DNA of 43,415 nucleotides from a virus. Shown piece by piece: positions 1 through 43,415 of the stretch. A model generated the notes under the pieces. That model had not been told where the DNA came from and did not search any database. It was given only the letters and a program-made list of their open reading frames with translations. Where the stretch lies: positions 1-43,415 of IMG/VR virus record IMGVR_UViG_3300044527_000682; one strand, 5' to 3'. The first letter of the stretch is position 1, and each line of letters starts with the position of its first letter. Both the position numbers and the translations under genes were made by a program.

Positions 1-1595
1 CTTGCAGGTTCAACATTGCCTTCAAATTGTACTTTTAACCCATTAGTAAATACCACTTTATTTGGGCTTGTATAGGTTGGTTGACCAATAATATCATCAA
101 TATAAATGGTTGCTGAACTATTCTTTTCAAATAGCTGCAATATACCTATACTATTAGGATCATTTGGGTTTTGGAAGTATAAACGATCAAGTGCAGCACT
201 TAAGTAAGGTATTAACTCAATTTGTCCTGCTAAATTTCTAAAAAATTGTCTTGCTTGATATTGTTTACCTAATAACGCAGTAATCTTTTCTAATGTTGGA
301 ATATCACCATCTTCAACTAAATTAATAACAATGGTTTGATCATAACCAATATCAATATTCTGCAAACTTACTGTAGTATCTAGATAAGTTTCATCGTACT
401 TAGGAAATGGTGCTGCATTATAAGGCACTGTACGTTTTGGTGGATTAGGTGAACGAATATTGGTAAACGTTAAATTGGTACTTGATGTAACCGTTACTTC
501 ATTATTTAAATAAATTGTACTACCAACAATGTTAGTAATCATAGTATCAGCAGGTACACCACTACCTGTCACCGAAAGTCCAGGGTAAATATTCCCCATA
601 TCCGCAACTTCAATCTCAGTTGACGCTACATAACTTGTTATAGGTTGCGTTACTTCAGAAATGGTATTATTGGTATTAAAAGTGATTTTATAATACTTTG
701 CCTGATATGGAATAGAATCTACACCATAAAAAATAATACGTTTATTTTCTAAATCTTCTACACCATCAATGGTATAATTAATTTCAGCTAATGTTTTACC
801 TTGTATTTCACTGTATTTTTTAGTACAAATGATATCAATCGTATGATCCCCTGGTAAATCATACTCACTCTGTGCATCCTTTGCAGGTACTTCAAAGATG
901 ATTTCACCTGTTGATGCACCATTATTTGTAACACCTAAAATTTCACGTGTGCTAATATTTGGATAAGCAGGTTCAGTACCCGTCACCCCAGGCGTCCCCT
1001 GTATCCAAAATGGTGAATCATCCGTTAATGCAAACTTATACTTACCACCACGTAATAGTGGGATAATAGGATTCTTTTGTCTAAACCCTGATACACGATA
1101 GCCATTGTCATCATCAAATATTGTAAAAGTACGTTTGCTATAAATGGTATCAGTTGAAACAAGCACAGTATCAGGACCCAATGGTAACCAATGGTATTGC
1201 TGATAGTTAATTAGCATGTCATAATTGACAAATGGTTCCCAACTATAACTCTGTTGCTCAAATAGCGTGTTTTGATTAGAGGTAGGACCGTAGGCTTGTT
1301 TTAGTGCGTCGATGATGCCTGGGTAGGAGATGAAGTCCTCTACCTGCTGTGTGTCAGGTTTTAAAAATGTTACTGCAGGATCTAGTTGATACTCTGAACG
1401 TACCGCAGTTGGTTCAACAACATACTTGTCATTCTTATTAACACCATAACCAAACTTTGAACCAATATAACCTTGTACAGGTATAATGTTTTGATTTTGT
1501 GTTAACTGATCTAACGTTGCCGCCAAAAATTGCCTATTAGTTTCTGTTCTGAAAATCTCAGGCAAAAAATCAATAGTACGTACTTTAGTAACCAT
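1..1595 (-). CDS. Virion structural protein of the baseplate region, partial
   Basis: This reading frame starts at an ATG at 1595 and stays open to the left edge, so about 531 residues are visible and the C-terminus is missing. The protein begins MVTKVRTIDFLPEIFRTETN. I recognise that opening from large structural proteins lying just after gp6 in marine T4-like phages. The rest is beta-rich, with repeated short stretches of Val, Thr and Ile, which fits an extended virion protein. It is the last gene of the minus-strand baseplate operon, 56 bp after gp6. A CATAAATA late-promoter-like box sits 25 bp upstream of the ATG; the ribosome-binding site is weak. By position it could take the place of T4 gp7 or gp8, but I see no motif that proves this. 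Confidence 0.8.
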   Translation of the reverse strand, partial: MVTKVRTIDFLPEIFRTETNRQFLAATLDQLTQNQNIIPVQGYIGSKFGYGVNKNDKYVVEPTAVRSEYQLDPAVTFLKPDTQQVEDFISYPGIIDALKQAYGPTSNQNTLFEQQSYSWEPFVNYDMLINYQQYHWLPLGPDTVLVSTDTIYSKRTFTIFDDDNGYRVSGFRQKNPIIPLLRGGKYKFALTDDSPFWIQGTPGVTGTEPAYPNISTREILGVTNNGASTGEIIFEVPAKDAQSEYDLPGDHTIDIICTKKYSEIQGKTLAEINYTIDGVEDLENKRIIFYGVDSIPYQAKYYKITFNTNNTISEVTQPITSYVASTEIEVADMGNIYPGLSVTGSGVPADTMITNIVGSTIYLNNEVTVTSSTNLTFTNIRSPNPPKRTVPYNAAPFPKYDETYLDTTVSLQNIDIGYDQTIVINLVEDGDIPTLEKITALLGKQYQARQFFRNLAGQIELIPYLSAALDRLYFQNPNDPNSIGILQLFEKNSSATIYIDDIIGQPTYTSPNKVVFTNGLKVQFEGNVEPA

Positions 1596-1619
1596 ATTTT
1601 CTAATATCCATATACTAAG

Positions 1620-1627
1620 TATTTATG
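1620..1627 (-). promoter_or_regulatory. Late-type promoter box (CATAAATA)
   Basis: The minus strand reads CATAAATA, 25 bp before the ATG at 1595, in the short gap after gp6. It differs by one base from TATAAATA. Spacing to the start codon suits a normal leader. Confidence 0.5.
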
Positions 1628-1651
1628 TGTTTTAAATATTAGTATATTTTG

Positions 1652-4600
1652 TTATTGTTGTAATACATTAGGTGTTAACGATGCAACAATGACAATATCA
1701 TTAGCTGTTGCGCCATTAACAAAAATTTCATATGGTGCGCTACGTACTTCATACAAATCACCAAATTTTTGATTAGGATCTTGTGGTACAACCACTACTG
1801 AACTAATTAAATCTGCTAATTGAACATGTAAATACGCTGTTAATTCACTAAAATAAAATGTATCACCAAAATTCCACTTGTCTAAACTAAAATAATTGTT
1901 CAACGCAGTTAATGCAGCACTACGTATTTGACTTTCACTAGCTGTAGTTAACGGACTTTTAATGATTTTTATGGTTCCACGCAATGCAGGTGATGCTTTT
2001 TGTCCAAATAATGGTTTAAAATGCACACTATTCAATACTACACTATCACTTAACATCTTATAATCATCAATGCTACTGTAACTTTGCTGTAATTCATTGA
2101 TAGTTGGTGGTTGTGGTTCGATTAATACACCTGTAGAATCATTTAACCAATTGGTATAAGCTGTATAATATGCTTGTGTTACAACATATAAATCAATAAT
2201 ATTGGTTGTGGCAGGGTCAATTCGTGTTGTATTATTACTGTTATGGCGATATTGGAAGATGATACCACCACGTCCTGTTTCAACCGTATATTTATAACTT
2301 ACATCAATTAATGTTACAACATTAGTGACATTGTTCAAGGAGGTTTGGTACCATCCTGGCTCGGTGGCGACTTTACCACTAAACACTGCAAACCCTGCAA
2401 CAGGATCAGTTAAACTTGGGTCACTATACAGAGCAAATGTGGTTGAACTATAGCCTGTTTTCTTAATAAATCGTGTACCGTTGTTACCACCTGCGCCTGT
2501 GATAATAACCTTTTGACCATCAGTAAATGCATAAGTTGCTGAAACTGTTACTACTGCAGGTGTTGTTGCTGTAATGTTGGTAATGGTGTATTCTACAGGT
2601 GTTGCATCAGTGTAAAACACTGTGTCAGGTGCATACAAATAACGATTAGCCCATACGTCAGCATACGTTAATTGTGCAATAACGATGCCACCATTGGGTA
2701 CAATTTCCTTACGATACAAGCCTAAACTATCTTGTATGACTTCAAAAAATACATATGGATATGGACTTGTAGTAGTATCTGAGATAAGTTCAAAGAAATC
2801 AGGATTACTTGAATAGCCTGTATCTGCATCAATACTTGTAATTTCTACACTGTAATCATCACTATAACCATCACTTTCAATAGGTTGTCCAATAATGTCT
2901 AAGTAATAATCTGTACCTAATGGTTGTGCACTTTGCAAGTTAGGATTAACGCTTTGTATATTAACAAAATCAGGAATTGTACGACCACTCTTTGGATCAA
3001 ATACTTTTTCAGGTGAATCAAAGAAAAAACGAACTTGATCAACACTACCAAAGAAATACTGTAATGTACGATAACGCACAAGATAACTATTGTCTATGGT
3101 ATTATAAGTAAAGCTCATAAAATATGATGTTGGCGTAACATTAGTTGTTGGGATAGGTGTAACTACACTCCAACGTTCTAAGTTTGCAGTTAAACTATTA
3201 TCAAATACCAATGCAAAATTTTGTTTTAATTGAATCAATGTCAAACATTGACGAACAATAGTATTGCTTAATGATGAATCAATGGCAGGAATAATACCTG
3301 TTGCCTGTGTAGTAAATTCACCGCCACTTGTATACGCACCATAAATGGTTGTATTAACGGGATTTTCTAGTGCAGAATCATTAAACAACCCAAATTCTGT
3401 TGCACTGTAGCCACTTGCTTTGGCATAATAAATGTTATTGTTTAATTCAATCATACCACCAACATCAGTGATACGTAATTCTTGCCCATCAACTAAACGA
3501 TGAGCAGTCGATCCTGTGCTACCACCTGTTAAAATAGTCACCACTCCAGGTATCGCACTCGTAATATCGGTTATCGTTTGCGTACTTGTCAATGTTTTAT
3601 CAATAACTGCACGATCAGGAATATATTCACTTAACGTTATTGGTCCTGTACCATTATCTAAATTACCTGTATTATAATTAGATCCATCATCAATAACTTG
3701 TTCAACACCTGTCCAAATATATGTTTTATCACCAATGGCATAATTTGGTGTGCGTGTTACAATACGGTTATTCTTATCAAAACATTGTGTTGATGGATCA
3801 GGACAAATAAACTTAATCAATGTACCTGCTGCAATATAACGTAAATCTGTTCCATTTAATGGACCAACAGACTGTGGAAACTCTGCAGTAGTATCAATAA
3901 AGAAATACCCTGTTACATTATCACTATTAACGGTGCTTAAATGCCAATACGCATTGTAACCACCTGCAGTACCTGCGGGTTGATAATAACCACTATAACG
4001 TGGATAATATTCTAGATAATATTGTTGACATTGTTCACTACCAAGAATTTGTTGGAAAGTTTGTGACAAAAATTCTGTAGCAAAATTAATATTACTTAAA
4101 CTAAAAGTAGTTGCTGTGGTAGGTGCGCCTGTATCAGGATTATCACCATCAATCTTCCATAATGCACCATCACCCGCATACACATTGGTACTACTATATT
4201 TTCCTGTAGGATCTAACAAGTCTAAACTACGTGTTACACCAACACTACTGCGATTAAGTGCTTTAGATTTGATAATACTATTATATAAAGTATACGGGAA
4301 GTTTGTATAATCTTCACCATTAACCATACGATTTTGTGCGTAATATCTTGCAGGAGCACGTTCTTTAATACTTGTCAAGCTTTCACGTGTTTGTGCAGTA
4401 TTGACAGGTAATTGTAATGATAGCGTTAAAGTTAAAGTTTCAATACGATTTGAACGACTTAAGTAACCAATATTTACTGTAATACCTTGCATTTCGATAG
4501 GATCAATGGTATACTTCAATGCGTTACCACTGCGTACATATGCTCTGAAACTACCAATTGGTATTTCAGCAAACACACCATCACCAAAGATATAAGTAAC

Positions 4601-5611
4601 TTGGTCATTATAACGTGATGTTACTGAGTATATTTTACGACCACTATTCTCTAATTGTAATTGTGCATTAGCATAAACGCTTTCTACAATTTTCCATAAT
4701 TCGCTTGGTGTACCTTGACTGTCTAATTTGTATAGCCATGTATCAGTATTATTAATACCTTCGATATTAATTAATTGTACATTATTTTCAATAGCTTCAG
4801 CAAAAGCAAAGTCTAGATTGGTTAATACCCCTTGTTTAAAATACGCAAACCATCCTGTATTAGGTGAACCATATCCTAGTTTATCATTTTGATAAAGAAT
4901 ATTAAACGCACCAACAGGAGCAGGTGGGATTTCATATAGTGCATTATCATTGACACTAGTAACACTGACTAGTTCAAAGTTCATGTCAACCCCATCAACT
5001 TGTGCAATAAATGGAACAATAGGTAAGTAACCATCAGGTATTGCTATCGTATATTCATCAGTTTTTACACCAAGTAAGATTGCCGAGTTCCCAGGCTTCC
5101 CTACATATTGACTACTAATTAACGCAGCATTGATAATAGAATTAAATTGTGTTTGCCAATAAGGATTAGATGGATCATTCCACTGTATAATTTGGTTACC
5201 TAATGAATTACCATTAATATCTAGAATATTTTCTGTTGTTTGTACTGCAACAATTTTTACAACACCTTGTGCACACGTATTTCTTTTAGGGTTATAGCTA
5301 ACAAGATTGGCTAATTTTATAACAGAATCTCTGCGTTCTGCAGTATCAATAAAGTTTTCACGTGCATTAAGATCACTACGAAATGCCATTGATTGACCCA
5401 TAAAGGCAATCACATCAAGCAGTGCAATAAATTCACTGCTTTCAATATAATCGTTAAATGTTTCGGGATAGTATGTAGTTAAGTAGTCAATAAACGCTTT
5501 ACGTAAGGTTTCGTAATCATAACTCGTAAAATCAGCTTCACGATATGTTTGGTAGATTTTTTTCCAATCTTGTACTCCAAAAAGCGCACTTTGTCTGCTA
5601 CTTGATGCCAT
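1652..5611 (-). CDS. 6: Baseplate wedge protein gp6
   Basis: This is a 1319-aa homologue of T4 gp6, the wedge protein that forms the inner ring of the baseplate around the hub. The first 120 residues are diagnostic: a helical segment (DWKKIYQTYREADFTSYDYE), then FIALLDVIAFMGQSMAFRSDLN, then ENFIDTAERRDSVIKLANLVSYNPKR. It is about twice the T4 length (660 aa); the extra length is mostly the beta-rich middle, which contains two related segments near residues 690-760 and 1010-1080 (both with a DGQ..ITG/TDVGG-like pattern). The ATG at 5611 has an AAGGG ribosome-binding site about 9 nt upstream and a perfect TATAAATA late promoter at 5630-5637. gp25 ends 21 bp upstream, so the promoter overlaps the 3' end of gp25. 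Confidence 0.93.
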   Translation of the reverse strand: MASSSRQSALFGVQDWKKIYQTYREADFTSYDYETLRKAFIDYLTTYYPETFNDYIESSEFIALLDVIAFMGQSMAFRSDLNARENFIDTAERRDSVIKLANLVSYNPKRNTCAQGVVKIVAVQTTENILDINGNSLGNQIIQWNDPSNPYWQTQFNSIINAALISSQYVGKPGNSAILLGVKTDEYTIAIPDGYLPIVPFIAQVDGVDMNFELVSVTSVNDNALYEIPPAPVGAFNILYQNDKLGYGSPNTGWFAYFKQGVLTNLDFAFAEAIENNVQLINIEGINNTDTWLYKLDSQGTPSELWKIVESVYANAQLQLENSGRKIYSVTSRYNDQVTYIFGDGVFAEIPIGSFRAYVRSGNALKYTIDPIEMQGITVNIGYLSRSNRIETLTLTLSLQLPVNTAQTRESLTSIKERAPARYYAQNRMVNGEDYTNFPYTLYNSIIKSKALNRSSVGVTRSLDLLDPTGKYSSTNVYAGDGALWKIDGDNPDTGAPTTATTFSLSNINFATEFLSQTFQQILGSEQCQQYYLEYYPRYSGYYQPAGTAGGYNAYWHLSTVNSDNVTGYFFIDTTAEFPQSVGPLNGTDLRYIAAGTLIKFICPDPSTQCFDKNNRIVTRTPNYAIGDKTYIWTGVEQVIDDGSNYNTGNLDNGTGPITLSEYIPDRAVIDKTLTSTQTITDITSAIPGVVTILTGGSTGSTAHRLVDGQELRITDVGGMIELNNNIYYAKASGYSATEFGLFNDSALENPVNTTIYGAYTSGGEFTTQATGIIPAIDSSLSNTIVRQCLTLIQLKQNFALVFDNSLTANLERWSVVTPIPTTNVTPTSYFMSFTYNTIDNSYLVRYRTLQYFFGSVDQVRFFFDSPEKVFDPKSGRTIPDFVNIQSVNPNLQSAQPLGTDYYLDIIGQPIESDGYSDDYSVEITSIDADTGYSSNPDFFELISDTTTSPYPYVFFEVIQDSLGLYRKEIVPNGGIVIAQLTYADVWANRYLYAPDTVFYTDATPVEYTITNITATTPAVVTVSATYAFTDGQKVIITGAGGNNGTRFIKKTGYSSTTFALYSDPSLTDPVAGFAVFSGKVATEPGWYQTSLNNVTNVVTLIDVSYKYTVETGRGGIIFQYRHNSNNTTRIDPATTNIIDLYVVTQAYYTAYTNWLNDSTGVLIEPQPPTINELQQSYSSIDDYKMLSDSVVLNSVHFKPLFGQKASPALRGTIKIIKSPLTTASESQIRSAALTALNNYFSLDKWNFGDTFYFSELTAYLHVQLADLISSVVVVPQDPNQKFGDLYEVRSAPYEIFVNGATANDIVIVASLTPNVLQQ

Positions 5612-5629
5612 AATTCATCCCTTATTCTA

Positions 5630-5637
5630 TATTTATA
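5630..5637 (-). promoter_or_regulatory. Late promoter (TATAAATA) of gp6
   Basis: Exact TATAAATA on the minus strand, 18 bp before the gp6 ATG, overlapping the last codons of gp25. The AAGGG ribosome-binding site lies between box and start. Confidence 0.7.
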
Positions 5638-6079
5638 CTGTACTAGCAACCCCTGTATTACGGTCTAGGAGTATTCCTAAGTTGACAGGATTGTTAAATG
5701 GCGTAAAAGCAACTTCTAATTCAAGTAAAATACCATTTTCTTGATTATTAACATAGACTGATCCTAATATAATTCTTGGGTCAGAGTTAATAATTCTACG
5801 TACTTCATCTTCAATTTGACCTAAAATGGTTGTATTATTGGGTTCAAACAAGAAATTCCATAACGATGACCCATACGCAGGTTGTCCTACCTTATCACCT
5901 TGTTTAATATTAAACGCATTTAATAAGTCACGAACCACTAAATTTTGATCAGTTAACGTAAATTTCTTGGTAATGGGTACAGGACGTGTAATACCTGCCA
6001 CCCCACCATCTCGCCCAGGCTCCGTTAACCTTGTTTTTAGTCCAATTTCTTGTGTTGAAAATCCGTAATATGTAGCCAT
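5633..6079 (-). CDS. 25: Baseplate wedge protein gp25
   Basis: This is a 148-aa homologue of T4 gp25 (132 aa), the lysozyme-like-fold sheath initiator that joins the wedges to the first sheath ring. Family features: the N-terminal FSTQEIGLKTRLTEPGRDG segment, the middle KQGDKVGQPAYGSSLWNFLFEP (sheath-binding core with the GS.LW.FLFEP motif) and the EVRRIINSDPRI helix. Despite its fold the family is structural, not enzymatic. The ATG at 6079 is only 7 nt downstream of a perfect TATAAATA box (6087-6094), so a transcript from that promoter would be nearly leaderless. It lies between gp5 and gp6, as in many contractile phages. Confidence 0.94.
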   Translation of the reverse strand: MATYYGFSTQEIGLKTRLTEPGRDGGVAGITRPVPITKKFTLTDQNLVVRDLLNAFNIKQGDKVGQPAYGSSLWNFLFEPNNTTILGQIEDEVRRIINSDPRIILGSVYVNNQENGILLELEVAFTPFNNPVNLGILLDRNTGVASTV

Positions 6080-6086
6080 AATATAT

Positions 6087-6094
6087 TATTTATA
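6087..6094 (-). promoter_or_regulatory. Late promoter (TATAAATA) of gp25
   Basis: Exact TATAAATA on the minus strand in the 21-bp gap between gp5 and gp25. It ends only 7 nt before the gp25 ATG, so the expected start of transcription falls at or next to the start codon. Confidence 0.65.
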
Positions 6095-6100
6095 ACCTAT

Positions 6101-9100
6101 TTAAGTTGCTGTTTCACTTGCTGATTCACCTTTAAGTAACGCAGCATATTCTGCTTCAGCTTGTTGTTGACTTTTAAGTCTTGCATCTGCTTTTTCTGCC
6201 CATAATTTCAGCAATCTTAAATATGCAGCCTTATCAATTTTTCCTTCCTCATAATTTTCACTAATTTTTTGACGATATAATAGAAGTTCTTTAGTTTTTG
6301 CTGTTTCTTCTTGTACTTTTCTACCTGCTTCTTCTAAAGTTAACTGTTGTGCATTAGGCTCTTCAGGTTCTTTTGGTGCCACCGTAAATACAGGAGCAGG
6401 AATACTTGCATCACCTACCAATGTACCTGCTTTTGCTACCAATGCAGTATTATTAAATGTACCTGTTGCCACAGTAGGTGTTTTTATTTCTGAAGCCATT
6501 GATCCTAATGATCCTAGCTTAGACATTAATTGACCATTTAACGCACCACTTGCTTTAGATAGATCACCTTTTACCGCAGTAATAGCAGCAGTTGGTGCAT
6601 TTACCGCAGAGGCTACATTAGTTACATTGCCACCTAATGACTTAAATGTACTTGTTACTGCTCCTGTAACACTACCCACTAACCCATTAACCTTACCTGC
6701 TGCACCTGATATTAACGAACTTACCGTACCACCTACTGCACCAACAATAGATGATATTGGGTTGGAAGTGTCTGCACCACTTACAGATTTTGTTACAGTG
6801 TTCATCATTGATCCGATGCCGCCTGGGAGGGCATTTTGTCCACTATTTGCTGTGGTAGCAACTTCTGCCATACCACTTGTTACCTTATTGGCAATTGCGC
6901 TCATATTTTGTGCGTTTAATCCACCACTTAACCCTTTGGTTACAGTTGCAAAATCAATACCACCTACTGATGATGCTGTGGCATTTTGTGAATTCTTTTC
7001 TACTTGTGCCAATGCTTGTTTAAGTTTTTGCCCTGCTGCATCCCATGCTGCTTTATTTTCATCAGTCTTGTCAGCATAATATGCATTTAATTTAGTACGT
7101 ACATCTTGATATAATGCTTCAATATTGGCAATAGATTTTGTTGACTCAGAAAATGGTAATACAGGATCTCCACCACCTAACACATTAGGTTCATTTGGTT
7201 TAAGATTTGCAAACGATGCTTCAATACCACGAAATGCTTGCTCAGCAACTGATTGTAATTTACCTGCTGTACCTTTAATTGCGTTACCAATCGCACCTGC
7301 TGCTCCTGCTAGTGCACCACCAATACTTGCACCAATACCACTTAATCCACCTGTAATTTTATCTGCAATACCACCTGCAAAGTTACCACTTGCAATATCG
7401 TTACCAATTTTAGATAATGATGCTGCATTACCACCTAATGCACTAGTGACTGCGCCAATACCTTGATTGGCTGCTGCCATAGCTAAACCTGCTACTTGTG
7501 TAGGTGCTAAATTAGCGGTAATTGCTCCTGTATTTTGCAATTGTCCCATACCTTTATTCACTGCAGAAACAAATGCACCTGCTTGTGCTGAAGCATTGTT
7601 TAATAATTGATCTGCATTTTGTGCACCCTTTGCTCCTGTTAACAAGTTACTAGTAATGGCAGTTGTTGCGGGAAAACCTGCATTGATTTTACGTTGAGCG
7701 ATGATATCGGCGCCTGGTTTGACTAAGCCACCTGTTGCCATTTGTCCTAAGGTTGCAACATTTGCTCCTACTAACCCTTTTGCTTTTTGTTCTGCTGCGC
7801 TTAATAATGAATTATTAGTAGCTTGTTGCGAAACTAGGGCTTTGTTTGTATTATTAGGTAAAGCATTAACTGTTTCAGGAACTACATTAGAATTTGCTGA
7901 GACAACTGATGGACTTGTTGGTGCCTCAGGTATAGGGGGTGCAGCACTTAGAACACCTTGCGTTGCTGCAGGTGGTTCAGGTGGTGATGATGGTGCAGTT
8001 AAATTTGCAGATACTGCCACACCACCTGAAGTACCATTAATGTCAGGCATAGGATAGTGGCTAGTGACACGTGTGGTGATGCTTTCGAGTTTGCCTGGGC
8101 TGCTGATCCATCCCTTAGCTTGTGAGAATGTAGTATCAGGAAAGTTCTTTGGTTTGTTTGGTGGTACTTCAGGTGCATTAACACTAGGGTTACGTGTGTT
8201 TAATTGTATGTTTTGACCTTTGATAACAACATCTGCACCATTACTACTATAACTAGCTTCACCACTACTTTGCATTGCCATAACATCTGATGCATATACT
8301 GTATATTGTTTACCCGTACTAGTATTCATATTAGTACCTGCACGATTGGTATATGTTGTTTCAGCTTCTATACCAATGGTATTGGCTTTAATTCTAAAAT
8401 CTTTACCTGCATGCATGTTAATATGTTGATCAGCATGAAAGTTTAAATCCCCTAACGTTCTAACATTAAAACTATTAGTAGAAAATAGATCAATTGCACC
8501 TTCACTATTCATTTCAATCCAACTTTGACCATTACTATGTATGATAAACAATGACTGTCCATCATCACTCATGGTAATTTGATGACCACCTGCACTGCGC
8601 AAACGTATTAATTGATTATTACCTTCAACATCACCATCATCCATAACAAGTGAATGTCCACCTGTACGTCCAATAACTTTGAATTTTTTAGGATCTTTTT
8701 CGCTATTAATTGCACTTTTTATGGTACGATTATTGAAACCACCCTCATATATCTCAGACCCAGGCGTACTTATCCCAAACACCCTACTTGGTGTTTCACG
8801 ATACGTTGAACTACTAATAATACCACGTACACGATCTCTAATTAAACCCTGCTGAAAATATATCGCAGCTTGGTAACTATGCACAGGACGTGATTCATCA
8901 TAAAACGTAACGCTATCATTAATACCATTATTATTTGTATTAATTTCTGTGGTTGGTAGCACATCTGCACCACCATAACTTGTAGATTCTTGTGCATTGG
9001 GCTGCACCCTATTCGACCCAGGTGCCACCGCAGGAACCATATTATGTATTTCTACCTTAGGAATACATCCGATATAATAACCTTGATTAATACTACCGTT

Positions 9101-9442
9101 AACAAATATACATATAACTTCTGTACCAAGATCAGGTGGTGTGGCCCAAAAACCATAACTTTGTGGATTGTTTTTAAAATCTCCTGCAGTGTCGCCTGGA
9201 CTGCTTGAGTCTAAGTACCCATAAAATGGACTCATATAACGTACAGGAATCCAAGTTGCACTATCCTCAGGATTATTACTTTGTTGTAATCCTGATATCC
9301 ATACTTTAATAATACCACTACGACATGCATCAATCGTATCTTTAACAATACCAATACGTGGTTCGTTAATTAATGATGCGCCACCACGATCTGTTTTAAG
9401 TTGGTCAGGTGTACCTCTTGATCTTTGTATATTATTTGCCAT
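6101..9442 (-). CDS. 5: Baseplate hub protein gp5 (spike, no lysozyme domain seen)
   Basis: This 1113-aa protein begins with a gp5/VgrG-type OB fold (about residues 1-150: RIGIVKDTIDACRSGIIKVWI, then GYYIGCIP). A repetitive beta-helix spike follows (about 270-410: GHQITMSDDGQSLFIIHSNG, then DLNFHADQHINMHAGKDFRIKA). These parts match T4 gp5, the trimeric hub spike that pierces the outer membrane. T4 gp5 has a lysozyme domain between these segments; here the interval of about 100 residues shows no recognisable lysozyme catalytic pattern. The C-terminal 600 residues are Ala/Gly/Asn-rich with low-complexity helices and end in a charged coiled coil. That region is absent in T4 and may be disordered or chaperoned. 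No clear ribosome-binding site precedes the ATG at 9442. The upstream structural gene ends 12 bp away. Confidence 0.88.
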   Translation of the reverse strand: MANNIQRSRGTPDQLKTDRGGASLINEPRIGIVKDTIDACRSGIIKVWISGLQQSNNPEDSATWIPVRYMSPFYGYLDSSSPGDTAGDFKNNPQSYGFWATPPDLGTEVICIFVNGSINQGYYIGCIPKVEIHNMVPAVAPGSNRVQPNAQESTSYGGADVLPTTEINTNNNGINDSVTFYDESRPVHSYQAAIYFQQGLIRDRVRGIISSSTYRETPSRVFGISTPGSEIYEGGFNNRTIKSAINSEKDPKKFKVIGRTGGHSLVMDDGDVEGNNQLIRLRSAGGHQITMSDDGQSLFIIHSNGQSWIEMNSEGAIDLFSTNSFNVRTLGDLNFHADQHINMHAGKDFRIKANTIGIEAETTYTNRAGTNMNTSTGKQYTVYASDVMAMQSSGEASYSSNGADVVIKGQNIQLNTRNPSVNAPEVPPNKPKNFPDTTFSQAKGWISSPGKLESITTRVTSHYPMPDINGTSGGVAVSANLTAPSSPPEPPAATQGVLSAAPPIPEAPTSPSVVSANSNVVPETVNALPNNTNKALVSQQATNNSLLSAAEQKAKGLVGANVATLGQMATGGLVKPGADIIAQRKINAGFPATTAITSNLLTGAKGAQNADQLLNNASAQAGAFVSAVNKGMGQLQNTGAITANLAPTQVAGLAMAAANQGIGAVTSALGGNAASLSKIGNDIASGNFAGGIADKITGGLSGIGASIGGALAGAAGAIGNAIKGTAGKLQSVAEQAFRGIEASFANLKPNEPNVLGGGDPVLPFSESTKSIANIEALYQDVRTKLNAYYADKTDENKAAWDAAGQKLKQALAQVEKNSQNATASSVGGIDFATVTKGLSGGLNAQNMSAIANKVTSGMAEVATTANSGQNALPGGIGSMMNTVTKSVSGADTSNPISSIVGAVGGTVSSLISGAAGKVNGLVGSVTGAVTSTFKSLGGNVTNVASAVNAPTAAITAVKGDLSKASGALNGQLMSKLGSLGSMASEIKTPTVATGTFNNTALVAKAGTLVGDASIPAPVFTVAPKEPEEPNAQQLTLEEAGRKVQEETAKTKELLLYRQKISENYEEGKIDKAAYLRLLKLWAEKADARLKSQQQAEAEYAALLKGESASETAT

Positions 9443-9454
9443 AGTATTACGTCT

Positions 9455-12160
9455 TTACGGAAAAGTTGGTGGTTCCCTTGTTGAATCAGGCTGTGGAACC
9501 CTTGCTAGTAACCTTGCATTTTCCTGTTGAATTTGTGCATCATCATCAGGTGTTTGACTTGCAATATTGGGTGGTGGTTGATCTGCAAAATCATATGGTG
9601 GTTGCCATGATGCCTGTGGTGCTTCACGCAAATCACCTGAACGATTGTTATCAGTGTTAACAGGGTTAGCTTGTGAAGTTTCACGTGGATTGGTACTGTT
9701 TGGTGTGGTTTTTGCGTTGAATTTGAAGAATGCGCCTGGATCGACTAAGACTCCATTCAATTCTTGTGTAAACTTACCCTTACTAAAAGAATTAACCACA
9801 TTAGTAAGCAAATAAACCATTGAACCATTTTGCACAGCTTGATCACTATACATTTTACTATTGTAAAAACCAATACTAGAATTTATACCCATTAAACCAT
9901 TTTCTTGTGTATATTGCACTGAACTAGTTCTTGGGTCCATCGATGCATTATAATCAACAGCTTCTTTAAAATTAATCTCAATGAAAACTTGTCCACCATT
10001 AGGATTAATCGTAAACCCATCATAACTATATGCACTGAATTTTTTATAAAAATTTTGGTTTAATGTATCTGTACCCACTGATTGTGTGAGATAATCAGGA
10101 TCACCTAATATCGTAGCCTTAAACATAATTTGATCTTTAGGACTTGATAATGACGTTGCAATTTGTGCTGCTTGGCTACCTGTTACACCACCCCCACTGC
10201 TATCAATAGGAGCAGCAGGACCACCTAACGCACTGATTGGTGCACTACCTACGTTATCAGAATTAGTTTTGTTTGGTCCTGAGGTTTGCGCAAATAACAA
10301 ATAAAATAATCCACTATAGTTTTGTTCATAGGTTATGATTTCACTATTTTTTCCCGTAAACCAATATTCGTATTTTTTGTGGGGGCCTGGGTATTCGGCA
10401 CGTGCACCTGCATATGGACTGCGTAAGTATGGTATTTTAAATTCATGTATTTGATAGGTAATATCGTATGCCCACGCATGTCGTAACTCATCCCATGCAC
10501 GAGGTTTAACATAAGGATTAACATGATACCAATTAAGATTTTTGGTAGGTGCTTTAGATTCTGTATCACCTTCTTCTTCAGATGGTCGATTAACTTGATT
10601 TAATGCGCTAACAACATAATCACTTTGTCTAATAATTTGATCGATTGCGCTTAAAATGGGTGTAGGTGATATAGGAATATTAACTTCTTTTGATAGTGAA
10701 ACTGTTTTTTGTGCTTCTTGTATATTGCTTTCTTTTGTTGTATTAACTTCACTTGTTACTGTATTAGTTTTATCTTTTATAGCAATAGACACAGGAGCGG
10801 GTGATATGTCACTACCATTTTCAAATTTAATAAAATAACGATCTACTTCTTTAATTTGGTTTGAACCTTGTAATGATTCTTGTATACTGTTTAACTGTGT
10901 AACTAAACCATTTTCACCTGTTAATAAATCACTAACTGTTCTACCTTTACAAGATATAGTAGTTGGAACTATACCACGCATTGATCCATAAGCTTCATTG
11001 ATAGGAAATGGTACTGCTTTAATATTATACGTTGTTGCTCTACCATCTAATTTAAACTTAAACTCAGTGATTTTAATAACATAAAAACGTTCAAATATTG
11101 CATCAGGTGTTGCACCCATAGTTTCACGTTCACTGAATTTTTGTGCATCAACTACTTTACCATTTTCATCGTAACCATAAAACCTTACTGCTAAAATAAA
11201 ATGATGGTCAAGTGGGTTTGGTGTTTTCTTTGGATCTCTATTATTCAATAATTGACTATTTTGATATAGTTTTTGTACAGCTTGTACTAATTTTGTAGGA
11301 AAAGAAAAACTATTTGGTTCTATAATTTTAAATTCAAAATTCATACCACTTGCAGGTGCATTTGGTACTAGTAACACTGTTTTAAAAGATAGATCTTCGA
11401 TGTAGTAGTCGTAGGGCATGCCTGGGGCACGATTAGCGGGTAATCCTACACCACCACTTTGCGCAATAACGTAAGCTTGTGGTTTTGCACCTGCTGATGT
11501 AGGCAAGGTTTCGTTGATATTTCTAAATTGTGATTCTTGTAAAGAACTTACTGCATCAGGGTTTGCCAAATATAGTGTGATATTGTATGTATAACTTGAC
11601 AAACCACTTAGTGGGTTGTAGACACGGCGACCTGGGATGGTGCTGTCTTTACCTGCTGCGCTTGGTTTTTGTGATTCTTGATTTGAAGAACCTTGATTAG
11701 TGGCAGTTTGTGGGTTGCCACCATCATTAGTATTGTTAACACCTGTAGCTAATCCTTGTTGGCTAGGTGAGCTTGGCGTATTATCATCATCTGCACCATA
11801 TGATGATGGTTCATCCTGTGTTGCGAACTCGCCTTCTTCATTAGTGGTCGTGTCAGAGGCATTGGCGCCTGGCTCGGTAACGGGGGCGGGTGCAGTTGCA
11901 GGTGGTGCTGCTTCTTCCTGTGGTTTTTGTTGTAAGGCAGCAATAATTTCACTAGTATTATTAGCAGCAGTTTCTTCTAACTGTCCTTGTACATCAGCGG
12001 CTGCAGGAACACCTTTGATATTACTTAAAAAAGATGATGATGAAAAATTGCTAATAGGTCCTAGATCAATACCTGAACCCTTTATTCCACCACCTTTTAC
12101 AATTACCCTATTACTTGGCGATAAAACAAACGTAAAACCGTTTACTGTAATTTGTTCCAT
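9455..12160 (-). CDS. Baseplate-region virion structural protein, 901 aa
   Basis: Function is not certain. Residues about 1-50 form a compact start (MEQITVNGFTFVLSPSNRVI). Residues about 60-190 are low complexity, rich in Ala, Pro, Thr, Asn and Ser, and probably a disordered linker. From about 185 there is a beta-rich core (YTYNITLYLANPDAVSSL; MNFEFKIIEPNSFSFPTKLV; ERFYVIKITEFKFKLDGR), and the tail from about 820 is again low complexity. The ATG overlaps the stop of gp53 (TAATG arrangement), so translation is probably coupled. Its place next to gp5 makes a gp27-like hub or tube-baseplate adaptor role possible, but this is inference from position only. Confidence 0.8.
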   Translation of the reverse strand: MEQITVNGFTFVLSPSNRVIVKGGGIKGSGIDLGPISNFSSSSFLSNIKGVPAAADVQGQLEETAANNTSEIIAALQQKPQEEAAPPATAPAPVTEPGANASDTTTNEEGEFATQDEPSSYGADDDNTPSSPSQQGLATGVNNTNDGGNPQTATNQGSSNQESQKPSAAGKDSTIPGRRVYNPLSGLSSYTYNITLYLANPDAVSSLQESQFRNINETLPTSAGAKPQAYVIAQSGGVGLPANRAPGMPYDYYIEDLSFKTVLLVPNAPASGMNFEFKIIEPNSFSFPTKLVQAVQKLYQNSQLLNNRDPKKTPNPLDHHFILAVRFYGYDENGKVVDAQKFSERETMGATPDAIFERFYVIKITEFKFKLDGRATTYNIKAVPFPINEAYGSMRGIVPTTISCKGRTVSDLLTGENGLVTQLNSIQESLQGSNQIKEVDRYFIKFENGSDISPAPVSIAIKDKTNTVTSEVNTTKESNIQEAQKTVSLSKEVNIPISPTPILSAIDQIIRQSDYVVSALNQVNRPSEEEGDTESKAPTKNLNWYHVNPYVKPRAWDELRHAWAYDITYQIHEFKIPYLRSPYAGARAEYPGPHKKYEYWFTGKNSEIITYEQNYSGLFYLLFAQTSGPNKTNSDNVGSAPISALGGPAAPIDSSGGGVTGSQAAQIATSLSSPKDQIMFKATILGDPDYLTQSVGTDTLNQNFYKKFSAYSYDGFTINPNGGQVFIEINFKEAVDYNASMDPRTSSVQYTQENGLMGINSSIGFYNSKMYSDQAVQNGSMVYLLTNVVNSFSKGKFTQELNGVLVDPGAFFKFNAKTTPNSTNPRETSQANPVNTDNNRSGDLREAPQASWQPPYDFADQPPPNIASQTPDDDAQIQQENARLLARVPQPDSTREPPTFP

Positions 12161-12459
12161 TATAATCCTAATACTGCTTTTAATGTTTCTGCTTTAGGTA
12201 GATATATCCATGTACCTTGTACAAAATCAAACAGCGGATCTACCAATTTATTTGGGTTACGTTGAGCAAATACCCACCATAATTTAGGATCATCGTACAA
12301 GTCATATGCTAATAAATCAGGACGTTGATGATAAGTTGCGCCAATTTGCCAATACACATCTTGTGGATCTTTAGGTATTGCTCTGTTTGTCATAACGTCT
12401 AAGTATGCGTTATTAACAATGTTTGTTATAAAATAAGGACTAGTTGATGGATATTTCAT
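12160..12459 (-). CDS. 53: Baseplate wedge protein gp53
   Basis: This is a 99-aa homologue of T4 gp53 (196 aa), the wedge subunit that clamps neighbouring wedges. Hallmarks are the opening YFITNIVNNAYLDVMTNRAIP, the central YHQRPDLLAYDLYDDPKLWWVFAQRNPN and the final WIYLPK, which forms a LysM-like edge. Marine T4-like versions are about this short. The gene abuts the upstream structural gene with no gap (its stop is next to this ATG) and its own stop overlaps the next ATG, so three genes are translationally linked. Confidence 0.92.
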   Translation of the reverse strand: MKYPSTSPYFITNIVNNAYLDVMTNRAIPKDPQDVYWQIGATYHQRPDLLAYDLYDDPKLWWVFAQRNPNKLVDPLFDFVQGTWIYLPKAETLKAVLGL

Positions 12460-14874
12460 TTACCATACTCCTCCACCATAACCTGCATTCTTGCTTCCAT
12501 TTAATAATTTACCCGTTGCGTAATCCTTCAAACTAAATTTGTCACTAATCATGCGTCTTGTAACAATAGGATGGAAGTTTAGTGTCATGCTCATTTTGGT
12601 TGGTATTCTTGTTGTTTCACCTGTAACAACATTTCTAAAGGTAGGCGGTTGATTTAATCCACCTTTTTGTAAACGATTTGCTAATAATCGATTAATTTGT
12701 GTGGTAAAGACGTTGGAAGAGGAGCCTGGGGCGTTGACTTGTTGATTACCCTGCACCAATGATTGTCTGATATCACCTGCCATAATATAATCAACATCAT
12801 TAGGCAATGTATATTGAAACTGTGACAATACCATGGGATGGTTATCAAACTGATACTCACCAAACCCACTCAAATATAATAACGGTGGTGGAATTCCTGC
12901 TTTAGGTGATTGATCTTGCCCATAAAACATTTTTGATGCACTACGGAAAAAATGAATCACTGCACGTAAATATGCTGCTTCAGCCACATTTTGTGCAGTA
13001 AAGTCTGCGGTAATAGTTATATCGCTTACTGAACTGCCACGATAACTGAATATTTTGTAGTTACTATGCGTAGGTTCAGTTGAATCATAGGTTGCGTTAT
13101 ATGATAAACTTACTGTAGGTAGATAGGGAAATACTACACCATTTGTAGCTTTTAGGGGCCATAATATATCAGTTTGTCCTGCAACGTTATAAAAATAAGG
13201 TGCACTTGGTGCTAAACTAATACGTACACGCCAATCAATAGCTTTTTGAAATTGTACTTCAGGTGATTGATTACTGTTTTTAGAATCACCAACAAATTGA
13301 TCGGTATTGGGTTGTGCTGATACTGCGGTGGTGGCGCCTGGGGCGGTGGGGGTAAAGCCTTCTGCCTCACGCTCTGCATTAGCCTCTGCTTCTCTACGTT
13401 CTGCATCTGCTATAGCATTTGATATATCATCTGCCCCACTAATATCAGGTGGTTCTTTAATCACATAGGCTGCTTCATCTGCTGCAGCACGTGCTTCAGC
13501 ATCAGCAATCGCAGACGCTGCATCATCAGCTTCATTAATGGTAGCAGGTTCCGTAGCAATGTCACCATTAGCATCAGCAAATGCTGCTTCTTCAGGTGTT
13601 AGTGTAGCTAAATTAGCTTGGGCAGCTATTGCAGGATCGTCTGTTGGTGGTTGTGGTACAGGATTATCAACCCCAAGTCCTGCCACTGCTGCTGTTTCTG
13701 CGGTTTCTGCGTTTTGATTTGCAGTGTTAAGTGCGTTTTGCGCAGTATTAATTTTCTCGCCAATTGCGCTTTCTTGTGCCTTAAGTGTGCTAGACTCTTG
13801 TATACTTGCACTAATTTGAGCTTGTATTTGTTCACGTTGTGGATCGCCTGGAGGTAAAGCATCACGCTGATATGCTAAATTAAGTCGCTCTTTTTTTAAT
13901 TCTGCTTGCTTTGCCTGATTTGCAAATAATTCATCAGTAGCTTGGTTTGATTGTTGTTTTGCTTCAGCAGCTTGCGCACGATATTGTGCTGCAATATTTG
14001 ATGCAGATTCTTGTGATGGTGCTGTATTATTTACTGTAACACTGCTACCTGATGGTAATGTATAAGAACTTGTACCATTATGATTATTAACAACTTGTAC
14101 TGTAGCATTACCGTTACGCTCAGTAGTAATACCTGCTTCAGGTACCGCACCTGTAAGCGTAGGAGAAATATTTGCAGCATCTGTGGTAACGGTTGATACT
14201 CTAGTAGTGGTTGTACTTGGTTGATAATCAACTGAAGTTTGTCCCCTAGTCATTGCAGCTTGTGCTTGACTTTCAGTAGATATGCTTTGATTTGCTATTT
14301 CAGATGCTCGGTCAAAACGTTGATCAGGTGACAATGATTTAATTTCATTTAATTGTGCCTGTGTAATAGTTCCATTACTAACACTTTGTTGTAATAATTT
14401 TTGCCCTGCTGCAGTATTTGGATCTACCAAATATAACTCTGATTGTGCTTTTAAGGTATCTGCTTTAGATTGTAGTGATTGACTTGTAGCATTTGGTGTA
14501 TCTTTTGCCCTGCTTACTGTATAACTACCACCACCTGAATCAGTTGATACTTCGGTTACTGTTGTGTTCTTAATAGCGTTAACACTAGAAGGAATTGGAT
14601 TATCTACTGTACCCTTAGATCCACCATCTACCCATCGTTCATAATTTGCTTGTTCAGTCTCAGCCTTAAAATAATTGGTATAATTATTGATATTCGCACT
14701 GTAATTATTAATTTTTACACTGTTTTCATCAATCATACGTTGATATTCATTAGCAGTATTAGTGCTGCCATTTGACAATGCTTTAGCCTTTAGTTTTTCT
14801 AAATTAGCATTACGTTTTTCAAGAGTCGCCTTATTAGCTTCTAATTCTGCTTGTGATGGTACTTTTGATGACAT
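12460..14874 (-). CDS. Baseplate/tail-tube-cap region structural protein, 804 aa
   Basis: I place the start at the ATG at 14874 (MSSKVPSQAELEAN) because AAGGA lies 8-9 nt upstream and a late-promoter-like CATAAATA lies at 14895-14902. An in-frame ATG further upstream (14919) has no such support. Residues about 1-530 are Ala/Asn/Gln/Thr-rich helical and disordered sequence (coiled-coil KANLEKR.ANLEKLKAKAL at the start). The last 250 residues are a well-formed domain: WRVRISLAPSAPYFYN, then ATNGVVFPYLPTVSLSYN, then AAYLRAVIHFFRSASKMFYG. I recall that domain from conserved baseplate/tube proteins of marine T4-like phages. It might replace T4 gp48 or gp54, but that is not shown. First gene of the minus-strand baseplate operon, divergent from gp55. 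Confidence 0.82.
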   Translation of the reverse strand: MSSKVPSQAELEANKATLEKRNANLEKLKAKALSNGSTNTANEYQRMIDENSVKINNYSANINNYTNYFKAETEQANYERWVDGGSKGTVDNPIPSSVNAIKNTTVTEVSTDSGGGSYTVSRAKDTPNATSQSLQSKADTLKAQSELYLVDPNTAAGQKLLQQSVSNGTITQAQLNEIKSLSPDQRFDRASEIANQSISTESQAQAAMTRGQTSVDYQPSTTTTRVSTVTTDAANISPTLTGAVPEAGITTERNGNATVQVVNNHNGTSSYTLPSGSSVTVNNTAPSQESASNIAAQYRAQAAEAKQQSNQATDELFANQAKQAELKKERLNLAYQRDALPPGDPQREQIQAQISASIQESSTLKAQESAIGEKINTAQNALNTANQNAETAETAAVAGLGVDNPVPQPPTDDPAIAAQANLATLTPEEAAFADANGDIATEPATINEADDAASAIADAEARAAADEAAYVIKEPPDISGADDISNAIADAERREAEANAEREAEGFTPTAPGATTAVSAQPNTDQFVGDSKNSNQSPEVQFQKAIDWRVRISLAPSAPYFYNVAGQTDILWPLKATNGVVFPYLPTVSLSYNATYDSTEPTHSNYKIFSYRGSSVSDITITADFTAQNVAEAAYLRAVIHFFRSASKMFYGQDQSPKAGIPPPLLYLSGFGEYQFDNHPMVLSQFQYTLPNDVDYIMAGDIRQSLVQGNQQVNAPGSSSNVFTTQINRLLANRLQKGGLNQPPTFRNVVTGETTRIPTKMSMTLNFHPIVTRRMISDKFSLKDYATGKLLNGSKNAGYGGGVW

Positions 14875-14894
14875 GAATATCGTCCTTATTTCTA

Positions 14895-14902
14895 TATTTA
14901 TG
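14895..14902 (-). promoter_or_regulatory. Late promoter (CATAAATA) of the baseplate operon
   Basis: The minus strand reads CATAAATA, one base from the T4 late consensus TATAAATA, 20 bp before the ATG at 14874 with an AAGGA ribosome-binding site between. It would be read by gp55-RNA polymerase, and gp55 is the divergent neighbour. Confidence 0.6.
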
Positions 14903-14944
14903 ATAAATAAAAAGGCCACTTTTTACCTTATAAATCCTAATATT

Positions 14945-14974
14945 TTGATTTTTTTGTTGCAATTATGCTACAAT
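14945..14974 (+). promoter_or_regulatory. Sigma70-like promoter of gp55
   Basis: TTGATT (14945-14950) and TACAAT (14969-14974) are separated by 18 bp, a good host -35/-10 pair. The predicted start is near 14981, giving a leader of about 20 nt with GGAG just before the gp55 ATG. No TATAAATA late box is found here, as expected for a gene that must be made before late transcription. Confidence 0.6.
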
Positions 14975-15000
14975 ATAGGTATTATTAACTTTGGAGCGTT

Positions 15001-15888
15001 ATGACACTTATCAAAAAACCCTTGAATTACCTTAATAATAAGGATATTCTTAAAGAAATACACCTTAGCAAAAACACTTACTGCAGTTTTGCAGAACCAC
15101 AAGACCATCAATATGATTTTATAATCGATTACGAAGATGGTGTTTCACTAGAAAATAGCTTACAACAAGCCTTAAAGCCTGAAGTGTTACAAAAAGCAAA
15201 AGAAAATCGTGCTGCAAGGTTAAGCATAGAAAGCGGTACTAAGATAGATCCCGCTACCATTAATGTAGGTGATTTAGTTTTTAGAGTGATGACATGGGAC
15301 CATGTACCACTTGCACCAAAAGCACCTAAAAAAGTAGATAAAAAGAAATCTGCTAAAGAATTATTTGAATTTGAAAGTGATGATGAACCACTTTTTGATG
15401 ACTTAGATGATCCTAAATTAAACAAAGAAATGGGCATGAATGATATGAGTCATGTTCGTGTTAATTTCCCACCCTTCCAACATTTTAAATACGCTGAAGC
15501 AGGTTCACAACTGTACTGCGTAGGTAAATCACATTGGCAGGGAGATATTTACACAGGGCATTTTGACAAGGATAAGGGACAACTTACTAATAAATTAGCT
15601 AAAATGTATCTTATGTTATGTGAAAAATATGCTATGAGGTTTAATTGGCGTGGTTATACCTATAACGATGAGATGCGTGGTGCAGCTATTTTACAGTTGA
15701 CTTATGTTGGTTTACGCTTTAACGAAGCTAAATCTAGCAATCCATTTGCTTACTATACCGCAGCCATTACCAATTCTTTTTGTCGAGTATTGAATACAGA
15801 AAAGAAAAATCAAGGCATTCGTGATGATATACTAGAAGCTAATGGGTTAAACCCAAGTTGGTCACGTCAGTTTGCGGAAGAATCCTAA
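15001..15888 (+). CDS. 55: Late-transcription sigma factor gp55, with large insertion
   Basis: This 295-aa protein corresponds to T4 gp55, the small sigma-like factor that binds host RNA polymerase and recognises TATAAATA late promoters. The N-terminus NYLNNKDILKEIHLSK matches the T4 gp55 start (NYVNNKELLQAIIDWK). The conserved helical core resumes only near residue 195: KLAKMYLMLCEKYAMRFNWR, then the FAYYTAAITNSFCRVLN segment and IRDDILEANGLNPSW. T4 gp55 is 185 aa, so about 150 residues (about 25-190) are inserted between the two matching parts. The insert has an acidic stretch (DDEPLFDDLDD) and a folded-looking end (QLYCVGKSHWQGDIYTGHFD). The GGAG ribosome-binding site is good. First gene of the gp55-47-46-nuclease unit. 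Confidence 0.88.
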   Translation: MTLIKKPLNYLNNKDILKEIHLSKNTYCSFAEPQDHQYDFIIDYEDGVSLENSLQQALKPEVLQKAKENRAARLSIESGTKIDPATINVGDLVFRVMTWDHVPLAPKAPKKVDKKKSAKELFEFESDDEPLFDDLDDPKLNKEMGMNDMSHVRVNFPPFQHFKYAEAGSQLYCVGKSHWQGDIYTGHFDKDKGQLTNKLAKMYLMLCEKYAMRFNWRGYTYNDEMRGAAILQLTYVGLRFNEAKSSNPFAYYTAAITNSFCRVLNTEKKNQGIRDDILEANGLNPSWSRQFAEES

Positions 15889-15892
15889 TTGG

Positions 15893-15921
15893 TTGACACT
15901 ACAACAATCTTACTATAGATT
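15893..15921 (+). promoter_or_regulatory. Sigma70-like promoter at gp47
   Basis: A perfect -35 TTGACA (15893-15898), a 17-bp spacer and TAGATT (15916-15921). An overlapping TATAGA alternative has a 15-bp spacer. The predicted start of transcription is at or next to the gp47 ATG (15928), and no Shine-Dalgarno sequence is present. Confidence 0.5.
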
Positions 15922-15927
15922 GTACCG

Positions 15928-16944
15928 ATGAGTAATTTATTTAAAAAAGCAGCAGTTTTCACTGATATACATTTTGGTCTAAAGAACAATAGTATTCAAC
16001 ACAATGAAGACTGCCTAAAATTTGTTGATTGGTTTATCTCCAATGCTAAAAAACATGGGTGTGAAACATGTTTTTTCTTAGGGGATTACCATCATAATCG
16101 TGCTACTATCAACGTTCTTACCCTAAATTATAGCTTAAAAGCCTTGGAAAAGCTCAATGAAAGCTTTGATCGGGTGTATTTTATACCTGGAAATCATGAT
16201 CTGTACTATAGAGATAAACGTGATATACAAAGCGTAGAATGGGCACGTTACCTACCCAACGTAGAAATATGTAATGATTGGGTGGTTCGTGATGATGTAG
16301 TTATTGCTCCATGGTTATGTGGTGATGATTATAAAAACATTCCTAAATTACAAGGTAAGTATCTTTTTGGGCATTTTGAACTACCAACGTTCTATATGAA
16401 TGCTATGGTAGAAATGCCTGATCATGGTGAAATCAATCGTAAAGATCTGCATCATTTTGACCATGTGTTTACAGGACACTTTCACAAACGTCAAACTAAA
16501 GGAAACATCACATATATTGGTAATGCATTTCCGCATAATTACAGTGATGTAAACGATGATGACCGTGGCATGATGATATTAAAATGGGGTGAACAACCTA
16601 CTTTTCATTCATGGCCTGATCAACCAAAGTTTCGTAGCTATAATTTAACAGAAATTTTAGATAATCCTGAATCATTATTGATACCTAATGGATGTATACG
16701 TATCACTATTGATACAGATATTAATTACGAAGAATCAAGTACGATTAAGGAAACGATTATGAAAGACTATAAATTACGTGAAATGACTATGATTCCACAG
16801 CGTGTTGATATTGAAACTGATACCACAGATCAGGTAAACTTACAGTTTCAATCAGTTGATGCTATCGTACTGTCGCAGATTGAACAACTTGATGCAGGTG
16901 CGTACGATAAGCAATTACTATTATCCATTTATAAAAACTTATGA
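15928..16944 (+). CDS. 47: Recombination endonuclease subunit gp47 (Mre11/SbcD-like)
   Basis: This 338-aa calcineurin-like metallophosphoesterase is the T4 gp47 homologue. With gp46 it resects double-strand ends for recombination-dependent replication and degrades host DNA. Metal-binding motifs appear in order: TDIHFG (D13, H15), LGDYHHNR, PGNHD, and GHFH near residue 175. The length matches T4 gp47 (339 aa). A sigma70-like promoter with perfect TTGACA sits just upstream, 33 bp after gp55, and no ribosome-binding site is seen before the ATG. The stop overlaps the gp46 start as ATGA, so the two subunits are translationally coupled. Confidence 0.95.
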   Translation: MSNLFKKAAVFTDIHFGLKNNSIQHNEDCLKFVDWFISNAKKHGCETCFFLGDYHHNRATINVLTLNYSLKALEKLNESFDRVYFIPGNHDLYYRDKRDIQSVEWARYLPNVEICNDWVVRDDVVIAPWLCGDDYKNIPKLQGKYLFGHFELPTFYMNAMVEMPDHGEINRKDLHHFDHVFTGHFHKRQTKGNITYIGNAFPHNYSDVNDDDRGMMILKWGEQPTFHSWPDQPKFRSYNLTEILDNPESLLIPNGCIRITIDTDINYEESSTIKETIMKDYKLREMTMIPQRVDIETDTTDQVNLQFQSVDAIVLSQIEQLDAGAYDKQLLLSIYKNL

Positions 16945-19106
16945 TTATTATTAAAGAACTAACGATTAAGAACTTCTTATCAGTTGGTAATGTCACACAA
17001 AAAATACACTTTAATCGCAATGATCTTACCTTAATTTTAGGTGAAAACCGTGATTTAGGTGGGGATGGTGCACGTAATGGCACAGGAAAATCAACCATTG
17101 TACAAGCATTATGCTATGCATTGTATGGTACTGTACTGAATAATATTAAAAAAGATAATCTAATTAACCTAACTAACGGTAAGGGTATGCTTGTTACCGT
17201 TGATTTTGAGGTAAATGGTAATGAATATCGTATTGAACGTGGTCGCAAACCAAATATACTTAAATTTTATGTTGACAATACTGAACAAGAATTTAGTGAT
17301 GATGAAAACGAAAGTCAAGGGGATAGTCGTGAAACACAGCTTACAATTGAATCCATTATTGGAATTTCTGCAGAGATGTTTAAGCATATTGTTGCCTTAA
17401 ACACTTATAACGAACCATTCCTTGCACTAAAAGCAGCAGACCAACGTGAAATTATTGAACAATTATTAGGAATTACTTTACTTTCTGAAAAAGCAGAAGG
17501 TATTAAAGAACTTAATCGTGCAGTAAAAGAACAAATTCAAGCAGAAGAATTTAAGATACGTGGCTTACAAGATGCCAATACTAAAATTCAAGAACAAATT
17601 GATAGCCTAAAACGTAGACAAGCACTATGGCAAGCAAAAAAAGATGAAGATGTTACTACCTATACGAATCAATTAGTAGAATTATATAAGATTGATATCG
17701 ATCAAGAAATTACATCACATCGTTCTTTGGTTACTTATAACGATAACCAAACCAAATTAACCACTGCTAAAACTCACTTAGATAGTGAATTGGCTAAACT
17801 TAGTAAACGTTATAATGATGCGGTCATTGCACACAAGCGTGAAAAAGACAATGTAGTCACACAAATGAACAGTTTGAAGAATATTGATATACATATCGAA
17901 ATTTCAAACTTGAAAATTATTTCTGAAATTAGGGAAAAAACAATCACACGTGACAATACTAAGAAATTATTTGATGCTAGTAATGCCACTTGTGCACGTT
18001 TAAACAAAGATATTGGTATTATTAACGCAGAATTAGTACAGTTATATGACCATAAATGCTATGCATGTGGTCAAGATTTTCATGATGAAACGCATAAATT
18101 TACGCTAAAAAGCAAAGAAGATCGTTTGGCTGAGCTAAAAACTGAATTAATTGCCGCAGAAAATCAATCGCAAGAATATGCTACAATATTAAATGGCATT
18201 GGTACGATTCCACCTATGCCAACGGTTAATTACAAAACATTAGAAGAAGCTATTAATCACAAGTCAACCATTGATTCATTAGCTGATAAAACCATAAAAT
18301 TACAGGAAAACTTTAATAAAACACAAAGTTTGTATGAAAATGATGTGGATGCATTGAATAAACAATATGATGATACAGTGCGTGAGATTGGTGATCTTGG
18401 TACAAAACCTGTTACAGTGTATAAAACATTGGAACAAGCATTAAAACATCAAAGTACAGTGGAAAAGTTGGAACAGTCGTTAGAAAAGCGTGTAGAAGAA
18501 GTTGATCCATACAGTGACCAAATCAATGATATGGAGCGTAATAGTATTACTGAAATATCTTATGACAAACTTAATACACTGACAACAACATTAAAGCACC
18601 AAGAATACTTGCTTGACTTACTTACTAATAAGAAATCGTTTGTTCGTAAGAAAATTATTGAACAAAACCTAAATTATTTGAATAGTCGTTTAACATTATA
18701 TTTGGATAAGATGGGTTTGCCACATCGTGTTAAGTTTCAAAATGACTTATCCGTAGAAATTACTGAGCTTGGACGTGAGTTAAGTTATGGTAATTTTAGT
18801 CGTGGTGAAAGTACAAGATTAATATTATCCTTATCATTTGCTTTTAGGGATGTATGGGAAAATCTATATCAAGGTATTAATTTATTGTTTGTTGATGAAA
18901 TGATTGACAATGGATTAGACAGTGTTGGTGTAGAAAATGCCATTGGATTGTTCAAAGAATTAGGCAGACGCAGAGATAAATCCGTGTGGTTAATATCACA
19001 TCGTGATGAATTAATGAGTCGTGTTGGCAACGTGTTGCATGTCATCAAAGAAGGTGGGTTCACACGTTACAGTCATGCCAATGAAAAAATTACAGTAGCA
19101 TTATAG
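16941..19106 (+). CDS. 46: Recombination endonuclease subunit gp46 (Rad50/SbcC-like)
   Basis: This 721-aa SMC-type ATPase is the T4 gp46 homologue and partner of gp47. The N-terminal P-loop lies around residues 34-52 (GARNGTGKST, with a DLGG insertion before it). A long coiled coil is interrupted by a zinc hook CYAC at residues 373-376, where two molecules would join. The C-terminal ABC signature (NFSRGESTRLILSLS) and Walker B (NLLFVDEMIDNGLD) follow, then a conserved ISHRDE switch. T4 gp46 is 560 aa; the longer coiled coil explains the difference. The start overlaps the gp47 stop. Confidence 0.95.
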   Translation: MIIIKELTIKNFLSVGNVTQKIHFNRNDLTLILGENRDLGGDGARNGTGKSTIVQALCYALYGTVLNNIKKDNLINLTNGKGMLVTVDFEVNGNEYRIERGRKPNILKFYVDNTEQEFSDDENESQGDSRETQLTIESIIGISAEMFKHIVALNTYNEPFLALKAADQREIIEQLLGITLLSEKAEGIKELNRAVKEQIQAEEFKIRGLQDANTKIQEQIDSLKRRQALWQAKKDEDVTTYTNQLVELYKIDIDQEITSHRSLVTYNDNQTKLTTAKTHLDSELAKLSKRYNDAVIAHKREKDNVVTQMNSLKNIDIHIEISNLKIISEIREKTITRDNTKKLFDASNATCARLNKDIGIINAELVQLYDHKCYACGQDFHDETHKFTLKSKEDRLAELKTELIAAENQSQEYATILNGIGTIPPMPTVNYKTLEEAINHKSTIDSLADKTIKLQENFNKTQSLYENDVDALNKQYDDTVREIGDLGTKPVTVYKTLEQALKHQSTVEKLEQSLEKRVEEVDPYSDQINDMERNSITEISYDKLNTLTTTLKHQEYLLDLLTNKKSFVRKKIIEQNLNYLNSRLTLYLDKMGLPHRVKFQNDLSVEITELGRELSYGNFSRGESTRLILSLSFAFRDVWENLYQGINLLFVDEMIDNGLDSVGVENAIGLFKELGRRRDKSVWLISHRDELMSRVGNVLHVIKEGGFTRYSHANEKITVAL

Positions 19107-19122
19107 TGTCATAAGTATCGAT

Positions 19123-19635
19123 ATGCCATCAGCAAGTAAAATTAAAGGTAGTACGTTTGAGCGAGACATTGCCAAATACTTATCTGATTTGTATAAAGAA
19201 TCTTTTATACGTGTTCCTAATAGTGGAGCATTTATTGGTGGCATTAACACAAGTCGCAAAGAATTTTTGCATGAAGGTCAGGTTAGAAGCTTCAAAGGCG
19301 ACATTATCCCAGGCGAATCTTTCACCCTACTTAATATCGAGTGCAAAAACTATGGTGATTTTTCCTTTCATCAATTGCTAACTAGTTGCAAGATGTTAGA
19401 TAATTGGTTAGATCAATTGATGGAAGTACGTGATGAAAACGATTTAAACGTATTGTTTATGAAATTCAATCGTAAAGGTCGTTACATTGCTGTACAACAA
19501 AATCATCATTGGGATTTGGTCAATTACAATATCTATCAACATCATACTCATGGCACATGGGTCATCTCAGAATTAGAACATTTTTTTAAATTAAACTCAG
19601 GTCTCTTTAAAACTCTCTCTCAGGTCAAAAACTAA
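19123..19635 (+). CDS. PDDEXK-type nuclease, Holliday-junction-resolvase-like
   Basis: This 170-aa protein has the active-site layout of small PDDEXK nucleases: a helical start with E13 (STFERDIAKYL), the RVPNSGAFIGG turn, then D60 (FKGDI) and the IECK motif with E73 and K75 followed by NYG. Proteins of this kind occur beside replication and recombination genes in marine T4-like phages and could take the junction-resolving role of T4 gp49. The substrate cannot be read from sequence. It lies 17 bp after gp46 and is probably in the same transcript. No Shine-Dalgarno sequence is visible. A long non-coding stretch follows. Confidence 0.75.
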   Translation: MPSASKIKGSTFERDIAKYLSDLYKESFIRVPNSGAFIGGINTSRKEFLHEGQVRSFKGDIIPGESFTLLNIECKNYGDFSFHQLLTSCKMLDNWLDQLMEVRDENDLNVLFMKFNRKGRYIAVQQNHHWDLVNYNIYQHHTHGTWVISELEHFFKLNSGLFKTLSQVKN

Positions 19636-20116
19636 GGTCTCATACTCAGGTCTTATCATTAGAACAAAAGGTACGGTTGCATGACCTGTAACGCAACGAA
19701 GGTATATCAATGAACGTTGGTCAATGCCTGATTCGCTGAGTTCTAACAGTGGCTTCAATGGACTACCCTACTAGAGGATGCTATAAACGGGGTGCTTTGC
19801 ATACTACGTTTCCATTGTCGTAACAGTAAAATCCATGTAAATGGGTTGGGTACAAAAGTTTTGTATCAAGTGCTCGATCAAAATGAAAAGGGTAAAGGAT
19901 CGAGGGTATGTTAGAAACTAATTCACTGAGGTTTTTAACAGGTATTAAGTTACCAATGCTGTATACGGTGTATTTCTTGCAATAGCAAGTTTTGGGGCGA
20001 TATAGTCAAACCTACCTGAGTAAAATACATGAAGTGAACCCTTTCCACGAGGAGTGGGCATTAGCATCATGCTAGGGGAATATAAACGTCAATGTTTTAT
20101 ATTTACCCCCTTTTTT
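19636..20116 (+). ncRNA. Candidate structured RNA, about 480 nt, ending in a terminator
   Basis: No credible reading frame exists here. The plus strand is dense in stem-loops: AATCCAT/ATGGGTT with a GTAA loop (19830-19847), TACAAA/TTTGTA (19851-19865), CTCGATC/GATCGAG (19873-19904), GGTA/TACC (19941-19954) and CTTGC/GCAAG with an AATA loop (19976-19989). A long GC-capped stem with a T6 run closes the region (20075-20116). GGACTA (19760-19765) and GATATAGTC (19999-20007) could pair and resemble the P7 strands of group I introns, but no split gene surrounds them. I cannot match it to tmRNA, RNase P RNA or 6S RNA. It is probably transcribed from the gp46/nuclease unit. Whether it is a stable RNA or a structured 3' UTR is open. 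Confidence 0.5.
20075..20116 (+). terminator. Intrinsic terminator of the gp55-46 unit/RNA candidate
   Basis: GGGG and AATATAAAC (20075-20087) pair with GTTT, TATATT and CCCC (20094-20109), with two small bulges and a 6-nt loop. T6 follows at 20111-20116. The T run is on the plus strand only, so it acts on rightward transcripts. Confidence 0.75.
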
Positions 20117-20166
20117 GCATACGCATCATGGGTTTAAAAACCAAACAATAATAAATTCTGAAAGAA

Positions 20167-20235
20167 CATTTTATTGTGTTTCGGTGAACGAATGTGAGCA
20201 GGAAACACAATAAAATAGATGACCGTAGGTCATCT
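20167..20235 (-). terminator. Tandem-hairpin element, copy 1, after gp51
   Basis: Read on the minus strand just after the gp51-like stop: an 8-bp hairpin (AGATGACC/GGTCATCT, loop TAC; plus-strand 20217-20235) is followed at once by a perfect 15-bp stem, ATTTTATTGTGTTTC with GAAACACAATAAAAT (arms at 20202-20216 and 20168-20182), enclosing a 19-nt loop with TCAC twice. A second copy with the same order lies at 26639-26717 on the plus strand. It probably ends the gp26-gp51 transcript. Confidence 0.65.
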
Positions 20236-20244
20236 CTACACTAT

Positions 20245-20475
20245 CTAGAAGAAAGGTAATCCACTTTTCTTAGTAGTTTCTAAGTTTGATTCTATGATTT
20301 TGTTAATAATGTCTGACTCCTGTGGAGAAAGATTCATAGCATCAGTATAGGACAATGCACCTCTCATATACCAACTCATTTTTAATGCATTGGACTTGAT
20401 AGTTTTAACTTCATCATCCATTGATTGTACAAGCTTCTCTATTTCTTGTTCAGTAAGATAGAGAAGCTTTACACG
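20245..20475 (-). CDS. 51: gp51-like hub assembly frame, reached by -1 frameshift from gp26
   Basis: The frame encodes about 76 residues, with the start RVKLLYLTEQEIEKLV, the core KMSWYMRGALSYTDAMNLSP and the end NLETTKKSGLPFF. I recognise this as the short gp51-type baseplate hub assembly protein of marine T4-like phages. It has no ATG, GTG or TTG between the start of the open frame and codon ATG at 20419-20421, which would remove about 18 N-terminal residues. The frame opens exactly at the slippery site T TTT TTC (20475-20481) that precedes the gp26 stop, and a TGA in this frame lies directly upstream of it. I therefore read it mainly as the extension of gp26 (predicted fusion of about 349 aa). 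A short product from 20421 (58 aa) is the alternative. Confidence 0.75.
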   Translation of the reverse strand, partial: RVKLLYLTEQEIEKLVQSMDDEVKTIKSNALKMSWYMRGALSYTDAMNLSPQESDIINKIIESNLETTKKSGLPFF

Positions 20476-20481
20476 AAAAAA
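20431..20481 (-). promoter_or_regulatory. Programmed -1 frameshift signal between gp26 and gp51
   Basis: On the minus strand: slippery heptamer T TTT TTC in the gp26 frame (20481-20475), 5-nt spacer GTGTA (20474-20470), then a perfect 12-bp stem AAGCTTCTCTAT (20469-20458) with ATAGAGAAGCTT (20442-20431) around a 15-nt loop. The gp26 stop TAA (20471-20469) spans the spacer and the first base of the stem. All three parts of a classic -1 frameshift signal are present with normal spacing. Confidence 0.75.
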
Positions 20482-21293
20482 TCAGTAATATTAAATTCAA
20501 CCTTTTGTTGATAATTATGTTGGCACTTAATACAAGTAAATCTTAGTGGTTTACTAGTACTTTCATCACGTAACTTTATACTGTTGTCACGTATAATATT
20601 GTATATTTTCTTATCACAATTCTGTAAGAAATCATGTATGAATGCTTGATCAGTTACTGTAGTCTCAGGTGTACGAATATATTCAATGTTTCTTGCAAGT
20701 ATCTTTTGTGTCAATACATTCATGCGTTTTAATAAATCACTTGCTGCTTTATTCTTAGCATCACCATCTATTAAACCATCTAATTGTGCTAATCCACGTT
20801 GTATTTCAAACTGTTCCGCACTATTGTTATTATTATCTTGATAGGTTAAATGACAAAACTTAATGGCTAAATCACCTAGTGGTAATTCCTGTGAATAATC
20901 ACTAATAGATATCTCTGACAATAGTTTTGACAGTTTTATACCATATCGCATGGTTTCTTTACAGTTAGGACATGCTGTGTCCACATCCATTTCTTCACCA
21001 TTGGTAGCAATTCTTATGGCAATTAATATGGTTTCAATGTCTACATTGTGTAATTTCCATGGGTTTTTAATCGATGGAATACAACTTTGTATAATGGAAA
21101 CTACTGCTGAACCATTAAATAATGCATCAGGTGTACGTGCAGTAATCTCATCATTGGCTGTCATTGGGTATACGGGAAGTTCTCCTGTGGCAGGAAAATC
21201 AATGATTTCACGTTCATAATCAGTGCCACTTGGTAGCTTAATATGTATTGCAGGTCTGCGAAAATACTGTTTTAGTGGATTATTGTCCATCAT
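20469..21293 (-). CDS. 26: Baseplate hub protein gp26 (T4_baseplate family)
   Basis: This 274-aa protein has the layout of the T4 gp26 family: N-terminal FRRPAIHIKLPSG and PVYPMTANDEI.ARTPDALFNG, then VVSIIQSCIPSIKNPWKLHNVDIETILIAIR cut into helices. Two CxxC pairs (CPNC near residue 106 and CIKC near 256) suggest a zinc site. In T4 gp26 is needed to build the baseplate hub. The ATG (second Met also possible) has a good GGAG site upstream. The gene is divergent from the tape-measure gene, an arrangement that fits a tail-assembly chaperone role. Its last codons form a -1 frameshift site leading into the gp51 frame. Confidence 0.88.
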   Translation of the reverse strand: MMDNNPLKQYFRRPAIHIKLPSGTDYEREIIDFPATGELPVYPMTANDEITARTPDALFNGSAVVSIIQSCIPSIKNPWKLHNVDIETILIAIRIATNGEEMDVDTACPNCKETMRYGIKLSKLLSEISISDYSQELPLGDLAIKFCHLTYQDNNNNSAEQFEIQRGLAQLDGLIDGDAKNKAASDLLKRMNVLTQKILARNIEYIRTPETTVTDQAFIHDFLQNCDKKIYNIIRDNSIKLRDESTSKPLRFTCIKCQHNYQQKVEFNITDFFV

Positions 21294-21320
21294 TGGTTAA
21301 AATCTCCGTATATATAATTG

Positions 21321-21328
21321 GATAAATA
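21321..21328 (+). promoter_or_regulatory. Late-type promoter box (GATAAATA) before the tape measure
   Basis: GATAAATA, one base from TATAAATA, lies 33 bp before the tape-measure ATG in the 68-bp divergent gap with gp26. No Shine-Dalgarno sequence precedes that ATG. Confidence 0.45.
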
Positions 21329-21361
21329 TATTTAACCTAATATTTTTGGTATATTTAAAAA

Positions 21362-24300
21362 ATGGCAGATCAACTAGATCCTGAAATAATTCGTCAACTC
21401 AATGAAAAATTCACTGAGTTAACTAATCTTACCCTTTTAAACTTGTCTACACGTATGGACAAGCATAATACTGCTGTACGAAATAATACTGATGCGTTTG
21501 ATAAGAACACGGATGCTATTAGTAAAAATACTGATGCTAATACCAAACAATCCAAATCTGTAGAAAAAACTACGGATGCTACCGATGAGCAAACCAAAGT
21601 CATCAAAAAGTCTAATGAAGCTTATGAAAAGCAAAAAGACACGGTTGATGACAATAAAAAATCGTTAAAAAGTTTAAAAGAAGCTACTGATACGCAATAT
21701 AAAGCATATCAAAACAATGAACGTGCGCTTGAATCGATTAGAAATGCTCAACAAGAAGTACATGAACGTGATCTAGCAAACCAACGTATGAGGTCAATGG
21801 CTTTTGAAGCATTGACAACCGTAGTACTAGGTGCAAAGAAAGTATTTGATGCTGCCATTGATGCTCAGGTGCAGTATACAAAAGAATTATTAGCAGGACA
21901 GCGTGGTTTACGATTATTAGCACGACAAGAAGAAATGGTTGGTAAAGCAGCGAACCAAGTAGTTCGTGATTTATCAAAACTTAGTATTGCATTTGGTGGT
22001 TTAATGATTGCTATGGGACCGTTTGGTTTACTTGGTCGCATAGCAGGAGCAGCAGCAGTTGGTTTAGGATTATTAGGAGAATATGCTGCTAAGGCTAGTG
22101 ATGTTGCGCTAGAATTACAAACACAGTTAGCTGAGCTAAAAGATCGATTATTTGATTCATTTAATGAATTAAGTAATGCATCCTTAATGGGTGCACAAGG
22201 TATGACAGGATTAAACAACAACCTGCAAAAACTCATGATGGGCATGGCAGATGTTGGTAAGTTTTCATCCATTATAAAAAGTGCGGGTAAAGATTTAGCC
22301 TTAATTGGTCCTACTGCAGTAAAAGGTGTTGATAATTTTGCAAATGTTGCGGGTGAATTAATTAGAAGTAACTTAGGTAAAGAATTAGAGTACATGGGTA
22401 TTAATAATGAGCGACAAGCTGAGCATGTACTAAAATTTATGGCATTACAAACACGTTTAGGCATGGCACAAGAGCGTGATACAAAGAAATTAGCCATGGC
22501 TGCAGGTCAATATGTAAAAGAACTTGATCAATTAGCAGCATTAACAGGTGCCACAAGACAAGAACAAGAGCAAGCACGAGAACAAATCTTATCTATTGAA
22601 GAATTACGTGCATCCATGATGGAAGCTGAAATGCAAGGTGATAAAGAACGTCAAGAACGTTTAGGTAAAGCTTTGCAAACAGCAGAGGCAATGTATGCAG
22701 CAGGTGCAAAAGAGGCTGCAGCAGCATTAGCAAAGACTGTTGCTGCGGGTGCACCTGTTACACCTGAAGCAGTTAAGTTACAAATTGCTGCACCTGAGTT
22801 TGTTAAGAAAGTTATGGAAGGTACAGGTACGGTATCTGAAAACCTAGTATTATTTGGTAAAGAATTAAAAACAACGCTTGGTACGTTCTCAAGTGCAGGT
22901 AAGATTAGTTACGAAGCTATTAAAGATGTATTGATTGAAGGTTATAAAGTAGGTGCAGATTTTGCAACTACGATGAAAAAAGCTGAAGATTATGCTAAAG
23001 AAAAGGGTATGTCAGTACCTAAAGCATTAGAAGAATTACGTAAAGTAACGGATGATGAAACGAAAAAACGTGTTGATTTAGAGCGTGAACAACGTGATAA
23101 AGCTATTGCTGCACAAACTAATGCAGTAAAAGAATTAGGCTCTGCAGGTGGGTTATTAAAGAAAGGTGCTGAATTCTTTGGTGTAGAAGTTGGTAATTTT
23201 GGCAAATATGTACGTCAATTGTTAGGTATTAAAGAACCAACTGCCCTAGAAAAGTCTGAGGCAGAAAAAATGGCTGAAGCTAAAGTCACAGAGAAAAAAC
23301 AAGTTGCTACTGTTGCAGAAACTAAAGCAATGGAAGCTTCTAAGAAAGAGGACTTAGCTAAAAAAGAGTTAGCAGAGGCGTTAAAGAGTGGTGATGTTAA
23401 AAAAGTTGCAGAAAAACGTGCTGAAATTGCAAAATTAACGGAAGAACGTGCTAAAGCTGAGCGTGAATTAATGGATGCGTCACGTGCTCAATCACAGGCT
23501 GCGCTTGAAGCAACCAATGCTAGAAAGAAAGCATTACGTGATTATAACCAAAACCAAGATAAGCTTACAAAAACGCAAGATGATATTGTATTAACAACTA
23601 ATAAGTTAGTTAATTTAAATCAGCAAAAGATAGATCTTGAAAAAGAAGTTGAAAAAACAACGGGCGCAACCAAGCGTGAAAACGAAAGTAGGTTAAAAAT
23701 AACCAAACAGCAAATAGAAACTGCTGAAAAAGAGTTAAAAACACAGCAAGAAAACCTAAAAATATACGAAGATAAGAAAAAAGAATTAGAGAAAAAACCC
23801 GTAGCGACTCCTGTAACTCCTGCTTCTGCCACAGAGCAAAAAGAGTTTATGGACAAAATGTATAACACTTTGTTGGATCAAGCTAAGAAACAAGGTGTTG
23901 CCAATCCTGAAATTATAGCAAAATTAGGTGTGGCACAGTCTGCTATAGAAACAGGTTATGGTAAATCTACTGCAGGTGGTCAGAATTATTTTGGTATTAA
24001 GGCAAGTAAAGGTCAAGCTAGCGTAAGTGCACAAACTGAAGAATTTGATCCTACTAAAGGTGTGATGGTCAAACAACAAGCTGCCTTTAGAAAATATGGC
24101 AGTATGGAAGAAAGTGCTGCAGATTATATCAAATTCTTAAAAGAAAATCAGCGATATAAGGAAGTATTAGCAGCAAAAACACTTGACGAGGCTATTGTAG
24201 CACAAAGTATGTCAGGTTATGCCACGGATCCACGTTATGGTGAAAAGTTAGCCAAAGTAGCATCTAAGATACCTGATGAACCACCAAAAATGTTTGATGG

Positions 24301-24523
24301 TGGTGTTGTAACTCAACCTATGACTGCAACATTACGTGATGGTGGACAAGATGAAGCGGTTATTCCATTAAATAGATTGGCCGAATTAATACCAATTAAG
24401 GAATTAGTTGATGCTATTAATCGTCAAACTGATTTATTAGCAAGTGGTTTAGATGATATGAAGGCAAAATTAGACGAGGGTAACAGTATTGGCAATGACC
24501 AATTATTGTACATGCAAGGCTAA
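21362..24523 (+). CDS. Tail tape measure protein with glucosaminidase domain
   Basis: This 1053-aa protein looks like a tape measure. It has long coiled coils with K/E/A/Q heptads (about 40-150 and 560-830), hydrophobic Gly/Ala-rich stretches near 205-240 (IAFGGLMIAMGPFGLLG, then AAAVGLGLLG), and a tape-measure-type end with FDGGVV and RDGGQDEAVIPLN. Residues about 825-970 form a FlgJ-like glucosaminidase domain: AQSAIETGYGKS (with the expected catalytic Glu), NYFGIKA, then the repeated-aromatic YGSMEESAADYIKFL and the end motif ATDPRYGEKL. This would cut peptidoglycan during DNA entry. It sits between gp26/gp51 and portal gp20. T4 gp29 is the functional counterpart, but the sequence is not clearly homologous. 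Confidence 0.8.
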   Translation: MADQLDPEIIRQLNEKFTELTNLTLLNLSTRMDKHNTAVRNNTDAFDKNTDAISKNTDANTKQSKSVEKTTDATDEQTKVIKKSNEAYEKQKDTVDDNKKSLKSLKEATDTQYKAYQNNERALESIRNAQQEVHERDLANQRMRSMAFEALTTVVLGAKKVFDAAIDAQVQYTKELLAGQRGLRLLARQEEMVGKAANQVVRDLSKLSIAFGGLMIAMGPFGLLGRIAGAAAVGLGLLGEYAAKASDVALELQTQLAELKDRLFDSFNELSNASLMGAQGMTGLNNNLQKLMMGMADVGKFSSIIKSAGKDLALIGPTAVKGVDNFANVAGELIRSNLGKELEYMGINNERQAEHVLKFMALQTRLGMAQERDTKKLAMAAGQYVKELDQLAALTGATRQEQEQAREQILSIEELRASMMEAEMQGDKERQERLGKALQTAEAMYAAGAKEAAAALAKTVAAGAPVTPEAVKLQIAAPEFVKKVMEGTGTVSENLVLFGKELKTTLGTFSSAGKISYEAIKDVLIEGYKVGADFATTMKKAEDYAKEKGMSVPKALEELRKVTDDETKKRVDLEREQRDKAIAAQTNAVKELGSAGGLLKKGAEFFGVEVGNFGKYVRQLLGIKEPTALEKSEAEKMAEAKVTEKKQVATVAETKAMEASKKEDLAKKELAEALKSGDVKKVAEKRAEIAKLTEERAKAERELMDASRAQSQAALEATNARKKALRDYNQNQDKLTKTQDDIVLTTNKLVNLNQQKIDLEKEVEKTTGATKRENESRLKITKQQIETAEKELKTQQENLKIYEDKKKELEKKPVATPVTPASATEQKEFMDKMYNTLLDQAKKQGVANPEIIAKLGVAQSAIETGYGKSTAGGQNYFGIKASKGQASVSAQTEEFDPTKGVMVKQQAAFRKYGSMEESAADYIKFLKENQRYKEVLAAKTLDEAIVAQSMSGYATDPRYGEKLAKVASKIPDEPPKMFDGGVVTQPMTATLRDGGQDEAVIPLNRLAELIPIKELVDAINRQTDLLASGLDDMKAKLDEGNSIGNDQLLYMQG

Positions 24524-24537
24524 TTAATAAATACAAG

Positions 24538-26298
24538 ATGGCTTATAAAAAGAAATTCTCTAATTTTCACGGTGCATTATCCCCAATTAGTGGTGGAAAT
24601 AGTAACAATGGTGCGTGGAATGGTGGTATGGGACAAGAACCTACGGGTGGTTGGACCAATGATTTTGCTTTTCGCAATTATCAAAGTCGTTTACCTGAGG
24701 TATATACAGGGCATCCAAACCGTATTGAGCGTTATAACCAATATGAAATGATGGATGTTGATCCTGAAATTAATGCTTGTTTGGATATTCTTAGTGAATT
24801 TAGTACACAGTCAAATGAACAAAATGGTACACCATTTCAGATTACTTGGAATGATGACCCTACTGATACTGAGGTAGAATTAGTTAAAAAACAGTTACAA
24901 CAATGGTGTAAACTTAACGAGTTTGATACTAGAACGTTTAAAATCTTTAGAAATACGGTAAAGTATGGTGATCAGGTATTTGTTCGTGATCCTGAAAACT
25001 TTAAATTATATTGGATTGACATGACTAAAGTGGTTAAAGTCATTGTTAATGAAACTGAAGGTAAGAAGCCTGAGCAATATGTTATCAAAGATATCAATCC
25101 TAACTTACAAAATTTAACCATTGCTGAAAAAACTACTACAGACTTTCAAGCACAACCTCCAACTGCAGGTTATAGTGCGCCATATTCATATACGGTGCCA
25201 AACGAACCTTATGGATCAACAGGAACTAGATTTACGCTTGGTATCAATGAGAGTGCACTAGATGCTAAGCATATCGTGCATCTATCATTAACTGAAGGAT
25301 TAGATCGTTATTGGCCTTTTGGACAAAGTATCTTAGAGAATATCTTTAAAGTATACAAACAAAAAGAATTATTAGAAGATGCGATATTAATTTATCGTGT
25401 ACAACGTGCACCTGAGCGCAGGGTATTTAAGATTGATGTGGGTAATATGCCTTCACATTTAGCAATGCAATTTGTCAATCGTATTAAAGATGAGATACAT
25501 CAACGTAGAATACCTAGTGTACATGGTGGTAGTAATGTATTAGATGCAACTTATAATCCATTATCTATTAATGAAGATTATTTCTTTCCAACTACTGCTG
25601 AAGGTAGAGGAAGTAGTGTCGAAGTACTCCCAGGTGGTCAAAACCTAGGTGAAATTGATGATTTAAAGTATTTTAACAATCGTTTAGCACGTGGTTTACG
25701 CATACCTAGTTCATATTTGCCCACAGGTCCTGATGATCAAACCACACCATTAAATGATGGTCGTGTTGGTACTGCAATGATTCAGGAGTTTCGTTTTAAC
25801 AAGTATTGTGAACGATTACAGGGATATATTGCACGTAAGATGAGTGAAGAATTTAAGTTATTCTTACGTTGGCGTGGTTTTAATATTGATAGTGGTTTGT
25901 TTGATATTAAGTTCAATGAGCCACAAAACTTTGCTAGTTATCGTCAAGCTGAGTTAGATACTGCACGTGTTAATACATTTGGTACGATGGCTGCGTTGCC
26001 ATATATGAGTACACGTTTTTGTTTAGAGCGATTCTTAGGATTAACACAAGAAGAAATCAAGAAAAACGAGCAGTTATGGGAAGAAGAACGTTCTAAACCT
26101 GCTGAAGTTGAGGCTAAAGGCAGTGATTTACGCAGTGTTGGTATATCAACAAGTGATATTGAACAAGATCTTGAAACTGCTGATGATATGGATGCAGAAG
26201 ATGAGATCGAAGGTGAACCTGCTGAAGTTGGTGCACCTGTAGCAGGTCCTGAGGCAGCGGGTGGAGCAGCGATACCACCTGCACCACCTAACGTATAA
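24538..26298 (+). CDS. 20: Portal protein gp20
   Basis: This 586-aa homologue of T4 gp20 forms the dodecameric portal through which DNA is packaged and to which the tail is attached. The N-terminal RLPEVYTGHPNRIERYNQYE and MDVDPEINACLDILSEFSTQ segments are strongly typical, as are FGQSILENIFKVYKQKELLE and RVQRAPERRVFKIDVGNMP. The C-terminus (from about 540) is acidic and Pro/Ala-rich. The length (T4: 524) is normal for marine relatives. An AATAAATA box ends 4 nt before the ATG, and no ribosome-binding site is seen. The gene follows the tape measure by 14 bp. Confidence 0.96.
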   Translation: MAYKKKFSNFHGALSPISGGNSNNGAWNGGMGQEPTGGWTNDFAFRNYQSRLPEVYTGHPNRIERYNQYEMMDVDPEINACLDILSEFSTQSNEQNGTPFQITWNDDPTDTEVELVKKQLQQWCKLNEFDTRTFKIFRNTVKYGDQVFVRDPENFKLYWIDMTKVVKVIVNETEGKKPEQYVIKDINPNLQNLTIAEKTTTDFQAQPPTAGYSAPYSYTVPNEPYGSTGTRFTLGINESALDAKHIVHLSLTEGLDRYWPFGQSILENIFKVYKQKELLEDAILIYRVQRAPERRVFKIDVGNMPSHLAMQFVNRIKDEIHQRRIPSVHGGSNVLDATYNPLSINEDYFFPTTAEGRGSSVEVLPGGQNLGEIDDLKYFNNRLARGLRIPSSYLPTGPDDQTTPLNDGRVGTAMIQEFRFNKYCERLQGYIARKMSEEFKLFLRWRGFNIDSGLFDIKFNEPQNFASYRQAELDTARVNTFGTMAALPYMSTRFCLERFLGLTQEEIKKNEQLWEEERSKPAEVEAKGSDLRSVGISTSDIEQDLETADDMDAEDEIEGEPAEVGAPVAGPEAAGGAAIPPAPPNV

Positions 26299-26306
26299 GA
26301 TAAATA
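26299..26306 (+). promoter_or_regulatory. Late-type promoter box (GATAAATA) at the gene after gp20
   Basis: GATAAATA overlaps the end of gp20 and ends 5 nt before the ATG at 26312. If used, the transcript would begin about at that start codon. Confidence 0.35.
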
Positions 26307-26311
26307 AAGTT

Positions 26312-26536
26312 ATGCACTTATTTGAATTTTATAATGCAGCACCCAAAGGTATGCAAGATGTGGAAGATGATCATAGTCAACCACGTTGGGGTGACTCACG
26401 TAAAACCAAAGGTTTAACGTTAGGAGCGATTAATAAAATTCGTCGAATGAAAGAAGTTCGTACCTATGAACAAGCTGAAAATTTGAAAAAAATTAGACAG
26501 CAATATGCTCCACCTACACCTGAAGGTGGATTATAA
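26312..26536 (+). CDS. Small protein between portal and core genes (gp67 position)
   Basis: I choose the ATG at 26312 (MHLFEFYNAAPKGMQDVE, 74 aa) because the frame upstream overlaps the gp20 end and codes for a His-rich stretch without conservation. The protein is basic in the middle (KTKGLTLGAINKIRRMKEVR) and ends PPTPEGGL. In T4 the gene after 20 is 67, a small prohead core protein. This one holds the same place, but I cannot prove homology. A late-type box lies 5 nt before the ATG. A tandem-hairpin terminator element follows at 26639. Confidence 0.7.
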   Translation: MHLFEFYNAAPKGMQDVEDDHSQPRWGDSRKTKGLTLGAINKIRRMKEVRTYEQAENLKKIRQQYAPPTPEGGL

Positions 26537-26638
26537 ATTTTTAAGTAAACACATAACGAATTAATTGCTCTTTATTTTAGAGCTAAATTTCTCTTTTTTG
26601 CGTGGCTAATTCTCACAAAGTCAGAGTAATCATTTGAA

Positions 26639-26726
26639 GATGACCGTAGTACGGTCATCTATTTTTATGTATTTCTTTGTTCACTTCCTTCGTCAGTTCA
26701 CAGAAATACATAAAAATGTTTTTTTT
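26639..26726 (+). terminator. Tandem-hairpin element, copy 2, with T-run terminator
   Basis: A palindromic hairpin (GATGACCGT.., 26639-26659) is followed by a perfect 16-bp stem ATTTTTATGTATTTCT/AGAAATACATAAAAAT (26661-26676 and 26702-26717) around a 25-nt loop with GTTCAC twice, then GTTTTTTTT. Same order and similar loop as the minus-strand copy at 20167-20235, but with different, still perfectly paired stem bases. The T run makes it a strong intrinsic terminator. Confidence 0.72.
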
Positions 26727-26746
26727 AATTTATATTTAAAAACGAT

Positions 26747-26859
26747 ATGTGTTGAAAACCATGGGGGGTAATAAAGGCTTTAATAGGGGGTGGGGTTTTC
26801 AGCACATTGATTAAATGGGGGTGTGCTATCAAATGCCTTTGACCAGCGACGCCCCGCCC
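26747..26859 (+). ncRNA. Candidate structured G-rich non-coding element
   Basis: In the gene-free stretch 26727-27038, a 14-bp stem (26747-26760 with 26794-26807; one G-U pair) encloses a loop with G6 and G5 runs. A second hairpin follows, with GGGG/CCCC, GCT/AGC and TCAAA-TGCC-TTTGA (26817-26855). The G runs could form a quadruplex instead. The rest of the stretch to 27022 is AT-rich leader without visible signals. It may be a small RNA, a structured leader of the core gene, or a DNA-level site. Confidence 0.35.
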
Positions 26860-27038
26860 AATATAAAATAAATTAAGATAAGTAATAAAGGTATTTTAAA
26901 ATATAGAATAGTTTAAATTTTTCTTAAAACGCTATATTTCAAACAAAAACGTAAAAAAATAGCACTTTTAGGCATATTTTCTAGCATATTAGGTAAATAA
27001 ATTAAGCACAAGCCATTTACCTAAGGAGAATATATTAA

Positions 27039-27887
27039 ATGTCTACAGCAAAATTTGAAAAGCTGATTGATCTCATTATTAATGAGGACCAAGAGCGAGC
27101 AGAACAATTGTTTCACGAGATTGTAGTTGAGAAGTCACGTGAGATTTACGAAAGCCTTATGGATGAAGAAATGCATGAGGACATGTCAGAAGATCTTTTA
27201 GATGAGATCGAAACTGAAGAAGCAGGTATGCATGGCATGATGGAAGCAGGTGAAGAAGATGAAATTGAAGACATGGACTTTGACACTGATGCTGCTGACA
27301 TGGATGCGGATGCTGCAGATATGGATGCAGATGCTGCTGACATGGATATGGATGACATGGGTGACATGGGTGGTGATGAAGAAGCACCTGCAACCAAGGG
27401 TGACATTCAAGATTTAGAAGATAAGCTTGATGAACTTATTGCTGAATTTGAAGCAATGATGGGTTCAGAGGGTGAAGAAGAAGAGGAAGAAGGCGAAGAA
27501 GAGGAAGAAGAAGGTGAAAGCATGGTTGCTGAAGCTATTGCTCTTAAGCAAGTAGGTGGTGCAACTTATGACAAATTTGCCAAAGGTGGTGATGATGGTT
27601 CTAACACCAAGAGTCCTGCTTTAACCAAGCCTAAAGTTGTCCAAACAGGTGCAGGTCCTGTAAATTTCTCAGGTGGTGGTGATGAGACTGTACCAACAAG
27701 TCCAAAAGCCAACATGGGATATGTAAAGCAGGGTGGTGATTTAATCAGTGGTGTAAAGAACGCACCAGGCTCATCTTTTAGCGAAAAAGGTGAATCAACA
27801 CCAAAGCCTGTAACAAAGGATGCAGCATCTGACAAGCGTAGTCCTGTAGCAGAGAGTAAAAAATCTGTTAAAAAAGTAGTACGCTAA
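27039..27887 (+). CDS. Prohead core scaffold protein, gp68-like, acidic
   Basis: This 282-aa protein begins STAKFEKLIDLIINEDQERA, then LFHEIVVEKSREIYESLMDEE. That helical start is typical of the prohead core (gp68-type) protein found before gp21 in T4-like phages. The middle is extremely acidic, with a tandem repeat encoding AADMDAD (21-bp units at 27291-27353) and Glu runs near residues 145-160. The C-terminal half is Gly/Lys/Pro/Ser-rich. Such core proteins fill the prohead with gp22 and are cut by gp21. AAGGAG lies 10 nt before the ATG. Identification rests on the N-terminus and gene order. Confidence 0.75.
   Translation: MSTAKFEKLIDLIINEDQERAEQLFHEIVVEKSREIYESLMDEEMHEDMSEDLLDEIETEEAGMHGMMEAGEEDEIEDMDFDTDAADMDADAADMDADAADMDMDDMGDMGGDEEAPATKGDIQDLEDKLDELIAEFEAMMGSEGEEEEEEGEEEEEEGESMVAEAIALKQVGGATYDKFAKGGDDGSNTKSPALTKPKVVQTGAGPVNFSGGGDETVPTSPKANMGYVKQGGDLISGVKNAPGSSFSEKGESTPKPVTKDAASDKRSPVAESKKSVKKVVR
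27291..27353 (+). repeat. Three 21-bp tandem units in the core protein gene
   Basis: Units start at 27291, 27312 and 27333, and each encodes Ala-Ala-Asp-Met-Asp-x-Asp with a few synonymous changes. They lengthen the acidic segment of the gp68-like protein. Confidence 0.8.
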
Positions 27888-27900
27888 GGATTTAAGTACA

Positions 27901-28545
27901 ATGGCATATTTACGTGAACATCTAACTTTTGACAGAGCGGGATTAATTGTCGAGTCTGTCAAAGAGGGTGATGAAAAAACCAAAGCACTTTATATGAAAG
28001 GTATTTTCATACAGGGTGGCGTAAAGAATGCTAATGAGCGTGTATATCCTGTTGATGAAATTGAACGTGCAGTAGAAACGCTTAACGGTCAAATTAGTGA
28101 GGGATACAGTGTTCTAGGTGAAGTTGATCATCCTGATGATTTAAAGATTAACTTAGATCGTGTATCTCACATGATTGTAAACATGTGGATGGATGGACCC
28201 AATGGTTATGGTAAGTTAAAAATATTACCTACACCTATGGGTAATTTAGTATCTACGATGTTAGAGAGCGGTGTTAAGTTAGGTGTATCTAGTCGTGGCA
28301 GTGGCAATGTTAATGACATGAATGGTCGTGTTAGTGATTTTGAAATTGTAACGGTAGATATAGTTGCACAGCCAAGTGCACCTAATGCATATCCAAAGGC
28401 TATCTATGAGGGATTGATGAACATGAAAGGTGGTCATCGTGTCTTAGAGAATTTAAAAGGTAGCAAGTTAGACAAGGATGCTCAGGTTCAAAAGTATTTA
28501 AAAGAATCCGTAGTAAACCTAATTAAGGAGTTGAAATTAAAATGA
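27901..28545 (+). CDS. 21: Prohead core protease gp21
   Basis: This 214-aa homologue of T4 gp21 is the serine protease that cleaves core and shell proteins after (L/I)xE. The start is typical (MAYLREHLTF..) with ANERVYP. Active-site candidates are H77 in GEVDHPDD and S130/S131 in GVSSRGSG; the acidic residue is probably in the FEIVTVDIV strand. The length matches T4 (212 aa). It is 13 bp after the core gene and 66 bp before gp22. Self-cleavage sites are not obvious by eye. Confidence 0.95.
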   Translation: MAYLREHLTFDRAGLIVESVKEGDEKTKALYMKGIFIQGGVKNANERVYPVDEIERAVETLNGQISEGYSVLGEVDHPDDLKINLDRVSHMIVNMWMDGPNGYGKLKILPTPMGNLVSTMLESGVKLGVSSRGSGNVNDMNGRVSDFEIVTVDIVAQPSAPNAYPKAIYEGLMNMKGGHRVLENLKGSKLDKDAQVQKYLKESVVNLIKELKLK

Positions 28546-28611
28546 TTTCAACTTTAATAATACCCGTCAGTTCGGGGTTAAACGGACTAACCACTATAGG
28601 GGAACATACAA

Positions 28612-29715
28612 ATGTTTGATGCTATTAAGCCATTGCTTGATAACGGCATCATCAACGAAGACACAGGTCGAGCAATTAACGAGGCTTGGGAGTCAAAGTT
28701 GAATGAAGCACGTGAGCAAGTACGTGCTGAATTGCGTGAAGAATATGCAAGAAAGTACGAGCATGATAAAAATGTAATGGTTGAAGCCCTTGATAAGATG
28801 GTCACAGCAGGTCTACAGGCTGAAATTTCGGAGTTTCATGATGAGCGTAAAGCTATGAATGAAGATCGTGTTAAAGCCAAGGTTGCATTACGTGAAAACG
28901 CACGTAAATTCAATGATTTCATGATCAGCAAATTAGCTGAAGAAATCAAAGAATTACGTAGTGATCGTAAGGTACAGTTAGAAGGTCGTGAAAAATTAGA
29001 ACAGTTTGTTGTACATGCACTTGCACGTGAGATCAAAGAATTCTCAGAGGACAAGAAAGCAATTGTTGAAGCCAAGGTAAAACTTGTTGCTGAGGCAAGA
29101 GCACAACTCGAAACATTGAAGACTAAATTCATTGCAGAGAGTGCAAAGCGTGTTAATGAAAGTGTTACTAAGCATCTCAAGGGTGAAATTAGTCAATTGA
29201 AAGAAGACATCAAGATTGCTACAGAAAACAGTTTTGGTCGTCGTTTATTCGAAGCATTTGCTACAGAATTTAGTGCAACGCATCTCAATGAGAAGGCTGA
29301 AACACGTAAATTAATGTCACAAATTGTTGAGAAAGACAAAAAATTGGCTGAGTCCATTGCTGAAGTTAAGAAAGCTAAAACTTTAGTTGAGAGTAAAGAG
29401 CGTGAAGTTCGCATCATTAAAGAAAGTAATCTTCGTGAAAAGATCATGACAGAATTGTTAGGACCATTAAATGAAGACAAAGCTAAAACGATGAAGAGCT
29501 TGCTCGAAAGTGTGCAGACAGGAAAGCTAAAGTCTGCATATGAGAAGTATTTACCTGCAGTACTAAATCATGGAACAGAGAAACCTGCTGTTAAAAAGCA
29601 AGTAATTTCTGAAAGTGTAGCAGTAACAGGTGATAAAACTGCCGTAAAACAGGATGTTGAAGTCGATGATGAACGTGACAACGTAATTGCGATTAGACGT
29701 TTGGCAGGGCTTTAA
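28612..29715 (+). CDS. 22: Prohead scaffold protein gp22
   Basis: This 367-aa, almost entirely helical, Lys/Glu/Ala-rich protein has long coiled coils (about residues 20-290), as expected for T4 gp22 (269 aa), the main internal scaffold. The start MFDAIKPLLDNGIINEDTGR and the end DERDNVIAIRRLAGL are typical of marine gp22 proteins. Several (L/I)xE-type sites for gp21 are visible (for example ISE and LNE). It sits directly between gp21 and gp23, the canonical order. GGGGAA lies 8 nt before the ATG. Confidence 0.93.
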   Translation: MFDAIKPLLDNGIINEDTGRAINEAWESKLNEAREQVRAELREEYARKYEHDKNVMVEALDKMVTAGLQAEISEFHDERKAMNEDRVKAKVALRENARKFNDFMISKLAEEIKELRSDRKVQLEGREKLEQFVVHALAREIKEFSEDKKAIVEAKVKLVAEARAQLETLKTKFIAESAKRVNESVTKHLKGEISQLKEDIKIATENSFGRRLFEAFATEFSATHLNEKAETRKLMSQIVEKDKKLAESIAEVKKAKTLVESKEREVRIIKESNLREKIMTELLGPLNEDKAKTMKSLLESVQTGKLKSAYEKYLPAVLNHGTEKPAVKKQVISESVAVTGDKTAVKQDVEVDDERDNVIAIRRLAGL

Positions 29716-29744
29716 TTTGACATATTACAGGAGATAAAGGAAAA

Positions 29745-30956
29745 ATGTCTAAAGTATTATTAGAGAGCCGTTGGGGTGAAACAAAAGAAGCCCTTCTAGA
29801 AGGTCTCAAAGGAACTCGCCGTTCAATGATGGGTGTCATTCTTGAAAACACTCGCAAGCAGTTACTTGCTGAAAGTTCAGCAGGTACAACTACAGCAGGT
29901 AACATTGCAACACTTAACCGTGTTATTCTTCCCGTTATCCGCCGTGTTATGCCAACCGTTATCGCTAATGAGTTGGTAGGTGTTCAGCCAATGACAGGTC
30001 CTGTTGGACAAATTCACACACTACGTGTTCGTTATGCTAATAACATGAACGATACAAGTGCTGCACAAACAAGCACAGTAGCAGGTGAAGAAGCATTGTC
30101 ACCATTCAAGATTGCGCAAGCATATTCTTCAGCAAGCAGCGTTACTGCAGGTGTTGTTAACACAAATCAGTCACGTTATACTGCTGCTGATACAAGCGTT
30201 CTTGAAGGTAGTGGTGGTCGCCAAATCAGCGTACAGATCTTACGTCAGGCTGTTGAAGCTAAGTCACGTAAGTTGCAAGCACGTTGGACATTTGAGGCTG
30301 CACAAGATGCACAGTCACAACATGGTATCGACGTTGAAGCAGAAATCATGGCAGCTTTAGCACAAGAAATTACTGCTGAAATTGACCAAGAAATTCTTCT
30401 TTCATTGCGTAGTTTAGCTGCAACAGAATTCACATACAATCAAGCAACCGTTTCAGGTACTGCAACATTCGTAGGTGATGAGCATGCAGCATTAGCAGTA
30501 TTGATCAATCGTGTTGCTAACTTGATTGCACAGCGTACACGCCGTGGCGCAGGTAATTGGGCAGTTGTTTCAAGCGAAAGCTTAACAATTCTCCAAAGTG
30601 CAACAACATCAGCATTTGCACGTACCACTGAAGGTACATTCGAAGCACCTACAAACACTAAGTTTGTTGGTACATTGAATAACGCAATGCGTGTTTTCGT
30701 TGACTCATATGCTCCAACAGGTACAGCAGTATTGGTTGGTTATAAGGGTTCAAGCGAGACAGATGCAGCAGCATTCTATTGCCCATACATTCCATTGATG
30801 AGCAGTGGTGTTGTTCTAGATCCAACAACATTCGAACCTGTAGTTAGCTTCATGACACGTTATGGTTATGTTGAGCTTACCAATACAGCATCAAGCTTTG
30901 GTAATGCTGCTGACTACGTTGGCGAGATTGCTGTACAGAACGTATCATTTCAGTAA
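29745..30956 (+). CDS. 23: Major capsid protein gp23
   Basis: This 403-aa HK97-fold shell protein is homologous to T4 gp23. The N-terminal 43 residues form the removable arm, and LAE at 41-43 followed by SSAG is a good gp21 cleavage site. Conserved parts include LNRVILPVIRRVMPTVIANE, VGVQPMTGPVGQIHTLRVRY, the SRKLQARWTFEAAQD segment and GYVELTNTASSFG near the end. At 403 aa it is shorter than T4 gp23 (521), within the range of marine relatives. GGAGATAAAGG lies upstream of the ATG. A strong terminator follows at 30991. This gene shows little of the C-rich codon islands seen elsewhere, and it has no Pro-Gly pair. Confidence 0.97.
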   Translation: MSKVLLESRWGETKEALLEGLKGTRRSMMGVILENTRKQLLAESSAGTTTAGNIATLNRVILPVIRRVMPTVIANELVGVQPMTGPVGQIHTLRVRYANNMNDTSAAQTSTVAGEEALSPFKIAQAYSSASSVTAGVVNTNQSRYTAADTSVLEGSGGRQISVQILRQAVEAKSRKLQARWTFEAAQDAQSQHGIDVEAEIMAALAQEITAEIDQEILLSLRSLAATEFTYNQATVSGTATFVGDEHAALAVLINRVANLIAQRTRRGAGNWAVVSSESLTILQSATTSAFARTTEGTFEAPTNTKFVGTLNNAMRVFVDSYAPTGTAVLVGYKGSSETDAAAFYCPYIPLMSSGVVLDPTTFEPVVSFMTRYGYVELTNTASSFGNAADYVGEIAVQNVSFQ

Positions 30957-30990
30957 AATATATTATAAAAAATATATTTTAGAAATATCT

Positions 30991-31014
30991 AAGGGCACTT
31001 CGGTGCCCTTTTTT
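30991..31014 (+). terminator. Intrinsic terminator after gp23
   Basis: AAGGGCAC and GTGCCCTT pair in an 8-bp stem closed by a stable TTCG tetraloop and followed by further Ts. It lies 35 bp after the gp23 stop and ends the capsid transcript. Confidence 0.93.
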
Positions 31015-31121
31015 GTAACTTAAATTAATGGAATGTAATATTTTATTAATAATAAATATTCCAAATTCTATTAACAATAATTTCTAACGATAGGAAACGT
31101 ATCATTAATTAGGAAACGAAA

Positions 31122-31688
31122 ATGAAAATCAATGAAATAGAAGAAATGACCATGTTAGGACCTGATCTTTCCCAACAAGCAGAAAAATTTGCTAATACAA
31201 ACAAAAAACGTTGGTATACTCATGGCAAACACATTGCTGATATTGAAAACTACAAAGTACTTCAGGATGGAATTTATTATAGTCTGTGGGATGATGATAC
31301 ATTGGTAGCAGTATCTTCATTGAGTAACGCATCAAATGAAGTTGACGATGTATATGTTAATCCTGTATATAGAGGTAAAAAGATATTTTCAATGATGCTA
31401 TGGTTCTTCAAAACTAGATTGAATAGATCTCCGTTGATGTTGGGTCAGGTCCATTCTAAAATGATGCAAGAAGTGATAAAAGGATTAAGTAGGTTTAACA
31501 AGTATTGGTATAATATTCGTACTAATGAAAAAGAACCATTTTCTTTAGATACCCTAGATAATTTTTATAGTTATTTGAGTCCTACCCCATGGCGATTGAT
31601 GTTGGAAAATATTGGAGAATTTGATTGGCCTATGTTTGCTAAAAATAAAAGTTTCGTTACGGAATCATATGAGCCATATATTGATTAG
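31122..31688 (+). CDS. GNAT-like N-acetyltransferase, putative
   Basis: A 188-aa protein. Residues about 60-115 look like the core of a GNAT fold: the YYSLWDDDTLVAVSSL strand pair, then VDDVYVNPVYRGKKIFSMML, where V.P.YRGK.I matches the acetyl-CoA-binding motif A. The C-terminal 70 residues are less clear (aromatic-rich, FYSYLSPTPWRLML). The acceptor is unknown. It stands alone between two terminators, downstream of gp23, with an AGGAAACG ribosome-binding site and an AATAAATA box about 64 bp upstream. Gene content here varies among T4-like phages, so I treat it as accessory. Confidence 0.6.
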   Translation: MKINEIEEMTMLGPDLSQQAEKFANTNKKRWYTHGKHIADIENYKVLQDGIYYSLWDDDTLVAVSSLSNASNEVDDVYVNPVYRGKKIFSMMLWFFKTRLNRSPLMLGQVHSKMMQEVIKGLSRFNKYWYNIRTNEKEPFSLDTLDNFYSYLSPTPWRLMLENIGEFDWPMFAKNKSFVTESYEPYID

Positions 31689-31723
31689 TACAAATGATAA
31701 TATTAATCTTTCGGGATGGAAAG

Positions 31724-31751
31724 AAAAAAGGGCATCTAAGTGCCCTTTTTT
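31724..31751 (+). terminator. Intrinsic terminator after the GNAT gene
   Basis: AAAAAAGGGCA and TGCCCTTTTTT form an 11-bp stem with loop TCTAAG. A/T runs on both sides allow action in both directions. Its GGGCA/TGCCC core resembles the terminator after gp23. Confidence 0.88.
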
Positions 31752-31775
31752 ATATTAGTATAATTAATATAAAGG

Positions 31776-31783
31776 TATAAATA
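31776..31783 (+). promoter_or_regulatory. Late promoter (TATAAATA) of the delta-60 fibre gene
   Basis: Exact TATAAATA, 19 bp before the ATG at 31803, with AGGA between box and start. It lies directly after a terminator, so it marks a new transcription unit. Confidence 0.75.
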
Positions 31784-31802
31784 TACAATAGGATAACTTT
31801 TT

Positions 31803-33938
31803 ATGTTACTTGAGGGTGGTATATTATTTGAAGGTGGTTTTGTTGTGGATACAGGCATTGAAGCATTGCCAACCTATAGTGTATCTCCTACATCTAGCTC
31901 AATCAATGAAGGGGAAAGTTTAACATTTAATGTTACTACCACTAACGTAAATGATTCAACAACTCTTTATTGGACTGTATTAGATATTACTACAGACTCT
32001 GCTGATTTTGTTGCCACTAGCGGTAGTTTTACTATTACATCAAACACAGGTTCATTTAATATTACAACAACCAATGATGTTACTACTGAAGGTTCTCAAA
32101 CTTTTCAAATGCAAATACGTACTGTCAGTACTAGTGGGACAGTAGTCGCCACAAGTAGTACAGTTACAATTATAGATTCTAGCACTAATCCAACCTATAG
32201 TGTAACCCCTACATCTAGCTCAATCAATGAAGGAGAAAGCTTAACATTTAATGTTGCTACTACTAACGTAGTCAATGGTACAACTTTATATTGGACTATA
32301 TTAGATATTACAACAAGTTCTTCTGATTTTGTTGCTATTAGTGGTAGTTTTACGATTACGTCAAACGCAGGATCGTTTAATATTACAACGATCAATGATG
32401 TTACCACCGAAGGATCTCAGACATTCCAAATGCAGATACGTACAGTTAGTACTAGTGGTACTGTAGTTGCTACAAGTAACACAATTACGATTATAGACAC
32501 TAGCACTAATCCAACTTATAGTGTAACTCCTACATCTAGTTCAGTTAATGAAGGATCAAGTTTAACATTTAATGTTGCTACTACTAATGTAACTGATAGT
32601 ACAACTTTATATTGGACTGTTTTAAATATTACAACATCTTCCGCTGATTTTGTTGCTACTAGTGGCAGCTTTACTATTACGTCAAACGCAGGATCATTTA
32701 ATATTACAGCGTCCACTGATGTCACCACTGAAGGACCAGAAACATTCCAAGTACAAATACGTACGGTCAGTATTAGCGGAACCGTAGTTGCTACAAGTAG
32801 TACGGTTACAATATCTGAACCGTTTGTTCCAGGCACAGGGTTCAATGGTGCAACTCGTGCAATGGAGATTCAAAGTGATGGTAAAATTGTATTAGTGGGT
32901 AGTTTCACTAGTTATGATAATACTACTCAAAACTATATAACTAGACTGCTTACAACGGGTGCTAGGGATACAGGGTTTAGTATTGGAACGGGGCTTGGGT
33001 TTTCAACTGCCCCAATACCTAGTGCTCTAGCTATTCAAAGTGATAGTAAAATCTTAGTTGGTGGTAATTTTACAAGTTATAATGGTACTACACAAAACTA
33101 TTTAACTAGATTGAATACAGATGGTACTAGAGATACGGGATTTAATTTACAAGGTGCGGGGTTTAATAATGGTACTCGTGGAATAGCTGTTCAAAGTGAT
33201 GGTAAGATTGTAGTAGTTGGTATTTTTACTACCTATAACAGTGCCACACAAACTCGTATAATAAGATTAAATTCAGATGGTACTAAAGACACAGGTTTCA
33301 GTGTAGGTACAGGGTTTAATGGCGGAGCTACAGCAGTAGCTATTCAAAGTACTGGTAAAATAGTAGTTGGTGGTCTTTTTACTACATATAATGGTACCAC
33401 TTCAAATTATATAGCTAGACTTAACACAGATGGTACTATAGATACAACTTTTACAACTAATATTGGTACAGGATTTGGTTCGGGATCATCAATATTTTCC
33501 ATTGCAGTTCAAAGTGATGACAAAATTCTTGTAGGTGGTATTTTTACATCTTTCAATGGTACTACACAAAATCGTATAATAAGATTAAATTCAGACGGTA
33601 CTAGAGATACTAGTTTTGTAACGGGTACGGGTTTTAATGATTCAACGTTTGCAATAGATGTTCAAAGTGACGGTAATATAATTGTTGGTGGTCAATTCAG
33701 TAGTTATAATGGTTCTAGTGTTGGTTATGGAATAGCTAAACTTAGTAGCAGTGGTGCTTTAAATGCAACATTTACAACAGGTACGGGTACAGGATTCCAA
33801 GCGATATCAAACTCAGTACGTGGTGTTCGTACTCAAACTGACGGTAAAATTATGGCTTGCGGTTTTTTCACAACGTTTAATGGAAATACTGCAAACTATA
33901 TAGCTAGACTTAATAGTAACGGTACTAGCGATAGTTAG
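31803..33938 (+). CDS. Fibre/adhesin: three Calx-beta-like units plus delta-60 beta-propeller
   Basis: A 711-aa protein. After about 20 residues come three copies of a 107-residue beta-sandwich unit (PTYSV.PTSSS.NEGESLTFNV, ending in TVTI), like Calx-beta or cadherin-type domains. From residue about 340 it switches to delta-60 repeats of the form IQSDGKI.VGG.FTSYNGTTQNYI.RLN.DGT.D, each about 50-55 residues, which build a beta-propeller. Phage proteins of this design are usually tail fibres or decorations that bind the host surface, and it starts the adsorption gene cluster. The gene has its own late promoter and AGGA site. The exact place in the virion is unknown. Confidence 0.75.
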   Translation: MLLEGGILFEGGFVVDTGIEALPTYSVSPTSSSINEGESLTFNVTTTNVNDSTTLYWTVLDITTDSADFVATSGSFTITSNTGSFNITTTNDVTTEGSQTFQMQIRTVSTSGTVVATSSTVTIIDSSTNPTYSVTPTSSSINEGESLTFNVATTNVVNGTTLYWTILDITTSSSDFVAISGSFTITSNAGSFNITTINDVTTEGSQTFQMQIRTVSTSGTVVATSNTITIIDTSTNPTYSVTPTSSSVNEGSSLTFNVATTNVTDSTTLYWTVLNITTSSADFVATSGSFTITSNAGSFNITASTDVTTEGPETFQVQIRTVSISGTVVATSSTVTISEPFVPGTGFNGATRAMEIQSDGKIVLVGSFTSYDNTTQNYITRLLTTGARDTGFSIGTGLGFSTAPIPSALAIQSDSKILVGGNFTSYNGTTQNYLTRLNTDGTRDTGFNLQGAGFNNGTRGIAVQSDGKIVVVGIFTTYNSATQTRIIRLNSDGTKDTGFSVGTGFNGGATAVAIQSTGKIVVGGLFTTYNGTTSNYIARLNTDGTIDTTFTTNIGTGFGSGSSIFSIAVQSDDKILVGGIFTSFNGTTQNRIIRLNSDGTRDTSFVTGTGFNDSTFAIDVQSDGNIIVGGQFSSYNGSSVGYGIAKLSSSGALNATFTTGTGTGFQAISNSVRGVRTQTDGKIMACGFFTTFNGNTANYIARLNSNGTSDS
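31869..32831 (+). repeat. Three 321-bp tandem repeats in the fibre gene
   Basis: Units begin at 31869, 32190 and 32511 with CCAAC(C/T)TATAGTGTA and each codes one 107-aa domain. DNA identity is high but synonymous changes are many, so the duplication is not very recent or is evolving fast. Confidence 0.85.
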
Positions 33939-34042
33939 ATATATTATTAGTTTAATTATAACGAATAACAGTGGTAATTTAGTATTATAAATTTATTTAC
34001 ACACTAAGCATAAATTGTTATTTTTTTCAATAAAATAATATT

Positions 34043-34050
34043 TATAAATA
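34043..34050 (+). promoter_or_regulatory. Late promoter (TATAAATA) of the sulfotransferase gene
   Basis: Exact TATAAATA ending 5 nt before the ATG at 34056. No ribosome-binding site can fit downstream of the expected start, so the message would be leaderless. Confidence 0.65.
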
Positions 34051-34055
34051 AACGC

Positions 34056-34889
34056 ATGGAATTAATACATTTTTGCGGTGGACTACCAAGATCGGGTAGT
34101 ACAATATTAATGAATATTTTGCAACAAAACCCGCAGATTTTTACTACGAGTACATGTGCTTTATACGATATAATAAAAGATAAACTACTTGTACGAGTAA
34201 GACAGCAGGAATCATTTATTGCGATGTCAAGTGAACAAGCAGATATTGCAACATATGGTTTAATTCAAGGTGGGACAAAGGGGTGGTTTGAAGCACTTAC
34301 TGATAAACCAATTGTAATATCAAAAAGGCATGGATGGTCATCATTATTACACCTTTATCCTCAATCAAAGTTCATATGTGTAATTAGAGATTTACGTGAC
34401 ATTGTAGAAAGTTTTGAACGAGTAAACCGTAAATTTAAAGCATTACACACTTATAATTCTAGTGGAATCGTAACTATGGGAATGCATTGGTTAGAAAAAT
34501 TTAAATATTATTTTGGCGAACCTAATTCATTGTCAGTAACATTGAATCATGAAATACCTAAATCACTAGAACTTTATAATCAAGACCCACGCAAAGTATT
34601 GTTTATTAGATATGAAGATTTTACCGCTGATCCAAATAAAATTATAAAAGTTATCTATAAATTTTTAGATCTTGATTATTTTAATCATAATTTAAATAAA
34701 ATTGATCAATCATTTTTATTTGAACACGACCATTCTTATTTTCGTGAAAAAGTAAGTCATGAAACTTATACAGAATTTAGAGAATATTCAAAGCCTAATC
34801 GAATCCTTGATGATAATTTTCATAATAAAGTAATTAAAGAAAATAAATGGTACTTTGAATATTTTTATCCTGAAGTATTAGATGAGTAA
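34056..34889 (+). CDS. Sulfotransferase-family protein
   Basis: This 277-aa protein has a PAPS-dependent sulfotransferase fold. The 5'-phosphosulfate loop is GGLPRSGSTIL at residues 8-18, and the 3'-phosphate motif is the strand FICVIRD at 106-112 followed by RDIVESF. A later FIRYEDFTADP motif also fits the family. It would transfer sulfate to a sugar or protein group; the substrate is unknown. Marine T4-like phages often carry sulfotransferases near fibre or glycan genes, and this one sits inside the fibre cluster followed 12 bp later by a double dioxygenase. A TATAAATA box ends 5 nt upstream of the ATG and there is no Shine-Dalgarno sequence. Confidence 0.85.
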   Translation: MELIHFCGGLPRSGSTILMNILQQNPQIFTTSTCALYDIIKDKLLVRVRQQESFIAMSSEQADIATYGLIQGGTKGWFEALTDKPIVISKRHGWSSLLHLYPQSKFICVIRDLRDIVESFERVNRKFKALHTYNSSGIVTMGMHWLEKFKYYFGEPNSLSVTLNHEIPKSLELYNQDPRKVLFIRYEDFTADPNKIIKVIYKFLDLDYFNHNLNKIDQSFLFEHDHSYFREKVSHETYTEFREYSKPNRILDDNFHNKVIKENKWYFEYFYPEVLDE

Positions 34890-34901
34890 AAAAGGAAAGT
34901 A

Positions 34902-36218
34902 ATGGATACGATTAGTTATTTTGAAAACAATGGGTATGTAGTTTTAAGTAATGCTTTAGATTCAGAATCATGTACTGAGTTAGTTAATCACATGTTTGAA
35001 TTACATAAAAATAATAAGACGGTTAAAGATGAACAATGCCCATTGTCAGATGCTGTTTATGGTGATAAAGTATTTGATAATTTGTTAAGTGAATTAGCAG
35101 ATCCAATAGGAAAACATGTTGGAAGAAAACTATTACCAACGTATACATACGCAAGAATTTATAGACCAAATGAAATTCTAAAAAAACATGTAGATAGACC
35201 TTCTTGTGAAATTAGTGCCACTATTACCTTAGGCTTTGATGGAAAAGTTGTTTGGCCTATATATGTTGATGAAGAAAAAGAAATTAAATTAAATTTAGAC
35301 ATTGGTGATTTGCTTGTATACAAAGGTTGTGAAGTTACGCATTGGCGACCAAAATACAAAGGCACGTGGCAAGTACAAGTTTTTTTACATTATGTTGATG
35401 CTGATGGTCCATACACAGAATATGTATTAGATAAAAGATCACAATTAGGCATAGAAAAAAATACTATTACTCAAAACAATTTAAAAAAACCTATTATTGC
35501 AGATAATAAAAGAAAATCTATCGTTGAAGATTCATACAAGTTATATGAAGATGAACCTATAGCAAACAATAAAAAAATTAGTATAGATATTCCTACACCA
35601 ATTTTTGATTATGTTATGTTACCTTCTTTACCACGTGAGTTACCAAGTTATTTCGGGTGCACTCCAAGCAATGCTTCTGAAATTTCTTTTACAAAAGAAG
35701 AATGCAAGTCAATTATTGCGCTAATCTCTAATACCTATGGAGATTCAGCAAAAGTTGGTAATGCTAATAAACATGTTGCAAAGATACGTGCAGCTAATAA
35801 TTATGCAGTGCATAATAACGATTCTAATCGATGGATTTTTCATAAATTAGGTTTAATTGTTAATTTTGCCAATCATAAACATTTTAACTATGATATATGG
35901 GGTATCAATCCTTACCTTCAATTACTTGAATATGAAACAAACAATAATGGTGAAAATGGGCATTACATTTCACACGTTGATGTGGGTCCAGGCCCATTTG
36001 CTTTTAGAAAAATATCGGTAGTAGTGCAACTTAGTGATCCAAATACATATACAGGATGTGAATTAGTTATTAACAATTATACTAATCATATAAGAGCTTC
36101 AAATGAGCAAGGTTCGGTTCATTTGTTTCCGAGTTTTATGCCACATGAAGTTACACCAATTAAATCAGGTACTAGATACTCTTTAGTTACTTGGATAGAA
36201 GGACCAATGTTTAGATAG
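34902..36218 (+). CDS. Tandem 2-oxoglutarate/Fe(II) dioxygenase (prolyl-hydroxylase-like)
   Basis: This 438-aa protein seems to hold two dioxygenase domains. Domain 1 (about 1-170) has H96xD98 in KKHVDRP and H147 in VTHWRP. Domain 2 (about 260-435) has H358xD360 in YISHVDVG, H415 in MPHEVTP and R425 in SGTRYSLVTWIEG, the full Fe/2-oxoglutarate set of prolyl-4-hydroxylases. A Lys/Asn-rich linker joins them. Both triads look complete, although the 2-oxoglutarate-binding Arg of domain 1 is uncertain. A good AAAGGAAAG site precedes the ATG. It is likely expressed with the sulfotransferase. Target proteins (fibres or host) are not known. Confidence 0.8.
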   Translation: MDTISYFENNGYVVLSNALDSESCTELVNHMFELHKNNKTVKDEQCPLSDAVYGDKVFDNLLSELADPIGKHVGRKLLPTYTYARIYRPNEILKKHVDRPSCEISATITLGFDGKVVWPIYVDEEKEIKLNLDIGDLLVYKGCEVTHWRPKYKGTWQVQVFLHYVDADGPYTEYVLDKRSQLGIEKNTITQNNLKKPIIADNKRKSIVEDSYKLYEDEPIANNKKISIDIPTPIFDYVMLPSLPRELPSYFGCTPSNASEISFTKEECKSIIALISNTYGDSAKVGNANKHVAKIRAANNYAVHNNDSNRWIFHKLGLIVNFANHKHFNYDIWGINPYLQLLEYETNNNGENGHYISHVDVGPGPFAFRKISVVVQLSDPNTYTGCELVINNYTNHIRASNEQGSVHLFPSFMPHEVTPIKSGTRYSLVTWIEGPMFR

Positions 36219-36254
36219 ACTAAAGTTTGTTTAAATAATTAAAAAGGATATTAA

Positions 36255-37169
36255 ATGACTGAAGAAAATAAAAATGAGTTGACTGTATTTGAAGAAATTC
36301 GACGTGATTTAACTATAGTTAATACACCAAAAGTGCCTTTAAGTATGGTTTTTGGTAGAGGATCAATGGGTGATCAAGAGAGTTTTGGAGGTCAATCTTT
36401 GTTACAAAATACTGTAAAAGTTGATTATGCATTGCAAAACACTTCGGAACTTCAAACAATATGGAATCATAGTCATACACAATGGACTTGGCGACATATT
36501 AACCTAAGTTGGCTGTCACCTTATAATAATATGAGACAAATTGCTGCTGAAATACAAAATAAAAAAACAGCACTCAATGAAGCAAAATGGAGGCGCATAG
36601 ACCTTGAAATTGATATTAGAGAAATGGAAGATAAACTTAATAAAGGTTTAGAAAACAATTCATTAGATTATTGGGAAGAAGTAAAATTAAAAGTTAAATT
36701 AGCTAAAGCTAAGGAAGGTTTACACGATGGAATAACTTACATTGAAGGTGCAATGAAAGACATTTTATCACTTTCAGAATTTTATGAACAATTAAAATCA
36801 AAACTTTCAAACTTTAGTGAAGCTGATTACGAAAAAGAAGAAACAAAAAATCATTTAAAACGAGCATTGGTTCAGTGTATAAGAGATGTACGAATGACAG
36901 GTGGTATATCTAAAGGTGAACAAGAATATATTGAACAAATTGGTGTAAATCCAACTAAACTGCAATCTTTATTAAGAGAATATGTTGTAAGAGAAAATAA
37001 AGAAGAAGGATGGGATGTTAGTGGACTTTATGATTTTGTAAATACCTTAACTGATGAACTAGTTGATTCCCATAAGGTTGATCAAAAACGCATGGAATTA
37101 CAAGGATTAAAGCCTAATATATTAGAAGATTTTACACAAACGGAAAAACTAGCGTTACCCAAAAAATAG
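36255..37169 (+). CDS. Helical protein of unknown function in the fibre cluster
   Basis: A 304-aa protein I cannot assign. It starts with a mixed segment containing WNHSHTQWTWRHINLSWLSP. From about residue 90 it is helical, with a coiled coil (IQNKKTALNEAKWRRIDLEI, then EEVKLKVKLAKAKEGL), and it ends with charged helices. There is no signal peptide or membrane segment. AAAGGATA lies 8 nt before the ATG. It sits 36 bp after the dioxygenase and before a TATAAATA promoter. A structural or assembly role for neighbouring fibres is possible by position only. Confidence 0.75.
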   Translation: MTEENKNELTVFEEIRRDLTIVNTPKVPLSMVFGRGSMGDQESFGGQSLLQNTVKVDYALQNTSELQTIWNHSHTQWTWRHINLSWLSPYNNMRQIAAEIQNKKTALNEAKWRRIDLEIDIREMEDKLNKGLENNSLDYWEEVKLKVKLAKAKEGLHDGITYIEGAMKDILSLSEFYEQLKSKLSNFSEADYEKEETKNHLKRALVQCIRDVRMTGGISKGEQEYIEQIGVNPTKLQSLLREYVVRENKEEGWDVSGLYDFVNTLTDELVDSHKVDQKRMELQGLKPNILEDFTQTEKLALPKK

Positions 37170-37192
37170 CAAATTGTAATTTATACTTCTAG

Positions 37193-37200
37193 TATAAATA
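37193..37200 (+). promoter_or_regulatory. Late promoter (TATAAATA) of the KFPFASD-repeat gene
   Basis: Exact TATAAATA, 22 bp before the ATG at 37223, with AAGGG between. Starts the second part of the fibre cluster. Confidence 0.75.
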
Positions 37201-37222
37201 TAATTATAAAAAGGGTGTGTAT

Positions 37223-38242
37223 ATGCAACTAACTTCTATTACAATTTCAGGTGGACTAACTTTTAGCTCATCAGGATCTCCATCACCATCTCCTGGTCCT
37301 GCTGCAACATATGGGTATTCTGCGGCAGGTTATAAAAATTTTAATGACCCTCCTGCCCCAGGCACCTACGTACTCTATGCTGAAAGATTTCCTTTTGCAT
37401 CTGATACAAACTCATCAAATATAGGATCTATTTCGCCTGGCGATACTCAAATTACCGCTAGTATGGATTCTGCAACACATGGTTATGGTGTATCAGGTTT
37501 TTATAATCATTATTATAAATTTTCGTTTGCTTCTTCAGTAACTGATTATGCTGTGTCCTCTAATTTATCCTCTTATCCAACATGGATTGGAAAATATGCT
37601 GCAGGAGTATCTTCTATTCCGTATGGATATGGTTATATGTTAGGTGGAAGTCCTGCTACGCCTGGGCCTGGGCAATATGGGCCTGCAGGTGGTATTAATC
37701 AAATAGCAAAATTTCCATTTTCTTCAACTGCTGCAATGTCAAATGTAGCAGCACTAGGTATGCAAAGTTATGGTTTAACAGGTTTAGAGTCACCTACTCA
37801 TGGTTATGGTGCGGGTGGGTATCAGCATAATGCATACTATAAATTCCCATTCGCATCAGAAACAAGTGGATCGTTTGTTGGAGATTTAGCAGTACCTGGG
37901 GGTGGTGTTTATTGGGCACAAGCACAAAATTCTACTACCAATGGTTATATTAGTGGTGGTTACTTAACTACTCCTTATGCTTATAGAGACAATATTTTAA
38001 AATTCCCATTCGCTAGCGATACAAATGCAGTAAATGTAGCAGTTTTAACTACACCAACTCAATTGGCAGGTGGGCATTCTTCGGGAACTCATGGCTATAA
38101 CAGTGGGGGAGCATCCAATTCTAATCCACGTTTTGTTCCAATAAATGCTATCCAAAAATTTCCTTTTTCATCTGATACTAACGCAGCTAATGTAGCAACA
38201 TTGGTAAATGGAAAATTTAATGGATACAATGGTCAAGGTTAA
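37223..38242 (+). CDS. Fibre-like protein with HGY/KFPFASD repeats
   Basis: I choose the ATG at 37223 over an in-frame GTG six bases earlier because AAGGG is well spaced from it; this gives 339 aa. A short beta segment and a Ser/Pro linker are followed by about six repeats of roughly 45 residues, each with an HGY.SGG-like turn and a K.PFASDTN.. strand. This pattern is common in tail-fibre proteins of marine T4-like phages and suggests a beta-propeller or stacked-sheet head. Very rich in Gly, Ser, Tyr and Ala, with no charged patches. Followed 12 bp later by a small protein that may act with it. Confidence 0.75.
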   Translation: MQLTSITISGGLTFSSSGSPSPSPGPAATYGYSAAGYKNFNDPPAPGTYVLYAERFPFASDTNSSNIGSISPGDTQITASMDSATHGYGVSGFYNHYYKFSFASSVTDYAVSSNLSSYPTWIGKYAAGVSSIPYGYGYMLGGSPATPGPGQYGPAGGINQIAKFPFSSTAAMSNVAALGMQSYGLTGLESPTHGYGAGGYQHNAYYKFPFASETSGSFVGDLAVPGGGVYWAQAQNSTTNGYISGGYLTTPYAYRDNILKFPFASDTNAVNVAVLTTPTQLAGGHSSGTHGYNSGGASNSNPRFVPINAIQKFPFSSDTNAANVATLVNGKFNGYNGQG

Positions 38243-38254
38243 AAGGATATATTC

Positions 38255-38572
38255 ATGCCCATAGTAAAATTTAAAAAAGATAATTCTAACAATCAAACAA
38301 AACCAACCTGTATTACAAATGGTGAATTTTTTTATTGTAAAGCTGATTCAACTTACGTAGGTTGGAGTCATATAACTCAAGTGCCTAATGATGTGTTTAT
38401 TTTGACAAAACAAGATATGATAGATCGCTTGTTATTCATCCACAAAAATGAACATAAATTAGTTAAGAGAAATGGCCCAGGTAAGGATGGAATTCAAGGT
38501 TTTTTAACAGATCAAGAAGTTATAACAGAAGCTACTAATTTTTATGACAGATTGCATTCAACTTCTGTTTAA
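38255..38572 (+). CDS. Small hypothetical protein after the repeat fibre
   Basis: A 105-aa protein with no family I recognise. The first half is beta-like (ITNGEFFYCKADSTYVGWSH), the second half helical and basic (DMIDRLLFIHKNEHKLVKR). AAAGGATA lies 7-8 nt before the ATG. The 12-bp spacing suggests co-expression with the upstream fibre gene; a chaperone or fibre-tip accessory is a guess. An AT-rich hairpin follows. Confidence 0.7.
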   Translation: MPIVKFKKDNSNNQTKPTCITNGEFFYCKADSTYVGWSHITQVPNDVFILTKQDMIDRLLFIHKNEHKLVKRNGPGKDGIQGFLTDQEVITEATNFYDRLHSTSV

Positions 38573-38605
38573 TTATTAACCATTCACATCCATTAAACTA
38601 GATAT

Positions 38606-38633
38606 AAAATTTAAAACTAAGTTTTAAATTTTT
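38606..38633 (+). terminator. Possible AT-rich terminator hairpin
   Basis: AAAATTTAAAAC and GTTTTAAATTTT pair over 12 bp with loop TAA, followed by one more T. It is AT-only apart from one pair, so termination strength is doubtful. It lies between two fibre-cluster genes. Confidence 0.4.
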
Positions 38634-38724
38634 ATATTATACTTTTGTAAGTTAAGTTTTAAGTTTATCCAAATTAAGGTTATTCTATTTTACATACTAA
38701 ATAGATAAGTATGGATGAATAAGA

Positions 38725-39048
38725 ATGCAAATTGGAATTGGAATAACATTTGGGTATGGCATAACGTTTGGTCAGGGACAAGAAGTTATTGTTTTACCCA
38801 ACCCTTATTTTGCAAATTATACATTTACTGCAGGTAGTTATGAACAACAAGGTTTTGTCACTGTTGAAGAAAACGTTGTTTTAAAATTTGAAAATGGTGC
38901 AACTTGGACTGTAACTCCTGATTTACCGAATGTATATACAAGCAACGTAACCTTCACCCCAGGCTCCTACGTTCAAAATTCTCCAATATATGTTGATCCT
39001 GAGGTTGCACTAACACTTCAAGATGGTGCGAATTGGACTATATTATAA
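38725..39048 (+). CDS. Small beta-strand repeat protein of the fibre cluster
   Basis: A 107-aa protein made of a Gly-rich start (MQIGIGITFGYGITFGQG) and two related 36-residue repeats: YTFTAGSYEQQGFVTVEENV with FENGATWTV, and VTFTPGSYVQNSPIYVDPEV with LQDGANWTI. The repeats look like strands of a fibre or a small cap. The second repeat contains a Pro-Gly and is written with C-ending codons, the first with T- and A-ending codons. Function unknown. It is 12 bp before the YadA-like adhesin. Confidence 0.7.
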   Translation: MQIGIGITFGYGITFGQGQEVIVLPNPYFANYTFTAGSYEQQGFVTVEENVVLKFENGATWTVTPDLPNVYTSNVTFTPGSYVQNSPIYVDPEVALTLQDGANWTIL

Positions 39049-39060
39049 AAGGAACTTAAA

Positions 39061-42000
39061 ATGGCAGTAACTCTTAACTCAACAGGTAATGCAAATGGTT
39101 TTATCCTATCAAGTGATAATACAGGAAACCTTGCGATACAAACTAGTGGCAGCAATGCATTAACTATTGATTCAAGTCAAAATATTTCTATAACTAAGTA
39201 TGCAAATCTTGGTGCAGTTGCAAATGTATCTATTACAGGTGGTTCAAACGGTCAAGTTTTAACCACGGATGGTAGTGGTATTCTTAGTTGGAGTACTGTT
39301 AGTGGTGGGGGTGGTGGATCTAATATAGCCAATGGTACATCAAATGTTAGTATTGCTACATCAGGTGGTAATGTTACTGTAGGTATTAATGGTACTCCAA
39401 ATATTGTTGTTATTAGTGATGCAAATACAAACATTGCAGGTAATGCTAATGTTACAGGAAAAGTTATTGCAGGTGCAGTTACTTATGCAAACGCAGATGG
39501 CACAAATGGACAAGTTTTAACTACTTATGGTAACGGAATAACTTATTGGTCAACCGTATCAGGTGGAGGTGGTGGTTCAAATATTGCTAACGGTAATAGT
39601 AATGTAAGTATTTCAACTGCTGCAGGTAATATAGATTTCAGCGTAAATGGTACAGCTAACGTATTTCGTGTTGCAGCAGGTGGTAATTTAGTTGGTAATT
39701 TATTAAACTTATATTCCAATGGTGTTGTCGGTATTGGTAGAAGTGTAGTAGCAAATGCAGCTAATACAATAGGATTGGGTAATGCTGCAATTGCTAGCGG
39801 GGCTAGTGGAGTAGCGATTGGTACTAACGCTAAAGCAAATGGTAGTCAATCTATTAGTATAGGTCAAAATGCTAACGCAGATTTAGCAGGGACTATAGCG
39901 ATAGGAGCAAATCCTAATGCTTATGCAACTAGCGCAATAGCCATAGGAAATCGTGCTAATGCTAATAGTAATAATTCAATTTCTATAGGCTCACTTGTAA
40001 CCGCTAATGCTGCAAATGCAATAATTATAGGTTATAATACTAATGCTACAGGTAATAATAGCATAAGAATAGGTTCGGGCACTGCCACTGGTGCAGCAGG
40101 TTCAGAATCAATTGCAATTGGATTTGGTCCTGCAGCCGAAGGTAGTGATGCAGTTGCATTGGGAAGAGTTGCTACTGCTGGCGGTGCAAACTCTATAGCA
40201 ATTGGAAGAGCAAATGCAGGTTCGGGTAATTCTATTGCTATTGGTCTTAATGCAAATGTCAATGGAAGCGATTCTATTGCTATAGGTGCTAATGCACGAG
40301 TTTATGATTTATCTAATGCTATTGTATTAAATGCTACAGGTGCTAATCTTTTTGCAGCCAACAATAACAGTTTTACGGTTAAACCTGTTCGTCAAGCAAG
40401 TACGTCAAATGTAATGTATTATGACAGTACATCAGGTGAAATATCATATGATGTATTATCGGGTGGTTCAACTATATCAAATGGTACAAGTAATGTATCT
40501 ATACCTACTACCGATGCTAACGTTGAAATTGGCGTGGGTGGTACTGCAAATGTATTAGTTATTTCAAGTACAGGCATTAGTGTTACAGGTGATAGTTTAA
40601 TTACAGGTAATTTAACAGTTGATGGTAATTTAGTTTATGTCAATGTTGAAGATTTGGCAATTGAAGATCCTATTATTCAACTACAAATGGGACCAAATGG
40701 TGCAGCACCTGCAAGTAATAGTGGTAAAGATGTTGGTACCGCATTAAATTATTTTGATACAGCAGCAAAAGTTGCTTGGATGGGTTGGGATGTAAGCAAT
40801 GCAGAAATTTCTTTTGGATCAGACGTTGGTATTGCTAACGAAGTAATAAGCTTCAATACGTTAGCTAATATTCGTGCAGGTAATGCTATTTTGGACAGTG
40901 TTCAAACACCAACAGTACAAAATGGTAATAGTAATGTTTCAATTGCAGCTAATACTAATGTTACAATTTCTGTAGCAGGTGCTGCTAATAGAGTAGAAAT
41001 TTCTGATACACTTTCTAATTTTGCAGGTAATGTTCAAGTTGAATTAGATATTGCGGGTAATACTGCTAATTTTAGTGGCAATGTTATTCTACCAAACTTA
41101 ACAGTTAATTTAGAACTAGTTGGGAATACAGCTAACTTTAGTGGCAATGCCAATGTTAATAATTTAGGTATTAATTTAGAACTAGTTGGGAATACAGCTA
41201 ACTTTAGTGGCAATGCCAATGTTAATAATTTAGGTATTAATTTAGAACTAGTTGGTAATACAGCTAACTTTATTGCAACAACCACTACAAATCCTATAGT
41301 AGTAGGCGCAGTAACTTATGCAAACACTGATGGTACAAGCGGACAAGTATTGACAACATACGGTAATGGTATTACTTATTGGGGAACAGTAAGTGGTGGA
41401 GGTGGTGGATCATCCATAAGTAATGCTAATAGTAATATTGCAGTCTTATCAGCAAACGGTAATATCACAGTGACTGTAAATAGTGTGGTAGTAGCTAATT
41501 ATAATTCAGGTACTACACCTATTATTTTTCAGGGAAATATTAGAGCATATACCAATGCTAATAGAGATGCAAACCTTATAAACATCAGTTCAGGTGGTGT
41601 TGTCGCACTTGGTATGAACTCATCAAGTACAGGTAACGGTATTGCAATTGGTAATGGTGCATCTACGGGTGCAGCAGGACTTGGTATAGGATTTTTAGCG
41701 GGTGCTAGTTCAACTAATGCAATTTCAATTGGATCCTCCACCAAAGGCCCAGGCACCAACACCATCGCTATTGGTACGTTGGCACAAGCTAATAACTCAA
41801 CGGTTGCTGCATCAGTAACACGTGCAATCGCTATTGGAGCACAAGCAGGTGAAAGTTCTCTTGCTACAGATAGTATTGCAATTGGTTATCTTGCATCACA
41901 AAATTCTAATGCAGCAGCAAACTCAATCTTCATGGGTAGATCTGCAGGTGCAAACATTGGTGCAACAGCAGGTAGTGCTGATGGTATGATTGTTTTAGGT

Positions 42001-42447
42001 AAGAATTCTGCCTCTGCTGCACCTACTATTGCTAATAACTTTATTGGTATTGGTACTAACGTAGCAGCTAACTCTACTGCAGCTATCGCAGCAAACTCTA
42101 TAGCGATTGGTTTTGAAGTCGGTCGAACAGGTGGTACAGGTGCAGACAGTATTGGTATGGGTACTTATGCGCAGCGTGGTGGGGTGCCTGGGGCAAATAC
42201 GATTGCTATCGGTTCATATGCAGGTTATACAGGACAAGGTGCAACTAGTATTGCAATTGGTGCAAATGCAGGTTACACCAACCAAGCAGTTAATACCATT
42301 ATATTAAATGCATCAGGATCAAACCTAAACCAAACCACTGCTAATACATTTACCGTAAAACCTGTTAGAGCAGTAACAGATGTAACAGGTTTGAAAGTGG
42401 TTTATTATAACCCAACAACAGGTGAAATTGTTTATTATAACGTTTAA
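39061..42447 (+). CDS. Large YadA-like trimeric adhesin/tail fibre
   Basis: A 1128-aa Gly/Ala/Asn/Ser/Ile-rich protein. Two regions (about residues 220-430 and 830-1095) consist of 14-16-residue units such as SISIGQNANA, AIAIGNRANA and SIAIGANAGY, the left-handed beta-roll repeats of YadA/Hep_Hag adhesin heads. Other parts have repeated modules containing TYANADGTNGQVLTTYGNGI and end in a repeated TANTFTVKPVR...YYN.TTGEI.Y segment, twice in the protein (about 440-465 and 1095-1128). The 66-bp direct repeats at 41105-41274 lie in the middle. By analogy with adhesin heads it is probably a trimeric host-binding fibre. AAAGGAAC precedes the ATG. A subtilase gene follows after 18 bp. Confidence 0.82.
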   Translation: MAVTLNSTGNANGFILSSDNTGNLAIQTSGSNALTIDSSQNISITKYANLGAVANVSITGGSNGQVLTTDGSGILSWSTVSGGGGGSNIANGTSNVSIATSGGNVTVGINGTPNIVVISDANTNIAGNANVTGKVIAGAVTYANADGTNGQVLTTYGNGITYWSTVSGGGGGSNIANGNSNVSISTAAGNIDFSVNGTANVFRVAAGGNLVGNLLNLYSNGVVGIGRSVVANAANTIGLGNAAIASGASGVAIGTNAKANGSQSISIGQNANADLAGTIAIGANPNAYATSAIAIGNRANANSNNSISIGSLVTANAANAIIIGYNTNATGNNSIRIGSGTATGAAGSESIAIGFGPAAEGSDAVALGRVATAGGANSIAIGRANAGSGNSIAIGLNANVNGSDSIAIGANARVYDLSNAIVLNATGANLFAANNNSFTVKPVRQASTSNVMYYDSTSGEISYDVLSGGSTISNGTSNVSIPTTDANVEIGVGGTANVLVISSTGISVTGDSLITGNLTVDGNLVYVNVEDLAIEDPIIQLQMGPNGAAPASNSGKDVGTALNYFDTAAKVAWMGWDVSNAEISFGSDVGIANEVISFNTLANIRAGNAILDSVQTPTVQNGNSNVSIAANTNVTISVAGAANRVEISDTLSNFAGNVQVELDIAGNTANFSGNVILPNLTVNLELVGNTANFSGNANVNNLGINLELVGNTANFSGNANVNNLGINLELVGNTANFIATTTTNPIVVGAVTYANTDGTSGQVLTTYGNGITYWGTVSGGGGGSSISNANSNIAVLSANGNITVTVNSVVVANYNSGTTPIIFQGNIRAYTNANRDANLINISSGGVVALGMNSSSTGNGIAIGNGASTGAAGLGIGFLAGASSTNAISIGSSTKGPGTNTIAIGTLAQANNSTVAASVTRAIAIGAQAGESSLATDSIAIGYLASQNSNAAANSIFMGRSAGANIGATAGSADGMIVLGKNSASAAPTIANNFIGIGTNVAANSTAAIAANSIAIGFEVGRTGGTGADSIGMGTYAQRGGVPGANTIAIGSYAGYTGQGATSIAIGANAGYTNQAVNTIILNASGSNLNQTTANTFTVKPVRAVTDVTGLKVVYYNPTTGEIVYYNV
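41105..41274 (+). repeat. 66-bp direct repeats in the adhesin gene (two identical, one partial)
   Basis: Units start at 41105, 41171 and 41237. The first two are identical over 66 bp; the third keeps the first 36 bp or so with one change and then diverges. They encode 22-residue units ending NTANFSGNANVNNLG. Identity at silent sites points to recent duplication. Confidence 0.9.
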
Positions 42448-42465
42448 TAATTTGGAACATATAGA

Positions 42466-43415
42466 ATGAGTGAGAAAAAACTTTATCAAATATGCTGTAA
42501 CTCTGAAGCTGATTGGGATTATTTACATGAACTTTTAACAAGAGATGGCACTTTAGAAGATAATATCCCACAAAGAGCAGTAGAACTAGTGGATTATAAA
42601 GCACATAGCCCAACAAGATCTACCTATCTTTTATCTGATGAAGAAGCACAAGAATTATCTAAACATCCAACAATTAAATTTGTAAATTTAGATTATGCAA
42701 GTTATGATGAATTTAAACCTCCTCCTGACCAATTACATGCTACGTATAGATACGCTTCTAACGTAAAAAATTATAGAAACTTTTCTAATCCTAGTATTAT
42801 GCCTACTAACTTTACTGAGGCAGATACAAATCGTACAGGTTACCAACTTTTACGAATGACACAAAAAGAAAACCCATGGTATGGGTTGAATAGTCAAACA
42901 GTTATTCAAGATAGGATTGATATTTCAGATACAGGTGTGGGCGTTGATGTAATTGTTGGCGATGATGGATGTGCATTTGGGCACGTTGAGTTTCAAGACA
43001 ATGCAGGTTCAGGTCCTACTAATTTAATTGGTGGTAATCCGCTAGATGCAGCAGGTACTTGTATGCTATTAGACATGGTTTTAGAAGGACCATATTACAT
43101 AGATCCTGATTATTTTAACGCTAACCCTGGTACCCGCTTAACTACCCGATGGGATGGCACTACTGTACCTGTTGAATCAGTTGCAAGAAATTGGTGGGGT
43201 AATTCTTCAGCACGTTCGTCATCATTTAGCAGTATGGGTACTGTTACCGTTACTGCAAGTTATACAAGAGCTAATTGTAATGGAGACAATACAACTTTTC
43301 CTAATGAAGGTGACCATGGTACGTGTTGTGCAGCATTAACCTATGGGCGAACACAAGGTTGGGCATACAATGCAAATAAATGGTTTATTAACGTCTATGG
43401 TACCTATGGATTAGG
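42466..43415 (+). CDS. Subtilisin-like serine protease (S8), partial
   Basis: The ATG at 42466 (GGAAC about 9 nt upstream) opens a frame that runs off the right edge after about 316 residues. The catalytic Asp motif is VGVDVIVGDDG (D166 or D167) followed by H..EF, and the catalytic His is in EGDHGTCCAAL (H284, HGT motif). The Ser motif would lie beyond the window. About 150 N-terminal residues precede the catalytic part (LYQICCNSEADWDYLHELLT). They could be a propeptide or virion-binding domain. It directly follows the adhesin, so it may be virion-attached or may process fibre proteins; that is inference from position. Confidence 0.82.
   Translation, partial: MSEKKLYQICCNSEADWDYLHELLTRDGTLEDNIPQRAVELVDYKAHSPTRSTYLLSDEEAQELSKHPTIKFVNLDYASYDEFKPPPDQLHATYRYASNVKNYRNFSNPSIMPTNFTEADTNRTGYQLLRMTQKENPWYGLNSQTVIQDRIDISDTGVGVDVIVGDDGCAFGHVEFQDNAGSGPTNLIGGNPLDAAGTCMLLDMVLEGPYYIDPDYFNANPGTRLTTRWDGTTVPVESVARNWWGNSSARSSSFSSMGTVTVTASYTRANCNGDNTTFPNEGDHGTCCAALTYGRTQGWAYNANKWFINVYGTYGL

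Follow-up and report, generated by a model that had tools for sequence, protein, structure and literature searches.

Phages lambda (gpG/gpGT) and P2 (E/E') each produce a short protein together with a low-level extension of it by -1 frameshifting near the 3' end of the gene (Xu et al. 2004), and a short form with a -1 extension has been reviewed as conserved in long-tailed phages "except T4" (PMC5009743). The T4 proteins gp26 and gp51 are both catalogued as hub assembly chaperones; gp51 is needed for tail or hub assembly and is absent from the virion (PMC3004832). According to papers that cite it, Vladimirov et al. 2022 identified T4-like chaperone genes: the PRFect paper reports from that work T4-like phages that do without frameshifting and have a short gene alongside a long fused one (PMC10885494), and the Adele paper cites it for poly-T -1 signals in the chaperone genes of T4-like phages (PMC12846349). 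The short/long pair in these accounts presumably corresponds to gp26 and gp51. A poly-T -1 signal also ends the short chaperone of Vandenendeviridae and Andersonviridae (Adele, Moogle; PMC12846349), as in the locus described here, although the motif there is GTTTTT and the gene stands in conventional order before the tape measure gene, both unlike the present case. The idea of a frameshift is thus not itself new, and the jumbo-phage case joins an already known type; the statement of a preliminary description of this DNA that no frameshift was known for gp26/gp51 has been overtaken by Vladimirov et al., as that work is represented in the citing papers. Our literature search returned no paper on a frameshift in this jumbo group, which is weak evidence, subscription journals lying mostly outside the search.

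The window, by which we mean the whole stretch of 43,415 nucleotides analysed (IMG/VR record IMGVR_UViG_3300044527_000682), carries the features listed in Table 1. The gp26-like protein scored 61.7 bits against PF12322 in a Pfam scan (curated cut-off 24.5); PF12322 and phrog_150, the latter labelled "baseplate hub", represent the T4 gp26 family, and a GGAG is located 10 nt 5' of its ATG. On the minus strand the 3' end of this frame reads ATT ACT GAT TTT TTC GTG TAA, so that an X_XXY_YYZ heptamer lies in frame near the end of the ORF. The -1 frame is closed by a TGA at 20484-20482, codes from the slip site without a start of its own (its earliest start codon is the ATG at 20421), and ends with the C-terminus TKKSGLPFF and a TAG at 20247-20245; joined at the slip site, the predicted fusion comprises 271+78 = 349 aa. 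Five nt past the heptamer, within the interval of ~5-9 nt looked for in a stimulatory structure, begins a stem with 12 of 12 positions paired around a 15-nt loop. The RNA fold of 20490-20420 has a predicted energy of -18.8 kcal/mol (z -3.9), which none of 200 shuffles equalled in stability. Among the 33 ORFs of at least 100 aa in the window, the gp26-like ORF alone combined a heptamer within its last 15 codons with a -1 frame open for at least 50 codons. Every position given in the preliminary description was reproduced, from the heptamer, spacer and both stem arms to the TGA, the first ATG, the C-terminus and the fusion length.

Table 1. Features of the short/long chaperone locus and its divergent neighbour, in window coordinates
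Feature	Position	Strand	Evidence or remark
gp26-type short chaperone (putative), 274 aa, ends DFFV	20469..21293	minus	PF12322 E 1.1e-16, phrog_150 E 3.2e-17
Slippery heptamer T_TTT_TTC, in gp26 frame	20475..20481	minus	heptamer class kept in 101/101 related junctions
Spacer GTGTA, 5 nt	20470..20474	minus	between heptamer and stem
Stimulatory stem (predicted), 5' arm AAGCTTCTCTAT	20458..20469	minus	pairing and RNA fold
Stimulatory stem (predicted), 3' arm ATAGAGAAGCTT	20431..20442	minus	pairing and RNA fold
-1 frame extension, 78 codons from slip site, then TAG	20245..20481	minus	predicted C-terminal domain of long form; probable homologue of T4 gp51 C-terminal domain
Terminator-like hairpin directly 3' of -1 frame stop	20217..20235	minus	3 terminator-like sites in region against 0.8 expected in shuffles
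Probable tape-measure protein with glucosaminidase domain, 1053 aa	21362..24523	plus	divergent neighbour

The probable tape-measure protein carries its glucosaminidase domain (PF01832) at the C-terminus, and its gene and that of the chaperone are transcribed in opposite directions, away from each other; in phage RaK2, the gene at the equivalent position is annotated as similar to tape measure protein. On the other side, between the -1 ORF and a RusA-like gene, ~600 bases (19636-20240) hold no plausible gene and no Rfam match, and a perfect 15-nt inverted repeat (20168-20182 / 20202-20216) adjoins the terminator-like hairpin; at the matching position, several jumbo relatives likewise leave several hundred bases unannotated. 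Rfam and tRNA scans of the whole window returned no matches.

Searching the phage collection at DNA level yielded no relatives, and they were obtained by protein search. A tblastn search detected gp26 relatives in 62 phage records (24-38% identity), most of them from jumbo myophages with enterobacteria, Pseudomonas, Xanthomonas, Agrobacterium and Vibrio as hosts, and ~80 further loci were found in IMG/VR. A set of 101 junctions was analysed, of which 59 representatives shared less than 90% gp26 identity with one another (median pairwise identity 38%). The heptamer and the -1 frame, whose alignment across relatives had been proposed as a check, were kept in all 101 junctions, with the slippery heptamer in frame and 1-11 codons from the gp26 stop; it reads T_TTT_TTC in 58 representatives and T_TTT_TTT in the remaining one, Xanthomonas phage XacN1, and the codon that precedes the Phe pair ends in T in 59/59. 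Because 71% of the remaining Phe codons of these genes are TTT, the combination TTT-TTC would be expected in ~21% of Phe pairs; the representatives share kinship and do not constitute 59 independent trials. The conservation of the heptamer, as judged from these counts, is not chance. Were the break instead a sequencing or assembly error that splits one long gene, for which the one continuous frame of T4 gp51 is the sole point in favour, it would have had to occur identically, at the identical codon, in each of 101 junctions drawn from numerous independent sequences, among them many finished phage genomes; this explanation is exceedingly improbable, and an artefact was rejected on the conservation of the break.

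In order to assess the downstream structure across the family, 75 nt beginning 2 nt past the heptamer were compared with 396 control windows taken within gp26 genes; the mean z was -3.2 for the 59 representatives and -0.28 for the controls (Mann-Whitney p 2e-18). The 5' arm begins mostly 5-6 nt past the heptamer (range 3-12), and the 3' arm follows 8 to 55 nt further on, varying by lineage. Pairing between the arms of the same sequence averaged 9.6 nt, as against 7.0 nt when arms were swapped among sequences (7.5 at most over 100 permutations). A stem some 6 nt past the heptamer was kept in most relatives, as the preliminary description had proposed to verify, but it is not universal: ~10 of the 59 representatives, mostly in the enterobacterial group (Munch, GAP32 and RaK2 among them), show no clear stem and have z values near 0 or positive. 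Those phages may possibly use other stimulators or frameshift at lower efficiency.

The same data bear on transcriptional slippage, in which RNA polymerase would slip on the T6 run to give a mixture of mRNAs. The site is indeed a homopolymer, and that of XacN1 extends to T7; six T, however, is short for efficient polymerase slippage, and slippage of tandem tRNAs fits three observations: X_XXY_YYZ is exactly in phase with the gp26 frame, the T run is constant in length, and the stem follows after a near-fixed spacer of 5-6 nt. We consider a polymerase origin of the -1 product very unlikely.

Directly past the slip site, the -1 frame encodes FFRxxLL in nearly all junctions, before any start codon. 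If the -1 ORF were a separate small gene, translated from an internal start (ATG 20421 in the window) and coupled to the gp26 stop, the residues upstream of the first start would not be expected to be conserved, as they are. Many relatives do contain some ATG, GTG or TTG in the -1 frame, and a separate gene is how the ORF appears in public records; the position of the first such codon, however, ranges from codon 3 to codon 38 among relatives, Pseudomonas phage PAC2 has none across its entire -1 frame, and a Shine-Dalgarno-like motif precedes only 1 of 58 candidate internal starts, as against 33 of 58 gp26 starts. In addition, T4 gp51 is a covalent fusion. In favour of a separate gene is Pseudomonas phage Cygsa01 (L114, 2072-2982), a distant relative whose single PF12322 gene has no heptamer and overlaps the next frame by TAATG; this is apparently a loss of the frameshift. 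Relatives with a separate, well-initiated gp51 and no slippery site, which had been named in advance as the finding that would speak against a frameshift, were approached only by Cygsa01 and by the Straboviridae, whose gp51 is encoded whole by a gene of its own, with the fusion already built in. We regard independent initiation of the -1 ORF as improbable, and frameshifting as the preferred reading. The joined product is annotated in 0 of 15 phage records: the public records of PAC2 and RaK2 have no entry for the -1 ORF, and most of the others enter it as a hypothetical protein in its own right, with an arbitrarily placed start.

We then compared the predicted fusion with the proteins of T4, in which genes 26 and 51 are divergent. 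PF12322 matches T4 gp26 and residues 1-201 of T4 gp51, which has ~48 residues more; the two are therefore paralogs, of the same family as the gp26-type protein of the window, and the two-part make-up of gp51 matches the predicted fusion. No slip site was found at the end of T4 gp26. Profile alignments were carried out with virtual frameshift products of intermediate phages, namely cyanophage Sf-FS3, two Rhizobium phages and Aeromonas phage phiAS5, which, like the 595-kb phage LR756511, have T_TTT_TT[C/G] with a -1 extension. The gp51 family aligned to the fusions of Sf-FS3, the Rhizobium phages and phiAS5 over 240 columns, across the junction (E 1.1e-18), and by its C-terminal part alone at E 2e-12; these fusions in turn aligned to the jumbo fusions across the junction at E 1.2e-18. 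The window fusion is thereby linked to gp51 through other fusions, as a long form with a gp51-type C-terminal domain. Direct similarity between the C-terminus of gp51 and the jumbo -1 domain is weak (E 6e-5, 34 columns), and their probable homology depends in part on the intermediate sequences. On these alignments, T4 gp51 is a gp26-type domain followed by the C-terminal domain that these phages place in the -1 frame.

The -1 frame of the window had initially been called gp51-like, and it does match the C-terminal domain of T4 gp51. It corresponds to that domain only, T4 gp51 being not merely the -1 part but a gp26 paralog joined to it. The -1 ORF of the window has no family of its own in Pfam or PHROG, and scans of the -1 domain of the family against both gave chance-level matches only, except for one uncharacterised PHROG in one member. 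The earlier label is explained by the cyanophage and Cygsa01 records, in which the small -1 ORF bears the name "baseplate hub assembly catalyst", a term that traces to gp51; for its gp26 label, the Cygsa01 record cites Delftia phage phiW-14.

Two genes for the two forms are present in T4 and in the other standard members of the Straboviridae tested, whereas the window has one gene with a frameshift signal. PF12322 occurs twice in T4 but a single time in every one of the 16 other records that it matched; SCTP-2 fell below the HMM threshold and has one gp26 relative by tblastn. Five smaller single-gene phages have one copy each, besides a weak partial match in RL38J1, and RB43 and phiP4-3, both Straboviridae, have two copies, as do all three T4-like contigs that were scanned, although gp51 is broken in one. 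In that T4-like IMG/VR genome (L125), gp51 appears split into two adjacent PF12322 pieces after ~codon 120 and is either broken or mis-sequenced. phiAS5 (L113, 2435-3214) has a single frameshifting gene and no second copy, although it belongs to the Straboviridae, T4's own family. In a tree with long branches and a midpoint root, gp26 and gp51 of the Straboviridae group together (95/94) and phiAS5 adjoins them (83/81). Tree placement and copy numbers together favour an ancestral frameshift and a later duplication. On balance we lean towards a history in which a single frameshifted gene was ancestral in T4-like tail chaperones and gave way on one occasion, within the Straboviridae once phiAS5 (Chrysonvirus) had branched off, to the separate genes 26 and 51; where the single gene persists, the 5' arm of the stem would have stayed near-fixed while the 3' arm moved repeatedly (8 to 55 nt away).

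The gp26-type domain and the -1 domain were modelled apart, with mean pLDDT of 92.4 and 89.5, respectively; the -1 domain is predicted to be all-helical (helices 2-8, 11-39, 45-49 and 53-73). A PDB search with both models gave no significant match and no solved chaperone; the -1 domain showed a weak fold match to the Moogle tape-measure chaperone (E 1.7).

We reasoned that the locus encodes a tail assembly chaperone made in short and long forms by -1 frameshifting, with a probability of about 0.9. The majority of ribosomes would terminate at the UAA, one codon past the slip site, and release the 274-aa short form; a minority would be paused by the hairpin 5 nt downstream and slip by -1 on U_UUU_UUC, where both Phe-tRNAs could re-pair, to yield the 349-aa long form with its extra helical domain. 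By analogy with lambda gpG/gpGT, the tape measure protein would be coated by numerous copies of the short form and a few of the long form, whose extra domain would recruit tube subunits; T4 would yield the equivalent two products from duplicated genes, gp26 as the short and gp51 as the long form. The signal and the coding of the -1 frame are conserved, as is the stem in most lineages, and the fusion is homologous to T4 gp51; that ribosomes slip, with what efficiency, and that the products serve as chaperones is what we infer. The proposal that gp26/gp51 may be the T4-like version of the chaperone frameshift pair is accordingly strengthened by the conserved junctions and by the gp51 homology.

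Counting against a frameshifted chaperone is the orientation of the gene, which is divergent from the tape-measure gene and not upstream of it. In lambda-type systems the chaperone gene typically lies directly upstream of the tape measure gene on the same strand; the locus further differs from them in its strong downstream stem and in showing no detected sequence relation. The lambda slip sequence also differs from the heptamer found here. We therefore suggest that the locus works like the lambda G/GT chaperones by analogy, and do not class it as a lambda-type member.

For the annotation of these phages, the predicted long chaperone is missing from the 15 records examined. The literature has singled out T4 as lacking an otherwise nearly universal tail-chaperone frameshift (PMC5009743); as its large relatives retain the frameshift and T4 gp51 resembles a hard-wired version of the long product, the T4 exception becomes a traceable gene duplication.
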